Part shown: positions 1 through 64,000 of the stretch, piece by piece
How the letters are laid out: each line of letters begins with the position of its first letter
How positions within the stretch are numbered: the stretch's first letter is position 1
Source: Haloarchaeobius iranensis
Lineage (GTDB): Archaea; Halobacteriota; Halobacteria; Halobacteriales; Natrialbaceae
Reading direction: 5' to 3'
DNA: 64,000 bases
Assembly: GCF_900103505.1 (NCBI RefSeq)
Contig: NZ_FNIA01000002.1
Location: 124,001 to 188,000, forward strand
Notes under the pieces: model-generated
Databases searched by the model: none
The model's input: only the letters and a program-made list of their open reading frames with translations
Told to the model about the DNA's origin: nothing
Translations under genes and position numbers: made by a program

Positions 1-42
1 GGCGAGCTGGTGGTCGGTCGCGACGCGCTGCCCCAGGCTCAT
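1..42 (-). CDS. N-terminus of an unidentified protein, cut by the window edge
   Basis: Only 14 codons are inside the window (MSLGQRVATDHQLA). The start is supported by a TATA-like GTTAAG on the minus strand at about 66-71, roughly 27 nt upstream of the ATG, the spacing seen at many genes here. The codons are typical of the neighbours. The function cannot be judged from this stub. Confidence 0.5.
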   Translation of the reverse strand, partial: MSLGQRVATDHQLA

Positions 43-132
43 GAGGGAACGGTAGAGAGCCGGTCACTTAACGCTCTCCCTCTCCACTCGACGCGCTCCC
101 GGGCCGACCGGTGGCGTCGACGAGCCGCGCGC

Positions 133-576
133 TCAGTCGTCGTCGAGGGCGGCTGTGACGGCGTCGAAGGCGTCGCGCCTCGCGATGCCGTAGTCACCGC
201 TGTCGGGCAACAGGTCCGGGTCGCCGTCGTGGCGTCCGACGAGGTGCAGATGGAGGTGTGGAACGGACTGGTAGTCGGTGCTGTCGTTGAGGACGGCCAC
301 GCCGTCGAACCCTCGTTCGTCGCTCCCACCGCCACGCATCCGGGTCGCGAGGTCCTGCACGTGCGCCATCACGTCCCCGAGGACGTCCGGCGGGACATCG
401 AACAGCGATTCGTGGTGGGGTTTCGGAATCACGAGCACGTGCCCTGGCGCGACCGGGTCCAGCGGCGAGAAGGCGAGCGTCCCCGCCCCCTCCTCGCCAC
501 CGTCGCGTTCCTCGACGACGAGCGCGTCCGCCTCGCCCGCGACGATGTCGCAGAACACGCAGTCGGTATCGGTCAT
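133..576 (-). CDS. HIT family hydrolase (histidine triad)
   Basis: A 147-residue soluble protein. The N-terminal CVFCDIVAG is the zinc-type Cys pair typical of Hint/Fhit-like HIT proteins, and near residue 110 the histidine triad reads VPHLHLHLVG (HxHxHxx). The family hydrolyses nucleoside phosphoramidates or dinucleoside polyphosphates; the substrate here is unknown. The start is the ATG before TDTDCVFCDI. The open frame extends further upstream, but that extension is Ser/Arg-rich and looks like antisense of sufD-side sequence. It lies 94 bp downstream of sufD on the same strand, without an obvious shared function. Confidence 0.88.
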   Translation of the reverse strand: MTDTDCVFCDIVAGEADALVVEERDGGEEGAGTLAFSPLDPVAPGHVLVIPKPHHESLFDVPPDVLGDVMAHVQDLATRMRGGGSDERGFDGVAVLNDSTDYQSVPHLHLHLVGRHDGDPDLLPDSGDYGIARRDAFDAVTAALDDD

Positions 577-670
577 ACGCTGGTCGACGAGAAGGACCCA
601 CCTCAAGCTGCCGGCAGTGTGCGAAAGAACCGCAAAGAAACGAGCGCGGCGGCCGGACGCGGCGAGCGCG

Positions 671-1909
671 TCACTCGCGCAGCCGTTCGGCGACGAGCTC
701 CTCGATGTCGTCGCGGAGTTCGTCGACGGCGACCTCCTCGAGGACCGGGACGAAGAAGCCCTCGACGAGCATGTTGCGGGCGCTGCGCGGGTCGACACCG
801 CGGCTGGTCATGTAGAACAGGTCCTGTTCGTCGACCTGCCCGACCGTGGCGGAGTGGCTGGCCTCGGTGTCGTGGTTGTTGATGATGAGCTTCGGGGAGG
901 CGTCGGCCTCGCTGTCGTCGGAGAGCATCAGCGTGTTCTCCCGCTGGTAGCTGCTGGTGTTCCAGGCGTCGCGGCCGACGTCCTGTACGCCCTCGTACAC
1001 GGAGCGGGCGCTGTCGTCGAGCACGCCGCGGGTGACGAGGTCGGCGGTGGTGTGCTCGGCGCGGTGCCAGACCCGACTGTTGATGTCGAAGTGCTGGTCG
1101 TCGTGGCCGAAGAACGCGCCGACGATGTGGCTCTCGGAGCCGTCGCCGTCGAGCGTCGTCTCGACCTCGCTCTTGGTCAGGCGCGAGCCCATGTTGGCCT
1201 CGATCCAGTTGACGTTGGCGTAGGTGTCGGCGGTGCCGCGCTTGAGCGTGTAGTTGTACGTCTCGTCGTCGAGGTTCTGGAGGCTCCCGTACTGGACGTG
1301 GGAGTTCTCGCCGGCCGCAACCTCGACGATGCCGCTGTAGTAGCGCTCGCCGTCGACGCTCGCATCCGAGGCGCTTCCCGCCTCGCGGTCCCCGGTGGAC
1401 TGGCGCTCCAGGATGGTGACGGAGGCGTTCTGCTCGGTGACGACGAGCGTGTAGTTGAACAGCGACTGGCTGTTCATCGTCGTCCGGATCTTCACGTCTT
1501 CGGCGTCGACGCCCTCGGGCACGTAGACGACGGTGCCGTCGGTGAACAGCGCGGTCGAGAGCGCGGTGAGGTAGTTCTCTTCCGGGTCGACGATACTGCC
1601 GAACTGCTCCTCGAGGAGGTCACCGTGCTTGGCGACGGCGTCGCTCCACTCGAGGACCTCGATGCCCTCGGCGCTCTCGCGCTCCTTGTCCTGGGCGGCG
1701 TTGAGCGGGTCGACGAAGCCCTCGAAGTCGAGGGCGTCGAGGTTCGTCCAGTCCCGCCCCGGCGTCCGGATGACGTCCGGCATCTCGAGGTCGTCGAGCG
1801 CCTCGAGCGCCTCGAGCCGGGTCTCGAGGAGCCACTCGGGCTCGCCGAGCTGCTCGGAGATCTGCTCCACCTGGTCTCGTGTGAGGTTGGCGTGTACCTG
1901 TGTGCTCAT
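671..1909 (-). CDS. sufD: Fe-S cluster assembly protein SufD
   Basis: A 412-residue member of the SufB/SufD beta-helix family. SufD pairs with SufB in the SufBC2D scaffold that builds Fe-S clusters in the cytosol. The N-terminal part is helical and acidic, and the core is rich in short beta strands. The conserved C-terminal signature has NNHDTEASHSATVGQ followed by FYMTSRG and a GFF helix, as in SufD. It begins 2 nt after sufB and is the last gene of a sufC-sufB-sufD operon. Haloarchaea use this system as their main Fe-S route. The call over a second SufB copy rests on shorter length and gene order. Confidence 0.95.
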   Translation of the reverse strand: MSTQVHANLTRDQVEQISEQLGEPEWLLETRLEALEALDDLEMPDVIRTPGRDWTNLDALDFEGFVDPLNAAQDKERESAEGIEVLEWSDAVAKHGDLLEEQFGSIVDPEENYLTALSTALFTDGTVVYVPEGVDAEDVKIRTTMNSQSLFNYTLVVTEQNASVTILERQSTGDREAGSASDASVDGERYYSGIVEVAAGENSHVQYGSLQNLDDETYNYTLKRGTADTYANVNWIEANMGSRLTKSEVETTLDGDGSESHIVGAFFGHDDQHFDINSRVWHRAEHTTADLVTRGVLDDSARSVYEGVQDVGRDAWNTSSYQRENTLMLSDDSEADASPKLIINNHDTEASHSATVGQVDEQDLFYMTSRGVDPRSARNMLVEGFFVPVLEEVAVDELRDDIEELVAERLRE

Positions 1910-1911
1910 GA

Positions 1912-3342
1912 TTATCCGAGGCTCCCCTCCATCTCGAGCTCGATGAGGCGGTTGAGTTCGACCGCGTACTCGATGGGCAGCTCCTCCGTGATGGGCTCGA
2001 TGAAGCCAGCGACGATCATCTGCTTTGCGTCGTCGTCGTCCAGTCCGCGGGACTGGAGGTAGAAGACGTCCTCGTCGCCGATCTTGCCGACGGTCGCCTC
2101 GTGGGCGACGTCGACCTTCGACTCCTGTATCTCCATGTACGGCATCGTGTCCGAGGTGGACTCGTTGTCGAACATGAGCGCGTCACACTCGACGGACGTG
2201 GAGGAGTTCTCCGCGCCGTCGGCGATGTGGACGAGGCCGCGGTAGTTCGTCCGGCCGCCGTCCTTCGAGACGGACTTGGACTCGATGGTCGACTTCGTGT
2301 CCGGCGCGTTGTGGTACACCTTCGCGCCGGTGTCGATGTTCTGGCCCTCGCCGGCGAACGCGATGGTGATGTGGTTGTCCGTCGCGCCGCGGCCCTTCAG
2401 GATGGTCGCCGGGTAGAGCATGGTGGCCTTCGAGCCCATGCTGCCGGAGACCCACTCCATCGTGCCCTCCTCCTCGACGATGGCACGCTTCGTGTTCAGG
2501 TTGTACGTGTTCTTCGACCAGTTCTGTACGGTCGAGTACTGGACGTGGGCGTTCTCGCCGACGAACACCTCGACGCCGCCGGAGTGCAGGTTGAACGCGG
2601 AGTACTTCGGGGCGGAACAGCCCTCGATGTAGTGCACCTCCGAGTTCTCCTCGGCGATGATGAGCGTGTGCTCGAACTGGCCCATGCCCTCGGAGTTCAT
2701 CCGGAAGTACGCCTGGACGGGCATGTTGACGGTCGTGTCCTCGGGGACGTAGACGAACGACCCGCCGGACCAGATGGCGCCGTGGAGCGCGGCGAACTTG
2801 TTGTCGCTCGGGGGGACGCACTTCGTCATGAAGTACTCCTTGACGATCTCTTCGTGCTCCTGGACGGCCTTGTCCATGTCACAGAAGATGACGCCCTTCT
2901 CCTCCCACTGCTCCTGCATGTTCTGGTAGACGATCTCGGACTCGTACTGCGCACCGACGCCCGAGAGCGCGTTCTTCTCGGCCTCCGGGATGCCCAGCTT
3001 GTCGAAGGTGTCCTGGATCTCGTCCGGGAGGTCCTCCCAGTTCTCCGCGCCGCCGCGCGTCTCGATGTCCGGCCGGATGTACGGGACGATCTCGTTCAGG
3101 TCGACCTCGCTCAGGTCGGGCTGGCCGGGCCAGTCGGTCGGCATCGGCATCTGCTGGAACTGCTTCAGTGCACGCAGACGGCGGTCGAGCATCCACTGCG
3201 GCTCGTCCTTGTCCTCCGAGATGAGACGGATGGTCTCCTCGGTCAGGCCCTTCTCGGTCTGGAAGGCGGAGCTCTCCTCCTTCTTGAACTCGAAGCGGGC
3301 TTCGGTGTCGGTCTCTTTGAGGTGGTCTTGATCGGAACTCAT
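1912..3342 (-). CDS. sufB: Fe-S cluster assembly scaffold SufB
   Basis: A 476-residue scaffold subunit of the SufBCD complex, which receives sulfur and iron and assembles clusters with ATP energy from SufC. The C-terminal half carries the family pattern: a SVECDALMFDN segment with the conserved Cys, MPYMEIQESKVDVAHEATVG with the conserved His/Glu, and FYLQSRGLDDDDA. It sits 28 nt downstream of sufC and 2 nt upstream of sufD, so translation is probably coupled. The length matches archaeal and bacterial SufB and exceeds SufD. Confidence 0.96.
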   Translation of the reverse strand: MSSDQDHLKETDTEARFEFKKEESSAFQTEKGLTEETIRLISEDKDEPQWMLDRRLRALKQFQQMPMPTDWPGQPDLSEVDLNEIVPYIRPDIETRGGAENWEDLPDEIQDTFDKLGIPEAEKNALSGVGAQYESEIVYQNMQEQWEEKGVIFCDMDKAVQEHEEIVKEYFMTKCVPPSDNKFAALHGAIWSGGSFVYVPEDTTVNMPVQAYFRMNSEGMGQFEHTLIIAEENSEVHYIEGCSAPKYSAFNLHSGGVEVFVGENAHVQYSTVQNWSKNTYNLNTKRAIVEEEGTMEWVSGSMGSKATMLYPATILKGRGATDNHITIAFAGEGQNIDTGAKVYHNAPDTKSTIESKSVSKDGGRTNYRGLVHIADGAENSSTSVECDALMFDNESTSDTMPYMEIQESKVDVAHEATVGKIGDEDVFYLQSRGLDDDDAKQMIVAGFIEPITEELPIEYAVELNRLIELEMEGSLG

Positions 3343-3370
3343 GGTTGTGGTGTAGTGGTGTCGGGGTGGT

Positions 3371-4279
3371 TTACGCGGTGCCGTAGACCTCGTCGCGGAC
3401 CCAGTCGTAGCCCTCGTCCTCGAGCTGCTCTGCGAGCTCGGGGCCGCCGGACTTCGCGATGCGGCCGTCGATCATGACGTGGACGTGGTCGGGTTCGACG
3501 TAGTCGAGGATGCGCTGGTAGTGGGTGATCTGCAGGACACCCGTGCCCTGCTCGTCGCGGAGCGCGTTGATGCCGTGGGAAACGTCCTGCAGGCGGTCGA
3601 TGTCCAGTCCGGAGTCTATCTCGTCGAGCACCGCGATGCTCGGCTCGAGGATGGCCGCCTGGAGCACCTCGTTCTGCTTCTTCTCGCCGCCGGAGAAGCC
3701 GGCGTTGAGGTAGCGCTGGGCGAACTTCTCGTCCATGTCCAGCTGCTCCATCTTCGCCTGGAGGAGCTTCTGGAACTCTGCGACGCCGACCTCGCCCTCG
3801 TCCGCGGGACCCTCCATCGGGGAGGTGTCGTAGCCGTCCTCCTCGTCTTCCGGCTCCTCTTCGTCGTCCTCGAAGAGCTCCTCGCGCTCCTCGAGCTTCG
3901 CGTTGAGAGCGGTGCGGAGGAAGTTCGTCATCGTGACGCCCTCGATCTCGGCCGGGTACTGGAAGCCGAGGAAGATGCCGAGGGCGGCGCGCTCGTTGGG
4001 TTCGAGGTCGAGCAGGTCCCAGGTGCGCTTGTCCTCGGGAATCTCGAAGTCCTCGCCGAAGTCACCCGGCTCGAGGTGGAGTAGTACCTCGCCCTCTGTC
4101 ACTTCGTAGGCCGGGTGGCCGGCGACGATCTTCGCCGTCGTGGACTTCCCGGAGCCGTTCGGTCCCATCAGGGCGTGGATCTCGCCGGATTCGACCTCGA
4201 GGTCGACGCCGTCGAGAATCTTCTCGCCATCGTCTTCTGCAACGCTCGCGTGGAGATTGTTGAGTTCGAGTTTTGCCAT
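3371..4279 (-). CDS. sufC: Fe-S cluster assembly ATPase SufC
   Basis: A 302-residue ABC-type ATPase that powers the SufBCD scaffold. Walker A is GPNGSGKST near residue 40, the signature is FSGGEKKQNE, and Walker B is IAVLDEIDSGLD, followed by the family His in ITHYQRIL. It is about 50 residues longer than bacterial SufC because of a very acidic segment near residues 125-165 (FEDDEEEPEDEEDGYDT), between the Q-loop and signature regions. This is probably a haloarchaeal surface insertion. It is the first gene of the operon. A CCTATCAC element on the minus strand near 4304-4310 is at the right distance to be its TATA box. Confidence 0.96.
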   Translation of the reverse strand: MAKLELNNLHASVAEDDGEKILDGVDLEVESGEIHALMGPNGSGKSTTAKIVAGHPAYEVTEGEVLLHLEPGDFGEDFEIPEDKRTWDLLDLEPNERAALGIFLGFQYPAEIEGVTMTNFLRTALNAKLEEREELFEDDEEEPEDEEDGYDTSPMEGPADEGEVGVAEFQKLLQAKMEQLDMDEKFAQRYLNAGFSGGEKKQNEVLQAAILEPSIAVLDEIDSGLDIDRLQDVSHGINALRDEQGTGVLQITHYQRILDYVEPDHVHVMIDGRIAKSGGPELAEQLEDEGYDWVRDEVYGTA

Positions 4280-4361
4280 GCTGGCTACCTCTTAGTGTTC
4301 TAGTGATAGGGTGTCGGCCCCATAATCCTTGCGTATTCCCGTGCCTCTGATTCGCATATCG

Positions 4362-4368
4362 AAAAAAA
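4362..4368 (-). terminator. Oligo-T terminator candidate after polB
   Basis: Read on the minus strand, about 65 nt after the polB stop, there is a run of seven T residues. Oligo-T tracts end archaeal transcription. It would separate polB from the sufCBD operon that follows on the same strand. Confidence 0.5.
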
Positions 4369-4431
4369 TTGTTCACGATTTTAGAATCGGGTGTGGCGGC
4401 GGTGTGGGAGCCCGACACTCCGATTCCGGGC

Positions 4432-7400
4432 CTACATGAAGCTGCCCAGCCCAGTCTGCTCCTGTCCGGTCTTGACCTCCTCCCAGGAGATACCGAGCGC
4501 CTCGATGACGCGAGCGATGGGGCCTTTCAGGGTCTTGTCGAGCATCTTGTCGTAGTCGACCTCGAACTCCGCCGGAATCTGGTCTGCGTAGTCGAAGCAG
4601 ATGACGTCCTGTTCGCGCTTGAACTCGCCGTAGCGGTGGTCCCGCTGCGGGTCGAACTCGCCCGCGTCCTCGAGCTCCTTGAAGTAGTCCGGGTGGACCT
4701 TCTCGAGGTAGAGCCGTTTGGGCTTCGAGCCGCGGTCGAAGTTCGTCCCGAACAGCAGGTTCGCGTACTTCGCACCGCGGACGTGGGCCGTGTCCGTGTC
4801 GTAGTTGTCGATGCGCTTGCCGATGCCGCCCGGGATGGCGATCTCGTCGTAGCTGTACTCGCCCGCCAGGAACCGCTCGATGACGTCGTGGATGTACTCC
4901 GTTATCTCGGACTCCTCGGCACCGCGGACCACCTTGTCGATGACCTCGTGCTGGACCTCCTTCGTGATGGGCGCGATGTCCGAGCGCTTGTACTCGAAGC
5001 CGGTGATGTCGATATCGTCGACGTGTTTGCCCTCCTTCCAGATGATGTGGCCCGCGTAGCGCTTCTTCTTGCCCGCCTGGAAGAACCGCCGGTAGAGCTT
5101 CTCGAACTCGATCTGGAAGCGGTGCTCCTCGCCGCCCTCGATGTCGACGTTCAGCTCCTCCGCGGCGAAGGCGTCGTAGGAGTCGTTGATGTGCTCCTCT
5201 ATCTCGAAGGACTGCTCGATGGCTCCCTCGGGAGTCACGTCCTGTCCGAGTTCCAACATTACAGAATCAGTGTCACCATAAGCAACCTGGTAGTTTATCT
5301 CGTTCGCGGCCTGTTCGGTGAACCGGATTACCTCTCTCCCTGTAGCGGTTACGGCGGCACCCATCTCCTTGTCGTAGAGACGGAACCGGTCCCACCCAAG
5401 AACGCCGTAGAGAGAATTCATAATTACTTTGACAGCTGCCTGCTGCTGGTCGTACCGCTCGTAGTCCTGGCTGCCGGGGTCGTGCTGGTTCCGCAACTCC
5501 TTCTTGGCCTCGCGCTCCGCCAGCAGTTCGTCGACCATCGCCCGGATCATCCCGTCCTCGTCCTTGCGGAAGTGGGTGCCGTTGGGGGCGCGGTACGTGT
5601 CGCCGTCGAAGGATTCGGGGTCGACCTTCGTCTCGGGGCTGGCGTTGATGGTCACCATGCACATCGGGTAGAGCGATTTCAGGTCGAGTACCGTCACCAT
5701 CTCCTTGACGCCCGTGATGGGGTCGAACACCGCGCCGCCCTCGTAGTCCTCGGACTCCTGCTTGCCCTTCGAGGGGAGCGCGAACTCGCCGTGGACCTTC
5801 TGGAGGACGTACATGTCGACGGCGTCGCCGGCGGTCGGGGCGTCCTCGAGCTTGCAGCCGACGAACGTGCGCACCTCGTCGTAGAACGAGATGATGTCCT
5901 GCTTCGCGTCGATCTCGACGCAGAGCTCCACGTCGCGGAGGTTGTACTCCAGCAGCCGGCCGGGGTCGTTCTCCCAGAGGTCGCCGATGTCGCCGGTGTA
6001 GCGCTCCTTGCCGGCGTCGAGCTCGGTCTCGCCGACGGCGTCGAGCCGGTAGGAGTCGAGCTCGGTGAACTGCCGGCTCTTGTAGGCGTACAGCAGGTCG
6101 AAGACGACCCGCCCCTTCACGTTCGGGCCGCCCCAGCCCGAGCGCCAGACCTCGTTCACCCGGGAGAGCCGGTTCGGGTCGATGTCCTGGTCGTGCATCG
6201 TCGAGTCGAGCACCTCCAGCCGGTCGAGGAAGTACGGGGCGTCGAAGTCGTCACAGTTGTGGACCAGACAGCTCTCGGCAACGAAGTTGTGGGTAGTGGT
6301 TTCGATGTCGTACGTCGTCTCGGTACCGGTCACGCTGACGTCGGTAACTTCGACGAACACGTACTCCTCCCAGTCATCGTTCACCGACTCGTGTCGTTTG
6401 AGGTTGATTCCACGTCGGTGCTTGTCCTCTCCAACACGCCTGACTTCGGAGTCCGAGTCGGGGTCGAAGAGGGCGTACGAGATGTTCTCGGTCTGTCCAC
6501 TTCTCCCACCCTCGAACGCCCGGAGGGACTCCACTTTGGCCGGATGGTTCATCTCCGGGAGCACTCGCCGCTTGAGACGGCCGATATCTCGTTGTGAATC
6601 GGGAATCCTGACAACGTTCCGATTCTGCTGCGCATAGATGCCGAGGCGTTTGAAGAGTTTGACGTACCACTCACCGATGCTCTCGTTCTCTGCTGCGACA
6701 GTAATCCCGGTCTTTCCGATACTCCCGTCACCATCGATAACTCCGGCAAGGAACGAGCTGACGTACTCTTCCGGCATCCGGAACACTGGTGATAGGTCCA
6801 CGTCAGTTTCGTTCTTATCACCCAACGGGATCCCGAGTCCGTTGAACGCGTACATCGTCGCGTAATCGAGAACGTTCTGCTTGTAACAGCCCTTCCCGTC
6901 GGGTGTCTGCGTGTTGCTGCCGGGGAACTGGTCGTGGAGTTCGGGCTTCGTGTTGTAGAACCGGACGCCACTGTCGGTCGACATCGTTCCGTCGGTCAAG
7001 ACCAGTCCAGCAAGGTAGAGCTCGTCCTCCGTCATCTCCCGGTCCAGTTCCGCCCCCGTCTCTTTGTGTACACGCCCGCCGTCCGGAACGGGAACATCGT
7101 AGTTGGCTGCAGCTTCCCGACACCGTTCTACACTCCAGACCGTGGGGGATGGGTGGTAGAGCGTCTCTTTTTCCACATCAAATCGTTCGGCGAGTTCGGT
7201 GACTGCACCGTACGGTAACTCCCCCTTGAACCGGCTAATCGTCTCTTGTGAGGCGTACCGTTGCCTGTCAACCGGGACGAGTTCGCTGAACGTTGGCAGC
7301 CGTTCTTCGGCTACCGGGAGCCGTCTCGGTTTGAGGACGTAGTCCCCGACCTCGATGTCGCCTCCCTCCTTCCAGTCGACGTCCGCATCGTCACCGACCA

Positions 7401-8574
7401 TGATACGATGGTCTGCTGACGATTCGAGCGTCGTTCCGTCGTCGAGCGTGAATTCGAGGATTTCCTTCTCGCTCGACCACTTGTTCGTCACTTCGGCAAC
7501 TGCCGTCTCCTGTCCCTCCGAACCAACGACAGCATCTCCGACCGAGACGTCTTTGATCTCAGTTGTCGTCCCGTCCGCCATCTGGACCTCCGAGTCCTCC
7601 GGAAGACAGTTCCAGCCGGTCATCACGTCGGGGTCGGTCTCGTCGATGTAGTCGAGGAACGCCTCGAGCATCTTCCGCTCGGCCTCGAGCTGGTCCTCTC
7701 CGTCGAAGATCTCGACGCGGAGGTCCAGCTCGCCCTCGATGGGGTCGTAGTCCGGCAGTGCGTCCGGGGCATCGCCGTCGTACTCGTCGGCGATGGCGAG
7801 CCAGACGACGTACTCGTCGTCGTAGGAGTCGTGCGAGGTGAGACAGATGATGGGCTCGTCGCCGTCCTCGGGGAAGCCGTTGCGGTCGTCGACCTCGATG
7901 TCGAACGTGTTGACCCGCGGGTCGGCCGTCAGCTCGGTCGCCTCGACCTCCTCGTGTGGGACCCGAATCGAGCCGCTCTCGCCGCGGCGAGCCGGGACCG
8001 TGATACCGCTGTTGATGCCCTTGTCGACGAGGAACCGGTTCGGGAACAGCACGTCGGCCTCGTAGTGGTCGAATCGGTCGCGGATGTTCCCCACGTCGCG
8101 CGGCGTGCGGCCGAAGATCTTCGTCAGGCGCTCCCCCCGGATGCTCTCGTAGGGCTCGCCGTCCACGTCGGTCGCCTCCCAGTCGACGATGACGTTCTCG
8201 TCCTCGAGTTCGGACTCGTCGAGCGAGTCGGTCGGCGCGTAGAAGTACGGCTGGAAACCGAACACCATGACGTGCTCGGCGGTCCCTTCGGCGGTCCGGC
8301 CGAAGACGTGCATCACGGGCTGTTCGTGCTCGCCCGACCCCTCGACGGTGTAGTCCACCTGCATGACGGAGAGCGAGACGGTGCCGTCGGGGTCGGGGAA
8401 CAGGGCCTCGTCGGCTTCGACGAAGTCGGCGTTCTCGAGACCAGGCGTGGTGACGGCCTCGGCCTCGGCGACGAGGTCGGACTCGCTGAGTCCGTCGTCC
8501 TCGCTGTCGGCCGACCCGCCGTCACCGAACGCGCCCCCGAGCGTCAGCTGTTCGGAATCCCCTGCGTCGGTCAT
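4432..8574 (-). CDS. polB: B-family replicative DNA polymerase with an intein
   Basis: A 1380-residue precursor; removing the intein (residues 323-773) leaves about 929 residues, normal for haloarchaeal PolB. Exo I is FDIEVDD (about 224-230). Exo II is split by the intein (GWN before it, CDDFD after it). Exo III is YNLRDVELC. Polymerase motif A is DLKSLYPMC, motif B is KVIMNSLYG and motif C is YGDTDS, all intact, so both polymerase and proofreading activities should be present after splicing. The ATG start fits a TTTTTACT box about 26 nt upstream on the minus strand. Codons encoding motifs B and C (about 5222-5440) are much AT-richer than the rest of the gene. The intein is described separately. 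Confidence 0.97.
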   Translation of the reverse strand: MTDAGDSEQLTLGGAFGDGGSADSEDDGLSESDLVAEAEAVTTPGLENADFVEADEALFPDPDGTVSLSVMQVDYTVEGSGEHEQPVMHVFGRTAEGTAEHVMVFGFQPYFYAPTDSLDESELEDENVIVDWEATDVDGEPYESIRGERLTKIFGRTPRDVGNIRDRFDHYEADVLFPNRFLVDKGINSGITVPARRGESGSIRVPHEEVEATELTADPRVNTFDIEVDDRNGFPEDGDEPIICLTSHDSYDDEYVVWLAIADEYDGDAPDALPDYDPIEGELDLRVEIFDGEDQLEAERKMLEAFLDYIDETDPDVMTGWNCLPEDSEVQMADGTTTEIKDVSVGDAVVGSEGQETAVAEVTNKWSSEKEILEFTLDDGTTLESSADHRIMVGDDADVDWKEGGDIEVGDYVLKPRRLPVAEERLPTFSELVPVDRQRYASQETISRFKGELPYGAVTELAERFDVEKETLYHPSPTVWSVERCREAAANYDVPVPDGGRVHKETGAELDREMTEDELYLAGLVLTDGTMSTDSGVRFYNTKPELHDQFPGSNTQTPDGKGCYKQNVLDYATMYAFNGLGIPLGDKNETDVDLSPVFRMPEEYVSSFLAGVIDGDGSIGKTGITVAAENESIGEWYVKLFKRLGIYAQQNRNVVRIPDSQRDIGRLKRRVLPEMNHPAKVESLRAFEGGRSGQTENISYALFDPDSDSEVRRVGEDKHRRGINLKRHESVNDDWEEYVFVEVTDVSVTGTETTYDIETTTHNFVAESCLVHNCDDFDAPYFLDRLEVLDSTMHDQDIDPNRLSRVNEVWRSGWGGPNVKGRVVFDLLYAYKSRQFTELDSYRLDAVGETELDAGKERYTGDIGDLWENDPGRLLEYNLRDVELCVEIDAKQDIISFYDEVRTFVGCKLEDAPTAGDAVDMYVLQKVHGEFALPSKGKQESEDYEGGAVFDPITGVKEMVTVLDLKSLYPMCMVTINASPETKVDPESFDGDTYRAPNGTHFRKDEDGMIRAMVDELLAEREAKKELRNQHDPGSQDYERYDQQQAAVKVIMNSLYGVLGWDRFRLYDKEMGAAVTATGREVIRFTEQAANEINYQVAYGDTDSVMLELGQDVTPEGAIEQSFEIEEHINDSYDAFAAEELNVDIEGGEEHRFQIEFEKLYRRFFQAGKKKRYAGHIIWKEGKHVDDIDITGFEYKRSDIAPITKEVQHEVIDKVVRGAEESEITEYIHDVIERFLAGEYSYDEIAIPGGIGKRIDNYDTDTAHVRGAKYANLLFGTNFDRGSKPKRLYLEKVHPDYFKELEDAGEFDPQRDHRYGEFKREQDVICFDYADQIPAEFEVDYDKMLDKTLKGPIARVIEALGISWEEVKTGQEQTGLGSFM
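6256..7608 (-). mobile_element. PolB intein (Hint domain plus LAGLIDADG homing endonuclease)
   Basis: This 451-residue in-frame insertion starts at Cys323 (CLPEDSEVQMADG, block A) and ends with HNFVAESCLVHN, the block G terminal His-Asn, before Cys774 of the C-extein. Block B is SSADHRIMV, with Ser where Thr is usual. Block F contains TTYDIETT. Two LAGLIDADG dodecapeptides are visible, LYLAGLVLTDGT (about 519-530) and FLAGVIDGDGSI (about 608-619), both with the acidic residue, so the homing endonuclease may be active. It interrupts the Exo II motif, not the three polymerase motifs. The DNA is somewhat AT-richer than the exteins, as expected for a mobile element. The product is a self-splicing protein element. 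Confidence 0.95.
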
Positions 8575-8595
8575 TGGAGGCGGTTCGGGGGCAGC

Positions 8596-8604
8596 AGTAA
8601 AAAC
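8596..8604 (-). promoter_or_regulatory. TATA-like box of polB
   Basis: The minus strand reads GTTTTTACT centred about 26 nt upstream of the polB ATG. That is the spacing of a leaderless haloarchaeal promoter and supports the chosen start. Confidence 0.55.
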
Positions 8605-8737
8605 AGCCGTGGTTCACACCCCGCAATCGCAACGTTCGCCCTCGGTAAGCGACCGTTACCATCGGTTGCTGTCGGTCGGGTCTGATTTCCCCGCGGCAAC
8701 AAGACATATACCTTGGTACTGTCTACCAGCCTCTGAG

Positions 8738-8920
8738 GTGACCGGCTTGTCCGACCACGCAACGCAATCCGACGGACGCACGGCCGATAGAGACGAGACT
8801 GACGGCGTCGAGTCTATCGAGACATACGAGACCGACGACGGGACGGTGTTCTACGACGCCGAGAACCCGCTTGCGTGGCTAGAGGCCGGAGAGACGTTCT
8901 CCCTCCGAGAGCACGCCTGA
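8738..8920 (+). CDS. Small conserved-looking acidic protein
   Basis: A 60-residue protein whose C-terminal half (VESIETYETDDGTVFYD followed by AENPLAWLEAGETFSLREHA) reads like a small haloarchaeal domain protein; I do not know a function. Two starts are possible. The GTG at 8738 lies about 30 nt after a CATATA box near 8705-8710 (leaderless). A TTG three codons later has GAGGTG in front of it. A much longer upstream reading is antisense of polB and was discarded. It is divergent from polB. Confidence 0.65.
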   Translation: MTGLSDHATQSDGRTADRDETDGVESIETYETDDGTVFYDAENPLAWLEAGETFSLREHA

Positions 8921-8983
8921 GCCACCTGCAACGGACCACGCGAACGAGCAACCCTTTTGCTGCCGCCGCCCCAACAGCGAAGC

Positions 8984-9451
8984 GTGCTCGACGACCTACT
9001 GGAGGGGAACGAGGAGAAAGGCCCCGGCGAGCCCGACCCGGAGGCCGACCTCCGCGACTACGAGGCGGAGCTCACACCCTCCGTGCAGATTCCGGAGGCA
9101 CCCTCGCCGTCGTCGCCCGCCGACGTCGACGCACCGGCGGAGCTCCAGCGGAAGTTCTGGGTGCTCGTCCTCGCGTTCAACGGCGCGCTGCTCGCCGGGA
9201 GCCTGGGTGGGCTGTACGTCGTCTTCCGGAACGACTGGTACCTCGGGGGACGGCTGCTGGCCGCCGGGCTGGTCTGTTTCCTCTACGGCGCGTACCGCCT
9301 CCGGACGTGGGACCTCCCGAGGGGCGATGGCACCAAGGCGGTCTCGGCGTCCACACCTGCCGAGTCCACCGACGCCGACGGACCCACGGGCGGGGACGAG
9401 GAGACCGCTCCGGCTGCGACGACGGACGGCACGGGCGACGACAAGGACTAA
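8984..9451 (+). CDS. Two-pass membrane protein, unknown function
   Basis: A 155-residue protein with an acidic N-terminal tail of about 60 residues, two hydrophobic segments (KFWVLVLAFNGALLAGSLGG and YLGGRLLAAGLVCFLYGAY) and an Asp/Thr-rich C-terminal tail. The GTG start (LDDLLEGNEEKG) was preferred to an upstream ATG because CCTTTTGC at 8954-8961 is about 27 nt before it. It reads like a conserved haloarchaeal membrane protein, but I do not recognise a functional family. The next gene follows by 24 nt on the same strand. Confidence 0.75.
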   Translation: MLDDLLEGNEEKGPGEPDPEADLRDYEAELTPSVQIPEAPSPSSPADVDAPAELQRKFWVLVLAFNGALLAGSLGGLYVVFRNDWYLGGRLLAAGLVCFLYGAYRLRTWDLPRGDGTKAVSASTPAESTDADGPTGGDEETAPAATTDGTGDDKD

Positions 9452-9475
9452 CCCTTCGCGCTCGAAGCCCGACGC

Positions 9476-9901
9476 ATGCGAACGGTCCGCGACGAGCACG
9501 GCCGCACGTTTCTGGTGGTCAAGGAGTCCGGCGAGTCCACGCTGGTCCGTGACCCCGAGACCGGTGCCGAGGAGTTCCGCCCGAACGAGCGCCTGACCAC
9601 GGTCGACGACGGGTCCGGGCTCGCGGTCGCCGCCGGTGCCGTCCCGCCGGCGGTCCGCCGAATCCTCAGCGCCACCCACGACGACCGCTCGCTCGGCCTC
9701 CTCGTCGAGCTCGTCGACCGCGAGGCGGTTGCCGTGCGCGACCTCCTCGCAGACTACGACCTCTGCGAGAGCGACCTGCTCGGCCTGCTGACCGAGTTCC
9801 GTGCGGCAGGGCTCGTCGAGGAGGCCCGCATCGCCGGCGAGCGTGGCTACGCCGCGACGGCGCTGGCGGCGGAGGGTATCGAGCTACTCAGAGCTGAGTA
9901 G
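9476..9901 (+). CDS. Small protein with a probable winged-helix C-terminus
   Basis: A 141-residue soluble protein. The N-terminal 55 residues form a beta-rich segment (MRTVRDEHGRTFLVVKESGE and on). The C-terminal 80 residues are helical, with a pattern resembling a winged helix (VRDLLADYDLCESDLLGLL, then AAGLVEEARI and GYAATALAAEGIELL). It ends 2 nt before the convergent rad50 stop. The function is unknown; a DNA-binding role is inference from the helix pattern only. Confidence 0.75.
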   Translation: MRTVRDEHGRTFLVVKESGESTLVRDPETGAEEFRPNERLTTVDDGSGLAVAAGAVPPAVRRILSATHDDRSLGLLVELVDREAVAVRDLLADYDLCESDLLGLLTEFRAAGLVEEARIAGERGYAATALAAEGIELLRAE

Positions 9902-9903
9902 CG

Positions 9904-12609
9904 TCAGTCCAGCCCGGGAATCGGCCGTTTCCCGCGCGTGACCGTCGACCGGTTGGTCGTCGGGTCCTTCTCGACGTGGACCAGCGAGTCCGCCGCGCCG
10001 ACGAGCTCCTCGTCGTGACTCACCAGGATGATCTGCTCGACGCCGTACTCCGTTCGCATCGTCTCGACGAGCGTGAGCAGCTGCGACACGTGACCCGAGT
10101 CGAGGAAGACGGTAGGCTCGTCGAGGATGAGCGGCGGCATCGGTGCCGCCCCCTCGACACCCTCGGAGAGCAGCCGGTAGATGGCACAGCGAAGGCTGAG
10201 GTTGAACAGCGCGCGCTCGCCGCCCGAGAGCTGTTCGGGGTCGAGGGTCTCGCCGTCCTTCTGGTACACCGTCAGCTCGTAGTCGCCCGAGAGCTCGATA
10301 TGCGAGTACGAGTCGTTCTGGTAGACGAGGTCGAACGTCTCGTTGAGCATCCGTTCGAGCGTCTCGACGTTCCGCCGGCGGAGCTCCGCGCGCAGGTCGC
10401 TGTACATCTCCTGGAGGTCCTGGGCCTCGTCGTACAGCGATTCGAGTGCATCGACGCGTTTCGCGAGTGCGTCGCGCTTGGTCCGGAGCGACTCCAGTTC
10501 CTCGATCTCGTTGCGGACGCCGCCGATGCGGTCCCGGAGGTCCGCCTCCTCCGATTCGAGCGTCTCGAGCGCCTCGGTCGCCTCCTCGAGGTACTCCTCG
10601 GCGCGCTGTTTCTCGCTGCGGGCGGTCTCGACCCGCTCCTCGTCGACCGCCGACTCGAGCTCCCGTTTCCGCTCGCGTTTCTCCGCGAGGCGCTCCCGAC
10701 GCTCCTCGTTGAGTTCGGCCTTGCTCGCGCGCTCGTCACGCAGTCGCTCGGCCTCAGCCTCGACCGAGTCGACCTCGCCGAACAGCTCCGAGAGCCGGTC
10801 CAGCGTCTCGATGGTGGCCTTCACGTCGGCGCGCTCGCCGTTGGCCTCGCCGAGGTCGCTCCGCAGGTCGTCCGCCGCCTCGCGGGTCGAATCGGCCTCC
10901 TCGCGCCGCTCCGCGGCCTCTGACTCGAGCTCGTCGGCCTCCTCGCGCAGGTCGGCGGCACGCTCGCGCTTCTCCGAGACGTTCTCGGCCTTCTGCTCGC
11001 GGAGCTGCGCCATGTTGTCGCGGTTCTCGCGCAGGCTCTCGACCTCGCGCTCGGCGTCGCGGAGGCTCTCGGCGCGGTCGATGCGTTCGTCGAGCGCCTC
11101 GATGTCCGCCTCGAGCGCCTCGAGTTCGGCTTCCTTCGACGCCAACTCCTCGCGGTCGTCGGCCAGCGAGTCGACGTGGGGCGAGCCGTCGACGGGCTGG
11201 CCGCACTCCGGGCACTTGCCCTCCTCGAGCAGCGCCTCGGCCTCCTCGATGCGGTTCCGGAGCGTCTGTACCCCGGTTCGCAGGTCGCTGGCCTCGTCCC
11301 GCAGTTCCTCGCGCTCGTCGCGGCGGGCCGCGAGGTGCGACTCCGCATCGCCGAACTCAACGGGTGCGTCGTCGAACGCCTCGCGGTGCGCCTCGATGTC
11401 GTCGTCGAAGCCGTCGAGCTTCTCGCGCAGGTCGTCGAGGTCGGCGTCGGCCTCGTCGGCCTCGGCTTCGAGGTCGGCCGCCTCCTCGCGCCGCCGCTCG
11501 GCCTCGTTCTCCAGCTCGGCCGCGCGCTCGGCCAGCCGGTCGGCCTCGTCGGATTTCGTGCTGATCTCGACCGAGAGCTCGTTGATCCGCTCCTGCAGCG
11601 CTTCGGCTTCGCTCTCGAGTTCGCCGAGCCGGTGCTCGACGAGTCCGGCCGTCTCGTCCGGCGCGAGTCCCGTATCGTCGGACAGGTCGCTCGCGTCGGG
11701 CAGGTCGACCGCCTCGAGGAGGTCGTCGCGCTCGGCGCGCAGGTCGTCGAGGTCGTCGGTCCGGTCGGCGATGCGGGCCTTCAGCTCCTCCCGCTCGCGC
11801 TCGGTCGCCGCGATGGCGTCCTGCAGTTCGCTCACGTCGGACTCGACCGACGCCAGCTCCTCGCGCTTTTCCTCGTGGTCGTCGAGCACGGCCCGGGCCT
11901 CGTCGCGTGTCGACTCGGCCTCCGCCACGTTGTCCTCCAGTCGCTCGATCTCCGCGCCGGTCTCGTTCAGTTCGCTCTGGAGCTCGTTGAGCTGGTCGTG
12001 CAGGCCCTTCGCCTCCTTCGCCGCAACCTGCTCGTCGAGGCTCTCCTTCCGGCCGCGGGCGTTGTCGAGCACGTCGTTCACGCCCAGCCGGGCCTCGCTG
12101 GCGCGCTCCCGGTACTCCTCCAGCTTGCCGAGCTGCAGGAGGTCGTCGATGATGTCCTGACGGGTGCTCGGGCTGGCGTGGATGAGCTTGTTCACCTCGC
12201 CCTGGCGGACGTACGCGCAGTTGACGAACGCGTCGGCGTCCATCCGGAGCAGGTTCGTGATGGCCGCGTCGACCGAGCTCGGCCCCTCCCAGGATGCGTC
12301 GCCGCCCTCCAGCAGGCAGTCGTGCGACACGCGGTCGCCGTAGTCCTTCAGGCTGCGCTCGAGGCGGTAGTCGACGCCGTCGTGGCGGAACCACAGCTCG
12401 ACCTCGCACTCCTCCTCGCCGGTCCGGATGACGTCCTCCCGGGTCCCCGGAATCGCGGCCGAGCCGTACAGCGCGAAGAAGCACCCCTCCAGCAGGCTCG
12501 ACTTCCCGCTGCCGTTGACGCCGTGGACGACGGTGACCCCGCGGTCGAGCCGCAGGTCGGCGTCGCCGTAGCACTTGAAGTTCGAGAGGCGGACGCGGTC
12601 GACCCTCAC
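9904..12609 (-). CDS. rad50: DNA double-strand break repair ATPase Rad50
   Basis: A 901-residue SMC-like ATPase. The N-terminal lobe has Walker A GVNGSGKSS (about 30-38). Two long acidic coiled coils flank a zinc hook, CPECGQPVDG, with Cys466 and Cys469. The C-terminal lobe has the signature LSGGERALF (about 793) and Walker B LILDEPTVFLD (about 827). With Mre11 it tethers and processes DNA ends. Its ATG overlaps the mre11 stop by 4 nt, so the two are translationally coupled, with mre11 first. Heptads such as EELRDEASDLR are very acidic, a halophilic trait. Confidence 0.97.
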   Translation of the reverse strand: MRVDRVRLSNFKCYGDADLRLDRGVTVVHGVNGSGKSSLLEGCFFALYGSAAIPGTREDVIRTGEEECEVELWFRHDGVDYRLERSLKDYGDRVSHDCLLEGGDASWEGPSSVDAAITNLLRMDADAFVNCAYVRQGEVNKLIHASPSTRQDIIDDLLQLGKLEEYRERASEARLGVNDVLDNARGRKESLDEQVAAKEAKGLHDQLNELQSELNETGAEIERLEDNVAEAESTRDEARAVLDDHEEKREELASVESDVSELQDAIAATEREREELKARIADRTDDLDDLRAERDDLLEAVDLPDASDLSDDTGLAPDETAGLVEHRLGELESEAEALQERINELSVEISTKSDEADRLAERAAELENEAERRREEAADLEAEADEADADLDDLREKLDGFDDDIEAHREAFDDAPVEFGDAESHLAARRDEREELRDEASDLRTGVQTLRNRIEEAEALLEEGKCPECGQPVDGSPHVDSLADDREELASKEAELEALEADIEALDERIDRAESLRDAEREVESLRENRDNMAQLREQKAENVSEKRERAADLREEADELESEAAERREEADSTREAADDLRSDLGEANGERADVKATIETLDRLSELFGEVDSVEAEAERLRDERASKAELNEERRERLAEKRERKRELESAVDEERVETARSEKQRAEEYLEEATEALETLESEEADLRDRIGGVRNEIEELESLRTKRDALAKRVDALESLYDEAQDLQEMYSDLRAELRRRNVETLERMLNETFDLVYQNDSYSHIELSGDYELTVYQKDGETLDPEQLSGGERALFNLSLRCAIYRLLSEGVEGAAPMPPLILDEPTVFLDSGHVSQLLTLVETMRTEYGVEQIILVSHDEELVGAADSLVHVEKDPTTNRSTVTRGKRPIPGLD

Positions 12610-14018
12610 AGGAACTCCTCCATGGACGCCTGCGAGTCGCTCCCGGCGGCCTGTTCGTCTGCGTCATCGGTCGGTTCGTCCGGTGGCTCGTCGAGTGCGG
12701 GGTCGGTCTCGGGGGCCTCGTCGTGTCCGGCGTGCACCGCGTCGCCACCGTCGGTCGACGCGGGCTCCGACTCCGGTGGTTCGTCCTGGCCGTCTCCGTC
12801 CGTCGGCTCGGCCGGGACCGTGTCGTCGGTTGCGTCGTCGTCTGCCTCCTCGGCGGCGTCGCCGCCGGGGTCGTCGGGGTCGTCCCCGGCCGTCGGCTCC
12901 GCGCCCTCGAAGGCATCGAGGTCGCCGCCGTCCACGAGCGATTCGACCCGGTCCTTCACCGAGTCGCGGACGTTCGAGTCGGCGACCTTCGAGGCGCGGA
13001 CTGTCTCGTCCACGTCGCGGGCGGCCTGGCTCAGCCCGAGGTCGCGGACGCGCTCGCGAACTGCCTCGTCGGGGTCCGCGAATGTCACGTCGACCGCCTG
13101 CTCCTCGTCGAACTCCCGGCGGTCGTTCACCCGGGCGACCAGCGCGCCGCGGTCGATGGCCAGCTCCTCGACGGGGGCCGGGGAGACCGCCTCGCCGTCG
13201 CCCGTGACCGTGACGACGACGACGGCGTCCTCGCAGTCGTGCTCGCGCACCGCCTCGCGGACGCGCTCGACGCCCTCGCCCGGCTTCAGTTCGACGTCGA
13301 CGAACCGGAACGACCGGGTGTCGGGGATGCCACGGCGGCTGATGGCCACCGTCTCCTCCTCCGTGGCGACGATGTTGTACCCCCGGTCGTCCCGCTCGCT
13401 CGCGCTCGCCCGCTCGGTCGACCCGCAGTAGGTGACCCAGGTGTCGTCGACCTCCTCGACGCCCGGCGCGTGGTTGTCCCCCAGCAGCAGCGCGTCGAAC
13501 TCGACCGACGACTCCGCGAGGAGCCGCTCCGTGTCCCAGTCGGCGTGTGCGAACGGCTCGAACAGTCCGTGGCTCACCAGCATCGCGTAGTCGGCGTCGT
13601 GCGCGCCGAACTCGTAGTCGAGGTCATCCCGGCGTGACCGCGGGACGAAGTCCAGCCCGTAGAACGCCGTGTCGCCGACGACGTGCGGCTCGCTGTCGAG
13701 ACGGGTGGCGAGCCCGAGGTCCTCGAACAGGTCCAGCCACTGCCCGTCCCGTTTCCCCTCGTGGTTGCCGACCACGGCGAGGAACGGAATCCCGGCGTCG
13801 GCGAGGTCCCGGAGCGCCGCGACCGTCCCCTGGAGGTCCCTGAGTCCGGGGCGTCGGTCGTGGAACAGGTCGCCCGCGTGGACCACGGCGTCCACGTCGT
13901 CCTCGACGGCGTCGGCGACCACCCGCTCGAACGCCCGGAGGAAGTCCCGCTGGCGCTCGGGCGAGTGGTACTGCCGGTATCCGAGGTGGGTGTCGGCGGT
14001 GTGAAGCACCCGTGTCAT
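12606..14018 (-). CDS. mre11: DNA double-strand break repair nuclease Mre11
   Basis: A 470-residue metallophosphoesterase nuclease. The phosphodiesterase motifs appear in order: DTHLGYRQ, HAGDLFHDRRP, VVGNHEGK, VSHGLF and LLGDNHAPG. These bind two Mn ions for exo- and endonuclease activity. The C-terminal 120 residues are a low-complexity Asp/Glu/Pro/Ser tail ending QASMEEFL, probably disordered. It is the first gene of mre11-rad50. A CTTTACGG box about 27-31 nt upstream on the minus strand (near 14046-14052) supports the start. Confidence 0.96.
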   Translation of the reverse strand: MTRVLHTADTHLGYRQYHSPERQRDFLRAFERVVADAVEDDVDAVVHAGDLFHDRRPGLRDLQGTVAALRDLADAGIPFLAVVGNHEGKRDGQWLDLFEDLGLATRLDSEPHVVGDTAFYGLDFVPRSRRDDLDYEFGAHDADYAMLVSHGLFEPFAHADWDTERLLAESSVEFDALLLGDNHAPGVEEVDDTWVTYCGSTERASASERDDRGYNIVATEEETVAISRRGIPDTRSFRFVDVELKPGEGVERVREAVREHDCEDAVVVVTVTGDGEAVSPAPVEELAIDRGALVARVNDRREFDEEQAVDVTFADPDEAVRERVRDLGLSQAARDVDETVRASKVADSNVRDSVKDRVESLVDGGDLDAFEGAEPTAGDDPDDPGGDAAEEADDDATDDTVPAEPTDGDGQDEPPESEPASTDGGDAVHAGHDEAPETDPALDEPPDEPTDDADEQAAGSDSQASMEEFL

Positions 14019-14364
14019 ATGACTGCCTCTATCGCGTGATACCGTAAAGACGTTCCGCGATTACCAGTCCGTGTTCGAGTCCGGGGTCGTGCTGGCATCT
14101 CCGTTGATATCCCGGTTTTGGCTGTGTCAGGAACGACCGTGACTGCGAACAACCAGAAAGCCCCTTTCAGTCCCGCCCCGCAATCACACCGCACCGCGCG
14201 CACCCCGGCTGGATGGGAAGCGTCGCCGTGAGGGGTTCCACGACTGCAGGGCCGGCCCTCTCAGAATCGAAACGACACGCGACCGAACACTCACGTTCGG
14301 TTCCACGAATCGCGGCCGGCACACCAACATTCAAGACCGGTGCTGGCGAGAACAACAGTGACGG
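14019..14364. other. Divergent intergenic region without a gene
   Basis: This 346-bp gap between mre11 and the next plus-strand gene holds the mre11 promoter and one copy of a dispersed repeat motif (14151-14179). Short open frames on both strands lack haloarchaeal codon bias and were not called. I see no tRNA-like fold. Confidence 0.6.
14151..14179 (+). repeat. Copy of a dispersed intergenic repeat
   Basis: The sequence AACCAGAAAGCCCC continues directly into TTTCAGTCCCGCCCC. The same two modules recur at 51036-51192, there separated from each other, and both copies are intergenic. The downstream CACACCGCACCGCG also has a counterpart near 51200. Confidence 0.65.
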
Positions 14365-14934
14365 ATGGGCACGAACGACGGTAGCGAGGAGCTGGTAGCC
14401 GACGCCGAGATGCTGGCCGGGCTGGACGGCGTCACACCGGTCGCGGCGGCCCAGCTGACCGACGCGGGCGTCACGGCGGGCGACGTGACCGAGAAACGGG
14501 TGACGTACACGGACCTGGTCGAGGCGGGCGTCGAGCAGCGCGTGGCGACGGCCCTGCGCCGGGAGTACTCGCTCTCGTGGTCGTCGACGCTGGGCGACGG
14601 CCTCGACGAGCGGGCCGAGTCGATGGGCGGGCTGCAGGACGACGAGCGCGACTGGGTCGCGGCCTCGACGAGCGACTGGGAGGAACTCGGCGTCCGGGAG
14701 TACGACCCGGTCGAGCGCGACCCCGTCGACATCTGGGCCGACCGGGAGCGCCCGACACCGGTCGAGACGGTCGTCGACGGCTGGGTGGCCGACCAGCTCG
14801 CAGCGGCGGGCATCACCTCGGTGCGCCAGCTCGCGTGGGTCGACGCGGCGGCGCTCGCGGAGGCGCTCGACGTGAACGTGATGCAGGCGAGAACGTGGCG
14901 GTTCTCGGCGCGCGAGGCGTTCCAGCGGGCGTAA
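14365..14934 (+). CDS. Helix-hairpin-helix-like protein, unknown function
   Basis: A 189-residue soluble protein with two similar helical units. The N-terminal one is AEMLAGLDGVTPVAAAQLTD then AGVTAGDVTEKRVTYTDLVE. The C-terminal one is DQLAAAGITSVRQLAWVDAA then ALAEALDVNVMQARTWR. Both resemble helix-hairpin-helix units (L..AGI.SV..LA..D...LA..L.V). The middle is acidic with several Trp. This arrangement suggests nucleic-acid binding, but no catalytic motif is visible. Confidence 0.72.
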   Translation: MGTNDGSEELVADAEMLAGLDGVTPVAAAQLTDAGVTAGDVTEKRVTYTDLVEAGVEQRVATALRREYSLSWSSTLGDGLDERAESMGGLQDDERDWVAASTSDWEELGVREYDPVERDPVDIWADRERPTPVETVVDGWVADQLAAAGITSVRQLAWVDAAALAEALDVNVMQARTWRFSAREAFQRA

Positions 14935-14953
14935 CGAACCGACCCGAATATTT

Positions 14954-14967
14954 ACTACCGGTGTAGT
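14954..14967. promoter_or_regulatory. Inverted repeat upstream of the fba-fbp operon
   Basis: ACTAC-CGGT-GTAGT, with TTT in front, lies about 100 nt upstream of the fba TATA box. It could bind a regulator. TACT and AGTG half-sites recall, but do not match, the TrmB sugar-regulator motif known from Halobacterium. Confidence 0.3.
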
Positions 14968-15064
14968 GTGTTTTCATCGACTCGCGAGCGCCGCTGAGAC
15001 GCCGGTAGCGTTCCGCTCCAGCTCGCTCGTGCGTTCGTCCGATGCCCCGTTCCGAACACCACGC

Positions 15065-15071
15065 TTTAATA
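15065..15071 (+). promoter_or_regulatory. TATA box of fba-fbp
   Basis: TTTAATA is centred about 29 nt upstream of the fba ATG, one of the clearest archaeal TATA boxes in the window. It implies a leaderless or nearly leaderless transcript. Confidence 0.7.
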
Positions 15072-15096
15072 GGCGGTTCGTGGAACTTGGAACCGA

Positions 15097-15888
15097 ATGC
15101 GACCCATCGACGACTCACCCATCGTCCGCGACGGAAAGGTACTGATTCTCGCGATGGACCACGGGCTGGAGCACGGCCCCGTGGACTTCGAGCCAGTTCC
15201 CGAGACCATCGACCCCTCGACGGTGTTCGACGTCGGCACACACGACGCCGTCACCGCGATGGCCGTCCAGAAGGGCGTCGCCGAGGCGTACTACCCCTCC
15301 TACGAGGACGACGTGAACCTCCTCATGAAGCTCAACGGCACGTCGAACCTCTGGATGGGCGAACCGGACTCGGCCGTGAACTGCTCGGTGGACTACGCCG
15401 TCGAGGAGGTCGGTGCCGACGCGCTCGGGTTCACCCTCTACGGCGGCTCCAACAACGAGATAGAGATGGCCGAGGAGTTCCGGAAGGCCCAGGAGAACGC
15501 CCGGAAGCACGACGTCCCGATGGTCATGTGGTCCTACCCGCGCGGCCAGGGCCTGAAGAACGACCGCGACCCGGAGACCATCGCGTACGCGGCCCGGCAG
15601 GCGCTCGAGCTCGGTGCGGACATCGCGAAGGTCAAGTACCCCGGCTCGCCGGAGAACATGGAGTGGGCGGTCGACGCTGCGGGGAAGGTCAAGGTCGTCA
15701 TGTCCGGCGGCTCGAAGACCGACGACTACGCGTTCCTCAAGCAGGTCGAAGGCTGCATGGCGGCCGGCGGCAAGGGCCTCGCGGTCGGCCGGAACGTCTG
15801 GCAGCGCGAGAACCCCACCGAGATCCTCGACGCCCTCGAAGCGGTCATCTACGAGGGTGCCTCCGCCGAGGAAGCGCTGGACCGATGA
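15097..15888 (+). CDS. fba: Class I fructose-bisphosphate aldolase (archaeal DhnA type)
   Basis: A 263-residue TIM-barrel enzyme that interconverts fructose 1,6-bisphosphate with glyceraldehyde 3-phosphate and dihydroxyacetone phosphate. The N-terminus has [13 protein letters not shown]. The segment [11 protein letters not shown] contains the probable Schiff-base Lys, and [11 protein letters not shown] with [12 protein letters not shown] forms the phosphate-binding loops of the archaeal class I family. It overlaps fbp by an ATGA, so the pair forms a gluconeogenic operon. The length fits the family. Confidence 0.93.
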
Positions 15889-16745
15889 TGCAGGAGAGCG
15901 CCCACGACGCGACCGTCGACGCGGTCGTCGACGTCATCGCCGAGACCGCACCGGAGATCCGCACGGGTCTCGTCGGCCGACGCGGCACCGTCGACGAGGA
16001 GAACCCGAGCGGCGACGAGCAGGTCGAGGCCGACGTGTGGGCCGACGGCCTGCTCGAGGACCGCCTCTCGCGCATCGACGGCGTCGGACAGTACGCCAGC
16101 GAGGAGCGCCCGGAGGTCGTCGACTGCGGCGAGGGCGTCGCGGTCGCGGTCGACCCGCTCGACGGCTCCTCGAACCTCAAGTCGAACAACGCGATGGGCA
16201 CCATCTTCGGCGTGTACGACGCCGAGCTGCCGGCCCGCGGCGAGGACCTCGTCGCCGCCGGCTACGTGCTGTACGGCCCGGTCACGACGATGCTCGTCGC
16301 CCGCGGCGACACCGTCGTCGAGTACGAGCTGAGCGGCGACGAGCGCGGCGTCATCGAGCGCGACGTGACCATCCCCGACGACCCCGTCGTCTACGGCTTC
16401 GGCGGCCGCGTCCCCGACTGGCCCGACGACTTCGCGGCCTACGTGGACGAGGTCGAGGACGAGCTGAAGCTTCGCTACGGCGGCGCGATGATCGCCGACG
16501 TGAACCAGGTCGTCACCTACGGCGGCGTCTTCGCGTACCCGGCGCTCGACTCCGCGCCGAACGGGAAGCTCCGCCTGCAGTTCGAGGGCATCCCCATCGG
16601 CTACGTCATCGAGACCGCCGGCGGCGCGTCCTCCGACGGGAGCCAGTCGCTCCTGTCTGTCGAACCCACCGAGCTACACCAGCGCGTCCCCGTCCACGTC
16701 GGGAGCGAGGAGTACGTCGACCGGCTGGAAGCGGCGCTGGACTGA
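15885..16745 (+). CDS. fbp: Fructose-1,6-bisphosphatase (class I type)
   Basis: A 286-residue Mg-dependent sugar phosphatase of the FBPase/IMPase fold. The metal-binding signature is [18 protein letters not shown], preceded by [11 protein letters not shown]. The C-terminal part has [18 protein letters not shown] and [11 protein letters not shown], typical of true FBPases. It makes fructose 6-phosphate, the committed gluconeogenic step. Its ATG overlaps the fba stop; a second in-frame ATG follows at 15888. Coupling with aldolase supports FBPase over inositol monophosphatase activity. Confidence 0.93.
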
Positions 16746-16789
16746 CCTCGGCGACTCCGCGCCGCCACCGCTCGTTCCGCCGTCGCTCG

Positions 16790-17024
16790 CACACTGAGTA
16801 TCTGTGGCCGCTTCTCGACGTTCCACTCGTCGTTCGCCAGCGGCAGGTACGACTCGGGGCCTCGGGTTCCAGTGCGCGGTCCAGCCGGAAGCCAGCGTCG
16901 GCGAGTTCGTCGTCGCCCTCCCAGGGCCCCGTCGATGCGTCGGAGTCGGAGTTCGCGGGGTCCCCGGATGGTAACGTGTGGCCGTCGTCGGCCAGCCGTG
17001 GTATATCTTCTCCCGGTTCGTCAC
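16790..17024 (-). pseudogene. Possible frameshifted remnant of a small coupled gene
   Basis: A GTG at 17024 overlaps the TGA of the winged-helix gene, the usual layout for a coupled partner, but its frame (TNREKIYHGW and on) soon loses haloarchaeal character. A second frame from about 17010 reads as typical acidic protein (EDIPRLADDGHTLPSGDPAN, GPWEGDDELADAGFRLDRAL). A third then carries GPESYLPLANDEWNVEKRPQ. Good codon bias jumping between frames suggests decay or sequencing indels. No family is recognised. Confidence 0.35.
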
Positions 17025-17344
17025 AGGCCCTCGTCGACGAGGTCGCGCCGGTACGTCACGTCGATGGTGAAGCCACCGTCACGCAGCTGGAAGCACACCT
17101 CATCGAGGTTCGTCGCGTAGGTCTTGAAGTGGTTGCCGTCCTCGTCGACGCGGTCGTGTTCCACGACGAGGTCGTGGTCCTGCAGCACGTCGAGCCGGCG
17201 GTAGATGGTCGCCTCGGAGGTGTTACATCGGTCGGCGAGCGCCTGTGCGGACAGCTCCTCGACGGAGGTGAGCGCGAGGATGCGCCGGGCGTCGGCGCGC
17301 TCGAACACGTCGAACAGGGTCTCCGCGTCCCACTCGTTGGACAC
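17021..17344 (-). CDS. Winged-helix transcriptional regulator
   Basis: A 107-residue ArsR-like helix-turn-helix protein. LFDVFERADARRILALTSVE and LSAQALADRCNTSEATIYRR form the first helices and the recognition helix. LDVLQDHDLVVEHDRVDEDG then NHFKTYATNL is the wing. The GTG start was chosen because ATTTTTG on the minus strand (17369-17375) is about 27 nt upstream; the longer upstream reading is Arg-rich and not protein-like. Target genes are unknown. A decayed frame follows in coupled position. Confidence 0.8.
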   Translation of the reverse strand: MSNEWDAETLFDVFERADARRILALTSVEELSAQALADRCNTSEATIYRRLDVLQDHDLVVEHDRVDEDGNHFKTYATNLDEVCFQLRDGGFTIDVTYRRDLVDEGL

Positions 17345-17618
17345 GCGAGAAGCGAACGGCCCCAGACGCAAAAATCGTGTGCGTTCCCCCGGCAGCTTCA
17401 CTGCGTGAGAACGCGACCGGAGTGGCCCACGACGAGCCCGCAGACCGTCCGGACGGAGATACCGGGGTAATGCGAGGGATTCGACGGGTGAGTTCGGCGT
17501 GTCGACGTGGGCGCGAAATTCCACCCCCTTATTCGTCGGTATCGACCCCCTCGAGCTTCACGAAGCCAGAACAGGCGCCACTCCCTTTTCCCTGAAACCG
17601 GCCATTCGTGAGTGAACG

Positions 17619-17939
17619 ATGTCCCAGAGCTTCCACGGACAGGCCGGCACGGAAACGAAGGAGAGCATCGAGCTCACGCTGGAGACGGAGACGTTCTTCC
17701 AACTGGTGCGCCGATACAAGTGGACCAGCCGCTGGCTGGCGCTCCAGCTGTTCCTGCTCGCGATGACCGCGACGGTCCCGTTCCTCTGGCCCAACGGCAA
17801 GGAACTGGCCGGGGTCGTCTTCGGCGTCGGCCTCACGATGACCATCTTCGTCGCCATCACCGGGCTCGTCGTCGGCACCGTCAACGCGGCCAGGCGGCTG
17901 TACAGCGCGGTCCGCAACAGCGACGCCGTCGCGACGTGA
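17619..17939 (+). CDS. Small two-pass membrane protein
   Basis: A 106-residue protein with a soluble N-terminal 40 residues and two membrane helices (LALQLFLLAMTATVPFLW and AGVVFGVGLTMTIFVAITGL), then a short Arg/Asn-rich tail. CTTTTCC at 17585-17591 is a plausible TATA box. It is divergent from the winged-helix gene, so that regulator could act here; this is only positional inference. Confidence 0.7.
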   Translation: MSQSFHGQAGTETKESIELTLETETFFQLVRRYKWTSRWLALQLFLLAMTATVPFLWPNGKELAGVVFGVGLTMTIFVAITGLVVGTVNAARRLYSAVRNSDAVAT

Positions 17940-18054
17940 CCGCCGGTCCGCGACCAGCGTCGGCCTCCTCCACGTCCTGCCACGGCCCACCTCGGCAATC
18001 GTCGCGGGAACCCAAAGGGAAACCTTTCTCACGAAACCCCGCGCACGACCTGAC

Positions 18055-19842
18055 ATGAAGGTGCGCATCAGCGAGGGCGCGTCGGCCGAGGAGGCGTCGG
18101 CAATCGCGGCCGCACTCGCCGAACACGTCGGGGACGACGTCGAGGTGTACGTCGGACAGGACGACGAACCGGCGGCCACGCACGACGCTCCGGAGGGCGA
18201 GAGGGACCAGTCCGACGTTCCGGAGGAGTACGCCGACCTCGGCCCGACCGAGCGCGAGGAACTGCTACTCGAACAGATCGAGGAGATCATGGAGGGTGGG
18301 CCCGCGAAGTACAAGGACACGCTCCACGAGGAGAACAAGCTGTTCGTCCGCGACCGCCTCGACCTCTGGTTCGATGCCGAGCGCAGCTCGCCAGGCAGCC
18401 AGACGCAGTCTGGCGACGACGACGACGATGACGGCGAGAACGCCTTCCTGTTCGAGGACGGCAAGTTCGCGGAGTTCGACGCCGACGACAAGCTCCCCGC
18501 CGACGGGCTCATCACGGGCGGGGCGACGTTCGACGGCCGCGACGTCCACTTCATGGCCAACGACTACACGGTCAAGCGCGGCTCGATGGCCGCCAAGGGC
18601 GTCGAGAAGTTCCTGCGGATGCAACAGCGCGCGCTGAAGACCGGCCGTCCCGTCCTCTACCTGATGGACTCCTCGGGCGGCCGCATCGACCAGCAGACCG
18701 GGTTCTTCGCCAACCGCGAGGGCATCGGAAAGTACTACTACAACCACTCGATGCTCTCCGGGCGGGTCCCGCAGGTCTGTGTCCTGTACGGTCCGTGCAT
18801 CGCCGGCGCGGCGTACACGCCCGTCTTCGCCGACTTCACCGTGATGGTCGAGGGGATGTCCGCGATGGCCATCGCCTCGCCGAGGATGGTCCAGATGGTC
18901 ACCGGCGAAGATATCTCGATGCAGGAGCTCGGCGGCGCGCGGATGCACGCCGAGGAGTCCGGCAGCGCCGACCTCGTCGCCGAGAGCGAGGAGCACGCCC
19001 GCGAGCTCGTCTCCCAGCTCGTCACCTACCTGCCCGACAACAGCGACGAGGACCCGCCGCGGACGGAGCCGAAGCCCCCCGCCCGTTCGCCCGAGGGCAT
19101 CGACTCGGTCATCCCGCAGGAGCCGAACAAGGGCTACGACATGGAGCGGGTCATCCAGCGCATCGTCGACGAGGGGAGCTACTTCGAGCTCAGACCCGAC
19201 TACGGCAAGGAGATACTCACCGCCTACGCACGCATCGACGGTCGGCCGGTCGGCATCGTCGCCAACCAGCCCGCCCAGCGCGCCGGGGCCATCTTCCCCG
19301 ACGCCGCCGAGAAGGCCGCGGAGTTCATCTGGAAGTCCGACGCGTTCAACATCCCGCTGCTGTACCTGGCTGACACGCCCGGCTTCATGGCCGGCTCGGG
19401 GGTCGAGAAGGACGCCATCCTGGAGAAGGGCAAGAAGATGATCTACGCCACCTCCTCGGCGACGGTGCCGAAGCAGTGCGTCGTCGTCCGGAAGGCCTAC
19501 GGCGCGGGCATCTACGCCATGTCCGGGCCCGCGTACGACCCCGAGTCGACCATCGCGCTCCCCTCCGGCGAGATCGGTATCATGGGGCCCGAGGCGGCCA
19601 TCAACGCGGTCTACGCGCGGAAGCTCAACGAGATCGACGACCCCGAGGAGCGCGCCCAGCGCGAGCAGGAACTCCGCGAGGAGTACCGCGAGGACATCGA
19701 CGTGCGCCGGATGGCGAGCGAGGTCGTCATCGACGACGTCGTCCCGCCGTCGTCGCTCCGCACCGAGCTGGAGAACCGGTTCCGGTTCTACGAGACCGTC
19801 GAGAAGGACCTCCCCGACAAGAAGCACGGCACCGTACTGTAG
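18055..19842 (+). CDS. Acyl-CoA carboxylase carboxyltransferase subunit with N-terminal extension
   Basis: A 595-residue crotonase-fold carboxyltransferase that moves CO2 from carboxybiotin to an acyl-CoA (acetyl- or propionyl-CoA). The N-half oxyanion region is DSSGGRIDQQ with GPCIAGAAYTP; the C-half is LADTPGFMAGSGVEKDAIL with RKAYGAGIYAMSGPA. It is about 80 residues longer than a typical PccB. Residues 1-40 ([20 protein letters not shown]) resemble PccX, the small third subunit of haloarchaeal propionyl-CoA carboxylase, so this may be a PccX-PccB-like fusion. A short Asp run sits near residues 123-128. No biotin carboxylase gene is nearby. CTTTCTC near 18027 is the likely TATA box. Confidence 0.88.
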   Translation: MKVRISEGASAEEASAIAAALAEHVGDDVEVYVGQDDEPAATHDAPEGERDQSDVPEEYADLGPTEREELLLEQIEEIMEGGPAKYKDTLHEENKLFVRDRLDLWFDAERSSPGSQTQSGDDDDDDGENAFLFEDGKFAEFDADDKLPADGLITGGATFDGRDVHFMANDYTVKRGSMAAKGVEKFLRMQQRALKTGRPVLYLMDSSGGRIDQQTGFFANREGIGKYYYNHSMLSGRVPQVCVLYGPCIAGAAYTPVFADFTVMVEGMSAMAIASPRMVQMVTGEDISMQELGGARMHAEESGSADLVAESEEHARELVSQLVTYLPDNSDEDPPRTEPKPPARSPEGIDSVIPQEPNKGYDMERVIQRIVDEGSYFELRPDYGKEILTAYARIDGRPVGIVANQPAQRAGAIFPDAAEKAAEFIWKSDAFNIPLLYLADTPGFMAGSGVEKDAILEKGKKMIYATSSATVPKQCVVVRKAYGAGIYAMSGPAYDPESTIALPSGEIGIMGPEAAINAVYARKLNEIDDPEERAQREQELREEYREDIDVRRMASEVVIDDVVPPSSLRTELENRFRFYETVEKDLPDKKHGTVL

Positions 19843-20202
19843 CCCGAACGGGCCGTTCGAGTCGGCAGGGATCTGTTACCGACGGCCCGAACTCGTCCAT
19901 CTGCTGGTGGTACCGGAGTCATACATAGGTAGCGACCGTCCGTAGTGGGCTTGCCCGAGGACCGTGACGTTTCGTGGACCACGACCGTTCCGGCCATCGG
20001 GACAGGTTACGCGGCGGACCGTCGATCCGCCGGTTCCTCCCCTTCACGGCGGGAACATTCATCGTCCCCAACGGCGGTGCCGTCGGCGCCGCACGGTCGA
20101 CGCTGCGGGCTGCCCGACACCATCACACCACCCAGTCGTCCCTCGGGCAGCCAGCACAACGGTATCGACCGTGGGGTCGTTCCGTTTCGACCGGCCTGCC
20201 GG
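19843..20202. other. Convergent intergenic region without a gene
   Basis: This 360-bp gap lies between the carboxyltransferase and the convergent PH-domain gene. Directly after the carboxyltransferase stop, CGAACGG-G-CCGTTCG (19845-19859) is a perfect inverted repeat. Beyond it I find no frame with haloarchaeal codon bias, no tRNA and no known repeat. Confidence 0.55.
19845..19859 (+). terminator. Compact inverted repeat after the carboxyltransferase gene
   Basis: Two 7-bp arms (CGAACGG and CCGTTCG) surround one base, 2 nt after the stop codon. It may stabilise or end the transcript; no T-run follows, so terminator function is uncertain. Confidence 0.35.
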
Positions 20203-20781
20203 TCACCGAGACGACTGTTCGTAGCCTTCTGCTGCTCGTCTGAGCCGTCGGACCTCCGCGAGCACCGCCTGCCACTGCTCGACGGTGCCCGGAAGCTCGT
20301 CGTCGCCGTCGTCGAAGGCCGCCCGCTGGTCGAGCACGAGGTTCTGCACCGACCGCGGGTCCTCGACGTTCCAGAACGCGAGCTCGGTCCCCAGTCCGCC
20401 GGCCGTGTCCACCGAGACGGTACCGTGACCGAACAGCCTGCCGAAGAACCCCTGTTCGTAGGAGCTGTTCTGGACGCTCTCGAAGCCGACCGCGAGGACG
20501 TCCCGCGAGAGCACCCCCTGTTTGCGGTAACACCGCCGACTCGTCACGACGAACTCGACGTTGCGGATCCAGACGTACGCGAGCACCGGTGGGACGACGC
20601 CGAGCAGAGCCAACGGCCACACCGGCACTGGGAACGCGTCACCAGCGGTCAGCTGGAGCCCGACCGGGACGACGGCGACGACCAGGCCGACGAACACCGC
20701 CGGGATGACGCTCTGGACGCGTGGCGAGGCCGCCCAGAGCACCTCCTCGCCGTCCTCGAGCGTGAGCCAGTCCCGGCTCAT
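20203..20781 (-). CDS. Membrane PH-domain protein (YdbS/YdbT-like), second of a pair
   Basis: A 192-residue protein. It begins with LTLEDGEEVLWAASPRVQS, has two membrane helices (VIPAVFVGLVVAVVPVGLQL and PLALLGVVPPVLAYVWI), then the bacterial PH-like domain (VEFVVTSRRCYRKQGVLSRD followed by FESVQNSSYEQGFFGRLFGH). It overlaps the upstream PH gene by 4 nt and is similar to it, so the pair arose by duplication and probably forms a membrane complex. The function of this family is not established. Confidence 0.83.
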   Translation of the reverse strand: MSRDWLTLEDGEEVLWAASPRVQSVIPAVFVGLVVAVVPVGLQLTAGDAFPVPVWPLALLGVVPPVLAYVWIRNVEFVVTSRRCYRKQGVLSRDVLAVGFESVQNSSYEQGFFGRLFGHGTVSVDTAGGLGTELAFWNVEDPRSVQNLVLDQRAAFDDGDDELPGTVEQWQAVLAEVRRLRRAAEGYEQSSR

Positions 20782-21422
20782 CGTCCGCGCGGGCCGGAAC
20801 CGTCGTCGTCCCTGGCGCTGGGCGTCCCGTCCGGCGGCTGACCGGCGCCGTCAGCCGACCGGCCCTCGCGAGCCTCGATGCGCTCGAAGGTCTCGCGCAT
20901 CGTCCGCAGCTCGGCGAGTATCTCGTCGAGCACGGCCTCCTTCGGGGGTGCGTCCTCGCCACGACGGTCGCCCCCGCGGCGGTTCTCCTTGATGAGCCGG
21001 TTGATGCGCTCCTGGACGGCCTTCGGGTCGGCGACGGACTGGAACTGCATCTCGACGCCGGAGCCGCCCGCGGTCGAGATGTCGACGTTACCGTAGCCGA
21101 AGTAGTTCCCGACGACGCCCTGGCTGAACGAGATGTTCTGGACCTTGTCGAAGTCGACGCGCTGGACATCCCGGGAGAACACGCCCGACTTCGTGTACAG
21201 GCCGTCGGTCGTGACGACGTAGTCGGTGTTCTCGCGCCAGAGGTACGCGCCGACGATGATGAAGATACCCACCAGCAGGATGACGAGCGGCACGCCGAAG
21301 ACGAGCGCTGGGACGATACTCATCGGGTGGGGGTTGCCCGACCAGACGATCTCCTCGTCGTCGTCGAGGCTCAGCCAGTCGAACTCGGAGCCCCCCGTGT
21401 CGGGTGAATCGGTGGCTGTCAT
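20778..21422 (-). CDS. Membrane PH-domain protein (YdbS-like), first of a pair
   Basis: A 214-residue paralogue of the next gene: DEEIVWSGNPHPMSIVPALV, two hydrophobic segments around residues 37-63, then DYVVTTDGLYTKSGVFSRD and DFDKVQNISFSQGVVGNYFG. The C-terminal tail is helical (VLDEILAELRTMRETFERIE) and ends disordered. An AAATA element on the plus strand at 21448-21452 gives TATTT on the minus strand, about 28 nt upstream, supporting the ATG. It heads a two-gene operon. Confidence 0.83.
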   Translation of the reverse strand: MTATDSPDTGGSEFDWLSLDDDEEIVWSGNPHPMSIVPALVFGVPLVILLVGIFIIVGAYLWRENTDYVVTTDGLYTKSGVFSRDVQRVDFDKVQNISFSQGVVGNYFGYGNVDISTAGGSGVEMQFQSVADPKAVQERINRLIKENRRGGDRRGEDAPPKEAVLDEILAELRTMRETFERIEAREGRSADGAGQPPDGTPSARDDDGSGPRGR

Positions 21423-21630
21423 ACTGCCGACTTCTCCTGCCCGGAAGAAATAGTTACTGCAGTCGCTCCGACTCCTGTCTGGTGGTCACCATTCCCTGCG
21501 CTCCGTCTCGGGCACATCTGTGCGCTCTGTCAGTTCGTCCCGCAGGCAGGAGCTCCACCGACACGTGTCGGCCTGTTTCCTTCCACGAAGGCTGAACACT
21601 AATATAGGATGAATCCCTTTGACTCATTCG

Positions 21631-22323
21631 ATGGCTGTGGTCGAACGACACGCCTGTGAAGGCTGTGACCGCGAGTTCTCCCTCGACAACCTCCACGCGG
21701 TCACGATGCCGGGTGGGTCACGAGCCGTCTGCTGCCCCGAATGCCGGGAGTACGCAGAGACGGTCACCGACAACGGGTCGGACATCGACCAGCGACGACG
21801 CGAGTGCGACGGCTGCACCGAGGAGTACCTCGTCTCCGAACTCGAGGAGGTAATCCTCTCGGACGGAACGAGCGTCCTCTGCTGTGACTCCTGTGCCGAA
21901 CACGCGCCGTCGAACGACGGCGAGACGGACCCCCGCAGGCAGGAGGAGTCCGAAGCCGAGACGGCGGCCGAGCTCGAGTCCAAGGAGCCCTCGAAGGCGA
22001 GCCGCCAGCGTAACCTCTGCCAGCAGTGCAACGACTGGTACTCCATCGAACTCTACCGCGTCGTGACGGTCGACGACCGTACCGAGAAGTTCTGCCCGGA
22101 CTGTATGGAACAGGCCCGCGACGACGGAATCATCAAGGACGTCCGGATGCGCCGTGCCGAAGCCTACGAGGTGCTCGGTGCGGCCGGCTTCGAGGACGCC
22201 GACGACCTCAGGGACGCCTACATCGCGCAGGTCAAGGCAGTCCACCCCGACCGGGCCGACGGCTCGCGTGCGGAGTTCAAACGCGTGCAGGCCGCCTACG
22301 ACCGGCTGCAGGACGAGTTCTAG
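21631..22323 (+). CDS. J-domain protein with three zinc-knuckle units
   Basis: A 230-residue protein. Three successive four-Cys zinc sites are visible (Cys9/12/35/38, 59/62/85/88 and 130/133/155/158), each a treble-clef-like CxxC...CxxC. A Glu-rich linker separates the second and third. Residues 177-226 form a J-domain with the HPD triad at 205-207 (VKAVHPDRAD), the part that stimulates Hsp70/DnaK. There is no G/F region, so it is not a canonical DnaJ. ATG 21631 is about 27 nt after AATATA at 21601; an upstream TTG was rejected. Its TAG stop shares the CTAG at 22320-22323 with the convergent TIR gene. Confidence 0.85.
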   Translation: MAVVERHACEGCDREFSLDNLHAVTMPGGSRAVCCPECREYAETVTDNGSDIDQRRRECDGCTEEYLVSELEEVILSDGTSVLCCDSCAEHAPSNDGETDPRRQEESEAETAAELESKEPSKASRQRNLCQQCNDWYSIELYRVVTVDDRTEKFCPDCMEQARDDGIIKDVRMRRAEAYEVLGAAGFEDADDLRDAYIAQVKAVHPDRADGSRAEFKRVQAAYDRLQDEF

Positions 22324-22928
22324 ACCGGGTCCTCCCGACGCACGTAGCCGAGGGTCGCCGGGTTGAAGAAGTACTGCGCGTCGCACTCCTCGCAGCCCGC
22401 CACCAGCGCCTGGTTGTGTTCGAACATCTGCCAGAGCTTCTTCTGGATCTCCTCGACGTCGAGGGTGACCGTCGTCCCGCAGTTCTCGAAGTTGCAGGGG
22501 AAACGGACGAACCAGTTCGGCGTCGACAGCGTGCCCAGCGGTGCGAGCTCCGAACGGAGCCGGGCGAGGAGGTTGAACACCGTCACCTCCATCTCGTCGG
22601 GGTCGAGCGAGACCTCCTCGTGTCGCTGGAGATAGCCCCCGAGCTCGACGCCGTCGGCGGACAGCGGGAGGATGGGGATTCCCTTCGCGACCGCGTAGCC
22701 GATCTCCTGGTTCACCCAGCGGTTCGTCGCGCTCGCCTCGGTGAGAACGACGACGAGCAGGTCGCTGTTGGTGAGTCTGCCCTCGAGGTCCTGCCGGTTC
22801 CGGCCGGGTTCGATCTGCTCGAGCGCGATGTGGATGTCGAGGTGCAGGTTCTGGACCGTCGAGAACAGCTCCTGGACGAGGTCGAGGTCCGACGGTGCGT
22901 GGGAGACGAACACCTGCTCTTCGGCCAT
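22320..22928 (-). CDS. TIR-domain protein with C-terminal zinc ribbon
   Basis: A 202-residue protein. Residues 5-100 resemble a TIR domain: QVFVSHAPSDLDLVQELF (beta A/helix A), SDLLVVVLTEASATNRWVNQ, then EIGYAVAKGIPILPLSADG. Glu75 lies where TIR NADases carry their catalytic Glu. Residues 135-195 hold a zinc site, PCNFENCG (Cys145, Cys150) and GCEECDAQ (Cys179, Cys182). TIR proteins in prokaryotes often cleave NAD or make cyclic-ADP-ribose signals in antiphage defence. Whether this one does so is inference. The ATG is about 27 nt after TTTAGT on the minus strand. The upstream HNH gene ends 31 nt before it. Confidence 0.8.
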   Translation of the reverse strand: MAEEQVFVSHAPSDLDLVQELFSTVQNLHLDIHIALEQIEPGRNRQDLEGRLTNSDLLVVVLTEASATNRWVNQEIGYAVAKGIPILPLSADGVELGGYLQRHEEVSLDPDEMEVTVFNLLARLRSELAPLGTLSTPNWFVRFPCNFENCGTTVTLDVEEIQKKLWQMFEHNQALVAGCEECDAQYFFNPATLGYVRREDPV

Positions 22929-22950
22929 GCCGGAACCTCGCCGGTCGGCT

Positions 22951-22958
22951 ACTAAATG
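22951..22958 (-). promoter_or_regulatory. TATA-like box of the TIR gene
   Basis: CATTTAGT on the minus strand is centred 27 nt upstream of the TIR ATG, just before the HNH stop codon. The TIR gene may therefore have its own promoter besides read-through. Confidence 0.5.
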
Positions 22959-22959
22959 C

Positions 22960-23415
22960 TTACCCACTGTCGTGGACGCGTTCGTGGCAGATGGGACAGA
23001 GGGCGACCACGTTGTGGACGTGTCGGTGGCCGCTCGCTGCGGTGGAGACGACGGCGTGGAGGTGCAACACGTCACCGACGACGAGCGCCTCCCGGACCCC
23101 ACAGCCCCGGCAGCGGGCGTCGTCGCGCTCGACCACGGCCGCACGGTCCACCGGGAGACCGTCGCAGTCGGCCCGGGAGCCACCGGTTGTCCGGTCGGCC
23201 GTACAGCCCTCACAGAGGCTGATGGCGTTCCGCTCGCCGTCACCGCCCGTGACGACGGCTCGCTCGCGGGCCCCATCGTCCCCGCAGTTCCGGCAGGTTC
23301 CCGGCGACAGTGCCGGTTCGTGTCTGCGTCCGATACCGCCCGCTTCGGCGACCGCTCGGGCCGCCGAGTCGACGTTCAGCGACGCGAGCTTCGTTACTCG
23401 TTCTCTCGCACCCAT
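22960..23415 (-). CDS. HNH endonuclease-like protein with N-terminal zinc ribbon
   Basis: A 151-residue protein. Residues 40-72 carry one four-Cys zinc site (TCRNCGDDG and LCEGCTAD). The C-terminal 60 residues match an HNH nuclease core: VVERDDARCRGCGV (first Cys pair), VLHLHAVV (catalytic His region), HVHNVVALC and PICHERVH (Asn plus second zinc pair). HNH domains cut DNA in restriction, homing and defence systems. An AT-rich box (TAATTAAG, near 23439-23446) on the minus strand supports the ATG. It lies directly upstream of the TIR gene on the same strand. Confidence 0.8.
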   Translation of the reverse strand: MGARERVTKLASLNVDSAARAVAEAGGIGRRHEPALSPGTCRNCGDDGARERAVVTGGDGERNAISLCEGCTADRTTGGSRADCDGLPVDRAAVVERDDARCRGCGVREALVVGDVLHLHAVVSTAASGHRHVHNVVALCPICHERVHDSG

Positions 23416-23489
23416 CGAGTTTTATTCCATCACCTACTGACTTAATTATTTCCATGAATAACGTAACGAAGGGAAGCCCGGTTCCGGGT

Positions 23490-24134
23490 TCAGAGCGGCG
23501 CGACGAGGTCGTCGAGCGCGGCTCGTGGGTCGTCGGCCTTCGCGACACCCGAAGCGAGCAGGACGCCGGTCGCGCCGAGGTCGGACGCCGCCACGAGGTC
23601 CTCGCCGGTCGAGATGCCCGCACCGCAGAACACGTCGACGGCGGGGTCGACCGCCGCCGCGGCCGCGACGGCGTCCTCGACGATGTCCGGGTCGGCCTGG
23701 CTGACGGGTGTCCCGGTGCCGATGAGCTCCGGCGGCTCTACCGCGACGGCGTCGGGACCCAGCGCCGCGGCCGCGCCGACCTGCGCCGGGTTGTTGGCAC
23801 AGACGACCGTCTCCAGCCCGGCGCGCTCGGCCGCGCGGACGGAGCCGTCGAGGTCGGCGAGCTTCACGCGGTACTCGGAGTGATTGACGAGGGTGCCCGC
23901 CGCGCCTGCGTCCGCGACGGTCTCGGCGAGCGTGTGGCCGGTCTGGCTCCCGGGCTCGACGGGGTCGACGTGCTGGCTCCAGGTCTCGACGCCGGTCTCC
24001 GAGACCGCTTCGAGGTGGGCCGCCTGCGGTGCGACGGCGATACGGACGCCGCTGTCGTCGGCCGCGTTCGCCGCCGCGGTCGCGACCGCCACGGGGTCAC
24101 ACGGGTACGCCTTCAGGTTGACGAGGACGAACAT
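23490..24134 (-). CDS. tpiA: Triosephosphate isomerase
   Basis: A 214-residue TIM-barrel enzyme, the short archaeal form, interconverting dihydroxyacetone phosphate and glyceraldehyde 3-phosphate. The catalytic Lys is in [20 protein letters not shown] holds the His/Ser loop, [16 protein letters not shown] carries the catalytic Glu loop, and [11 protein letters not shown] is the phosphate-binding loop. The chosen ATG (before FVLVNLK) is preceded by CTTTTG on the minus strand at about 26 nt. It is separate from fba-fbp but serves the same pathway. Confidence 0.94.
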
Positions 24135-24249
24135 ACCGAAACCGGGTTCCGCTGCCACCAAAAGCGTGTCTCTTCGTGTAACGCTGCTGTTGGGGGCCGT
24201 CACAGTCCTCGCTCACACGAGACCGCGACGCCGGGAGAAGAACGCCAGT

Positions 24250-24648
24250 TCAGTCGTTACAGCAGCCACTCGCCTCCTCGGCGAAGTCGAGGCCGAGCTC
24301 GGACGAGATGGTGCTGTTGACACGCTCCAGACGGGCGTCGAGCTCGTTCTGGGCCTCGAGGTACTCCGCCATGACGGGGATGTCGTGGAGCTCCTCCTGG
24401 GTCTCCTGGAGCTCTTCGAGGTCCTCCTGGGAGGCCTGTCCGGTCTGGCGCGCGAGCATGAACTCCTGCCGCACCTGCTCGAACTCCTCGATCTTCGCCT
24501 GGGCCTCCTCGCTGCCCTCCACGGCCGCCTGTGCCTCGTCGAACCGCTCGTACTCCGGCAGGTCACGCAGCGCGCGACCGAGCTCGCGGGCTCGCTGCTC
24601 GACGGAAGCCGTCTCCTCGGTGCTCTCACCGCTTGTCTCGACGCTCAT
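24250..24648 (-). CDS. YlbF-family protein
   Basis: A 132-residue helical protein resembling the YlbF/YmcA family: ARELGRALRDLPEYERFDEA, then VEGSEEAQAKIEEFEQVRQE and DIPVMAEYLEAQNELDARLE. In Bacillus, YlbF, YmcA and YaaT form an Fe-S complex acting with RNase Y; the role in haloarchaea is unknown. It ends with a Cys-Cys pair (SGCCND), which may bind metal. The start at ATG 24648 avoids an Arg-rich upstream reading. Confidence 0.8.
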   Translation of the reverse strand: MSVETSGESTEETASVEQRARELGRALRDLPEYERFDEAQAAVEGSEEAQAKIEEFEQVRQEFMLARQTGQASQEDLEELQETQEELHDIPVMAEYLEAQNELDARLERVNSTISSELGLDFAEEASGCCND

Positions 24649-24806
24649 GCCCGTCGCTTGGGAACGGACGTGTTTCAACCTGCCGGAGCACCGACGTTCT
24701 CGCAGGATTCCGTGTCTCAAACCCCGTAACCGCAATTTGAACGGTCTGAACGGACGTTGAACGGACTGAGTGGTTGATGTGTTTTCGGACCCGAGTGAAA
24801 GCTACG

Positions 24807-25313
24807 ATGTCACGCCGGACCCCGACGGTACTCGTCGTCGCCGAGGAGGAACTGACCCGTGAGCGGTATCGGTCGGCGCTCGAGAACAGCCAGTACGACG
24901 TCGTCGCGACGGGCGTGCCCGACGAGGTACTGGCGACCGCGAAACGGGCGTCCGTCGCGGCCGTCGCCGGTCCAGTCGGGAACTGGGCCCAGCGGACGCT
25001 GCTCCAGACGCTCACCGAGCGCGCGCCGGGCTGTGCGCTCGTCTCGCTCGGCCGGGAGCACCCTCCGACGGGCCCGCACGACGCCCATCTCGAGGCGCCG
25101 GTCGCCCCGGACGACCTCCGCGCGACGGTAGAGCACCTCGCGACGCGTGCTGCCTACTTCGAGCAACTCGACGCATTCGTCGCCGCAGCGCGGCGGGCCG
25201 CGGGCACGGACCCCGGTCGGCTCAGGCGGCTCCGCGACGAGGCGCGCCAGCTCCAGGGCTCGTTCGACTCGACGGACTTCGAGGCCGCGTTCCGGCTCGT
25301 CGACGCCGTCTGA
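24807..25313 (+). CDS. Degenerate receiver (HalX-like) protein
   Basis: A 168-residue protein. Residues 6-100 look like a response-regulator receiver fold (TVLVVAEEELTRERYRSALE). The usual DD pair is replaced by AEEE, and no phospho-acceptor Asp is present at the third strand (SVAAVAGPVGNWAQ). The C-terminus (TRAAYFEQLDAFVAAARRAA and on) resembles the HalX helical domain. It is therefore likely an unphosphorylated pseudo-receiver. The ATG is about 27 nt after GTTTTC at 24781; the upstream in-frame ATG was rejected. Confidence 0.65.
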   Translation: MSRRTPTVLVVAEEELTRERYRSALENSQYDVVATGVPDEVLATAKRASVAAVAGPVGNWAQRTLLQTLTERAPGCALVSLGREHPPTGPHDAHLEAPVAPDDLRATVEHLATRAAYFEQLDAFVAAARRAAGTDPGRLRRLRDEARQLQGSFDSTDFEAAFRLVDAV

Positions 25314-25385
25314 CCGCTTCCCGCCGGTTCTCGCCGCAATCCAGAACCGTCGAAGTTAACCGTCCGTGCCGGCTAATCCGGCCCA

Positions 25386-26423
25386 ATGAGCCAGGAATCG
25401 TACTCCGAGGGCGACCTCCGGAACACCGGAATGTCCCTCAAGCACGACCGCGAGTGGGACTACGAACTCGACCGCATCGTCGACGCGGTCGAGGAGCGCG
25501 ATGCAGACAAGGTCGGCCTCCAGTTCCCAGAGGGCCTGAAACGACGGGGGCCACGGGTCGCCGACGACCTCCGTGAGATCCTTCCGGAGGACGTCACCGT
25601 CTGCATCTCCGGGCAGCCCTGCTACGGCGCCTGTGACCTCGACACCTACCTGATGCGCCGGACCGACGTGTTCGTCCACTTCGGGCACTCCCCGATGAAG
25701 GAGTCGGACAAGATCATCTACGTCCCGCTGTTCTCCAACGTCGAGGTCCTCCCGAGCGTCGACCGCGCCATCGACGAGGAGCTAGAGGGCGAGGACGTCG
25801 GCCTCGTGACCACCGCCCAGCACATGAACCGCTTCGAGGAGATGCGCGAGCACCTCGAGGACGCCGGCTACACCGTCCATACGCGCAAGGGCGACGACCG
25901 CCTCACCCACGAGGGGCAGGTGCTCGGTTGCAACTACGCCTCCGCGGACATCGACGCCGACCAGATCCTCTACGTCGGCGGCGGCAAGTTCCACCCGCTC
26001 GGGCTCGCGATGGAGCACCCCGACAAGAAGGTCGTCATCGCCGACCCCGTCAACAACGTCCTCACCGTCGCCGACACGGAGAAGTTCATGAAGCAGCGCT
26101 ACGCCTCCGTCCACAAGGCGATGGACGCCGAGAAGTTCGGCGTCATCTTCTGTACCAAGATCGGCCAGGGTCGCTGGGACCAGGCCGAGGAGATCGTCGA
26201 CAACAACGACAACGCCTACCTCATCACCATGGACGAGGTCACCCCGGACCGCCTCCGGAACTTCGACATGGACGCCTTCGTCAACACCGGCTGCCCGCGC
26301 ATCACGACCGACGACGGCCCGCAGTTCCACAAGCCGATGCTCACGCCCCAGGAGTACCGCATCGCCATCGGCGAGGAACCGCTGGACGCCCTGGAGTTCG
26401 ACACGTTCCACGGGACGTGGTAA
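25386..26423 (+). CDS. dph2: Diphthamide biosynthesis enzyme Dph2
   Basis: A 345-residue Fe-S enzyme that transfers the 3-amino-3-carboxypropyl group from S-adenosylmethionine to a His of elongation factor 2, the first step of diphthamide synthesis. Three domains each supply one cluster-binding Cys: GQPCYGACD, VLGCNYAS and NTGCPRITTDD. Length and Cys spacing match archaeal Dph2. No other diphthamide gene is visible nearby. Confidence 0.93.
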   Translation: MSQESYSEGDLRNTGMSLKHDREWDYELDRIVDAVEERDADKVGLQFPEGLKRRGPRVADDLREILPEDVTVCISGQPCYGACDLDTYLMRRTDVFVHFGHSPMKESDKIIYVPLFSNVEVLPSVDRAIDEELEGEDVGLVTTAQHMNRFEEMREHLEDAGYTVHTRKGDDRLTHEGQVLGCNYASADIDADQILYVGGGKFHPLGLAMEHPDKKVVIADPVNNVLTVADTEKFMKQRYASVHKAMDAEKFGVIFCTKIGQGRWDQAEEIVDNNDNAYLITMDEVTPDRLRNFDMDAFVNTGCPRITTDDGPQFHKPMLTPQEYRIAIGEEPLDALEFDTFHGTW

Positions 26424-26465
26424 CGGTAGAAAGTCTTACAGTAGCGCCTCGTGTTGTCGTAGGTG

Positions 26466-27053
26466 ATGGCCAGTAAACGACGTGGGGTTCTCTATCTCAT
26501 TGGCGGCTCCTTTGTTGCCCTGGCGTCCGGGACAGACGAAGCCGCTCGACTGCTCGCGAGAGGGACTGACGAGTACCTCGCTGCCTCCAAAGGAGCAGAC
26601 GAGGCTGCTGGTGGCGGAGACGAAGCCGCTTCCGCGGACTCCAGTATCGATGAAGGGATTGAAATCGCGAGACGAGCAGTCAGGAGACAACGGATCGCGC
26701 AGGCGCTACGCGACGAGGAGAGTACTGCGTCGTTCACACTACCAGCGGGCTACTTCGCAGGGTTCGAACTCGAACCGGGCGTACAGCACGATCTGGAGTA
26801 CGAGGTTTCATCACCGTTCGGCCAGGTGGACGTGTTCCTTTTTTCGGAGGCAGCGTTCCAGGCATACGAATCGGGTGGTAACTTCGATAGCCAGACGACC
26901 CACCGATTCGTTAGAACTGTCGAAGAGACAGTGAAGCTCGGGGATCGGGAGCGATACTACCTCATTGTGGACAACACATCACTCGGATGGACCGAACCCT
27001 CAGAAACCGACCTCGCCGTCGACATAACTGTTCGACTCGGCCACGTACAGTAA
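26466..27053 (+). CDS. Unidentified protein with an N-terminal hydrophobic segment
   Basis: A 195-residue protein. It starts with [20 protein letters not shown], a possible signal or membrane anchor, followed by an Ala/Asp-rich region and a beta-rich C-terminal domain ([40 protein letters not shown]). The last part resembles extracellular beta-sandwich domains of haloarchaeal envelope proteins. Codons are AT-richer than the neighbouring dph2 and rpoL, suggesting an accessory gene. An in-frame GTG lies one codon upstream of the chosen ATG; TCTTACA near 26434-26440 fits either. No function is recognised. Confidence 0.65.
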
Positions 27054-27118
27054 CGAGTAGCGGCCGTCAAACGAACCATTCCGAAACCTGTAAACGCGCC
27101 GGACGACCACGAAGGCAC

Positions 27119-27403
27119 ATGGAACTCACCGTCACGGAGAACCTCGAACAGGAACTCCGCGTCGAGATCGCAGGCGAGGACCACACGTTCATGAACGTCC
27201 TCAAGGGCGCGCTGCTGGAGACGGAGGGCGTCGCCGCCGCGACCTACGACGTGAACCCCGAGCAGTCGGGTGGACAGACAGAGCCGATCCTCACGGTCAA
27301 GACCGAGGACGGCGTCGACCCCATCGACGCGCTCAAGACGGCGGCCCAGCGCGTACAGGAGAAGACCGACGCGTTCCGTAGCGCGTTCGAGCAGGCGGCG
27401 TAG
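27119..27403 (+). CDS. rpoL: DNA-directed RNA polymerase subunit L
   Basis: A 94-residue subunit (Rpb11-like) that dimerises with RpoD in RNA polymerase assembly. It matches the family in length and pattern: [20 protein letters not shown] (the DHT..N.L motif), [20 protein letters not shown] and [20 protein letters not shown]. The ATG lies about 27 nt after GTAAAC at 27090-27095, so the transcript is probably leaderless. Confidence 0.95.
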
Positions 27404-27440
27404 TTCTCGCGAGCCGCTGTTCCGTTCTCGCCGCTCGCCA

Positions 27441-28229
27441 CTAGCAGACAGCGTACGCGGCGTAGATTCGCCCGTCCGGGGCGACGTGGATGTCGGTCGC
27501 GTGGGCGTCGGTCGCGTCCGCGAGCGTCGCCGAGCCCTCGGTGTTCGAGACGAGGACGTCGAACAGCGCCTGGGCTGCAGCCGACTCTCTCTCGAAGTCG
27601 TCGACGGTCGCGCCCTCACTGTCGGTCGAGCCCAGCAGGTAGATCGCGGGCTGGCAGTCCGGCGAGAAGTCACGGAGCCCGCCTCGCACGGAGCCGCCGT
27701 CGTAGCTGGTGGCGACCTGACGCTGGTTCGCGAACGTCACCATGTCGGCGAGGGTGTCGTCACGCGAGAGGGCGTCGCCGCCACGCTCTGCCCGGTAGTC
27801 GTCGACGCGGTCCAGAATCCCAGACTCCACGTCGGAGAGGTTCAGCCCGCCCGCCTGGTCGGCCGAGCCGGGGGCGTCGACGACGCGCGGGCCGTTCAGC
27901 GCCACGTCGAGGTCCTCGGGGAGCGGGACGACGCCCGTCGCGAACAGGGCGACCACGACCGCGACGACGAGGAAGAGCGGGACCAGCGGCTTCGCGAGCT
28001 GTGCGTAGCCCGGCACCGCCGTCTCGGCATCGATGTCGCTGTAGTCCGGCCTGCGCTGTTCGAGGTCCATCCCGCCACAGCGGGGACAGGGCGGGTTGTT
28101 CTTCGTGGACTGGCGGCCGCACTCCGGGCACACCCAGACGAAGCCGGTGTACTCGCCGTGCTCGCTCCCGCACTCGTCACAGGGGGGTGAGGTCGACCGT
28201 GTCCCACACTCGTCGCACTCCCACGCCAT
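27441..28229 (-). CDS. Membrane-anchored zinc-ribbon protein with a CAP-like domain
   Basis: A 262-residue protein. The N-terminal 52 residues carry two zinc ribbons (WECDECGTRS with PPCDECGSE; WVCPECGRQS with PPCPRCGGM). One membrane helix follows (LVPLFLVVAVVVALFATGVV). The outer domain resembles a CAP/SCP fold (SDVESGILDRVDDYRAERGG, DALSRDDTLADMVTF) and ends GRIYAAYAVC. Thus ribbons face the cytosol and the CAP-like domain the exterior. The His/Glu pair of typical CAP proteins is not obvious, so this is a divergent member. Function unknown. Confidence 0.75.
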   Translation of the reverse strand: MAWECDECGTRSTSPPCDECGSEHGEYTGFVWVCPECGRQSTKNNPPCPRCGGMDLEQRRPDYSDIDAETAVPGYAQLAKPLVPLFLVVAVVVALFATGVVPLPEDLDVALNGPRVVDAPGSADQAGGLNLSDVESGILDRVDDYRAERGGDALSRDDTLADMVTFANQRQVATSYDGGSVRGGLRDFSPDCQPAIYLLGSTDSEGATVDDFERESAAAQALFDVLVSNTEGSATLADATDAHATDIHVAPDGRIYAAYAVC

Positions 28230-28282
28230 CTACCAGTACGTTCGGTCGCGGGGGAAAGTAACTGCCGGTGGGCGAAGCGGAA

Positions 28283-28519
28283 TCAGACCTCGCTGCGCTT
28301 GACCAGCGCGTAGACGACGAGGCCGCCGAGGACGACACTGAGATGCACCTCCAGCCCAGCGCGGACGCTCGCAAGACGGCCGCCGGGGAGGACGCCGCCG
28401 TAGCCGGTGGTGAGGGTGGTCGCGCCTCCGGTGACGGGTCGGGCCGCGACGGTGTCGGCCGCAACGGCGAGGCCGGGGACCGACCCCCAGCGGGTCACAG
28501 TTCGTCGACATGTATCCAT
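28283..28519 (-). CDS. Small hypothetical membrane protein
   Basis: A 78-residue frame with good codon bias from about codon 8 onward. The C-terminus has one hydrophobic segment (HLSVVLGGLVVYALVK). A GTG at 28498 is an alternative start and matches the point where codon bias begins. No clear TATA box supports either start, so the gene call is tentative. It lies between hisF and the CAP-like gene, all on the minus strand. Confidence 0.4.
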   Translation of the reverse strand: MDTCRRTVTRWGSVPGLAVAADTVAARPVTGGATTLTTGYGGVLPGGRLASVRAGLEVHLSVVLGGLVVYALVKRSEV

Positions 28520-28578
28520 ACGCCAGGGCGTGGATGAAGGTAGTCACCGGTCGGTACGGGGGGTGTTCGCGGGACGGG

Positions 28579-29394
28579 TCAGCGCCGCACCGGGACGCCG
28601 TGCTCGTCCAGGTACGCCTTGGTCTCCGCGATGGAGTACTCGTCGAAGTGGAAGATGGAGGCGGCGAGCGCGGCGTCCGCCCCGGCGTCGGTGAACACCT
28701 CCTCCATGTCCTCGGGGCCGCCACAGCCCGAGGAGGCGATGACGGGCGTGTCGACGGTGTCACAGACGGCCTTCGTCAGCGGGATGTCGTAGCCGTCCTT
28801 CGTCCCGTCGGCGTCGATGGAGTTGACGAACAGCTCGCCGGCTCCCCGTTCTGCGGCCTCCTGCGCCCACTCGACCACGTCGCGGCCGGTGCCCTCGCGG
28901 CCACCCTTGACGGTGCACTCGAACCAGCACGACTCGCCGTCGACCTGCGCGTAGTGCTCGCCCTGCTCGTCGTAGCGCCGCCGGGCGTCCACGCTGATGA
29001 CGATGCACTGGTTGCCGAACGAGCGCGCCCCGGCGTTCACCAGCTCGGGGTTCGCCAGCGCGCCGGAGTTGATGGACACCTTGTCCGCGCCCGCCCGCAG
29101 CGTCTCCTTGATGTCGTCAGTGGTGCGGATGCCGCCGCCCACGGTCAGCGGGATGAACACCTCGTCGGCGACCGCGCTCACCGTGTCGAGCATCGTCTCG
29201 CGGCCCTCCGCAGAGGCCGTGATGTCGAGGAAGACGAACTCGTCCGCGCCCGACTCGTTGTACCGGCGAGCCATCTCGACCGGGTCGCCCGTGTACGCGA
29301 GGTCCTCGAAGTTGACGCCCGTGTACACCGCCGCGTTGCCGTCCTCGTCCAGATCCACGTCGATGCAGGGGATGATGCGCTTCGTGAGTCCCAT
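28579..29394 (-). CDS. hisF: Imidazole glycerol phosphate synthase, cyclase subunit HisF
   Basis: A 271-residue beta/alpha barrel that, with the glutaminase HisH, makes imidazole glycerol phosphate and AICAR in histidine synthesis. The first catalytic Asp is in RIIPCIDVD, the second in [28 protein letters not shown] and [12 protein letters not shown] bind phosphate. It has normal length with a haloarchaeal acidic insertion near residues 140-155. No other his gene is adjacent, so the pathway is scattered. Confidence 0.95.
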
Positions 29395-29531
29395 TTCCTA
29401 CCTCCGGGTTCGTGCGTGGCGGGTTTGACGGTTTCGACGGCGACATCGGTCGTGCTCGTGGTGCCGGCCCGCGCCGTGACCGGTTCGGGAGGTTCGATAG
29501 TTTCAGGTAGGACCTCGTACAATCCCCTCGC

Positions 29532-29741
29532 ATGAGCGAGGACACCGACAGCGTCGACGCGGAGCACGACGAGGCCGGACACGACGACCACGGCCACGGC
29601 ACCGACCACAGCGACGAGGCGCACGCGGGCCGCGTCACCTCGCCGATGCAGGACTTCGAGATGAACCAGGTCACCTTCGGCGCGGTCGTGATGCTCGTCG
29701 GCGTCATCGTCACCATCGGGCTGCCGGTGCTGCTGGGCTGA
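29532..29741 (+). CDS. Small His/Asp-rich single-pass membrane protein
   Basis: A 69-residue protein. The N-terminal 33 residues are rich in His, Asp and Glu (EHDEAGHDDHGHGTDHSDEA), which could bind divalent metals. One C-terminal helix follows (TFGAVVMLVGVIVTIGLPVL). It is short but has clear coding bias and a TAGTTTCAGG element about 27-35 nt upstream. The function is unknown; metal binding is inference. Confidence 0.65.
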   Translation: MSEDTDSVDAEHDEAGHDDHGHGTDHSDEAHAGRVTSPMQDFEMNQVTFGAVVMLVGVIVTIGLPVLLG

Positions 29742-29811
29742 GTCGGTCGCCACCCCCTTCTCGCCCCGCCACGGAGCAACCGTTACGGTCCGGGCCGTCC
29801 GACGGTGACGT

Positions 29812-30263
29812 ATGGAAATCGACGGCCTTCACCATCTCGTCCTGCTCGTCGACGACCTCCCCGTCGCCGAGGACTACTACCGCGAGCTGTTCGACCTCGA
29901 GAGACGCTTCCGAGAGGGGTACCGCGACGGCGAGCCGGGCACCGTCCCGGACCACCTGACCTGGCCCGAGGCCATCGCGGCGGGTATCGACCCCTCGATG
30001 TCGTTCCTCGGGCGCGACGGGTTCTTCCTCGCCGTGGCGGAACCCGACGCCGCGCCGGACGATGGGACCGGCCGGGTGGACCACGTCGCGCTATCGGTCT
30101 CCCCCGCGACGTTCGAGGCGGTCGCGGCGCGGGCCGAGGACGCGGGTGCCACCGTCGAGCACAACGCCCACCACCACTGCGCGTTCACCGGCCGCTACGA
30201 CGTCGAGTGGGAGCTGAACGCGAAGCCACGGCCGCCCGGACGCGCGTTCGCGGAGTTCGACGT

Positions 30264-30270
<7 letters not shown>
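29812..30270 (+). CDS. VOC-family (glyoxalase-like) protein
   Basis: A 152-residue protein with two beta-alpha-beta-beta-beta units of the vicinal oxygen chelate fold: GLHHLVLLVDDLPVAEDYYR for the first and VDHVALSVSPATFEAVAARA for the second. His7/His8 and a C-terminal Glu (DVEWELNAK) are candidate metal ligands. The family includes glyoxalases, dioxygenases and resistance proteins; the substrate cannot be told. It overlaps the convergent menB end by 7 nt. Confidence 0.8.
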
Positions 30271-31157
<887 letters not shown>

Positions 31158-31549
31158 GCACGGGGGTGGGGTCGGCCCCCGGAAATAGATTCGCTTCCGT
31201 GGTCGTCCGTATCGAAGTCGGCGGTAGCTGGGGTCAGTTCCTGTGAGACGGAGGGCGACCCTGTCGAGGGAAAACCGCCGGCGACAGTCGGAACCGGAAC
31301 GTCCCACCGACCCCACCCCCACCGCGACCCTCCCCAGCCGATTCGCTCACCGCTGCAGCGCTCCGGGTCGCTCAGCCACCGCGAGAGCAGGCGATCGGCC
31401 GCTTCGTCGCCGACGAGGGTCGCAACGACCCTACCCACCCGAGTCGGACCGTGCGGCCGGCACGTTCCTCCCCCACGGAACCCCCGACAGCAGGAACTGT
31501 TTTGGGCGTGCCGACCCAACGTGCACCAACTTCGGGTCCCCAAGACCGC
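31158..31549. other. Divergent intergenic region with a repeat-like segment
   Basis: This 392-bp gap separates divergent menB and the membrane J-domain gene. It holds the menB TATA box near 31184 and a GC-rich segment (about 31311-31385) with CCACCGCGAC and CTCCCCAGCCGA, both also present at 51190-51230. ACTGTTTTGG near 31497 may be the J-gene promoter, with a leader of about 20 nt. No gene or tRNA was found. Confidence 0.5.
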
Positions 31550-32512
31550 ATGACGGAGACGTTCTACGACGTCCTCGGCGTCGGCACCGACGCCACGCAG
31601 GACGAGATAACGGCGGCCTATCGCGAGCGGGTCAAGGAGACGCATCCGGACCTGAACGACAGCGCGGACGCGGCCGACGAGTTCCAGCGCGTCGCCGAGG
31701 CGGAGGAGGTGCTCTCGGACCCGGACGAGCGCGCCCGCTACGACCGGCTGGGCCACGGCACGTACCAGCGGATGTTCGGCGACGCGGCCGGCTGGGGACG
31801 GCCGCGAGACGAGGACGGGACCGACGAGGAGCAGGGCCGGGAACGGGCGACTGACGACGACCGGCGGAGCTGGGCCGGCGACAGGTACGGGAACCGGAAC
31901 CGCCGGCAGGAGTACCCCGGCTCGGACCGCGAGGCCGCGAGCGAGGGGAACCGGACGAGTCGGAGCTACTACGTCGGCGACAACTCGGGCGGCGGGTCGG
32001 GCACGGGCAGCGGCGGGGGGACCACCTCCGCGTCGACCGACGGCGGCGCGAACGCGGCCTCGTCGTTCGAGGGCGCGGCCCGACGGACGACGCGCGGCCA
32101 GGGCGAGCACGTCGCCGCCGACGAGGACGACGAGTGGGACGGGTTCTCCGTCCACGACTGGGACGAGGAGGAGCTCGAACAGGAGCCGGTGCGGGTCAGC
32201 CTCTCCCAGCAGTCGATGGTGCTCGCCGCACTGACGTTCCTGATGTACCCGTTCCTGGCGTACGTCACCGTCTCGCCACAGCTGAACCTGTTCGTCAACG
32301 TGATAATCGGCGGATGCACGCTGTTGCTGCTGGGCTACCTGCTGACGATTCCGCGCGTCGCCGTGGTTGGCTTCGGCGCGCTGAGCGTCGGGCTCCCGCT
32401 CGTGCTCGCGTTCGTCGGCGTGAACCTGCTCGCGCCGATGAGCGTGTTCCTCGTCGGCGCGTGCGTCGTCCCGTTCTGGTACGCGATGGCGTTCAAGCAC
32501 GTCGTCGGCTGA
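31550..32512 (+). CDS. Membrane-anchored J-domain protein
   Basis: A 320-residue protein. Residues 3-67 are a J-domain (TFYDVLGVGTDATQDEITAA) with HPD in KETHPDLND and the YDRLGHGTYQ end. A disordered, Gly/Ser/Asp-rich linker of about 140 residues follows (GGGSGTGSGGGTTSAS). The C-terminal 100 residues have about four membrane helices (MVLAALTFLMYPFLAYVTVS through VPFWYAMAFK). The J-domain should face the cytosol and recruit DnaK to the membrane. It lies between menD and menB on the opposite strand and ends 3 nt before the menD stop. Confidence 0.86.
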   Translation: MTETFYDVLGVGTDATQDEITAAYRERVKETHPDLNDSADAADEFQRVAEAEEVLSDPDERARYDRLGHGTYQRMFGDAAGWGRPRDEDGTDEEQGRERATDDDRRSWAGDRYGNRNRRQEYPGSDREAASEGNRTSRSYYVGDNSGGGSGTGSGGGTTSASTDGGANAASSFEGAARRTTRGQGEHVAADEDDEWDGFSVHDWDEEELEQEPVRVSLSQQSMVLAALTFLMYPFLAYVTVSPQLNLFVNVIIGGCTLLLLGYLLTIPRVAVVGFGALSVGLPLVLAFVGVNLLAPMSVFLVGACVVPFWYAMAFKHVVG

Positions 32513-32515
32513 GCG

Positions 32516-34282
32516 TCAGAGCCGGTCGGCGACCGAGTCCGCGAACCGCTCGCGAGCCCGGTGGCTGGCGTCGGCGTCGAACGGCACCTCGATGACCTGC
32601 GTGCCGTCCATCGCGAGCGACGCCCGGTAGGCGTCCCCGAACTCGTCGGCCGGGACCCGCTGGAAGGAGAGGTCGTACAGCTCGCCGGTCGCCGCGAAGT
32701 CCAGCCCGTGGGGCGTGACGAACTGGTCGGTGAAGGGTGGGTCGAACGCCTCGATGGGGAGCAGGTGGAAGATGCCGCCCCCGTCGTTGTTCACGCAGAC
32801 GATGGTGGCGTCGACGCCACAGCGCGCCAGCGCGAGCAGCCCGTTCATGTCGTGGTAGTACGCGAGATCGCCGGTCAGGAGGACGAGCTGCTCGTCGGTC
32901 GCACTCCCGGCGCCGAACGCCGTCGAGAGCACGCCGTCGATGCCGCTCGCGCCCCGGTTCGCCAGCACCGTGAGGTCGGCCGCTCGCGGTTCGCCGAAGC
33001 GGTCGGCGTCCCGCACCGCCATCGAGTTCGAGACGAAGACGGTCGCCGGGTCCGGTGCCTCGGCGAGCACGCGGTGGGCGACCGCCCCCTCCGGCGTCTC
33101 GTCGGTGAGGAACTCCTCGACGTGCGCCCAGTACCGGGCCTCGGCGTCGGCCAGGCGGTCGGCGAACCGAGAATCTCCGGGCCCCGCCACGGCCGCCGCC
33201 AGCGAGCGCGCCGTCCCCGTCGGGTCGGCGACGACGAGGTCCGAGCAGACGAACTCGGCGTCGCGCCACTCGCCCATCGGGTCGACGAGCACCTGCCGCG
33301 CGTCGGTGTCCGCGAGTGCCCTCCGGAGTGGCTTCGAGGTCGCCGACGCGCCGAACCGGAGGACGATGTCGGGGTCGAGGTCGAGGTCGAGCGCGTGGAC
33401 GTAGCCGTCGTAGCCGCCGAGCACGGTCGCGTCCCCCGGGCGCTCGCCGAAGCGGACCCCCGAGAGCGGGTCCGCGAGCACCGGGAAGTTCGTCGCGGCC
33501 GCGAGCTCCCCGACGGCCGCGGGCCAGTCGTCGTCCGCGAGCGTCGTCGGGTCGGCGGGCCCCGCGAGTATCAGGCCCGTGTCGGCCGCCTCGATTGCGC
33601 TCGCGAGGTCCGCCAGCGCCGCGTCGGCGAGTGCGGGACGGCCCTGCTGCCGACGGACGTAGGGTCCGTCGCCCCGGCCGGCCGCCGCCTGCTCGTCGCC
33701 CGCGTGCCAGTCCGCGGGCACGTCGCCGGCGACCGGCGTCGGCTCAAGCGGCTTGCGGAACGGGCAGTTCAGGTGGACCGGTCCGGCGTCGCTCCCCGTC
33801 GCCTCGGCGAGCGCCCGGGCCGCGTCCGTGCGGAGGCGACGGAGCTTCCGTGGCGTCGGCTCCGGCTCGGGCAGGTCGCGGTACCAGCGCACCGCACTCC
33901 CGTAGAGCTTCTCCTGGTCGACTGTCTGGTTCGCCCCGGAATCTCGCAGCTCCGGTGGGCGGTCGGCGGTCAGCGCGAGCAGCGGCACGCGCGCCTGGTT
34001 CGCCTCGATGACGGCGGGATGGAAGTTCGCCGCCGCAGTGCCGGAGGTACAGACGAGCGCGGTCGGTTCGCCCGTCCGGCGGCCACGGCCGAGCGCGAAG
34101 AAGGCGGCCGAGCGCTCGTCGAGATGGGAGAACGTCTCCACGTCGTCGTGGGCGTCGAAGGCGACGGTGAGGGGGGTCGAGCGGCTCCCGGGCGCGATGC
34201 ACGCCGTGGTGAGCCCGCCGGCGGCGAGCTCGTCGACGAGCGTCTCGGCCCAGAGGACGTTCCGGTTCGGGTACTCAGACAC
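32516..34282 (-). CDS. menD: SEPHCHC synthase MenD
   Basis: A 588-residue thiamine-diphosphate enzyme that joins isochorismate and 2-oxoglutarate in menaquinone synthesis. The N-terminal domain has CIAPGSRSTPLTVAFDAH and HLDERSAAFFALG, with the ThDP Glu and LVCTSGTAAANFHPAVIEA. The C-terminal ThDP domain carries LLTGDLAYYHDMNGLLALA and VNNDGGGIFHLLPI. It begins 7 nt after menF, so the two form an operon. Length is normal. Confidence 0.95.
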   Translation of the reverse strand: MSEYPNRNVLWAETLVDELAAGGLTTACIAPGSRSTPLTVAFDAHDDVETFSHLDERSAAFFALGRGRRTGEPTALVCTSGTAAANFHPAVIEANQARVPLLALTADRPPELRDSGANQTVDQEKLYGSAVRWYRDLPEPEPTPRKLRRLRTDAARALAEATGSDAGPVHLNCPFRKPLEPTPVAGDVPADWHAGDEQAAAGRGDGPYVRRQQGRPALADAALADLASAIEAADTGLILAGPADPTTLADDDWPAAVGELAAATNFPVLADPLSGVRFGERPGDATVLGGYDGYVHALDLDLDPDIVLRFGASATSKPLRRALADTDARQVLVDPMGEWRDAEFVCSDLVVADPTGTARSLAAAVAGPGDSRFADRLADAEARYWAHVEEFLTDETPEGAVAHRVLAEAPDPATVFVSNSMAVRDADRFGEPRAADLTVLANRGASGIDGVLSTAFGAGSATDEQLVLLTGDLAYYHDMNGLLALARCGVDATIVCVNNDGGGIFHLLPIEAFDPPFTDQFVTPHGLDFAATGELYDLSFQRVPADEFGDAYRASLAMDGTQVIEVPFDADASHRARERFADSVADRL

Positions 34283-34289
34283 GGCCTGG

Positions 34290-35633
34290 TCACTCGAGTT
34301 CGTCGAGGAGCGGTCGGTACTTCAGCTGGACCTCGTCCCACTCCTCCTGCGGGTCGGAGTCCGCGACGATACCGTTGCCGGCGAACAGCGTGGCGCTGCG
34401 ACCGCCAGCCAGCCCGGAGCGGATGCCGACGAGGAACTCCCCGTCGCCGTCCGCGTCGAACCAGCCGATGGGGGCGGCGTACCAGCCGCGCTCGAACGTC
34501 TCGACGTCGCGGATGGTCTCCGCCGCCACGTCGGGCGGGAGCCCGCCCACGGCTGGGGTCGGGTGCAGCGAGCCGACGATGTCGAGCACGTGCGTCTCGC
34601 GGTCGAGGTCGGCCGTGATGGGCGTCCGCAGGTGCTGGATGTTCGCCAGCTTCCGCACCGTCTGCTCGCCCTCGGAGACCTCGCCGAGTGGCGCGAGCTG
34701 CTCGCAGATGGCGTCGACGACGAGGCGCTGCTCGTGCTGAATCTTCTCCGACTCGACGAGGTCGGCGGCGAGGTCGGCGTCGGCCTCCGGCGTGCCCCCG
34801 CGACCGACCGACCCCGCCAGCGCCTCGGTCTCCATCCGTCGGCCGGTGCGCTTGACCAGGCGCTCCGGCGGTGCGCCCAGGAAGCCCGCCTCCTCGGTCG
34901 GCTGGAAGAGGAAGCGATAGCAGTTCGGGTAGGTCCGTCGCAGCCGTTCGAGCACGTCCGGGAGGTCGACCTCGCCCGCGAGGTCCACCTCCAGCGCGCA
35001 TGCGAGCACAACCTTCTGCAGGTCGCCGGCCTCGATTCGCTCGACGGCGTCGGCGACCTGTGCGGTCCAGTCCTCCTTGGGGGTCGGGCGGCGCACCTCC
35101 GTCACGCCCGGCTGACTCCCCGCGGGGCGCATCTTCGGCAGGTCGGCGACGGCCTCGACCGCGCGGTCGAGGTCGCTCGCGACGTCGTCCGGGTCCGCAC
35201 CCGGCTCGTAGCGGTTCACGGTCAGCCACGTCCCGTCGTCGGTCCGCGTCAACTGGACCTCGGGGAGGACGAACTCCGCGGCGGGGAAGCCGGTCCACGG
35301 CGGGTCGGGCTCGTGGTCGTCGAGGAACGCGAACCCTCCGACGAGTCTGGGACGTGGCGCGTCCGAGTTGGTGCAGTCGGCGTCGGCGAACAGCCCCTCG
35401 GCGGCGCTCCGGACCGACTCGAACCGGTCGGACCCGCTCGCCGTGAGCCGGGCGGCGACGCCCGCGCCGGCCAGCTCCAGCCCCTCGTGGCTGGCCCACT
35501 GGAGGCGCGGCGGGTCGCGGGCCGCGAGGAACGCCCGAAAGGAGACGTCCGGGATGGGACGGCTCCGACTCACGAGTGTCGCGTCCTCGCGCGTCGCCGG
35601 TGGGACGCTCGGCTCGCTACCCACTCGTTCCAT
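34290..35633 (-). CDS. menF: Isochorismate synthase MenF
   Basis: A 447-residue chorismate-using enzyme that makes isochorismate, the first committed step to menaquinone. The conserved C-terminal domain includes KVVLACALEVDLAGEVDLPD, METEALAGSVGRGGTPEADA, LVESEKIQHEQRLVVDAICE, HLRTPITADLD and SLHPTPAVGGLP, then APIGWFDADGDGEFLVGIRS. The ATG at 35633 was preferred to one three codons upstream because GTATAAAG is centred 27 nt before it. Menaquinone is the respiratory quinone of haloarchaea. Confidence 0.94.
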   Translation of the reverse strand: MERVGSEPSVPPATREDATLVSRSRPIPDVSFRAFLAARDPPRLQWASHEGLELAGAGVAARLTASGSDRFESVRSAAEGLFADADCTNSDAPRPRLVGGFAFLDDHEPDPPWTGFPAAEFVLPEVQLTRTDDGTWLTVNRYEPGADPDDVASDLDRAVEAVADLPKMRPAGSQPGVTEVRRPTPKEDWTAQVADAVERIEAGDLQKVVLACALEVDLAGEVDLPDVLERLRRTYPNCYRFLFQPTEEAGFLGAPPERLVKRTGRRMETEALAGSVGRGGTPEADADLAADLVESEKIQHEQRLVVDAICEQLAPLGEVSEGEQTVRKLANIQHLRTPITADLDRETHVLDIVGSLHPTPAVGGLPPDVAAETIRDVETFERGWYAAPIGWFDADGDGEFLVGIRSGLAGGRSATLFAGNGIVADSDPQEEWDEVQLKYRPLLDELE

Positions 35634-35656
35634 TGCCCCCATCTCAGGGGTCGGTC

Positions 35657-35664
35657 GTATAAAG
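35657..35664 (-). promoter_or_regulatory. TATA box of the menFD operon
   Basis: CTTTATAC on the minus strand (GTATAAAG on plus) is centred 27 nt upstream of ATG 35633, implying a leaderless menF transcript and settling the start. Confidence 0.65.
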
Positions 35665-35683
35665 GGTGTTCATTGCAACGCAG

Positions 35684-36280
35684 CTAGCTGTACCGCTCCT
35701 CGTTCCAGGGGTTCGCGGTGTTCGAGTAGCCCCGACGCTCCCAGTAGCCGCGCTCGGGTTCGGTGAGGAACTCGACGCCGCAGACCCACTTCGCGCCCTT
35801 GTAGGCGTACTTGTGGGGCGTGACGACCCGGAGGGGGCCGCCGTGGTCCGGCGGGAGGTCCCCGCCGTCGAACTGCCAGGTGAACAGCACCTCGTCGCGC
35901 ATGCACTCCGAAAGCGGCAGGTTCGTCGTGTAGTCGTCCAGCGCGGAGAACATGACGTGGGTGGCGTCGTCGTGGACGCCGGCGCGCTCGGCGAGTTCGG
36001 TGAAGGGGACGCCGGTGAACTCGCAGTCGAACTTCGACCAGCCGGTGACGCAGTGGAAGTCCTGGCGCTGTGTCTCGCTCGGGAGGGCGCGGAACTCGTC
36101 GTAGTCGAAGGTGAGCTCGTTCTCGACCGCGCCGGTGACGCGGAACTCCCACGTGTCGGGGTCGAACTTCGGGGTGTTCCCCTTCGAGAGCACGGGGAAC
36201 TTCGAGGTCTCGCGCTGACCCGGTGGGAGGCGGTCCTCGCCGAACTCCTCGTAGAGGTCCGTGACGTCGGTGACGCTCAT
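35684..36280 (-). CDS. Sulfite-oxidase-like molybdopterin oxidoreductase
   Basis: A 198-residue protein of the sulfite oxidase/YedY molybdopterin-domain family. QDFHCVTGWSKFDCEFTGVP contains the conserved Cys that ligates Mo. FSALDDYTTNLPLSECM, then PPDHGGPLRVVTPHKYAYKG and AKWVCGVEF continue the fold. There is no Tat signal or membrane helix, so it appears cytosolic, unlike bacterial MsrP/YedY. The substrate is unknown. It lies upstream of menF on the same strand with its own spacer. Confidence 0.87.
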   Translation of the reverse strand: MSVTDVTDLYEEFGEDRLPPGQRETSKFPVLSKGNTPKFDPDTWEFRVTGAVENELTFDYDEFRALPSETQRQDFHCVTGWSKFDCEFTGVPFTELAERAGVHDDATHVMFSALDDYTTNLPLSECMRDEVLFTWQFDGGDLPPDHGGPLRVVTPHKYAYKGAKWVCGVEFLTEPERGYWERRGYSNTANPWNEERYS

Positions 36281-36434
36281 ACCACTCCCTCGGTGGCGCG
36301 AAACCGTAGGGGTGACGGAACGGCCTCGGCGACGACCCGGCGGCACCGACACGGCGGCGGAACCGCCCGACAGCTGTCCCGTCACCCACCCTCGAAACGA
36401 CCGGTCGTGCACCGGATTCGTCGTCCCCGTCAGG

Positions 36435-36443
36435 CTTAAATAC
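36435..36443 (+). promoter_or_regulatory. TATA box of the RHH gene
   Basis: CTTAAATAC is centred about 30 nt upstream of the ATG at 36469, a near-consensus haloarchaeal TATA element. Confidence 0.65.
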
Positions 36444-36468
36444 CACATCACCGAAGCCCCTACCACTG

Positions 36469-36693
36469 ATGCCAAAGGTCGAAATCAACATCCCCGAACA
36501 CCTCGAGATGCAGATCACACAGATGGTAGAGCGCGGGGAGTTCGTGAACCGCGAGGAGGCCATCGAGGATCTCATCTCGACCGGGATCAAGGCCTACAAG
36601 ACCAGTGGGCCGATCGACGACGACGAGCCCGGTGGTGGCGGCGGCTACGAGGACGACGGGATGATGGGCCACGAAGACGAGTACGTCTTCTGA
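36469..36693 (+). CDS. Ribbon-helix-helix (CopG-like) DNA-binding protein
   Basis: A 74-residue protein. Residues 1-44 form a ribbon-helix-helix: PKVEINIPEHLEMQITQMVE then RGEFVNREEAIEDLISTGIK. A Gly/Asp/Met tail (EPGGGGGYEDDGMMGHEDEY) follows. RHH dimers bind DNA as small regulators. Size and the acidic tail suggest a conserved haloarchaeal regulator; target unknown. It is divergent from the sulfite-oxidase-like gene, which it might regulate (position only). Confidence 0.82.
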   Translation: MPKVEINIPEHLEMQITQMVERGEFVNREEAIEDLISTGIKAYKTSGPIDDDEPGGGGGYEDDGMMGHEDEYVF

Positions 36694-36802
36694 CCGAGCC
36701 GCGGGTGTGTTGAACGGGGGTCGTTGTTCGACAGTCACCCCGAGCGACCGCGCTCGCCGGAAGTCGGCGGACTTTTAGGCCGTGCCTCGACACTCCGTCT
36801 CG

Positions 36803-37192
36803 ATGAGCGACGGGGCTCACGCACGCACGCTCGCCCTCGTAGCGACTGGCGGGTTCGCCGGGGCAAACGCCCGGTGGGGCGTCGACGTCGCGCTCGCGGG
36901 TCTTCCGACCGGGCTCGCCGGCACCCTCGTCGCCAACGTGGCCGGCTGTGTGCTGCTCGGCTTCCTCGTCTCGCTCGACCGCGACCGGGTCCCGCGCCGG
37001 GTCCGCCTCGCCGTCGGCACCGGCTTCCTCTCCTCGTTCACCACGTACAGCACCTTCGTCGTCGGGACCGCGACCAGCGTCCCGACCGTCGCCGTCGGCT
37101 ACGTCGTCGCGACGTACGCGTTCGGGTTCGCGGGTGTCGGCGTCGGCCGGCTGGCGGCGGGCCGGGTCGAGTCACGGAGGGCGTCTGCGTGA
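36803..37192 (+). CDS. crcB: Fluoride channel subunit CrcB/Fluc (first copy)
   Basis: A 129-residue membrane protein with four helices. ANARWGVD, GTLVANVAGCVLLGFLVS (with the conserved Asn) and GFLSSFTTYSTFVVG (the family T-Y/F-S-T-F motif) identify it as a Fluc/CrcB fluoride exporter. ATG 36803 was chosen over one seven codons upstream because TTTTAG near 36773-36778 is about 27 nt before it. It overlaps a second crcB by a GTGA, so the two probably form a heterodimer. Confidence 0.92.
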   Translation: MSDGAHARTLALVATGGFAGANARWGVDVALAGLPTGLAGTLVANVAGCVLLGFLVSLDRDRVPRRVRLAVGTGFLSSFTTYSTFVVGTATSVPTVAVGYVVATYAFGFAGVGVGRLAAGRVESRRASA

Positions 37193-37551
37193 CCCTCCCG
37201 GCACCGCTGCTCGTCGGCGTCGGCGGCGCGGTCGGCGCGGTCGGTCGCCAGCTCGTCTCGGTCGCCCTCACGCGACGCCAGGAGGCGGTGCCACGCGGCA
37301 CGTTCGTGGTGAACGTCGTCGGGAGCTTCGTCCTCGCCGCCCTCACCGCCAGCGCTCCGGGCGGCGACATCGCTCTGCTCGTCGGGACGGGGGCCTGCGG
37401 CGCGTTCACCACGTTCTCGTCGTTCGGCGTCGCGACGGTGGACCGGCTCGAACGCGGACGCTGGCTGGCGGCGGCGCTCAACGGCGTCGGGACGCTCGCG
37501 GCCTGTCTGCTCGCGGTCGCGGTCGGCTGGGGCGTCGGCCTCGCGCTCTAG
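37189..37551 (+). CDS. crcB: Fluoride channel subunit CrcB/Fluc (second copy)
   Basis: A 120-residue paralogue of the preceding gene. GGAVGAVGRQLVSVAL, FVVNVVGSFVLAALTAS and GACGAFTTFSSFGVATVDRL carry the same Fluc motifs. The GTG start overlaps the upstream TGA, so translation is coupled. Adjacent divergent copies are known to give hetero-assembled Fluc in many prokaryotes. Its TAG stop shares the CTAG at 37548-37551 with the convergent VTT gene. Confidence 0.92.
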   Translation: MTLPAPLLVGVGGAVGAVGRQLVSVALTRRQEAVPRGTFVVNVVGSFVLAALTASAPGGDIALLVGTGACGAFTTFSSFGVATVDRLERGRWLAAALNGVGTLAACLLAVAVGWGVGLAL

Positions 37552-38159
37552 AGGAACACGAACGCGACGCCGAACACGCCCATCGTCACGAGCAGGCGGC
37601 CGACGCTACCGGCGAACGTCGCCAGCGCGAACTTCTTGTAGTCACGTTCGAGCACCGCGAAGGCGTAGATGGAGATGGTGTCCGGGAAGAACGGCACCGA
37701 AAGCGCCATCGCCAGCCCGACGTAGCCGTACTTCCGGGCGAGTTCGACGGACGTCTTCTCGGACCACTCGACGATGTTGAACCGTGAGCGACGGAGGAAC
37801 CGGACGATTGGCCCGGCCTCCTTCGCCTCCTGGCCGATGTGGAACGCGAACACGCTGCCGGCGGCCTTTCCGAGGCCGCTGACGACGATGACGACGGCGT
37901 ACTCCAGCGAGGTCGGCAGCCCGAGCGCGAGCGTCCCGGTCTGGACGGGTGCGAGGACGACCTCGCTCGGGAGCGGGAGCACGAACGCGATGAGGAAGGA
38001 GTAGACGGCGATGATTGCGAGCCCGATGACACCCGACGCGTTCCGGACCGCGTCAGCGAGCCCGGCGAACTCGGGGAGGACCGACGAGAACGGGAGCCAG
38101 AGGTCGACCGACACGAGCACGTCGAGGAGGGCGAGCGACGGGGTCGAGACGGGGGTCAC
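37548..38159 (-). CDS. VTT-domain (DedA/YqaA-like) membrane protein
   Basis: A 203-residue membrane protein of the VTT/SNARE-associated family. GVIGLAIIAVYSFLIAFVLP with LPSEVVLAPV, VVSGLGKAAGSVFAFHIGQE, and YGYVGLAMALSVPFFPDTIS with the F-G..R..Y-like loop are typical. VTT proteins are linked to lipid scrambling or transport. The GTG start (VTPVSTPSL) is placed by a TTAGG element about 27 nt upstream. A longer reading would fuse it with mfnA antisense and was rejected. Confidence 0.85.
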   Translation of the reverse strand: MTPVSTPSLALLDVLVSVDLWLPFSSVLPEFAGLADAVRNASGVIGLAIIAVYSFLIAFVLPLPSEVVLAPVQTGTLALGLPTSLEYAVVIVVSGLGKAAGSVFAFHIGQEAKEAGPIVRFLRRSRFNIVEWSEKTSVELARKYGYVGLAMALSVPFFPDTISIYAFAVLERDYKKFALATFAGSVGRLLVTMGVFGVAFVFL

Positions 38160-38185
38160 TACCAGCGCCTGGGCCGTCCGCGAAC

Positions 38186-39259
38186 CTAAGTGTTGATGTT
38201 CGCAGTGGCCTGCAGCCGGTCGACGTCCGCGACGAACGAATCGAGTATCTCGCGGGTGACGTGGGGCATGCAGACGACGCGGAGCTTGCCGTCCGCGGTG
38301 CGGGAGACCCGCCAGCCCGCCTCGCGGAGCGACGCGAACAGCTCCTCCGACACCGGGACGGCGACCAGCGGGAGCTCCGGCTCGACCACGTCGAACCCGC
38401 GCTCCGCGAGGGCGTCGGCGACCCACTCGGCGTTGCCCTGTGCGCGCTCGTACTGCTCGCGGTAGCCGTCGGGCCAGCACTCCGCCATCACCGCCGCCGC
38501 GCTCGCGACACCCGCGCCGGAGCGGGTGCCCGTGAGCGTCGCCTGTTTCGCGGACTCGAGGTACGGCGTGTCGACGGCGAGTGCGTCGAACAGCTCGCCG
38601 TCGCGGGCGACCAGCCCGCCCGCCGGGATGGCCGCCGCGCCCATCTTGTGCGGGTCGATGGTCATCGTGTCGACGTCCGCGTGGCCGAAGTGCCACTCGT
38701 GGTCGGTGAACGGGAGGATGAACCCGCCCCAGGCCGCGTCGACGTGGCACAGCGCGCCGACGTCGTTCGCGAGGTCGGCGAGCTCGGGGATGGGGTCGAC
38801 CCGGCCGTACTCCGTCGTCCCGGCCACCCCGACGACGAGTGCGGTGTCCTCGTCGCAGAACCGACGCATAGCACCCACGTCGGCGGTCCAGTCGTCCGTG
38901 AGCGGGGCGACCCGGAGCTCCACCGAGAGCACGTCCGCAGCCTTCTGGAAGGAGAAGTGCGCGCTCTCCGGGACGACCACGTTCGGGGTGCTCGACACCG
39001 CGCGGTTCCTGGCGATGCGCACCGCCTGGATGTTCGCCTCGGTGCCGCCGCTCGCGATGTAGCCCGCGGGGTCGTCGAGGCCGACGATCTCGCCGAGCCC
39101 GGCGATGGCCTCGTCCTCCAGTTCGGCGACGGACTGGTACGTCGCGGGGTCGCCGGGGTTCGTCGCGAGGAAGCGTTCTGCGGCCTCGCGCGCGACCGGG
39201 TGTGGCTCCGTGCACATCGAGGAGAGAACCCGGTCGAACTCCTGTGGCTGGCCGCGCAT
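38186..39259 (-). CDS. mfnA: Aspartate/tyrosine decarboxylase MfnA
   Basis: A 357-residue PLP-dependent decarboxylase. [20 protein letters not shown] binds the cofactor, [12 protein letters not shown] holds the Asp, and [16 protein letters not shown] contains the Schiff-base Lys. In haloarchaea this family is thought to make beta-alanine from aspartate for coenzyme A; in methanogens MfnA decarboxylates tyrosine for methanofuran. TAAATT on the minus strand near 39281-39286 supports the ATG. Methanofuran is not expected here, so aspartate decarboxylase is more likely. Confidence 0.9.
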
Positions 39260-39372
39260 GCCTCTATCTTCGGGTTGTGGAATTTAGGGGTTGCGTTCCC
39301 GGGCGATTTCCGGCGGCCGCACCGGTCGTCCGATAGATTCAATGATAGCAACCCGGAACTCGGACTGAGACG

Positions 39373-40284
39373 ATGAGTCCATTCGACAGCGTCCTGCGCC
39401 GCTTCGAGGCCGTCGAGGCAGCCTGCAACGAGCGACTGCCGGAGTCACTGAAAGTCGGGTTCCTCACGCTGTACGCGTTCACGACGCGCGGTGAACCGCT
39501 CGTCGACCGGGTCGCCGAACGGGGGCCGTGGCGGCGGTGGCACGACCTCGGCGTCGGCGTGCTCGTCGCCTGCGGCCTCGGCGCGGTCGGCGCGGTCGGC
39601 TGGGTCGCCGTCGTTGCGCTGACGACCGACGTGGAGTCCACCGCCGCGAACGACCCGAACAACATGGTCGCCATCCCCGGCGTTAACGAGTTCATGCCGC
39701 TCGCGGCAGCGGGCTACGTCGTCCTCGGTCTGCTCGTCGCCACGCTCGTCCACGAGGGCGGCCACGCGATATCGCTCCGCGTCGACGACCTCCCCATCGA
39801 CGAGATGGGCGTCGCGCTGCTGTTCGGGGTGCTGCCCCTCGCGGCGTACGTCAAGCCGACGGCGGCGGTCGAGGACGCACCAGCTCGTGCCAGGCTCCGG
39901 CTGTTCGCCGCCGGTGTCGCCAACAACGTCGCCGTCACACTGCTCGTGCTGCTCGGATTCGTCGTCGTCGGCCCCGACACCATCGTCGACGCCTACCTCG
40001 TCTACTTCGGCTGGCTGTACACACCCGCCGCGCCGCCGACGGCCGCCGACGTGGCGACGCTCGGTGTCGTCGGCAACACGCTGTTCTGGGTGGGCTTCCT
40101 GAACGCGAACCTCGCACTGTTCAACGCGCTGCCGATCTGGCCGCTCGACGGCGGGAAGGTGTTCAGAATCGTCGTCGCGGAGACGGTCGGCGACGGGGCG
40201 GATGCGCCCCGGTCGGTGGTGGTCACCGCGAGCGCCCTGACCGCCGCCGTCGTCCTGCTCGCGCTGTTCGGCCCCTCGCTCTAG
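39373..40284 (+). CDS. Site-2 protease family (M50) membrane metalloprotease
   Basis: A 303-residue membrane protein. The zinc motif HEGGH sits in a membrane helix (LLVATLVHEGGHAISLRVDD) and the third ligand is in NALPIWPLDGGKVF. About six hydrophobic segments are visible. Site-2 proteases cleave substrates within membranes, often to release regulators; the substrate is unknown. The C-terminal TAG shares the CTAG at 40281-40284 with convergent ppsA. Confidence 0.9.
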   Translation: MSPFDSVLRRFEAVEAACNERLPESLKVGFLTLYAFTTRGEPLVDRVAERGPWRRWHDLGVGVLVACGLGAVGAVGWVAVVALTTDVESTAANDPNNMVAIPGVNEFMPLAAAGYVVLGLLVATLVHEGGHAISLRVDDLPIDEMGVALLFGVLPLAAYVKPTAAVEDAPARARLRLFAAGVANNVAVTLLVLLGFVVVGPDTIVDAYLVYFGWLYTPAAPPTAADVATLGVVGNTLFWVGFLNANLALFNALPIWPLDGGKVFRIVVAETVGDGADAPRSVVVTASALTAAVVLLALFGPSL

Positions 40285-42590
40285 CGGACGGAGTCGAGGA
40301 TGAGCTTCTGCTCGGTGCGCTTGACCTCGTGTTGCACATCACGGACGGCGTCGATGTTCGCCGAGATGCTGGAGATGCCGGTGTTGACGAGGTGCTGGAC
40401 CATCTGGGGCTTGGAGCCGGCCTGCCCGCAGATGCTCGTCGCCACGTCGTGCTCGCGGCAGGTCTCGATGGTCTGGCTGATGAGTTCGAGGATGGCCGGG
40501 TGGAGCTCGTCGAACCGGTCGGCGACGTTCTCGTTGTTCCGGTCCACCGCGAGGGTGTACTGCGTGAGGTCGTTCGTCCCGAAGGAGGCGAAGTCGATGC
40601 CCGCCTCGGCCATCTCGCCCACGGAGAGTGCGGCCGCCGGCGTCTCGACCATCACGCCCCACCGGCGCTTCGTCGGGTCGACGCCCGCCTCCTCCATCAG
40701 CGAGCGGACCTGGAGTACGTCCTCGGCGTCGTTGACGAGCGGGATCATGATCTCGACGTTGTCGTACCCCATCGAGAACAGGCGACGGAACGCCTCCAGT
40801 TCGTGCTTGAACAGCTCCGGCCGGTCGAGGCTCCGGCGGACGCCGCGGTAGCCGAGCATCGGGTTGTGCTCCTCGGGCTCGTCCTCGCCGCCGTCGAGCT
40901 GTCGGAACTCGTCGGTCGGCGCGTCGAGCGTGCGCACCCGGACCGGGCGCGGGTAGAACTCCTCGGCGACGCGCTGGACGCCGTCGATTATCTCGTCGAT
41001 GTACGCCTCCTCGCCGTGGTCCTCGATGTAGCGCTCGGGGGTCTTGTTCGTCGAGAGGATCATGTGCTCCATGCGGAGCAGGCCGACGCCGTCGGCACCG
41101 GTCGCGGCTGCGCGTTCGGCGGCCTCCGGGATGGAGACGTTGACCTTCACCTCGGTCGCGGTCATCGGCTTCACCGGGGCCTGCGGGCGCACCTCCTCGA
41201 CGGGTTCGCGCTCCTCGTCGGTCTGGGTCTCGCCCTCGCGGATGGTCCCCTTGTCGCCGTCGAGTGTTATCGTCTGGCCGTCCTCGAGCGTCGTTGTGGC
41301 ATCGCCCGCGCCGACGACCGCCGGGACGCCGAGCTCGCGCGAGACGATGGCGGCGTGGCTCGTCATCCCACCCTCGTCGGTGACGATGGCGGCGGCACGG
41401 CGCATCGCGGGCACCATGTCCGGCGTCGTCATCTCGGTGACGATGATGTCGCCCTCCTCGACCTTGTCGAGCTGGTCGAGCTTCTTGACGATTCGGGCGC
41501 GGCCGGAGGCGATACCGGGGCTCGAACCCAGGCCGCGGACGAGCACGTCGTCGCTCCCGCCGCCGTCGGTCGCGCTCGCCTCGCCCGGCGTGTCGCTGCC
41601 GATGTCGGGGTCGACGCGCGTCTCGTCGGCCTCGCCGACGTCGCCCTCCGCGATGGTGGTGATGGGGCGGGACTGGAGCATGTACACGTCGCCGTCGACG
41701 ATGGCCCACTCCACGTCCTGGGGCGTCTCGTAGTGGTCCTCGACGGTGGTTCCGAGCTCGCGGAGAGCCGCGAGTTCGTCGTCCGAGAGGACCCGCGCCT
41801 CGCGCTGGTCGTCCTGCACGTCGACCTCGGTCGTCTTCCCGGTCTCGGGGTCCTTGATCATCTTGACCTTCTTGTCGGCGACAGTCACCTCCTCGACCTC
41901 GCCGGACTCGCGGTCGAGGTGGTAGTTGTCGGGGGAGACGCTGCCGGAGACGACGGCCTCGCCGAGTCCCCACGCGGCCTCGATTATCATCGTCGCCGCA
42001 CCCGTCGAGGGGTGGCTGGTGAACATCACGCCGGACTTCTCGGCGTCGACCATCTGCTGGACGACGACCGCGATGTTCACGTCGTCGTGGGCGAACCCCT
42101 GCTGGGTCCGGTAGTAGATGGCGCGCTGGGTGAACAGCGACGCCCAGCACTCGCGGACGCGCTCGAGCAGGTCCTCCTCGGTGATGTTGAGGAACGTCTC
42201 CTGCTGGCCCGCGAAGGAGGCGTCGGGGAGGTCCTCCGCGGTCGCCGAGGAGCGCACCGCGACGAACGCGTCGCCGTCGCCCACCTCGCTGTAGGCCTCG
42301 AGGATCTCCTCGCGCAGTTCGTCGGGGAACTCGCTCCCCAGGATGAGTTCGCTCGCGCGCGCCTCCGCTTCGGCGAGCGCCTCGCTGTCGTCGACGTCGA
42401 CGTCGACCGCCTCGAACAGTTCCTCGTCGATGCCAGCCGCCTCGATGAACTCCCGGTACGTCTCAGCCGTGACGACGAACCCGGGTGGGACGGGGAGCCC
42501 TGCACCTGTGAGTTCGCCCAGGGACGCCCCTTTGCCACCGACCGATTCCAGGTCGTCGGCGCGGATGTCGTCCAGCCAGAGTACTGCCAT
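40281..42590 (-). CDS. ppsA: Phosphoenolpyruvate synthase
   Basis: A 769-residue enzyme converting pyruvate and ATP to PEP, AMP and phosphate. The N-terminal ATP-grasp part has ESVGGKGASLGELTGAGLPV and AVRSSATAEDLPDASFAGQQ. The central swivel domain has the phospho-His in DEGGMTSHAAIVSRELGVPA. The C-terminal barrel has GYRGVRRSLDRPELF, GTNDLTQYTLAVDRN and SICGQAGSKP with the catalytic Cys. The ATG is supported by TTTACC about 27-30 nt upstream (minus strand near 42617); a longer reading was rejected. It feeds gluconeogenesis together with fba, fbp and tpiA. Confidence 0.95.
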   Translation of the reverse strand: MAVLWLDDIRADDLESVGGKGASLGELTGAGLPVPPGFVVTAETYREFIEAAGIDEELFEAVDVDVDDSEALAEAEARASELILGSEFPDELREEILEAYSEVGDGDAFVAVRSSATAEDLPDASFAGQQETFLNITEEDLLERVRECWASLFTQRAIYYRTQQGFAHDDVNIAVVVQQMVDAEKSGVMFTSHPSTGAATMIIEAAWGLGEAVVSGSVSPDNYHLDRESGEVEEVTVADKKVKMIKDPETGKTTEVDVQDDQREARVLSDDELAALRELGTTVEDHYETPQDVEWAIVDGDVYMLQSRPITTIAEGDVGEADETRVDPDIGSDTPGEASATDGGGSDDVLVRGLGSSPGIASGRARIVKKLDQLDKVEEGDIIVTEMTTPDMVPAMRRAAAIVTDEGGMTSHAAIVSRELGVPAVVGAGDATTTLEDGQTITLDGDKGTIREGETQTDEEREPVEEVRPQAPVKPMTATEVKVNVSIPEAAERAAATGADGVGLLRMEHMILSTNKTPERYIEDHGEEAYIDEIIDGVQRVAEEFYPRPVRVRTLDAPTDEFRQLDGGEDEPEEHNPMLGYRGVRRSLDRPELFKHELEAFRRLFSMGYDNVEIMIPLVNDAEDVLQVRSLMEEAGVDPTKRRWGVMVETPAAALSVGEMAEAGIDFASFGTNDLTQYTLAVDRNNENVADRFDELHPAILELISQTIETCREHDVATSICGQAGSKPQMVQHLVNTGISSISANIDAVRDVQHEVKRTEQKLILDSVR

Positions 42591-42870
42591 TCGTATGCGG
42601 AGACACCTTGGCACCGGTAAAGAAGATTCCGGGAACAGGCGGCCGATTCTGACTCGGTGTCGAGTGAACGTTCGGCTGGGCGGGCAAGTGTTGCCAGCCC
42701 CGCCTCGACTGCGACGGCCGGGCCGTGCGGGCCCACCCGAGCCGAACGGCGGGTGCCGGGCCGAACGCCTGACGGAACCGACAACACCCGGCGCGTGCAC
42801 TCCCCGCCGACGCCGGAAAGAGCCGTCCGGACCCGAAAGAAATAGCCACCCGGGCGTCGACTGCCCGACC

Positions 42871-43971
42871 ATGGAGTACGAGAAGCCGCTGTTCTTCGAG
42901 ATCATGTCGTACGCGGTCCACGCCGACCGCGACGTGGTCGACATGGTCAGCGGGAACCCCGACTGGGAGCCCCCGCAGTCGCTCCGGGACGGCCTGCGCG
43001 AGTACGCCGACTTCGACCAGTCCGAGTTCCAGTACGCGCCCTCGGAGGGGCTGCGCGACCTGCGCGAGGAGATCGCCGCGCGCCGGGGCGTCGACGAGTC
43101 ACAGATCGTCGTCACGAACGGGGGCGGCGAGGCGAACTACCTCGCGATGGCCCGCGCGCTCGAACGCGGTGCCGGCGACGAGATCATCCTCACCGATCCG
43201 GTCTACCCCTACTACCCCGGGAAGACCTCGATGCTCGGCGGCACGCAGCGGTTCGTCCCGACCGACGACGACGGCACGCTCGACCCCGCTGCCGTCCGCG
43301 CGGCCGCCAGCGACGACACCGCCTGCATCGTCGTCAACTCGCCGAACAACCCGACCGGCGCGGTGTATCCCGAGGAGACGGTCCGCGAGCTCGTCGCCAT
43401 CGCGGAGGCCCACGACGCCATCCTCGTCAGCGACGAGGTGTACGACCACTACGACCGCTCCGGCCGCTTCTCGAGCGCGCTGTCGGTCGACTCCGACCAC
43501 CGCATCGTCACGAACTCCTTCTCGAAGACGTTCGCCATCACCGGCTTCCGGGTCGGCTACGCCGTCTTCCCCGAGCAGCACGTCGAGGCCGCGAAGGCAC
43601 GGCACATGCTCGTCAACGTCGCAACCACGCGCCCCGGCCAGCACGCCGTCCTCCACGCGCTCCGGAACACCGACCCGGCGTACCACGAGGCCAACCGCCA
43701 GCTGCTCGCCGAGCGGGTCGACACCTTCACCGACGCGCTCGACGAGGCCGGCGCGGAGTACACCGACCCCGACGGCGCGTTCTACGTCATGGCCCGGTTC
43801 GACGGCTACCCCGGCACCGTCGCCAACACGAAGGCACTCATCGACGACGCCGGCGTCGCGGGCATGCCCGGCGAGGCCTTCGGCGACGCGTTCGACGACT
43901 GGTTCCGGTTCGCGCTCGTCACGCCACGGGTCGAGGCGGCCGCCGACCGGCTCGCCGAACGGTTCGGGTGA
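42871..43971 (+). CDS. Class I/II aminotransferase
   Basis: A 366-residue PLP-dependent aminotransferase. NGGGEANYLAMARAL forms the phosphate-binding loop, VVNSPNNPTGAVYPEE binds the cofactor ring, LVSDEVYDHYD holds the Asp/Tyr, and NSFSKTFAITGFRVGYAVFP contains the Schiff-base Lys. The substrate is not predictable; aspartate-like or aromatic aminotransferase activity is possible. AAATA near 42840 is about 27-30 nt upstream of the ATG, so the long upstream reading over ppsA was rejected. Confidence 0.9.
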   Translation: MEYEKPLFFEIMSYAVHADRDVVDMVSGNPDWEPPQSLRDGLREYADFDQSEFQYAPSEGLRDLREEIAARRGVDESQIVVTNGGGEANYLAMARALERGAGDEIILTDPVYPYYPGKTSMLGGTQRFVPTDDDGTLDPAAVRAAASDDTACIVVNSPNNPTGAVYPEETVRELVAIAEAHDAILVSDEVYDHYDRSGRFSSALSVDSDHRIVTNSFSKTFAITGFRVGYAVFPEQHVEAAKARHMLVNVATTRPGQHAVLHALRNTDPAYHEANRQLLAERVDTFTDALDEAGAEYTDPDGAFYVMARFDGYPGTVANTKALIDDAGVAGMPGEAFGDAFDDWFRFALVTPRVEAAADRLAERFG

Positions 43972-44013
43972 GTCTCCCCCGGCCGGCTGGAGTGAGGAGG
44001 CTATTGTCGTGTT

Positions 44014-44439
44014 CTACCCACAGTTCGCCTCGGAGTAGAACGACGACAGCCGACCGTCCTCCTCCACGAACGCGTAGTAGTTCTTCGAACAGTCGGACGC
44101 CGTGAAATCCGGTGAGAGCCGTTCCTCGCCGCCATCTTCCAACGCCGCCTCGATCGTGTACTCCGCGGGCTCGGTTTCGAAGTCGTCGTACGAGAACCGA
44201 CTTTCGGAGCCGTTCCCCGCTGGTGCCAGCGTCGCTTCCGTATCGAGGACCATCTCGTCGTTCCGTTCGACGGTGACACTGACGACGTGTTCGTCGGCGT
44301 CTTCGTTGGTGAGGCCGACCGAGGAGACGACGCCGAGCTGGTCGGGGTCCGGAGAACGATTGGACGACAGGCAGCCAGCGAGAGACAACGTGGTACTGGC
44401 ACAGACGAACTGGAGGTAGGCCCGACGTTGCATGCTCAT
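44014..44439 (-). CDS. Putative Tat lipoprotein
   Basis: A 141-residue protein. The N-terminus MSMQRRAYLQFVCASTTLSL ends at a lipobox LAGC, typical of haloarchaeal lipoproteins sent through the Tat pathway (twin Arg). The mature part is a small beta-rich domain (VVSVTVERNDEMVLDTEATL; EPAEYTIEAALEDGGEERLS) with two Cys near the end that may form a disulfide. AATAATATCT on the minus strand at 44463-44472 sets the start. Codons are AT-richer than the neighbours, suggesting an accessory gene. Confidence 0.78.
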   Translation of the reverse strand: MSMQRRAYLQFVCASTTLSLAGCLSSNRSPDPDQLGVVSSVGLTNEDADEHVVSVTVERNDEMVLDTEATLAPAGNGSESRFSYDDFETEPAEYTIEAALEDGGEERLSPDFTASDCSKNYYAFVEEDGRLSSFYSEANCG

Positions 44440-44462
44440 CTGTCCAGAACGGTTATCGACAG

Positions 44463-44472
44463 ATATTATTTC
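44463..44472 (-). promoter_or_regulatory. TATA region of the lipoprotein gene
   Basis: An AT-only stretch, AATAATAT on the minus strand, is centred about 27 nt upstream of ATG 44439 and distinguishes it from the ATG two codons downstream. Confidence 0.5.
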
Positions 44473-44645
44473 TGATAGACCCGCCGATGGTATTTCGAAG
44501 GTCGTGCAATCCACTCTGAAAGCGGGGGTCCACTGGAGTGGAACCGTCCCGGGCGTCTCGTGAGGCCCCTTCATCTCTCTGCCGCCGACCCACAACCGAT
44601 AGCGGGACCGATTAGTACACAAGTCGTCGGGCGATATCCCCGGCC

Positions 44646-45869
44646 ATGAGCGACATCAGCGTCGACCCGGTCGACGAGGTCGAGGACGCCGACGACGCAC
44701 CGGACCCCCAGGACGAGTCCCAGCACCCGGCCGACGGCATCGCGGTCGACGCGGTGGACGAGAATCTCGACGAGGCGACGACGGACGCGCTGGACGGCGT
44801 CGACGCCCCCGAGTACGTCCTCTACGGCGGGAAGGGCGGCGTCGGGAAGACGACGATGGCGGCCGCGACGGGCCTCGCGAGCGCGGCCGACGGCACCCGG
44901 ACGCTCGTCGTGTCGACGGACCCGGCGCACTCGCTGTCGGACACGTTCGAGACCGACATCCCGTCCGAGCCGACGCGCATCCGCGAGGACATCCCGCTGT
45001 TCGCCGCCGAGATCGACCCCGAGCAGGCGATGGAGGAGGGCGCGGCACTGTTCGGCGGTGCGGGCGGCGACGGCACCGACCCCTTCGCTGACGACTCCGG
45101 GACCGGCGGGGCTGGTCCCATGGCCGGCGACGACGCGATGGGCCAGGGCCCGATGGGCGGCCTCGGCGACATGCTCGGCGACGACGGCGAGGACCCGATG
45201 AGCTCGATGCTGGGCGGCGCGATGCCCGGGGCGGACGAGGCCGCCGCCATGCAGCTCTTCCTGGAGTACCTCGACGACCCGCGCTTCGACCGCGTCGTCG
45301 TCGACACCGCGCCGACGGGCCACACGCTCCGGCTGCTCGAACTCCCGGAGGTCATGGACACGATGGTCGGCCGCATCGCCAAGATGCGGGAGCGGCTCAG
45401 TGGCCTGATGGGCGGGCTCGGCGGGATGTTCGGTGGCGACGACGGCGCGGACCAGCAGTCGCCGGACCTCGACGAGCTGGCCGACCGCATCGAGCGCCTG
45501 CGTGCCGTGCTGCAGGACCCCGCACAGACCGACTTCCGCATCGTCATGGTGCCCGAGGAGATGAGCGTCTTCGAGTCCCGCCGGCTGCGCGCCCAGCTCG
45601 AGGAGTTCGAGATTCCCGTCGGGACCGTCGTCGTCAACCGGGTGATGGAGGACCTCGCAGACGTGACCGATTCCGTCGAGGCCGACGAGTTCGTGAAGCC
45701 GAACCTCGCCGACTGCGAGTTCTGCCAGCGCCGCTGGGACGTCCAGCAGTCCGCGCTGGCGGAGGCACAGGAGCTGTTCCGGGGAACCGACGTGCGCCGG
45801 GTCCCGCTGTTCGCGGACGAGGTCAGGGGCGAACGGATGCTCCGGATCGTGGCCGCCTGTCTCGACTGA
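44646..45869 (+). CDS. Get3/ArsA-type ATPase
   Basis: A 407-residue deviant-Walker ATPase. The P-loop is YGGKGGVGKTTMAAATGL, switch I is STDPAHSLSDTFE, and VVVDTAPTGHTLRLLELPE is switch II. CEFCQRRW near residue 361 is the CxxC zinc site of the Get3 dimer. No second ATPase half is present, unlike bacterial ArsA, so it resembles Get3, which targets tail-anchored proteins. Residues about 135-195 are a Gly/Met/Asp-rich insertion (MAGDDAMGQGPMGGLGDMLG), where Get3 has its substrate-binding helices. The N-terminal 55 residues are acidic and probably disordered. No arsenic genes are nearby. Confidence 0.87.
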   Translation: MSDISVDPVDEVEDADDAPDPQDESQHPADGIAVDAVDENLDEATTDALDGVDAPEYVLYGGKGGVGKTTMAAATGLASAADGTRTLVVSTDPAHSLSDTFETDIPSEPTRIREDIPLFAAEIDPEQAMEEGAALFGGAGGDGTDPFADDSGTGGAGPMAGDDAMGQGPMGGLGDMLGDDGEDPMSSMLGGAMPGADEAAAMQLFLEYLDDPRFDRVVVDTAPTGHTLRLLELPEVMDTMVGRIAKMRERLSGLMGGLGGMFGGDDGADQQSPDLDELADRIERLRAVLQDPAQTDFRIVMVPEEMSVFESRRLRAQLEEFEIPVGTVVVNRVMEDLADVTDSVEADEFVKPNLADCEFCQRRWDVQQSALAEAQELFRGTDVRRVPLFADEVRGERMLRIVAACLD

Positions 45870-45891
45870 CAGGGCGCTTCGACCGGCTCGG

Positions 45892-47220
45892 CTATCGCTC
45901 CCGTTCGAGGACCACGACCCGCAGGTCGTTCACGTTCGTGCCCGTCGCCCCTGTTCTCAGCACCGCGTCCAGTCCGTCCAGGTACCCCCGGCTGTCGTTG
46001 GCTGCGAGCGCGTCCCGAGCTTGCTCCGGGTTCGGAACGGTCTCACCGTCGACGAGCGCACCCGCAGCGGCCGTCGAGCCGTCGCGCCCGTCCGTGTCGA
46101 CCGCCGCGACCGCCACGTCGTCGGTACCCCGCAGGTCCAGCGCCGCCGCGAGGCCGAACTCCAGGTTCGGGCCGCCAGCGCCGTCGCCACGGACGGTGAC
46201 GGTGCATTCGCCGCCGGAGAGGAGCACCGCCGGCGGGTCGACTGGCCGCCCGGTCGCGCGCACCTCGCGAGCGACGGCCGCGTGGAACCGGCCGGCCTCG
46301 CGCGCCTCGCCTTCGACACCCGTCGAGAGCACGAGCGGTTCGTACCCCCGCTCGCGGGCGACCGTCGCCGCCGCCGAGAGCGCCGTCTCCCCGTTCGCCA
46401 GCACGTGGTAGTCGGCGCGGTCGAACGCGGGGGCGTCGGCGCGTGGCGTCTCCGGCACCGACCCGTCGACACCGCACCGGAGGTGCGTCCGCACGGCCGG
46501 CGCCGCCACGTCGTACCGGTCGAGGGTCGCGACCGCGTCGGCGTACGTCGTGTCGTCGGGGGCGGTCGGTCCACTGCCGATGACGGCGGGGTCGTCGCCG
46601 ACGACGTCCGAGACGGCGAGCGTGACGAGCCGTGCGGGTGCCGCCGCATCGGCCACCCACCCACCCTTCACCGCCGAGCAGTGCTTCCGGACCGCGTTGA
46701 GCTCGGCGATGGCGGCGCCGGCGTCGAGCAGTTCGCGGGTCACGCCCGCGAGGTCCTCGACCGAGAGGTCGCCGGCCGGGAGTGCCAGCAGGGCGCTCGC
46801 GCCGCCGGTGAGCGCGACCAGCACGAGCGCGTCCTCGGGGGTATCGGCGACGCAGTCCTGAACCCGGCGGGCGGCCACGACGTTCCGGTGGGTGGGGACG
46901 GGGTGGTCGCCGACGAGCACCTCGACCGGCCCCGCATCGGCCGGTTCGTCGGTGACCACGACACCGCCGTCCACGCGGCCGTCGAGCGCGTCGACCAGCG
47001 CCGCTGCCACCCGGCCAGCGCCCTTGCCCGCGCCGACGAGCCGTATCGGGGAGTCGAGGTCGTATCGCGTGTCGTCGACCGTCAGAACAGTGTCCGCGAC
47101 CGCAACGCCGTCCGCGACGACGCGCTCCGGCAGTGCCGCCTCGATGCCGGCAGTGACGCAGGCGAGCGCCGTGTCGCGGGCGGGTGTCGACGCGAGTTCG
47201 TCGCGGTTCTCGACGGGCAC
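45892..47220 (-). CDS. Glycerate 2-kinase (MOFRL family)
   Basis: A 442-residue kinase of the MOFRL/GckA type that phosphorylates D-glycerate to 2-phosphoglycerate. LVGAGKGAGRVAAAL, VALTGGASALLALP, LNAVRKHCSAVKGG and VLLSGGECTVTVRG are family motifs, and the MOFRL domain ends VAAVDTDGRDGSTAAAGALV. The GTG start (PVENRDEL) follows the SDR stop by 10 nt with a GGGGAG ribosome site. It could feed glycerate into gluconeogenesis. Confidence 0.9.
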   Translation of the reverse strand: MPVENRDELASTPARDTALACVTAGIEAALPERVVADGVAVADTVLTVDDTRYDLDSPIRLVGAGKGAGRVAAALVDALDGRVDGGVVVTDEPADAGPVEVLVGDHPVPTHRNVVAARRVQDCVADTPEDALVLVALTGGASALLALPAGDLSVEDLAGVTRELLDAGAAIAELNAVRKHCSAVKGGWVADAAAPARLVTLAVSDVVGDDPAVIGSGPTAPDDTTYADAVATLDRYDVAAPAVRTHLRCGVDGSVPETPRADAPAFDRADYHVLANGETALSAAATVARERGYEPLVLSTGVEGEAREAGRFHAAVAREVRATGRPVDPPAVLLSGGECTVTVRGDGAGGPNLEFGLAAALDLRGTDDVAVAAVDTDGRDGSTAAAGALVDGETVPNPEQARDALAANDSRGYLDGLDAVLRTGATGTNVNDLRVVVLERER

Positions 47221-47230
47221 GACTCTCCCC

Positions 47231-48139
47231 CTACGTGGCGAAGCGCCGGACCAGCCCGACGACCACATCGCGGATCCGGTCCGGCAGGTAGCGGGCGAGC
47301 AGGCCGTACTTCGCGACGGCTCCAACGGGATATCTGGTCGCGGGGTCGGTGCTGCTGGCGGCGTTCAGGATGACTCCGGCGACCTGGTTCGGCGTGACGG
47401 AGAGCGGCCCGTCGCCCGCGACCAGACTGGCGTCCTCGAACAGCTCGTAGAGGTCGTCGTACGCCTCCGAACGGGGCAGGTCGTCGACCTCGCTGTCGGC
47501 GCGGTCCGTGAACTGCGTGGCGACGGGACCGGGCTCGACGACGACGACCTCGACGTCGAACTCGCGGAGCTCGCTCCGGAGCGCGTCGCTCATCGCCTCG
47601 ACGGCGAACTTCGAGGCGGAGTAGACGCCCGTGCCGGCGACGGAGAGCTTGCCCGAGACGCTGGAGACGTTGACGAACGTGCCGTCCTCCGCCTCGCGCA
47701 TGTGCGGCGCGGTGGCGCGGACCAGCCGGTGCGGACCGTAGACGTTCACGTCGAACTGCTCGTGGACCTTCTCGGTCGGGACGTCCTCGATGGGACCCAT
47801 CTGCGCGTAGCCGGCGTTGTTGACGACGCAGTCGATGTGACCGGCCTCGTCGACGATGCGGTCGACGACGCGCTCGACCTGCCCGCGGTCGGTCACGTCG
47901 AGCTCGGCGGTCTCGCAGCCCATGTCGGCGAGGTCCGCGAGGTCGTCCTCGTCGCGGGCCGTCGCGTACACCAGCCAGCCCTCCGACCGGAACGCCGTCG
48001 CCGTCGCACGCCCGATGCCGGAGGAGCAGCCGGTGATGAGTACGGTCTCCAGTGTCGGTTCCGGTGCCGACGGCGACTCCTCGTCGTCCGTCGTCGCGCT
48101 CGCCTCCTCGGGCGAGTCGTCGTCCTCGTCTGCGGTCAT
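47231..48139 (-). CDS. Short-chain dehydrogenase/reductase
   Basis: A 302-residue NAD(P)-dependent SDR. The first 30 residues are an acidic tail. The Rossmann motif is VLITGCSSGIGRATATAF, the NNAG motif is CVVNNAGYAQMG, and the catalytic Ser-Tyr-Lys lies in VSSVSGKLSVAGTGVYSASK. Late sections VVVVEPGPVATQF and YPVGAVAKYGLLARYLP suit the classical group with a C-terminal helix. The substrate is unknown. It is upstream of and 10 nt from the glycerate kinase gene. Confidence 0.87.
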   Translation of the reverse strand: MTADEDDDSPEEASATTDDEESPSAPEPTLETVLITGCSSGIGRATATAFRSEGWLVYATARDEDDLADLADMGCETAELDVTDRGQVERVVDRIVDEAGHIDCVVNNAGYAQMGPIEDVPTEKVHEQFDVNVYGPHRLVRATAPHMREAEDGTFVNVSSVSGKLSVAGTGVYSASKFAVEAMSDALRSELREFDVEVVVVEPGPVATQFTDRADSEVDDLPRSEAYDDLYELFEDASLVAGDGPLSVTPNQVAGVILNAASSTDPATRYPVGAVAKYGLLARYLPDRIRDVVVGLVRRFAT

Positions 48140-48164
48140 GTCCCGGCGTTCACCCGGGAGGTAC

Positions 48165-48905
48165 CTAAGTGTCGATGGTTCGTTTCACGTCGGCGGCGTG
48201 CGCGTCGGCCAGCCGCGTCGGCTCGGGGAGCTTGTAGCCCGCCGCGGTGGCGAGCGTCCAGTCCGCCGCCGTCTCGGCGCTCACGCGGTGGCCGGGACTG
48301 ACGTACAGCGGGTTGACGTGCCGGTTCGGCGACTCGTACTGCTTCGTCTGGACGGCGTAGCCGATTCGCGTGCCGGCGGGTGCGTCGACGTCCTCGTCGG
48401 CGTCGATGCCGACGCGCTCGCCCGCCGCGAGGCCCTCCGTCGAGGCTTCGGGCGCGCCGCAGAGCAGGTTCTTCGCGACGCCGACGCTCGGCACGTCGAG
48501 CACGACGCCGATGTGGGTGGCGAGCCCGGCCTGCCGGAAGTGGATGCGCCCGCTCCCGTCGAACAGCACGCAGTCGGGCTCGGTCGAAAGCTCCTCGAAC
48601 GCGGCGAGGATGGGGTTGCCCTCGCGGAACGAGAGCAGCCCCGGGATGTACGGGATGGAGAGCGGCGAGACGGCGTGGGCGCGCTCGACGACGCTGTCGC
48701 CTCTGGTGACGACGACGGCGCTCACCGCGCGGTCGTCGAGGAACGCCTGGTCGACGCCCGCGACGAGCGGGCCGGTGTCGCTGCCGACGGCGTCGCTGTC
48801 GAACTCGAAGTCGTCGATGAAGGTCGCAGCCGCCGCAATGTCGCGCTGCTGGGCCTCCATCTCCGCGCGGGAGGCCCCGGGGTCCGGGACGAACTCCCTG
48901 CGCAT
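48165..48905 (-). CDS. nfi: Endonuclease V
   Basis: A 246-residue repair nuclease that nicks near deaminated adenine (hypoxanthine) in DNA. Catalytic residues fall in LVAGVDQAFLDD (Asp), CVLFDGSGRIHFRQAGLATH (the DG.G..H.R..GLA.H signature) and VGVAKNLLCG (Lys). The C-terminal part has YVSPGHRVSAETA. The ATG directly follows the rhomboid stop with a 1-nt gap. A haloarchaeal acidic insertion lies near residues 155-175. Confidence 0.92.
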   Translation of the reverse strand: MRREFVPDPGASRAEMEAQQRDIAAAATFIDDFEFDSDAVGSDTGPLVAGVDQAFLDDRAVSAVVVTRGDSVVERAHAVSPLSIPYIPGLLSFREGNPILAAFEELSTEPDCVLFDGSGRIHFRQAGLATHIGVVLDVPSVGVAKNLLCGAPEASTEGLAAGERVGIDADEDVDAPAGTRIGYAVQTKQYESPNRHVNPLYVSPGHRVSAETAADWTLATAAGYKLPEPTRLADAHAADVKRTIDT

Positions 48906-48906
48906 C

Positions 48907-49836
48907 TCAGAACGGGCCCCTGCCGCCACCGCCGCCGCGACGGCCACCGCCGAGGCTCGTCTCCCTGGGGAGGCTCACCTTGTCCTTGACGTACTGGCCG
49001 TACAGCAGGCCGAGCACGAGCCCGAACAGGTGGGCCGCGTGGGCGACGTTCGCCCCGCCGAGGGTGACGTTCCCGCCGATGATGCCGGTCACGCTGACGA
49101 GCGCGTACAGCCCGGTGAGCACCCAGATGGGCGTCGGGATGATGAAGTAGATGAGCACGGTGAGGTTCGGGCGGATGACCGTCAGCACGCCCATCAGGGC
49201 CAGGGCCGCGCCGGAGGCCCCGTACAGCGCCGTCGGCTCGCCGGTCACCAGCGCGAGGCCGATGTGGCCCAGCCCCGCGAGCACGCCGCTCCCGAGGAAG
49301 AGGAAGATGTAGTCGCGGCTGCCGACGTACTCCTCGACCAGCCGGCCGAAGAAGAATATCACGATGCTGTTGCCGGCGATGTGGTAGAGGTCCTGCGCGT
49401 GCGAGAAGATGGAGGTGAACCACGCCCAGACGTACTCGGGGTGCTGGCTCTGGAGCGTGAAGATGTCGTACCAGAGCTGCTGTTGTTCCGCGAGCCGGCT
49501 CGGACCGATGGTCGTGAACGTCGGGAGGATGAAGTACTGTATCCCCCACGTGATCCACATCAGCCCGAGGAACACGTACGTCATGTTCCCGCGGAAGTAC
49601 GCCAGCGGGCCGCCGCGCCGGAAGGGGTCTGCCGTGAGGCCGCTCAGCACGCCACCGTCGCTGTCGTCGCTTGCTGTCGTCGTCTCTTCGGCCCAGACGC
49701 CCTCGGGGTCGTTCCACTGCAGCCCGGGACAGTCGTGGTTCTCCGGCAGCCGGTGGGTGCCACAGAACTTCCCCCCGCACCGGTTGCACGTGTACGGCAT
49801 GTTCGTCTCCTCGCCGCACTCGTCGCAGTTGGCCAT
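48907..49836 (-). CDS. AN1 zinc-finger rhomboid intramembrane protease
   Basis: A 309-residue protein. The N-terminus has an AN1-type zinc finger (MANCDECGEETNMPYTCNRC with GGKFCGTHRLPENHDC). Six or so membrane helices follow. The rhomboid active-site Ser is in LYGASGAALALMG, the His in ANVAHAAHLFGLVLG, and HIAGNSIV holds the oxyanion Asn. A Gly/Arg tail ends the protein. AN1-rhomboids are known in haloarchaea, but their substrates are largely unknown. CTTTGCC on the minus strand near 49863 supports the ATG. It heads a tight pair with nfi. Confidence 0.9.
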   Translation of the reverse strand: MANCDECGEETNMPYTCNRCGGKFCGTHRLPENHDCPGLQWNDPEGVWAEETTTASDDSDGGVLSGLTADPFRRGGPLAYFRGNMTYVFLGLMWITWGIQYFILPTFTTIGPSRLAEQQQLWYDIFTLQSQHPEYVWAWFTSIFSHAQDLYHIAGNSIVIFFFGRLVEEYVGSRDYIFLFLGSGVLAGLGHIGLALVTGEPTALYGASGAALALMGVLTVIRPNLTVLIYFIIPTPIWVLTGLYALVSVTGIIGGNVTLGGANVAHAAHLFGLVLGLLYGQYVKDKVSLPRETSLGGGRRGGGGGRGPF

Positions 49837-49921
49837 TGGTCGCCCGTACGAACACGGACGGCAAAGGGGTTGGGATTCCGAAACAGAGCAGACAAGTACC
49901 GTTGGTGAGGACTCTCGGCAA

Positions 49922-50326
49922 GTGGACCTACCCAAATTCGACCTTCGGCAGGAACTGTACGGAACTGCCTACGAGAGCATTCTGTTTTTCGGCATCCTGA
50001 TAGTGTTCACGGGTACGTTCATCGTCTACCTCCTGTACCAGTCCCTCGTCGGCACCAGTCGGTTCCTCGAACGACTGTTCCTCTTCGTCCTCGTTCCGCT
50101 GGTTGCGACGATGCACGTCCGGACCGCACTCAGGACCGCACCCCGGGAATCGGACCACTGGCTGCCACCGGCATCGTACTCACTCGCAATCGTCGCCCAC
50201 GTCGAATACGGCGTGGTCTGGCCCGTCCCGTTCCTCAGGGAAATGCTCCCGAAAGTGTTCGTCCTCCTCGGACTCGTGACTACGCTGGGACTCATCGCGT
50301 CCTGCGATACGGAGACGACAGCGTAG
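49922..50326 (+). CDS. Small multi-pass membrane protein, unknown
   Basis: A 134-residue protein with about four hydrophobic segments (ILFFGILIVFTGTFIVYLLY, LERLFLFVLVPLVATMHV and two more). The GTG start (DLPKFDLRQELYG) is only moderately supported; no strong TATA box is seen. Codons are slightly AT-richer than neighbours. It is divergent from the rhomboid. No family is recognised. Confidence 0.6.
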   Translation: MDLPKFDLRQELYGTAYESILFFGILIVFTGTFIVYLLYQSLVGTSRFLERLFLFVLVPLVATMHVRTALRTAPRESDHWLPPASYSLAIVAHVEYGVVWPVPFLREMLPKVFVLLGLVTTLGLIASCDTETTA

Positions 50327-50495
50327 TGGGACCCATCTGTCAGTAGTGATTTCGCCAGTTCGGAGCGTCGTGGCGTGACGCAGGACGCGGTCGCTCTCGG
50401 TCGTGTGGTGCGTCGGGAAAGGGGTGAATCGTAGCCGGCGATGCTGTGGACGTCGCCGGCCGACGAACGGTCTCTGGAACCGTTCCGGGATTGGA

Positions 50496-50873
50496 TCAGT
50501 CTAAGTCCGGTCGAAGTGCCTGATCGACCGCCATGTCGTTCTCGATGGCGGGCGGTGCCGGGGCGAAGCTGCGTTCCAGACGGTCGCCAACCGTCCGTGC
50601 GACTGCCGCGTCCCCGTCCGGGGTGGACAGGTCGGCGGCGTACGCGAGCAGTTCGACCCGAAGCCGCCAGCCCTCGAACTGTGTGAACGAGCGCACGCCA
50701 GCTTCGAGTTTCTGCGCGGTCTCGAGTGCCCACCACGGCTGGGGCGCGTGCGACGACTCACCGTCGTCCGTCAGCGCGGACAGCGCGACGTGGTGGACCA
50801 CCCACGCCTCGGCTCGCGAGAGGTCGAGGCAGGTGGGTCCGGTCTGGCTGCGGGGTCGGTTCGTGGTCGACAT
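50496..50873 (-). CDS. Small soluble haloarchaeal protein, unknown
   Basis: A 125-residue protein. LDLSRAEAWVVHHVALSALT, ALETAQKLEAGVRSFTQFEG and WRLRVELLAYAADLSTPDGD form a helical core with conserved-looking Trp and His. The last 25 residues are Pro/Ala-rich. The ATG (STTNRPRSQTG) follows codon bias; a longer reading was rejected. It looks like a small halophile-specific family. Confidence 0.68.
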   Translation of the reverse strand: MSTTNRPRSQTGPTCLDLSRAEAWVVHHVALSALTDDGESSHAPQPWWALETAQKLEAGVRSFTQFEGWRLRVELLAYAADLSTPDGDAAVARTVGDRLERSFAPAPPAIENDMAVDQALRPDLD

Positions 50874-51035
50874 GGCGTGACTGGGGAGTTCGTATCCCCT
50901 ACATTCTGGATTACCCCGTACCCACATGAAGGTATCAACGAGTTCTGATGTCGTTTCGAGTCTCGATTCGGCTATCGAACTTGGCCGGAGGAGCAGTTGT
51001 CTGTGTCTTCTCCGTGGGAATTACTCGAAACAAGT

Positions 51036-51230
51036 ACAGCCAGAAAGCCCCGCCGAACGTGGAAATCACTTGTACCGCGAACAGCCAGAAAGCCGCGGCT
51101 CGCTCGACTCCCGCGACTCGTTGCGGTCCTCGTTCCTGCGGTCCTCACGTCGTCGGGGTTCGTCGACCGAGCAGCCCCTTTCAGTCCCGCCCACCGCGAC
51201 TGCACCGCACCTCAGCCTCCCCAGCCGACT
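51036..51230 (+). repeat. Composite dispersed repeat element
   Basis: Two near-identical ACAGCCAGAAAGCC motifs, 45 nt apart, are followed about 80 nt later by AGCCCCTTTCAGTCCCGCCC (51173-51192), CACCGCGACTGCACCGCAC and CTCCCCAGCCGACTGCGATG. The first and third modules also occur fused at 14151-14179, and the last module near 31330. It does not code for protein and lacks transposase or terminal repeats. Confidence 0.6.
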
Positions 51231-51344
51231 GCGATGCTCGCTGCGCTGCGCTTCTCGCCCCTCGCACGAGCGTCGGCGAGCGGCCTTCGGCACGCTCGCC
51301 CGGCCGCGCGCCAGCCGGCTGATTCTTCGACGTCGTCGCCGGGC

Positions 51345-51363
51345 GTTTACAATATTTGTAAAC
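51345..51363. promoter_or_regulatory. 19-bp palindrome, possible operator
   Basis: GTTTACAA-TAT-TTGTAAAC is a perfect palindrome with 8-bp arms in a GC-rich setting. It lies about 60 nt upstream of the TATA-like GTTTTTGG of the next gene (51449). It may be a regulator-binding site. Confidence 0.5.
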
Positions 51364-51448
51364 CCTCGATGTTCAGACGACCCTATGTGCCGATACTGGA
51401 ACCTCCCCAGCGTGAGAGTTTTTGGTCCCACGGGCCCGACGCTGGGGT

Positions 51449-51886
51449 GTGAAAGCGTACGAACAGAAGCAACTGCTCGCGCGCATCGACCGCGAGGGGG
51501 CCACCGTGGGCGCGGACATCCCCGAGCGCATCGACGTGCAGGGCGAGCCCATCGACCTGCAGTCGTTCGTCTTCGAGATCAAGCGTCGGGACACCGTCCC
51601 GGCGGGCGAGCGAGAGCGTGTGCAGCAGGCGAAGAAGAACCTGCGGCGCGAGCGCCTCCAGCGCAGACAGCGCCTCGAGAACGAGTGGGCCGAGATGACG
51701 TGGGCTGAGGGCGAGGAGCTGGTCGAGGCCATCATCGGGCTCGACCGGGCGTTGAACGCACTGGAGAGCCTCGGCCCGACGAACATCGAGGCCGAGGCCG
51801 ACGCGAAGGAGGCCGCGGACAAGAAGCGCTGGATGAACTTCCTGAAGAAGGCCCTCGGCCGCGAGGGCAGTGGACCACGAACATGA
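51449..51886 (+). CDS. Charged coiled-coil-rich protein coupled to polX (DUF5788-like)
   Basis: A 145-residue soluble, highly charged helical protein: KAYEQKQLLARIDREGATVG, ADIPERIDVQGEPIDLQSFV, then GERERVQQAKKNLRRERLQR. The GTG start is 27 nt after GTTTTTGG at 51418-51425, so an upstream reading was rejected. Its stop overlaps the polX ATG by 4 nt. I believe it belongs to a haloarchaeal family of unknown function (DUF5788 from memory, not certain). Coupling suggests a role beside PolX. Confidence 0.78.
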   Translation: MKAYEQKQLLARIDREGATVGADIPERIDVQGEPIDLQSFVFEIKRRDTVPAGERERVQQAKKNLRRERLQRRQRLENEWAEMTWAEGEELVEAIIGLDRALNALESLGPTNIEAEADAKEAADKKRWMNFLKKALGREGSGPRT

Positions 51887-53622
51887 CCCTACAGGACGAT
51901 GTCGCGGACCGGCTGGAGGAGATGGCGAACCTGCTCGAAGCAGACGACGTGGAGTACAAACCGAACGCCTACCGTCGCGCCGCCGAGAGCATCCGCGACT
52001 ACCAGGGCTCGTTCGACGACCTCGTCGCGGAGGGTGCCGACGCCGTCGGCGAGCTCGACCACGTCGGCGACGCCATCTCCTCGAAGGTGGTAGAGTACGC
52101 CGAAACGGGCGATATCGAGGAGCTCGAGGAGCTCCGAGAGCGCTACCCGGTCGCGCTCGACGCGCTGCTCCGGGTGGAGGGCGTCGGGCCGAAGACGGTC
52201 GGCACGCTGTACGACGAGCTCGACGTCCGGAGCCTCGAGGACCTCGAGTCGGCCGCACGCGGGGAGCGGATCCGCGAGCTGCACGGCTTCGGTCCGAAGA
52301 CCGAGGAGAACATCCTCGAGAACATCGAGTTCGCCAAATCCGCCGGCGAGCGCACGCTGCTGGGGGACGCCCGGCCGCTCGCTGACGACCTCGTGGACTA
52401 CCTGTCCGACGCATCGCCGGTCGAACACGTCGAGGTGGCGGGCTCGTTGCGGCGCTGGCGCGCGACCATCGGCGACGTCGACGTGCTCGTCGGGACCGAC
52501 GACGGGGCTGGGGCCATCGACGCGCTCCTCGACTGGCCCGCGGCCGACGACGTCATCGAGGCCGGCACTGAGAAGGCGAGCGTGCGCAGCGACGGGATGC
52601 GCGTCGACCTCCGGGTCGTCGTCCCCGACGAGTTCGGCTCCGCGCTCCAGTACTTCACCGGGAGCAAGGCGCACAACGTCGCCCTCCGCAACTACGCCAT
52701 CGACCGCGGCCTGAAGCTCAACGAGTACGGCGCGTTCGACGTGAGCGAGGTCGACGATCCCGACGCGGGCCAGCGTGTCGGCGACCGCGTCGCCGGAACC
52801 GACGAGGCATCGATGTACGACGCGCTCGGCCTGCCCTGGATTCCGCCCGAGATACGGGAGGACCGCGGGGAGATCGCGGCCGCCGCGGCCGACGACCTCC
52901 CCGACCTCGTGACCGAGGACGACGTCCGGGGCGACCTCCACACCCACACCGACTGGTCCGACGGCGCGGAGTCCATCGAGTCGCTCCTCGACGGGGCGGC
53001 CGCCTTCGGGCACGACTACATCGCCGTCACCGACCACGCGACCGGCCCGGGGGTCGTCGGCGGCGTCGGCGTCCCCGACGAGGAACTGCTGGCGCAGGCG
53101 GACCGGATTCGGGACGTCGCCGAGGGCTACGACCTCGAGGTGTTCACGGGCGTCGAGGCGAACATCACCGCCGACGGCGAGCTCTCCGTCGATGACGACG
53201 TGCTCGCCGAGCTCGACGTGGTCGTCGCGTCGCCACACGCCGCGCTCGACGGCGACGGCACCGACCGACTCGTCCGTGCGATGGAGCACCCCGCTGTCGA
53301 CATCCTCGGCCACCCGACCGGCCGGTTGCTGAACCAGCGGTCCGGACTCGACATCGACGCCGGGGCGCTCGCCCAGGCCGCCGCGCGGGAGGGCGTCGCC
53401 TTGGAGATCAACAGCGACCCGCACCGTCTCGACCTCTCCGGCGGCCCCGTGAAGGTCGCCGTCGACGCCGGCGCGACAATCGCCATCGACACCGACGCCC
53501 ACCGCACGCCGTCGTTCGGATACGCCCGCTTCGGCGTCCACACCGCCCGGCGCGGCTGGGTCGAGGCCGCCGACGTGCTGAACGCGCGCGGTGCCGACGG
53601 CGTCCGGGAGTTCCTGCACTGA
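51883..53622 (+). CDS. polX: DNA polymerase X with PHP exonuclease domain
   Basis: A 579-residue repair polymerase. The N-terminal 8-kDa and helix-hairpin-helix parts include VEGVGPKTVGTLYDELDV and LHGFGPKTEENIL. The polymerase catalytic motif is AGSLRRWRATIGDVDVLVGT, with the third Asp in VDLRVVVP. The C-terminal PHP domain keeps its metal ligands: GDLHTHTDWSDG, AVTDHATGPGVVGG, FTGVEANI, SPHAALDG, LGHPTGR and DTDAHRTPS, so 3'-5' exonuclease or phosphatase activity is likely. It functions in base excision or gap repair. It is coupled to both neighbours. Confidence 0.94.
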   Translation: MTLQDDVADRLEEMANLLEADDVEYKPNAYRRAAESIRDYQGSFDDLVAEGADAVGELDHVGDAISSKVVEYAETGDIEELEELRERYPVALDALLRVEGVGPKTVGTLYDELDVRSLEDLESAARGERIRELHGFGPKTEENILENIEFAKSAGERTLLGDARPLADDLVDYLSDASPVEHVEVAGSLRRWRATIGDVDVLVGTDDGAGAIDALLDWPAADDVIEAGTEKASVRSDGMRVDLRVVVPDEFGSALQYFTGSKAHNVALRNYAIDRGLKLNEYGAFDVSEVDDPDAGQRVGDRVAGTDEASMYDALGLPWIPPEIREDRGEIAAAAADDLPDLVTEDDVRGDLHTHTDWSDGAESIESLLDGAAAFGHDYIAVTDHATGPGVVGGVGVPDEELLAQADRIRDVAEGYDLEVFTGVEANITADGELSVDDDVLAELDVVVASPHAALDGDGTDRLVRAMEHPAVDILGHPTGRLLNQRSGLDIDAGALAQAAAREGVALEINSDPHRLDLSGGPVKVAVDAGATIAIDTDAHRTPSFGYARFGVHTARRGWVEAADVLNARGADGVREFLH

Positions 53623-54101
53623 TGCGGTACCTCCTCGACGCGATGCTCGGCAACCTCGCGACGTACCTGCGGCTCTGCGGCCACGACACGCTCTACGCGC
53701 TGGACCGGGACGTGGAGGCCGACGACGCGGTGCTCGAACTCGCAACCGAGGAGGACCGCAGCCTCATCACCCGTGACGAACAGCTCGCCGCGCACGCCGA
53801 GCAGTCGGTTCTACTCGGGCATCGCGAGACGGAGCCGCAGCTCCGCGAACTCGACGCCGCAGGGGTCGACCTCGCTCCCGTGGCGGAACCGGTCCACTGC
53901 GGGCGATGCAACGGTCGGCTCGCGAGGATCGAGACCGGCGATTCGGACGACGGCCCCGAGTACGTCCCAGACGACGCCGCCCCGGTCTGGCGCTGTCGGG
54001 ACTGCGGCCAGCGGTTCTGGAAGGGGAGTCACTGGGACCGGATGGCCGCGACGCTCGCGGACGTGCGCGGGTCGTCAGGAGAGACGGCGACCGACCGCTA
54101 G
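53622..54101 (+). CDS. Mut7-C RNase-like protein
   Basis: A 159-residue protein of the Mut7-C family (PIN-like RNase domain plus zinc ribbon). RYLLDAMLGNLATYLRLCGH with ADDAVLELATEEDRSLITRD carries the acidic PIN-like residues, and CGRCNGRLARIETG plus WRCRDCGQRFWKGSHWDRM is the zinc ribbon. The ATG overlaps the polX TGA by one base (TGATG). Its TAG stop shares CTAG at 54098-54101 with the convergent gene. RNase activity is inferred from family only. Confidence 0.88.
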   Translation: MRYLLDAMLGNLATYLRLCGHDTLYALDRDVEADDAVLELATEEDRSLITRDEQLAAHAEQSVLLGHRETEPQLRELDAAGVDLAPVAEPVHCGRCNGRLARIETGDSDDGPEYVPDDAAPVWRCRDCGQRFWKGSHWDRMAATLADVRGSSGETATDR

Positions 54102-55057
54102 TTGTTCGGCTCCCACTGCTGGCACGCCTCCATGTCGTCCATGACCTCGCCGTCCGCGCCGCAGTAGGGCTGCATCCCGTGGTTCGTCCGGACGTACTCG
54201 AAGTGCTGGCAGTTGCCGCAGTAGCGGTCCGCGAGGCTCTTCTCCCGTCGGCCGGCCCCGGACTGGAGCACCTCGCCGTCGTCGTAGCCGTCCATCGGCG
54301 ACCGGATGTCCCGCGTCGACGCGCCGCCGTCGCTCGTCGTCGTCCCCCCACCACCGAGTCCGGGCGAGGACGCACCGGGAGACGCCCGGGATGCGGTGTT
54401 CGGGGACCCACTGGCCCCACCTGCCGACGAGTCGGGCCCCGAGCCGGCCCCGTTCGTCTGCGTCTCGACCGAGCCGTCGGGGTCCGCGCCGAACATCCCG
54501 ACGCCACCGTGCGCCGCCTGTTCGGCGTGCTCGACCGGCACCTCGACGACGCGCGTCTCCCCCTCGCGGGTGACCTCCATCGTGACGGTACCGCCCGGGT
54601 CGTTACGCGTCTTGAACGTCACGACGGCACTGAACAGGCAGCCGATGGAGGCGAAGACGCCGAAGGAGTACACCGCCGCGACGAGCAGGGTGAGCCCGGT
54701 CCGTTCCTGCGGGCCCGTCACCCAGTACGTCGGGTAGGCGTACCAGAACAGCGCGACGCCGAGCACGCAGAGGCTCGCCCCGATGGCTGCGGCGGCCCGG
54801 ATGCGCTTGCTCGCCGGCAGGACGGTGAACACGCCCACGAGCACCGCCGGGACGCCGAGCCCGCCGAGCAGCCCGGCGACCTTCCGGGCGTCGTAGACGC
54901 CCACGCCGACCGCACCGAGCAGGTCGGTTCCCCCGACGAGGATGCCCACCACCGTGAGCAACGCCCCGGCCGCGAACAGCGCCACCCCCAGGTAGAAGCG
55001 CCGGAGGTCGTCGACCTCTCCGACGTTGTCCTCGTACACGTCCGCGAGACTGGTCAT
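54098..55057 (-). CDS. Multi-pass membrane protein with C-terminal zinc-ribbon-like tail
   Basis: A 319-residue protein. The N-terminal 160 residues have about five membrane helices (FYLGVALFAAGALLTVVGIL and on). A disordered Gly/Ser/Thr stretch follows (SSAGGASGSPNTASRASPGA). The last 40 residues carry RYCGNCQHFEYVRTNHGMQP, then CGADGEVMDDMEACQQW, a four-Cys cytosolic module. I believe it is a conserved haloarchaeal protein of unknown function. CTGTTTTGT on the minus strand near 55083-55091 supports the ATG. Confidence 0.75.
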   Translation of the reverse strand: MTSLADVYEDNVGEVDDLRRFYLGVALFAAGALLTVVGILVGGTDLLGAVGVGVYDARKVAGLLGGLGVPAVLVGVFTVLPASKRIRAAAAIGASLCVLGVALFWYAYPTYWVTGPQERTGLTLLVAAVYSFGVFASIGCLFSAVVTFKTRNDPGGTVTMEVTREGETRVVEVPVEHAEQAAHGGVGMFGADPDGSVETQTNGAGSGPDSSAGGASGSPNTASRASPGASSPGLGGGGTTTSDGGASTRDIRSPMDGYDDGEVLQSGAGRREKSLADRYCGNCQHFEYVRTNHGMQPYCGADGEVMDDMEACQQWEPNN

Positions 55058-55150
55058 GGACCCGTGTTGGTCCTCCCACCACAAAACAGTACGTCAGACA
55101 TCGGGGTCGGAAGCGAAAGGTTGAATCGACGCGGTTGCAAAGCCCCGTCC

Positions 55151-55441
55151 ATGGCTGACGAGGAGGAAGCAGACGCAGAACCCGCCGTCGAGCTCGGGGA
55201 GGGCGAGCCCGTCGAGGGCGCACCGCTCGCACGAGTCACGTCCCGCCTGACCTGGCCCATCAAGAAGAGCCGACTGGAGACACTCGAGGGCGACGCCGTC
55301 ATCCGGACGCCCGACGGGCCGACCGAACTCTCCGCGGCGCTCGAAGACGTGGACATCACGTACTTCGAGAAGCGCCAGGAGTTCGAGGAAGCCGTCCGCG
55401 ACGTCGTCGGTCGCGGCCCCGTCGCGACCGTGGACGAGTAG
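55151..55441 (+). CDS. Small acidic protein (DUF5789-like)
   Basis: A 96-residue soluble protein. ADEEEADAEPAVELGEGEPV, APLARVTSRLTWPIKKSRLE and FEKRQEFEEAVRDVVGRGPV are visible. Size and pattern match a haloarchaeal family I recall as DUF5789 (not certain). The ATG at 55151 begins normal coding bias. The downstream CPBP gene follows 4 nt later, suggesting an operon. Confidence 0.78.
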   Translation: MADEEEADAEPAVELGEGEPVEGAPLARVTSRLTWPIKKSRLETLEGDAVIRTPDGPTELSAALEDVDITYFEKRQEFEEAVRDVVGRGPVATVDE

Positions 55442-55445
55442 AGCC

Positions 55446-56180
55446 GTGTCGAGCCAGGACGCCGGCATCGTCACCACGGCCGTCGACTGGCTCCGTCCCA
55501 GACTGGCGTCCCTGCGCTGGTCGCGTCTCTCCTGGACCGCGAAGTCGCTCGTCGTCGGTGCGGCCCTCTCGCTACTCTGGATGGCGTTCCACCAGCCCGG
55601 GCTGGACCAGCGGCTCGTCATCGACGGCCTCATCTTCTTCTGCGGGCCGATGGCCCTCGCGGCGTACTACGGCGAGGACATCGGCTACCGTATCGACCGC
55701 ACCGCGGTCAGGAACGCCGCGTTGCTCGCGCTGTTCGTCTTCCCGTTCTACCTCGTCGGGTCGTCGCTGCCGTCGATCCGTGCCTACTACCCGATGTGGG
55801 CGACGGCCGCCGAGCTGCGCGAGCCCGGGGCGTTCACCGTCCACGCCGCCAAGCAGTTCACGCTCGTCGTCGCCGTCGAGACGTACTACCGTGGCCTGCT
55901 CTGTGTCGGCGTCGGCGAACGGTTCGGCATCAAGGCCGCGTTCATCAGCCCCGTCGTCTACGCGCTGCACCACATCGCCAAACCCCCGATAGAGCTGCTG
56001 CTCTCCGGGCCGACGGACGTGCTGTTCGGGGCGGTCGACTACAAGAGCGGCTCCATCCTGCCCTCGGTCGTCGCCCACGGTGCCGGGCTGGTGCTGCTCG
56101 ACTGGCTGGTCATCCACGACCCGGTCCTCCCGCCGGAGACGGTGTACGGCTGGCTGGAGTGGCTGCCCATCCCGCTGTAG
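55446..56180 (+). CDS. CPBP-family membrane protease-like protein
   Basis: A 244-residue membrane protein with about six helices. VVAVETYYRGLLCVGVGERF is an E-x-x-x-R-G motif like that of CPBP/Abi proteins, YALHHIAKPP gives the first His and VVAHGAGLVLLDW the second. CPBP proteins include CAAX prenyl proteases and bacteriocin-immunity proteins. The second Glu of the usual EExxxR is replaced by Thr, so activity is uncertain. GTG start, 4 nt after the preceding stop. Confidence 0.83.
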   Translation: MSSQDAGIVTTAVDWLRPRLASLRWSRLSWTAKSLVVGAALSLLWMAFHQPGLDQRLVIDGLIFFCGPMALAAYYGEDIGYRIDRTAVRNAALLALFVFPFYLVGSSLPSIRAYYPMWATAAELREPGAFTVHAAKQFTLVVAVETYYRGLLCVGVGERFGIKAAFISPVVYALHHIAKPPIELLLSGPTDVLFGAVDYKSGSILPSVVAHGAGLVLLDWLVIHDPVLPPETVYGWLEWLPIPL

Positions 56181-56216
56181 CATACGTTTTTGTCCGTCCG
56201 CCCCACCTGTTGCAGT

Positions 56217-56681
56217 ATGGCACTCGAATCCAACGACGACAGCGACGTCGAACTACCGACGCCGAGCGACGACGAGATCGGCAAGAAGCAGGCCACACTG
56301 GAGATGGCGCACGAGGAGGCCATCGAGCACGTGCGCGAGGCGTTCGCCGAGGCCGGCTTCGGCGTCGCCGTCGAGTTCTCCGTCTCCGACATGCTCGCCG
56401 AGAAGATCGGTGCCGACCGCGACCCGTACTACGTCCTCGGGGCCTGCAACCCGGAGATGGCCGACCGCGGCCTCGACATGAGCCCGGAGCTCGGCGGGCT
56501 GATGCCGTGTAACGTCGTCGTCTGGGAGGAGGAGCCCGGCCGACAGCACGTCTACCACGTCTCCATCATGAAGATCGCGCCGCTGCTCGGGATGGCGCCG
56601 AACGACGAGGACTGGGAGGAGCTGATCGCCGACACCGGCGAGCTCGTCGAGGCCGCGTTCGAGAACCTCGACACCGCCTGA
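56217..56681 (+). CDS. DUF302-family protein
   Basis: A 154-residue soluble protein. The N-terminal 30 residues are acidic. The core matches DUF302: ATLEMAHEEAIEHVREAFAE, AGFGVAVEFSVSDMLAEKIG, YYVLGACNPEMADRGLDMSP and LMPCNVVVWEEEPGRQHVYH. The function is unknown. ACGTTTTTG at 56184-56192 lies about 27 nt before the ATG, so an upstream reading was rejected. Confidence 0.88.
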   Translation: MALESNDDSDVELPTPSDDEIGKKQATLEMAHEEAIEHVREAFAEAGFGVAVEFSVSDMLAEKIGADRDPYYVLGACNPEMADRGLDMSPELGGLMPCNVVVWEEEPGRQHVYHVSIMKIAPLLGMAPNDEDWEELIADTGELVEAAFENLDTA

Positions 56682-56703
56682 ATCCTCGCGGAACGTTCTC
56701 GGC

Positions 56704-58008
56704 TCAGAAGTCACCCAGCGAGCGCTGCACGCCGGCGACGAGGTCGGACTTCCGGCGGAGCCGCTCGTCGGAGACGGGCAGCCGCTGTGCGATGGTTCGG
56801 ACGGCGCCGTGGAACGTCTCCGCCTCGCCGTGCTCGCCGGCGAGGGAGTCGTCCACGGCGTCCTCCTCGACGCTGTGCCACGGCGTCCCGTCGAAGGCGT
56901 TGCGGACGCTCTCGCGCACCTGCCAGACGCCGACGGGTGCCCAGTAGTCGTCGCTGACCTCCCGCAGCACCAGACACTTCGCCTGCCGGCCGCGGTCGGC
57001 GAGGTGTTCGAGGACGCCGAGTCGGCTGGCGTAGTACGCACCCGCGGTCTCGTCGACGTAGCCGGTGCGGCCCTCGTACCCCTCCGAGGCGCTCCCCATC
57101 CAGATGTCGCCGGTCGGGTCGGGGTTCCACACGCTACCCGGTGCCTTCATCTCCACGAGCTCGAACTCCCACTGCCCGGGTGCGAGGACGACCCAGAAGC
57201 GGTTGCCCATGTACTCGTTCATCCGGACCTCGACGCTGTCGACGCTCGGTGCGTGCCGGAGCTGGCCGCGGAGGTACTGGCCGATGGTGTCGTCGACGGC
57301 GGTGATGGACCAACGCGTCGGGACGAGCCGGCGGTTCTCGCCCTGACCGAGCGCGCCCGCGGAGAGCACGCGGTTGATGTCGTACACGTCGAGGCCACGT
57401 CGGTAGAGGTACGTCATCGCGCCCTGTGCCTGCCAGTCGTCGTCCTCCAGCGTCTTCTTCACCGGACGGGGGACGTGCGGGTTCTCGGTGAGGTCGACCG
57501 AGGTGGCGCTGGCGCTCGGGCCGGTCGGCGTCGCCACGCCCTCCCCCACGTCGAGGTCGAGGTCGAGCGTCCCGTCGAGGCCGATCTCGACGTCCACGGG
57601 GTCGCCCGCGATGGCGACCTCCCGCTGGACGCCGACGAAGCCGTCCCAGACGTCCTCGACGTTGACGTTCGCGCGCCGGCGGGAGTTGAGCAGGCCGGTG
57701 CGCCGCTCGACGACGTCGCCGACGCCGAGGCCCTGCTGGTACCACTGGCCGTCGGTGACGAAGTCGGTCGGGTCGCCGTCCGCGACGGGCGAGAGCAGCC
57801 CGGTCGAGACGTTGGGGTAGTTCGTCCGGCCGACGAAGATGGAGGGTGCCGTCGCTCCGTACAGCGAGTCGCCCTGGACAGTCTCCTCGAAGCGCGACTG
57901 GAAGTCCTCCAGGTACTCGGTGATGGCGTAGGACTTCTCCGCGGCGAGCTGTCGACGGCGGGCCGACTCGTCGGGTTCCAGCCCCTCGATGTAGTCGTCG
58001 AGCCGCAT
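56704..58008 (-). CDS. nreA: DNA repair protein NreA
   Basis: A 434-residue protein of the archaeal Nre family, which is implicated in DNA-damage repair and interacts with PCNA. FVGRTNYPNVSTGLLSPVAD, VPRPVKKTLEDDDWQAQGAM and RWSITAVDDTIGQYLRGQLR are family-like. The last seven residues, QRSLGDF, form a PCNA-interacting PIP box (QxxLxxF). The start gives MRLDDYIEGL. The protein is close to family length. Confidence 0.9.
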   Translation of the reverse strand: MRLDDYIEGLEPDESARRRQLAAEKSYAITEYLEDFQSRFEETVQGDSLYGATAPSIFVGRTNYPNVSTGLLSPVADGDPTDFVTDGQWYQQGLGVGDVVERRTGLLNSRRRANVNVEDVWDGFVGVQREVAIAGDPVDVEIGLDGTLDLDLDVGEGVATPTGPSASATSVDLTENPHVPRPVKKTLEDDDWQAQGAMTYLYRRGLDVYDINRVLSAGALGQGENRRLVPTRWSITAVDDTIGQYLRGQLRHAPSVDSVEVRMNEYMGNRFWVVLAPGQWEFELVEMKAPGSVWNPDPTGDIWMGSASEGYEGRTGYVDETAGAYYASRLGVLEHLADRGRQAKCLVLREVSDDYWAPVGVWQVRESVRNAFDGTPWHSVEEDAVDDSLAGEHGEAETFHGAVRTIAQRLPVSDERLRRKSDLVAGVQRSLGDF

Positions 58009-58148
58009 TCGAGGGAGGTAGGGCGACGACGCGCTTCAATCTGGCGGACAGGCGACACCGGAAACCACCCGGCTGCGACGTGTCGCACAGCCGCTGCCCG
58101 CATTCGGTCCACCGTCAGGGCACGCCGGGGCTGCCCCCGGCATCCTAC

Positions 58149-59084
58149 TTAAATCGTCGCGAGGGTCCGCGCTCCCGCGGGAACCGTTCCGGACTCGAAC
58201 CAGCCGCGCTCCTCCCGGCGGAGGATGCGGGCCGGTTCGTACTGACCGAAGCCGTCGCGCACGTCCATCGTGCCGGCGTACACTGTCCCATCCTGGACGG
58301 CCCACGAGACGACGAACGACTCGTTCTCGCCGGGGTACGGGTACCGCTCGACGACCCCGTCTTCGGTCACCTCGAACAGCGCGCCAGCAGGGGTTGCCGG
58401 CCCCCGGCCGTTGGCAGCCGCGTAAAGCGTGTCCTCGTGCGTGAGGCTCTCTCGGAAGTAGTTGAACCAGAAGTCGCGGAAGTCGGTGTCCTGTCTGAGC
58501 CACGTGCGACCGGCGTCGTCCGTCCGGTAGAGCCCGTTGCCACAGGCGGCGACGTACTCGTCTGCCCCGAGCGCGAGCAGGTGGTGGACGTCGTCGTGGA
58601 CACCCGCGGAACGGGCGGACCAGGTCTCGCCGCCGTCGACGCTCAGGTAGACGCCCCCGGGCTCGATACCGACGGCGAGCCGCTCGGGTGCGTCCTGGTG
58701 GACCGCCATCGTCCGGACGCTCGCGTCGTCACCGGGCGCACGGTCGCGCCAGCGCTCGCGGTCGGGGAGCGACTGGAGGGCGTCGAGCTCGCGCCAGCTG
58801 GCGCCATCGTCGGTGGAGCAGTGGACGGCAGCGGGGTCGGTACCAACGTACCAGCGGTCACCGTCCGGACTGACTGTCGCCGAGACCACGGCACCCGGAA
58901 ACTCGGCGACGTGGTCCCACGCACGACCGTCCGTGGTCCGGTAGAGCCCGCTCTCGGTGGCCGCGATGCAGCCGTCTTCGACCGCGTGGAGCCGATGCAC
59001 GGTCGCGTCCAGCCGTCGCTCCGCGCCGGAACCATCCTCACGGAGGGCGAAGAGACCGTCGAACGTTCCGACGAGTAGCACCAT
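58149..59084 (-). CDS. Beta-propeller (BNR-repeat) protein
   Basis: A 311-residue soluble protein with repeated bladed motifs: ESGLYRTTDGRAWDHVAEFP, HCSTDDGASWRELDALQSL, YLSVDGGETWSARSAGVHDD and LYRTDDAGRTWLRQDTDFRD. The S/T-x-D-x-G-x-T/S-W pattern is the Asp box of sialidase-like propellers. No signal peptide is visible, so it is probably cytosolic. No enzyme activity is predicted; a binding or scaffold role is possible. Confidence 0.82.
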   Translation of the reverse strand: MVLLVGTFDGLFALREDGSGAERRLDATVHRLHAVEDGCIAATESGLYRTTDGRAWDHVAEFPGAVVSATVSPDGDRWYVGTDPAAVHCSTDDGASWRELDALQSLPDRERWRDRAPGDDASVRTMAVHQDAPERLAVGIEPGGVYLSVDGGETWSARSAGVHDDVHHLLALGADEYVAACGNGLYRTDDAGRTWLRQDTDFRDFWFNYFRESLTHEDTLYAAANGRGPATPAGALFEVTEDGVVERYPYPGENESFVVSWAVQDGTVYAGTMDVRDGFGQYEPARILRREERGWFESGTVPAGARTLATI

Positions 59085-59190
59085 CTTCGAGAACGAAGGT
59101 CGCCCACCCGGTAAGCGTTGTGTCGCACGGTCCGTCCAGTCGAGACTGCCAGCGTGGTGGCCGAAAGAACGGGCGGGTGGCGGCGTGGGC

Positions 59191-60153
59191 CTAGCTGTGG
59201 ATGCCCATCGCTTCGATCTGCTCCTGGTAGCGGTTCCGGATTGTGACCTCCGTCACCTGTGCCACGTCGGCGACTTCGCGCTGTGTCTTCTTCTCGTTGC
59301 ACAGGAGCGAGGCCGCGTAGATCGCGGCGGCGGCGTAGCCGGTCGGCGACTTGCCGGAGAGCAGACCCTTCTCGGCGGTCGTCTCGATTATCTCGTTGGC
59401 CTTGGTCTGTACCTCCTCGGAGAGTTCGAGTTCGGAGCAGAAACGGGGAACGTACTTCTTCGGGTCGACGGGCCGCATCTCCAGACCGAGCTCCTGGGAG
59501 ATGTATCGATACGTGCGCCCGATCTCCTTCCGCTCGACCCGGGAGACCTCCGAGATCTCTTCGAGGCTGCGCGGGATTCCCTCCTTGCGACAGGCGGCGT
59601 AGAGAGCGCTCGTCGCGACACCCTCGATGGACCGGCCGCGGATCAGGTCCTCCTTGAGCGCGCGCCGGTAGATGACCGACGCGACCTCACGGACCGAGCG
59701 CGGGACGCCCAGTGCGCTGGCCATCCGGTCGATCTCACTGAGCGCGAACTGCAGGTTCCGCTCCCCCGCGTCCTTGGTTCTGATGCGCTCCTGCCACTTG
59801 CGGAGCCGGTGCATCTGACTCCGCTTCTTCGAGGAGATAGACCGACCGTACGCGTCCTTGTCTTTCCAGTCGATAGTCGTCGTCAACCCCTTGTCGTGCA
59901 TCGTCTGCGTTGTCGGGGCTCCGACGCGAGACTTCTCCTGGCGCTCCTGGTGGTTGAACGCTCGCCACTCCGGACCGGGGTCGATCTTCTCCTCCTCGAC
60001 GACGAGCCCGCAGTCGTCGCAGACGAGTTCGCCCCTGTCGGAACTCTTGACCAGGTTCTCGGAACTGCATTCGGGACACTCCCTGACTCCCTCCTGCTCG
60101 TCCGACGCCTCGGTCTCGGTTTCTCGCTCCCGCTGGCGGGTGGACCGTGTCAT
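59191..60153 (-). CDS. tfb: Transcription initiation factor B
   Basis: A 320-residue TFIIB homologue. The zinc ribbon is [20 protein letters not shown] with [12 protein letters not shown]. The B-finger region is [20 protein letters not shown]. Two cyclin repeats follow: [20 protein letters not shown] through YRYISQELG, then [20 protein letters not shown] through [16 protein letters not shown] recruits RNA polymerase to TBP-bound promoters. Haloarchaea have several TFBs; which one this is cannot be told. The ATG at 60153 follows an AT-rich promoter. Confidence 0.95.
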
Positions 60154-60158
60154 CGCAC

Positions 60159-60187
60159 TTTTATAGTAGTATATCCCAATCACTTAA
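60159..60187 (-). promoter_or_regulatory. AT-rich promoter region of tfb
   Basis: On the minus strand three TATA-like cores lie in a row (TTTAAG near 60182-60187, ATATAC near 60170-60175, TATAAAAG near 60159-60166). The first is about 30 nt before the ATG and is the best TATA candidate. The others may be the initiator or a second promoter. Confidence 0.5.
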
Positions 60188-60328
60188 ACCCTCGGTGGAG
60201 ATCTGTCGGCTGTTACGGGGACACAACCCGGTGGAACGAAGGCAATCGCACGAAAGCGCGATGTAATTTTATCTGACACCAAATCGGAATCAGAACCGTT
60301 ATACCCGAGGTTCGGTGACCTTCGGTCA

Positions 60329-60922
60329 ATGCCGGTCATCGAGTGCGACGTCGAGGCGGCCCGCGAGACCCTCGAGGCAGCCGGGGCGACGGTCTCCGAG
60401 GGGAACACCGACCACGAACGCTGGCGAGCGGAGTACGGGGACGCCTCCGCCGTCGCGTACGACGAGAAGGTCGTCGTCCAGGGCGCGCGTCCGGCCGACA
60501 TCGAGGCGCTCCTCAGGGACGGAAGCGGCCGCGCCCACTGCTACTTCGACGGCGCGTCGCGTGGGAACCCCGGTCCGGCCGCCGTCGGCTGGGTGGTCGT
60601 GACGAGCGACGGCATCGTCGCCGAGGGTGGCGAGCGCATCGGGAACGCGACGAACAACCAGGCCGAGTACGAGGCGCTCCTGCGGGTGCTCGAGGTCGCC
60701 GTGGACTACGGCTACGACGAGGTCGAGATCCGCGGGGACTCGGAGCTCATCGTCAAGCAGGTGCGCGGAGAGTACAACGCGAACGACCCGACGCTCCGCG
60801 AGAAGCGGGTCTCGGTCCACGAACTGCTGTCGAACTTCGACTCCTGGACCATCAGCCACGTCCCCCGTGAGATTAACGACCGCGCGGACGAACTGGCCAA
60901 CGAGGCTCTCGACGAAGCCTGA
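60329..60922 (+). CDS. rnhA: Ribonuclease HI
   Basis: A 197-residue RNase that degrades RNA in RNA-DNA hybrids. The catalytic acids fall in HCYFDGASRGNPGPAAVGWV (Asp), NNQAEYEALLRVL (Glu), IRGDSELIVKQ (Asp) and EINDRADELANEA (Asp). The N-terminal 68 residues are a separate acidic domain found in haloarchaeal RNase HI. TTATACC at 60299-60305 is about 27 nt upstream. The next gene follows 12 nt later. Confidence 0.94.
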   Translation: MPVIECDVEAARETLEAAGATVSEGNTDHERWRAEYGDASAVAYDEKVVVQGARPADIEALLRDGSGRAHCYFDGASRGNPGPAAVGWVVVTSDGIVAEGGERIGNATNNQAEYEALLRVLEVAVDYGYDEVEIRGDSELIVKQVRGEYNANDPTLREKRVSVHELLSNFDSWTISHVPREINDRADELANEALDEA

Positions 60923-60934
60923 GAAGACGTGCCA

Positions 60935-61540
60935 ATGTCAGAGAAAGATAACACCCCGAGTGGTGACATAGCGGCGGACGCGCAGGACGGAACCGAACTC
61001 CCCCAGTCGGTCGTCGACCAGGCCGAGCGGCTGTCCCGCCTCGCGCGAGAGGCCGTCGACGACGCGGAGGCGGAGGCGTACCGCGAACGGCGGGCCGGGC
61101 TCGTGGACGAGTACGACTACGCAGCGCGGGTCCGTCACGACGACGAGGCGACGCTCGTCTGCTATCCCCAGGAGTGGCTGGCGGACGGCGTCGTGCAGAT
61201 GGACCGGATCGAGGACACCGACCGTGCGGTAGAGGTCTCGCTCTCCGGACCCGGCGACCCCGACGAGTGGCGCGCGGTCGACCGGCACAACCGCGAGCTC
61301 GTCGAGCAGGTCCGCGAGGAACACGGCGAGGTGCACGCGCGGAACGCGACCGCGTTCGCCGACTTCGCGGGGAACCACTACGCGAAACCCGTCGAGTCGC
61401 TCACCGAGACGGAGATGGCGGAGTTCCTCGAGGAGTACTTCCCGCGCAACGCGTGGCCCAGCGAGGAGCAGAGGGACGTCGTAGAGCGGTCGCTCGAACT
61501 GGTGTACGAGACGGCAGGAGAGCGGGTGCCCGGTTCGTAG
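60935..61540 (+). CDS. rnhA-operon protein, unknown function
   Basis: A 201-residue soluble acidic protein. SVVDQAERLSRLAREAVDDA, RVRHDDEATLVCYPQEWLA and EEYFPRNAWPSEEQRDVVER are visible. It follows rnhA by 12 nt. I recall this arrangement as conserved in haloarchaea, where it is annotated as an rnhA operon protein (DUF7108 from memory). No catalytic motif is seen. A possible role beside RNase HI is positional inference. ATG 60935 was preferred to a GTG two codons upstream. Confidence 0.8.
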   Translation: MSEKDNTPSGDIAADAQDGTELPQSVVDQAERLSRLAREAVDDAEAEAYRERRAGLVDEYDYAARVRHDDEATLVCYPQEWLADGVVQMDRIEDTDRAVEVSLSGPGDPDEWRAVDRHNRELVEQVREEHGEVHARNATAFADFAGNHYAKPVESLTETEMAEFLEEYFPRNAWPSEEQRDVVERSLELVYETAGERVPGS

Positions 61541-61580
61541 TCCGCCTCCGGCGTCGACCGCAGGAGCCGCAGTTCGGTCG

Positions 61581-61931
61581 TTACTCGAGGATGGCCCGGA
61601 TGTCGTCCGCGCGCTCCTCTTCGGTCGCGATGTTCTCGAGTGTCCACTCGACCTGGTCCATGACCGCGTCGTAGCCGTCCTCGGTCAGTTCGTACTGGTT
61701 CGTGCGCTTGTCCAGTTCGCTCTTGTCGATGAGCCCGAGCCCGACGAGCTCGTCCAGGTTGGGGTACAGGCGGCCGTGGTTGACCTCGGTGCCGTAGTAC
61801 TCCTCCAGCTCCCGCTTGATCGCGAGCCCGTACATCGGCTCCTTCGCCAGAATCACGAGGATATTGTGCTGGAACGCGGTGAGTTCGCGTGCAATGCCCT
61901 GCTGACCGGTGACTGTTTGTGCCTCTGACAT
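61581..61931 (-). CDS. PadR-family transcriptional regulator
   Basis: A 116-residue winged-helix protein. The DNA-binding part reads QHNILVILAKEPMYGLAIKR, ELEEYYGTEVNHGRLYPNLD and ELVGLGLIDKSELDKRTNQY, followed by the beta wing ELTEDGYDAVMDQ. The usual PadR C-terminal dimer helices are short. Ligand and targets are unknown. The AT-rich upstream region may hold an autoregulatory operator. Confidence 0.85.
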   Translation of the reverse strand: MSEAQTVTGQQGIARELTAFQHNILVILAKEPMYGLAIKRELEEYYGTEVNHGRLYPNLDELVGLGLIDKSELDKRTNQYELTEDGYDAVMDQVEWTLENIATEEERADDIRAILE

Positions 61932-61954
61932 GGTTACATAAATGTCATCGAGCT

Positions 61955-61962
61955 ATTTAACA
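61955..61962 (-). promoter_or_regulatory. TATA box of the PadR gene
   Basis: GTTAAATAG on the minus strand is centred about 27 nt upstream of the ATG. Between it and the start lies ACATTTATGT, a near-palindrome that could be an operator. Confidence 0.5.
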
Positions 61963-62165
61963 CTTCTCAACTATTCGTTGTATCCGCCTCTGCATACATT
62001 TGTTTTCACTGGGTAAAAAATTAGACGGTGTCCAGTTCGGACCGAATGTGCGAACGGTGATTAGCAGGTCGCGGAGAGTCCCACGTTCCGGCCGAGAGCG
62101 TGTGAAACCGACCCACGAAACCGAGACGAAAGGACTTTGCCCCGGCCAGTCCCACGCCGGAACGT

Positions 62166-62699
62166 ATGACGAACCTCTGGGAAGACCTCGAGACCGGTCC
62201 GAACCCGCCCGAAGAGATCTACGCGGTCGTCGAGTGCCTGAAGGGCGAGCGGAACAAGTACGAGTACGACAAGGATGTCCCCGGCGTCGTCCTCGACCGA
62301 GTCCTCCACAGCAACGTCCACTACCCCTCCGACTACGGCTTCATCCCGCAGTCGTACTACGACGACGAGGACCCCTTCGACGTGCTCGTCCTCGTCGAGG
62401 ACCAGACGTTCCCCGGCTGCATCATCGAGGCACGCCCCGTCGCCCTGATGAAGATGGACGACGACGGCGAGCAGGACGACAAGGTCATCGCGGTCCCGAC
62501 GGAGGACCCGCGCTACGACCACATCGAGGACCTCGAGGACATCCCGCAGCAGCAGCTCGACGAGATCGACGAGTTCTTCGCGACCTACAAGAACCTCGAG
62601 GAGGGCAAGGAAGTCGAGACGCTGGGCTGGGAGGACAAGGCCGCCGCGAAGGAGGCCATCGAGCACGCGATGGACCTCTACGAGGACGAGTTCCAGTAA
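62166..62699 (+). CDS. ppa: Inorganic pyrophosphatase (family I)
   Basis: A 177-residue soluble enzyme hydrolysing pyrophosphate. EIYAVVECLKGERNKYEYDK, HYPSDYGFIPQSYYDDEDPF (the D-x-D-P-x-D metal motif), DVLVLVEDQTFPGC and EQDDKVIAVPTEDPRYDHIE are the family motifs. It drives biosynthetic reactions forward. The ATG is about 27 nt after ACTTTGCC near 62136-62143. The size matches archaeal PPases. Confidence 0.96.
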   Translation: MTNLWEDLETGPNPPEEIYAVVECLKGERNKYEYDKDVPGVVLDRVLHSNVHYPSDYGFIPQSYYDDEDPFDVLVLVEDQTFPGCIIEARPVALMKMDDDGEQDDKVIAVPTEDPRYDHIEDLEDIPQQQLDEIDEFFATYKNLEEGKEVETLGWEDKAAAKEAIEHAMDLYEDEFQ

Positions 62700-62859
62700 C
62701 GACACCGAAGCGACGCGCTTCTCCGTTTCGACGGACGCATCGGACGACCAGGGACCGGTGCGACCCCCGCGGGATACACACCGGTTATGCGAGGCTCTCG
62801 CACGATGAATTATGAGCATGGGTAATCTTATCCGGGTTCCGGCCGTAACTCCAGCCGTG

Positions 62860-62982
62860 ATGGCTACCAACACCACGACTCCCACGACCGACCACCACGA
62901 GGACGACGACGGCGAGCACGCGACGGTCGGGCTCTCGCACGTCACAGTCGTCCCGACGAACTTCGAGCGGGACGACCGGTAG
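62860..62982 (+). CDS. Very small acidic protein
   Basis: A 40-residue frame, MATNTTTPTTDHHEDDDGEH then ATVGLSHVTVVPTNFERDDR. Codon bias is typical of the window. TCTTATCC near 62826-62833 lies about 27-30 nt upstream of the ATG, so it has a likely leaderless promoter. In-frame ATGs lie further upstream, but none agrees with that box. I do not recognise a family. Confidence 0.5.
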   Translation: MATNTTTPTTDHHEDDDGEHATVGLSHVTVVPTNFERDDR

Positions 62983-63064
62983 CCGTTCTTGCCGCCATCG
63001 AGGAGGGCCGGCGGCGCTGCAGGTGAAAAGAAGCTTCTTGTATCCTTCTCCAGTACGGTGGGGT

Positions 63065-64000
63065 ATGGGTCTCTTCGATAGGTTGCGCGGTGACGACGCC
63101 CCACGCGTCGCTTTCTTCGGTATCGACGGCGTGCCGTACAGCCTCGTCGCCGACAACGAGGACGTGTTCCCGAACCTCAACCGGATCGCTCGCGAGGGCG
63201 GCGCCGCTGCCATCGAGAGCATCGTTCCGCCGGAGTCGAGCGCGTGCTGGCCGTCGCTGACCACCGGGGTCAACCCCGGTGAGACGGGTGTCTACGGCTT
63301 CCAGGACCGTGAGACTGGCACCTACGACACGTACGTGCCGATGGGCGACGACGTGCAGGCCAAGCGGCTCTGGGACCGCGTGCAGGAGGACGGCCGCGAC
63401 GCGACCGTCCTGAACGTCCCCGTCACGTTCCCACCGCAACGCAACGTCCAGCGGCAGGTCTCCGGCTTCCTCTCCGTCGACGACATGACGAAGGCGGCAC
63501 AGCCCGAGGAGCTACAGGGGTACCTCGACTCCATCGACTACAACCTCGACGTGAACGCCAAGCTCGGCCACGACGACGACAAGACGGCGTTCATCGAGAA
63601 CGCCCACGAGACGCTCGAGAAGCGCTTCGAGGCGTTCGAACACTACGTCGAGCAGGACGACTGGGACCTCTTCTTCGGCGTGTTCATGACCACCGACCGG
63701 GTCAACCACTTCCTCTTCGAGCACTACGAGCGCGACGGCGAGTACAGGGAGGAGTTCCTCGAGTTCTACCGCACTGTCGACGAGTATATCGGGAAGCTCC
63801 GCGACGCGCTCCCCGACGACGTGACGATGCTCGTCGCCTCCGACCACGGCTTCACCACCCTCGACCACGAGGTCCACCTCAACGAGTGGCTCCGCCGCGA
63901 GGGCTGGCTCTCCTTCGACACCGACGAGCCCGGCGAACTCGGCGACATCAGCGACGAGACGCGCGCCTACTCGTTCATCCCCGGCCGCGTCTATCTCAAC
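63065..64000 (+). CDS. Alkaline phosphatase-fold phosphodiesterase, cut by the window end
   Basis: 312 codons are inside the window with no stop. The protein resembles type I phosphodiesterase/nucleotide pyrophosphatase enzymes: AFFGIDGVPYSL (metal Asp), PPESSACWPSLTTGVNPGET with the nucleophile region, GVFMTTDRVNHFLFEHY, and MLVASDHGFTTLDHEVHLN with the Asp-His metal ligands. The substrate is unknown. TATCC near 63040-63044 lies about 25 nt before the ATG. No signal peptide is present, so it is probably cytosolic. The C-terminus is missing. Confidence 0.87.
   Translation, partial: MGLFDRLRGDDAPRVAFFGIDGVPYSLVADNEDVFPNLNRIAREGGAAAIESIVPPESSACWPSLTTGVNPGETGVYGFQDRETGTYDTYVPMGDDVQAKRLWDRVQEDGRDATVLNVPVTFPPQRNVQRQVSGFLSVDDMTKAAQPEELQGYLDSIDYNLDVNAKLGHDDDKTAFIENAHETLEKRFEAFEHYVEQDDWDLFFGVFMTTDRVNHFLFEHYERDGEYREEFLEFYRTVDEYIGKLRDALPDDVTMLVASDHGFTTLDHEVHLNEWLRREGWLSFDTDEPGELGDISDETRAYSFIPGRVYLN

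Follow-up and report, generated by a model that had tools for sequence, protein, structure and literature searches.

The family B DNA polymerase gene (polB) of Haloarchaeobius iranensis contains a short patch in which silent positions have been altered around two intein insertion sites, both of them empty, and this patch is one instance of a pattern that recurs at intein homing sites. We hypothesize that empty homing sites have repeatedly undergone synonymous recoding, with escape from the homing endonuclease as its most likely driver, a reading to which we assign a probability of roughly 0.6. The gene was analyzed within a stretch of 64,000 nucleotides (the window; positions 124,001 to 188,000 of contig NZ_FNIA01000002.1), and all coordinates are positions in that window.

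A silent patch over two empty intein sites in polB

The polB gene of H. iranensis is interrupted by one intein, located at the Exo II site (Table 1), in which Pfam recognizes both intein splicing and LAGLIDADG endonuclease domains. Along the gene, GC3 is high over the extein, as is normal, moderately lower in the intein, and sharply reduced at the patch. A likelihood scan of the extein codons, set to find one low-GC3 segment, placed it at the patch, with GC3 of 0.559 within it versus 0.951 outside (LR 76.9). From the patch's own amino acids and the codon usage of polB, a GC3 of 0.952 ± 0.025 would be expected, and the lowest window in 1,000 amino-acid-preserving codon shuffles of polB reached 0.779; these shuffles rule out amino acid composition as the cause. 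The low-GC3 patch is real and far beyond chance.

A sequence-only reading of this DNA had noted an AT-rich patch at 5222 to 5440, with GC3 unlike that of its flanks, and had described it as covering exactly the stretch from motif B to motif C. Its borders agree to a few bases with the likelihood optimum given in Table 1, and the difference from the flanks was confirmed when GC3 was computed along polB. The word "exactly" holds to within tens of bases, as the patch extends past the B insertion point by 8 codons at one end and past the C insertion point by 16 codons at the other. Both sites are indeed empty, and the flanks of the resident Exo II intein, which the same reading had considered unchanged, are without a GC3 dip.

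Table 1. Features of the polB region in the window (a slash within a motif marks the insertion point)
Feature	Position	Strand	Description	Basis
polB, family B DNA polymerase with intein	4432..8574	-	1380 aa	Pfam PF00136, PF03104
Resident intein, Exo II site (GWN/C)	6256..7608	-	451 aa, residues 323-773	PF14890, PF14528, PF05204
Recoded polB patch	5224..5439	-	extein codons 595-666, protein normal	likelihood segmentation, codon shuffles, codon listing
Empty intein site B	5413..5418	-	codons N602/S603 of KVIMN/SLYG, junction 5416/5415	
Empty intein site C	5269..5274	-	codons D650/T651 of YGD/TDS, junction 5272/5271	

Comparison within the genus

Six genomes of the genus were compared, namely, H. 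iranensis and five congeners (G001 to G005). Motifs B and C, which the sequence-only reading had named as intein sites in other archaea, are occupied in two of them: G004 carries a 411-aa intein at motif B (KVIMN/S), with LAGLIDADG_3 and Hint_2 domains above the Pfam cut-off, and G002 carries a 440-aa intein at motif C (YGD/TDS), in which Pfam detected an intein splicing domain only and no endonuclease domain. The polB of H. iranensis has the Exo II intein alone, and those of G001, G003, and G005 are without inteins.

Third-base identity among the congeners is 0.7 to 1.0 over most of polB and about 0.4 to 0.7 in the patch, where GC3 is 0.63 in the intein-free G003 and about 0.86 to 0.89 in G001 and G005. 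The change between H. iranensis and G003 is confined to silent positions: amino acid identity is 0.93 in the patch and 0.92 and 0.96 in the two flanks, whereas synonymous identity is 0.58 in the patch versus 0.92 and 0.91 in the flanks. At codon positions 1 and 2 of the patch, H. iranensis, G001, G002, G003, and G005 form one clade (support of 84 to 86) with G004 outside it, and the flank trees place all six congeners together with full support. Separate trees for patch and flanks, which the sequence-only reading had proposed as a check, reveal no discordance for H. iranensis, whose patch stays with the genus at codon positions 1 and 2. The position of G004 outside the genus in the patch tree is indicative only, as an AU test, albeit of low power, did not reject a six-congener clade in the patch; the silent sites of the patch are too saturated for phylogenetic placement.

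The patch of G004 has a different character. Its codons from about 595 to 694 are divergent, with amino acid identity to the congeners of 0.78 to 0.81, which is the level of distant genera. This apparently foreign block (loci L005 and L008) lies mostly 3' of the B intein and extends beyond motif C. The H. iranensis patch has properties expected of a recoded allele, in that both sites are empty, each is occupied in a congener, and change is limited to silent positions. A co-converted tract would be as remote as a foreign donor at synonymous and nonsynonymous sites alike, which does not hold for H. iranensis and fits the G004 patch instead. The likeliest history for H. iranensis is that native polB DNA was recoded at silent positions around two sites that had been exposed to the inteins of relatives.

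Recurrence across haloarchaeal polB

Codon maps of 186 distinct haloarchaeal polB genes from two genome collections contain four insertion sites: Exo II (X), motif A (DLK/SLYP), B, and C. GC3 drops by more than 0.15 in 45% of these genes at B and in 46% at C, versus 1 to 5% in three control windows, and the dip is also seen in genes without an intein at B or C (43% and 40%, respectively). Synonymous mismatch, scored at codons with identical amino acids in 145 close pairs outside Haloferax, peaks twice, at B (0.41 to 0.44) and at C (0.45 to 0.56), against a baseline of 0.157. It is mildly raised between the peaks and is back at baseline by codon 588 and codon 666, about 10 to 15 codons beyond the site pair, and the B and C halves of the H. 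iranensis patch are separate peaks in this wider data set. The Exo II site and motif A have smaller rises in synonymous mismatch. Changes of recoded state on the flank tree number at least 40 at B and at least 50 at C; therefore, the recoded state is recurrent rather than inherited once.

In the seven Haloferax genomes, the C intein is present in some species only and the patch has hardly diverged, from which it follows that intein gain alone need not leave a scar. Haloferax loci L016 to L022 and L092 to L095 vary in the presence of the C intein with almost nil local synonymous divergence, unlike Halorubrum and Haloarchaeobius. As for the inteins themselves, most of those at the B site (44 haloarchaeal polB genes) end in Gln (VGQ) rather than Asn before the +1 Ser, and a few are about 355 aa long rather than 410.

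Silent recoding versus foreign blocks

A foreign tract alters silent and amino acid sites together, whereas recoding alters silent sites only, and we used this difference to classify diverged pairs among the close pairs, the latter having flank third-base identity of 0.80 or more. Where B and C were empty in both members, 25 pairs were recoded and 1 was block-like, compared with 38 recoded and 41 block-like pairs in which at least one member carried an intein (Fisher p of 5e-6, a value that is too small, as pairs share genomes). The amino acid difference in the patch of recoded empty pairs was 0.066, compared with 0.067 expected if silent sites alone had changed and 0.193 expected from a raised local mutation rate under constant selection. 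In the 43 strongly dipping genomes, the third bases of fourfold sites are near uniform (A 0.19, C 0.33, G 0.25, and T 0.23) and the transition/transversion ratio is 0.66 in the patch versus 0.27 to 0.28 in the flanks, as for sites that have been altered many times without direction.

Gene conversion does seem to have taken place at these sites in other genomes. The B inteins of L174 and L194 are 95% identical and the third bases of codons 603 to 630 are identical, with flank identity of only 0.72, which reads as a clear case of co-conversion. More generally, B intein similarity tracks the right flank of B (partial r of 0.187, p = 0.003), and pairs discordant in occupancy have their highest divergence at C. 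As intein similarity correlates only with the right flank and the G004 block lies mostly 3', co-conversion at B looks one-sided.

A matching donor for the H. iranensis patch was not found among 391 genomes of the class. The best match to its DNA was the congener G003 (84%), followed by a genome of another family, G311 (83% across 215 bases), which is about equally distant in the flanks. Across genera, no pair of distant genomes shared patch third-base identity above 0.8 with flank identity below 0.72, a test in which control windows do yield such pairs, since GC-rich codons agree by default. Viral and plasmid donors were rejected: halovirus PolB reached at most 40% protein identity, viral contigs gave zero matches, and the best plasmid match was 68%. 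A donor may still lie outside the sampled genomes.

Occupied and empty sites in polB, MCM, and PolD DP2

The pattern repeats at the intein sites of two other genes, in GC3 and divergence for MCM and mainly in GC3 for PolD DP2, such that three genes in all have a dip co-located with intein sites. The 60 haloarchaeal MCM genes analyzed have inteins at three positions, codons 333, 360, and 399. Over codons 326 to 361, near site a, synonymous mismatch rises from a baseline of 0.168 to as much as 0.52, with a fall in GC3 as well. In 30 DP2 genes, the sole intein site seen, codon 923, coincides with the largest drop in GC3 along the gene (-0.147, compared with values mostly within ±0.08 at other positions), and synonymous mismatch there is 0.26 to 0.36, which is not unique along DP2. 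GC3 alone is an imperfect marker, as an MCM control window (codons 150 to 168), remote from the sampled intein sites, also dips, in 35% of genomes. In SufC, the intein-free P-loop ATPase gene adjoining polB, no GC3 dip was seen at the P-loop. The only SufC dip is a strong GC3 drop over codons 1 to 18 (4226 to 4279 in the window, and in relatives; 90% of genomes), which is likely an ordinary 5'-end effect.

Were recoding protective against the endonuclease, stronger recoding would be expected in empty than in occupied alleles. Such a difference is present at MCM-a, where empties were more recoded in 6/6 clusters (stratified permutation, p = 0.0002) and by 7 to 0 in phylogenetically independent pairs (median p of 0.016; p of 0.22 at a cut-off of -0.15), and at MCM-d (p = 0.001). 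For DP2, the GC3 deviation was -0.161 in empty (n = 13) and -0.029 in occupied (n = 6) alleles, a small sample. The block-versus-recoded classification had no power in MCM, in which synonymous-only change is also found among intein carriers.

For polB, the comparison of occupied with empty alleles gave +0.035 at B and +0.059 at C (p of 0.09 to 0.18). The sign at A, B, and C is that seen in MCM, without significance at any of the three, and the occupancy effect was not significant by pairing, by clusters, or by independent pairs. The Exo II site (codons 312 to 331, 186 genomes) is reversed, with occupied alleles having lower GC3 (-0.13 within clusters), the opposite of MCM. The intein frequency of a cluster and the dip of its empties were uncorrelated among the few clusters available, and dips also occur in clusters without a present B or C intein. 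For polB itself, the occupancy result is where the escape hypothesis is weakest.

Proposed endonuclease escape and its alternatives

We propose that the polB patch is a synonymous scar over two intein homing sites and that, in essential replication genes of haloarchaea, the DNA around intein insertion points has been re-spelled repeatedly. The LAGLIDADG enzyme of an intein would recognize tens of base pairs spanning the empty site; with the protein of an essential gene fixed there, the uninvaded survivors would be alleles with silent DNA changes, which would lower endonuclease recognition and possibly reduce the local homology available for homing. In intein-free alleles, silent positions near the insertion points have been randomized, with fourfold third bases near uniform and GC3 down from about 0.95 to about 0.55; purifying selection has preserved the protein, and codon positions distant from the sites are unaffected. 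Invasion from a diverged source would instead co-convert a foreign flanking block in which amino acids change too, as may have happened in G004. We infer endonuclease attack as the selective agent, and with it that ancestors of H. iranensis met B- and C-type inteins. A point against escape is that the patch also takes in the stretch between the two sites and is thereby broader than a single recognition site. According to PMC3024317 and PMC10643990, cutting by LAGLIDADG endonucleases withstands many synonymous substitutions, such that many changes would be needed for escape.

The sequence-only reading had linked the patch to intein history, a link that is strongly supported by the inteins of relatives at exactly these sites and by the repetition of the pattern at other intein sites. 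Its preferred account was a gene conversion tract of foreign origin, acquired either during the gain or loss of an intein or through replacement of the site by an allele without one. Conversion of this kind fits G004, the L174/L194 pair, and the flank correlation at B. It also fits roughly half of the diverged close pairs in which at least one member has an intein, and block-type divergence is concentrated in such pairs. As an explanation for H. iranensis we consider it unlikely: the amino acids and codon positions 1 and 2 of its patch are genus-native, the changes are silent only, no donor emerged from the class genomes, halovirus PolB, plasmids, or viral contigs, and a recoded donor would itself require explanation. 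The other account of that reading, synonymous change that blocks endonuclease recognition, fits the H. iranensis patch better, although the escape step in it is our inference.

Mutagenic repair offers a further route to the same scar, in which repeated cutting and error-prone repair raise the local mutation rate and purifying selection purges the protein changes. It predicts centering on the cut sites and a stronger effect in empties, as seen in MCM, and end-joining after cutting has been described in Haloferax (PMC10643990). This process is an improbable main cause, given that amino acid change in recoded empty pairs is about a third of that expected with constant dN/dS, that the near-uniform third-base spectrum and the transition/transversion ratio are not a deamination signature, and that the reported Haloferax products include deletions, which are not keepable in an essential gene. 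Selection acting locally on the DNA or RNA for reasons other than inteins (codon pausing, a regulatory element, RNA structure, or a conserved catalytic motif) could be invoked because the sites fall within conserved catalytic motifs. It is very unlikely to account for the pattern, as synonymous sites there are hypervariable rather than conserved, the seven Haloferax genomes are little diverged at the same motifs, the SufC P-loop is without a dip, intein sites are where the dip falls in three separate genes, and an Rfam search of the window gave zero matches.

Relation to known systems

Published work on haloarchaeal inteins covers their distribution, homing, and co-conversion (PMC4071816, PMC3024317, and PMC10643990). 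In Haloferax, escaper point mutations arose in plasmids with the MCM-a target that survived endonuclease attack, and a target with mostly synonymous differences was retained intact in 3/5 plasmids (PMC10643990); together, these observations make escape by target change plausible. The MCM and polB homing systems described in PMC10643990 and PMC3024317 concern the same genes, organism class, and MCM sites as ours, with flanks that can move with the intein and escaper mutations that arise in the target under endonuclease attack. They differ in that the sections available to us do not report a GC3 or synonymous scar at empties or natural synonymous resistance, the resistance case there being a downstream proline at MCM-d. 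A codon usage or synonymous scar at homing sites goes unmentioned in the available sections of all three papers (PMC4071816, PMC3024317, and PMC10643990); subscription literature lay outside the search, and we claim no priority. The polB intein alleles polB-a, -b, -c, and -d in PMC4071816 have four insertion sites and a patchy distribution, and the sites X, A, B, and C are also four; that study deals with intein presence and phylogeny rather than empty-site DNA, and its polB-a, -b, -c, and -d are not matched here to X, A, B, and C.

We see roughly even odds that haloarchaea have a widespread, recurrent natural resistance to homing selfish elements through silent recoding, with a class-wide scar that records past attack in several genes. 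If the scars are resistance alleles, they would constitute a natural long-term record of an arms race in several essential genes throughout a class of archaea, from which past intein exposure could be read at empty sites. Codon dips or odd synonymous divergence in haloarchaeal replication genes should be interpreted with caution, as intein history, and not horizontal transfer or expression, can lie behind them.

Theory on homing elements and gene drives predicts resistance alleles that alter the target DNA and not the protein. Homing gene drives provide a close functional counterpart, in which silent target changes in an essential gene block cutting with the protein kept. Such alleles are known from laboratory or engineered systems, whereas the haloarchaeal case is proposed to be natural, recurrent, and class-wide, with putative resistance to cutting.

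Follow-up and report, generated by a model that had tools for sequence, protein, structure and literature searches.

A conserved convergent pair of TIR-zinc and J-domain genes in haloarchaea

Prokaryotic TIR enzymes have been studied mostly in sporadic antiphage systems. In the window, the 64,000-nucleotide stretch of Haloarchaeobius iranensis DNA analysed here, a short TIR gene lies between a J-domain gene and an HNH gene, and a preliminary description had proposed that the three form a system, possibly a defence system, in which a J-domain sensor is linked to TIR and HNH effectors. Do these genes belong together, and in which function? An ORF check confirmed the three reading frames, their coordinates and their strands (Table 1). 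As described, the TIR and HNH genes lie on the same strand, the TIR start being separated from the HNH stop by 31 nt, and the J gene converges on the TIR gene and shares its stop in a 4-nt overlap. As the two genes converge, TIR and J do not form an operon. The third-position GC content is 0.86 for J, 0.94 for TIR and 0.80 for HNH. The cysteines of the three four-Cys modules of the J protein and of the four-Cys zinc site of the TIR protein were also confirmed; because all of them are invariant in relatives, their pattern is more than chance.

Table 1. Features of the TIR/J locus, in window coordinates.
Feature	Coordinates	Strand	Remarks
J gene (230 aa)	21631..22323	+	three C2-C2 zinc modules, then C-terminal J-domain; relatives in 51/293 genomes
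J protein, zinc module 1 (C9, C12, C35, C38)	21655..21744	+	invariant 24/24
J protein, zinc module 2 (C59, C62, C85, C88)	21805..21894	+	invariant 24/24
J protein, zinc module 3 (C130, C133, C155, C158)	22018..22104	+	invariant 24/24
J-domain, HPD residues 205-207 (22243-22251)	22162..22317	+	PF00226 in 24/24 members
Overlap of convergent J/TIR stop codons, CTAG	22320..22323	.	4 nt in common
TIR-zinc gene (202 aa)	22320..22928	-	one match in each of 60/293 genomes
C-terminal zinc domain of TIR protein, residues 139-199	22332..22514	-	C145-x4-C150-x28-C179-x2-C182, four Cys invariant
TIR domain, residues 4-128	22545..22919	-	W71-x3-E75; E75 codon 22704-22706; AlphaFold2, fold matches
HNH gene (151 aa)	22960..23415	-	extra four-Cys site; lineage-specific neighbour
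tpiA (context)	23490..24134	-	PF00121; constant neighbour on TIR side

In Pfam, the TIR protein matched TIR_2 (PF13676) with E=2.6e-12 (47.7 bits for a cut-off of 28), and ThsB_TIR was also above its cut-off. The AlphaFold2 model, built on an alignment of 41 sequences, has a mean pLDDT of 83; SARM1 TIR was the best match in the structure search (E 1.1e-6), and the SPARTA TIR aligned with Z 13.8 and an rmsd of 3.0 over 143 residues. The TIR assignment thus survives structure prediction, where its failure had been named as an outcome that would count against it. In alignments of 32 and 41 TIR sequences, with relatives 45-93% identical to the window's protein (93% for Haloarchaeobius sp. FL176, the closest named relative in the search), W71, E75, C145, C150, C179 and C182 are all invariant. 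We take the W-V-N-Q-E of the TIR protein to be the W-x3-E motif of SARM1. Glu75, which had been placed at the NADase position, indeed ends the stretch W71-V-N-Q-E75 and is present in 41/41 sequences; it is the counterpart of a glutamate described as critical for NADase activity in a survey of TIR domains (PMC7075850). The fold and the W-x3-E glutamate are shared with the TIR NADases (SARM1, AbTIR, SPARTA TIR-APAZ and Thoeris ThsB), whereas the window's protein is short, carries a C-terminal zinc domain and is encoded by a resident single-copy gene. No Argonaute, ARM/SAM or other known TIR partner was found next to the TIR gene. The TIR region matches the models of Thoeris type III ThcB4 (NF058526) and PADLOC ThsB with E values of 3e-10 and 3.3e-7; however, the 39.5 bits obtained with the ThcB4 model are below its 220-bit cut-off. 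Ten nearby window proteins and the annotated Natrinema segment yielded no ThsA-type effector. As a side observation, the TIR gene of Haloterrigena sp. H1 (L112:6001-6599) seems frameshifted, appearing as two pieces in tblastn.

A different enzymatic assignment would make the TIR-like domain an enzyme of the DNPH1/NDT kind, a nucleotide N-glycosidase or deoxyribosyltransferase with damaged or modified nucleotides as its substrates, and not a NADase. The protein contains E-I-G-Y-A, which we liken to a deoxyribosyltransferase motif; it matches PF05014 in Pfam (E=0.0014) and the 2'-deoxyribosyltransferase 7m5h in the profile search (E=1.6e-4), its setting is resident and metabolic, and the structural Z values of 12.3 (7o62) and 11.6 (DNPH1) are near the 12-13.8 of the TIR entries, the deoxyribosyltransferases and DNPH1 ranking only 1.5-2 Z units below SPARTA. 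However, TIR_2 (2.6e-12) far outscores PF05014, and the protein has the F-V-S-H-A-x2-D start together with W-x3-E, which we count as TIR-like. We consider this assignment very unlikely.

The zinc tail, modelled alone (pLDDT 84), has a helix and, after it, a zinc-ribbon-like unit of five strands and one short helix; structure searches with this model gave no clear solved match (Foldseek E at least 0.29; VIA Z at most 3.4), an outcome that speaks against no particular fold. In a pattern scan of genomes, Hsp33 genes of Rhodobacteraceae aligned with the tail. As in the C-terminal zinc redox switch of Hsp33 (PF01430), a four-Cys site is followed by Y-x-F; however, the first pair of the window's tail is C-x4-C, where Hsp33 has C-x-C, so that the C-x-C...C-x2-C site is absent, and the TIR protein has no Hsp33 core domain. 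hhalign gave 96.9% for the tail against twelve Rhodobacteraceae Hsp33 and three PDB Hsp33 tails, the twelve having been selected by a common motif. Because of this selection, the comparison was redone with five Hsp33 tails chosen otherwise, a set that leaves out L140, where no C-x-C site was seen: the score was 29.5 and the probability 60%, compared with a score of at most 20.3 for shuffles in which the cysteines were fixed (n=60). PF01430 did not match the whole TIR protein in Pfam, matched 2 of 30 tail members (best E=0.17) and was present in 0/8 genomes; the PDB profile search and most Pfam scans gave no Hsp33 hit for the tail. The unmatched PF01430 and the absent C-x-C site speak against membership of the tail in Hsp33. 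With the hhalign probability fallen to 60%, the likeness to the redox switch of Hsp33 is suggestive, though weak, and may serve as a lead only. Separately, we observed that Hsp33 tails of Rhodobacteraceae and other alphaproteobacteria (L118-L134, L136-L139) end in YxFDPATLGFEA, resembling the end of the TIR-zinc tail.

The J protein matched DnaJ (PF00226) in Pfam above cut-off (E=3.4e-8), and its twelve paired cysteines and HPD are invariant in 24/24 sequences. It has in common with DnaJ and other J-domain proteins a J-domain with HPD, but places it at the C-terminus, behind three C2-C2 modules; in the PDB profile search with the J protein, the match was confined to the J-domain region. DnaK was found in 10/10 genomes tested.

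How far are the three genes kept together? The TIR protein is present in 32/61 genomes of a first set. In a sample of the order (293 genomes), TIR was found in 60, with one match each, and the J zinc modules in 51; both occur in 49 genomes, TIR only in 11 and J only in 2, counts that, like the Fisher test on them, ignore kinship. In the window's family the TIR gene is single-copy and present in 53/63 genomes, and the 7 genomes with TIR outside this family are the same 7 that have J. The two genes are adjacent in 44 of the 49 genomes holding both; the five exceptions fall into two genera (3 and 2 genomes), and in the second of these the J match is partial. J adjoins TIR in 23/31 loci of one collection and in 33/50 haloarchaeal loci of another, drawn from named genomes, a count that leaves out L101, where only a J fragment is present. 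Over 31 of these 33 loci, L103 (broken J) and L112 (frameshifted TIR) being left out, the two stops are a median of 1 nt apart and overlap in 10. TIR and J are thus a conserved convergent pair in haloarchaea, and the scattering that would have spoken against the preliminary description is absent for these two. The HNH gene fared otherwise. Its protein scored 21.1 bits against PF01844, slightly below the cut-off of 21.4, and the gene is found at the same place in 4/6 genomes of the genus and in one Halorubellus, other HNH matches being weak and elsewhere; on this distribution we rejected HNH as a third member, and the proposed three-gene system is not borne out.

The pair itself is not strict. 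As 11/60 TIR genomes lack J, J is not required for TIR. TIR proteins from J-less loci (e.g., L040, L042, L044, L055, L056 and L058) keep an intact active site, and an obligate antitoxin role of J towards TIR is unlikely.

The surroundings bear on why the two genes are neighbours. tpiA adjoins TIR in 29/31 loci of the first collection and 47/50 haloarchaeal loci of the second. In 42 full loci, most of them from Natrialbaceae, conservation extends over a long segment, which as annotated in a Natrinema record comprises histidinol-phosphate transaminase, adenylate kinase, CDP-alcohol phosphatidyltransferase, a TIGR00270 protein, tpiA, a hypothetical protein, TIR, J and DUF3054. In Natrialbaceae, a small protein different from HNH is often encoded between tpiA and TIR (L073:5489-5941, L078:5499-5909); two examples gave no match in Pfam. 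The window's flanks encode, by Pfam, a carboxyl transferase, two bPH_2 proteins, tpiA, YlbF, a diphthamide synthesis protein and His_biosynth; the two bPH_2 proteins are neighbouring and membrane-type (20203-21422, minus strand). Because the whole segment is conserved in Natrialbaceae, the TIR/J adjacency there may be inertia. TIR and J could then be unrelated resident genes at a stable site by tpiA, with J and DnaK serving other clients. The genomes with only one of the two genes, 11 with TIR and 2 with J, fit this historical explanation, and so do the distance correlations: the residual TIR-J correlation given tpiA is 0.63, reached by 0/1000 label permutations, but a neighbouring membrane-protein gene gives 0.65 with TIR (other neighbours about 0.3-0.5). 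Because this control matches the TIR-J value, a specific co-evolution of TIR and J is not supported. However, the trio of tpiA, TIR and J has stayed together in Haloarchaeobius, Halorubellus, Halostella and a related metagenome genome, although most other neighbours there differ from those of Natrialbaceae. J is moreover almost never found without TIR, both J-only genomes being of one genus, and in one of these two genomes (G252) TIR is gone and J still stands beside tpiA at the emptied site (L144:3546-5427), the congener G170 having both. On balance, a purely historical linkage is possible, though less likely than not.

Another reading is an antiviral system: J would sense infection, and TIR, alone or together with a nuclease, would kill or stall the cell, HNH taking part in some species. 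TIR effectors are known, by the names and structures in the model libraries, from Thoeris, retron and short-Argonaute systems, and in the window HNH lies 31 nt upstream of TIR. Against this stand the sporadic occurrence of HNH, the housekeeping setting and the family-wide, single-copy TIR gene. Among ten nearby window proteins there was no defence family except for Rad50-like cross-matches; the large protein at 9904-12609 looks, from its sequence, like Rad50 and adjoins an Mre11-like protein. In viral contigs, 30 stretches fitted a pattern and none was confirmed as a relative. Among plasmid records, TIR occurs in 2 and J in 1, and one 0.99-Mb, chromosome-like Natrinema record carries both. Defence islands are marked by sporadic presence and by surrounding defence or mobile genes, and the TIR locus has neither; the defence-island setting that had been suggested is not borne out, given the housekeeping neighbours, the nearly family-wide single-copy TIR gene, the lack of a confirmed relative in viral contigs and the single plasmid record with the pair. 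We regard an antiviral system as unlikely. The fixed place among housekeeping genes speaks for a built-in response, to stress or in immunity, rather than for a typical cluster of antivirus genes. The TIR/J pair may have a core immune role, and core immune genes do exist. Of the proposed sensor-effector arrangement, the linkage and co-occurrence of TIR and J stand, and HNH and the defence setting fall away; coupling of a J-domain sensor to a TIR effector is possible, with linkage and co-occurrence as its basis.

The observed features on which a function can be built are the TIR fold, the active-site glutamate, the zinc cysteines, the HPD and the conserved linkage and co-occurrence. Most likely, the TIR-zinc protein is a resident enzyme that cleaves NAD+ or nucleotides and is controlled through chaperones or zinc, the biochemical steps being inferred. 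Our tentative reading of the whole, to which we give a probability of about 0.4, is a resident TIR N-glycosidase governed by its zinc domain and, through recruited DnaK, by the J protein. Once switched on, the enzyme would most likely cleave NAD+, and the zinc domain would serve in regulation or assembly. The J protein, whose J-domain looks functional, would bind TIR itself or whatever triggers it and bring DnaK to TIR, setting its active or inactive state; the trigger might be proteotoxic, oxidative or viral stress. A bolder version, in which an Hsp33-like zinc-thiol tail and J/DnaK keep TIR inactive until oxidation or chaperone overload allows it to destroy or convert NAD+, is distinctly unlikely; if true, it would link protein damage to NAD+ depletion or to a nucleotide signal. 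On the preferred reading, a near-constant, family-wide TIR gene accompanied by an Hsp70 co-chaperone would suggest that TIR enzymes have an endogenous role in archaea, and the pair would connect protein quality control with NAD+ metabolism in a way that can be tested. Among open-licence papers, we found none joining the TIR domain with Hsp33, with Natrialba, or with the J-domain and archaea.

On the chaperone side, extra copies of the zinc module are apparent in the J proteins of two genomes of the genus Haloarchaeobius and of Halorubellus (L035:6819-7586, L036:6911-7678, L050:6694-7647). The window's genome also encodes a second Hsp70-like protein in a 568-aa frame (G000:C52:42651-43475), which is found in a further genome (G001) as well.
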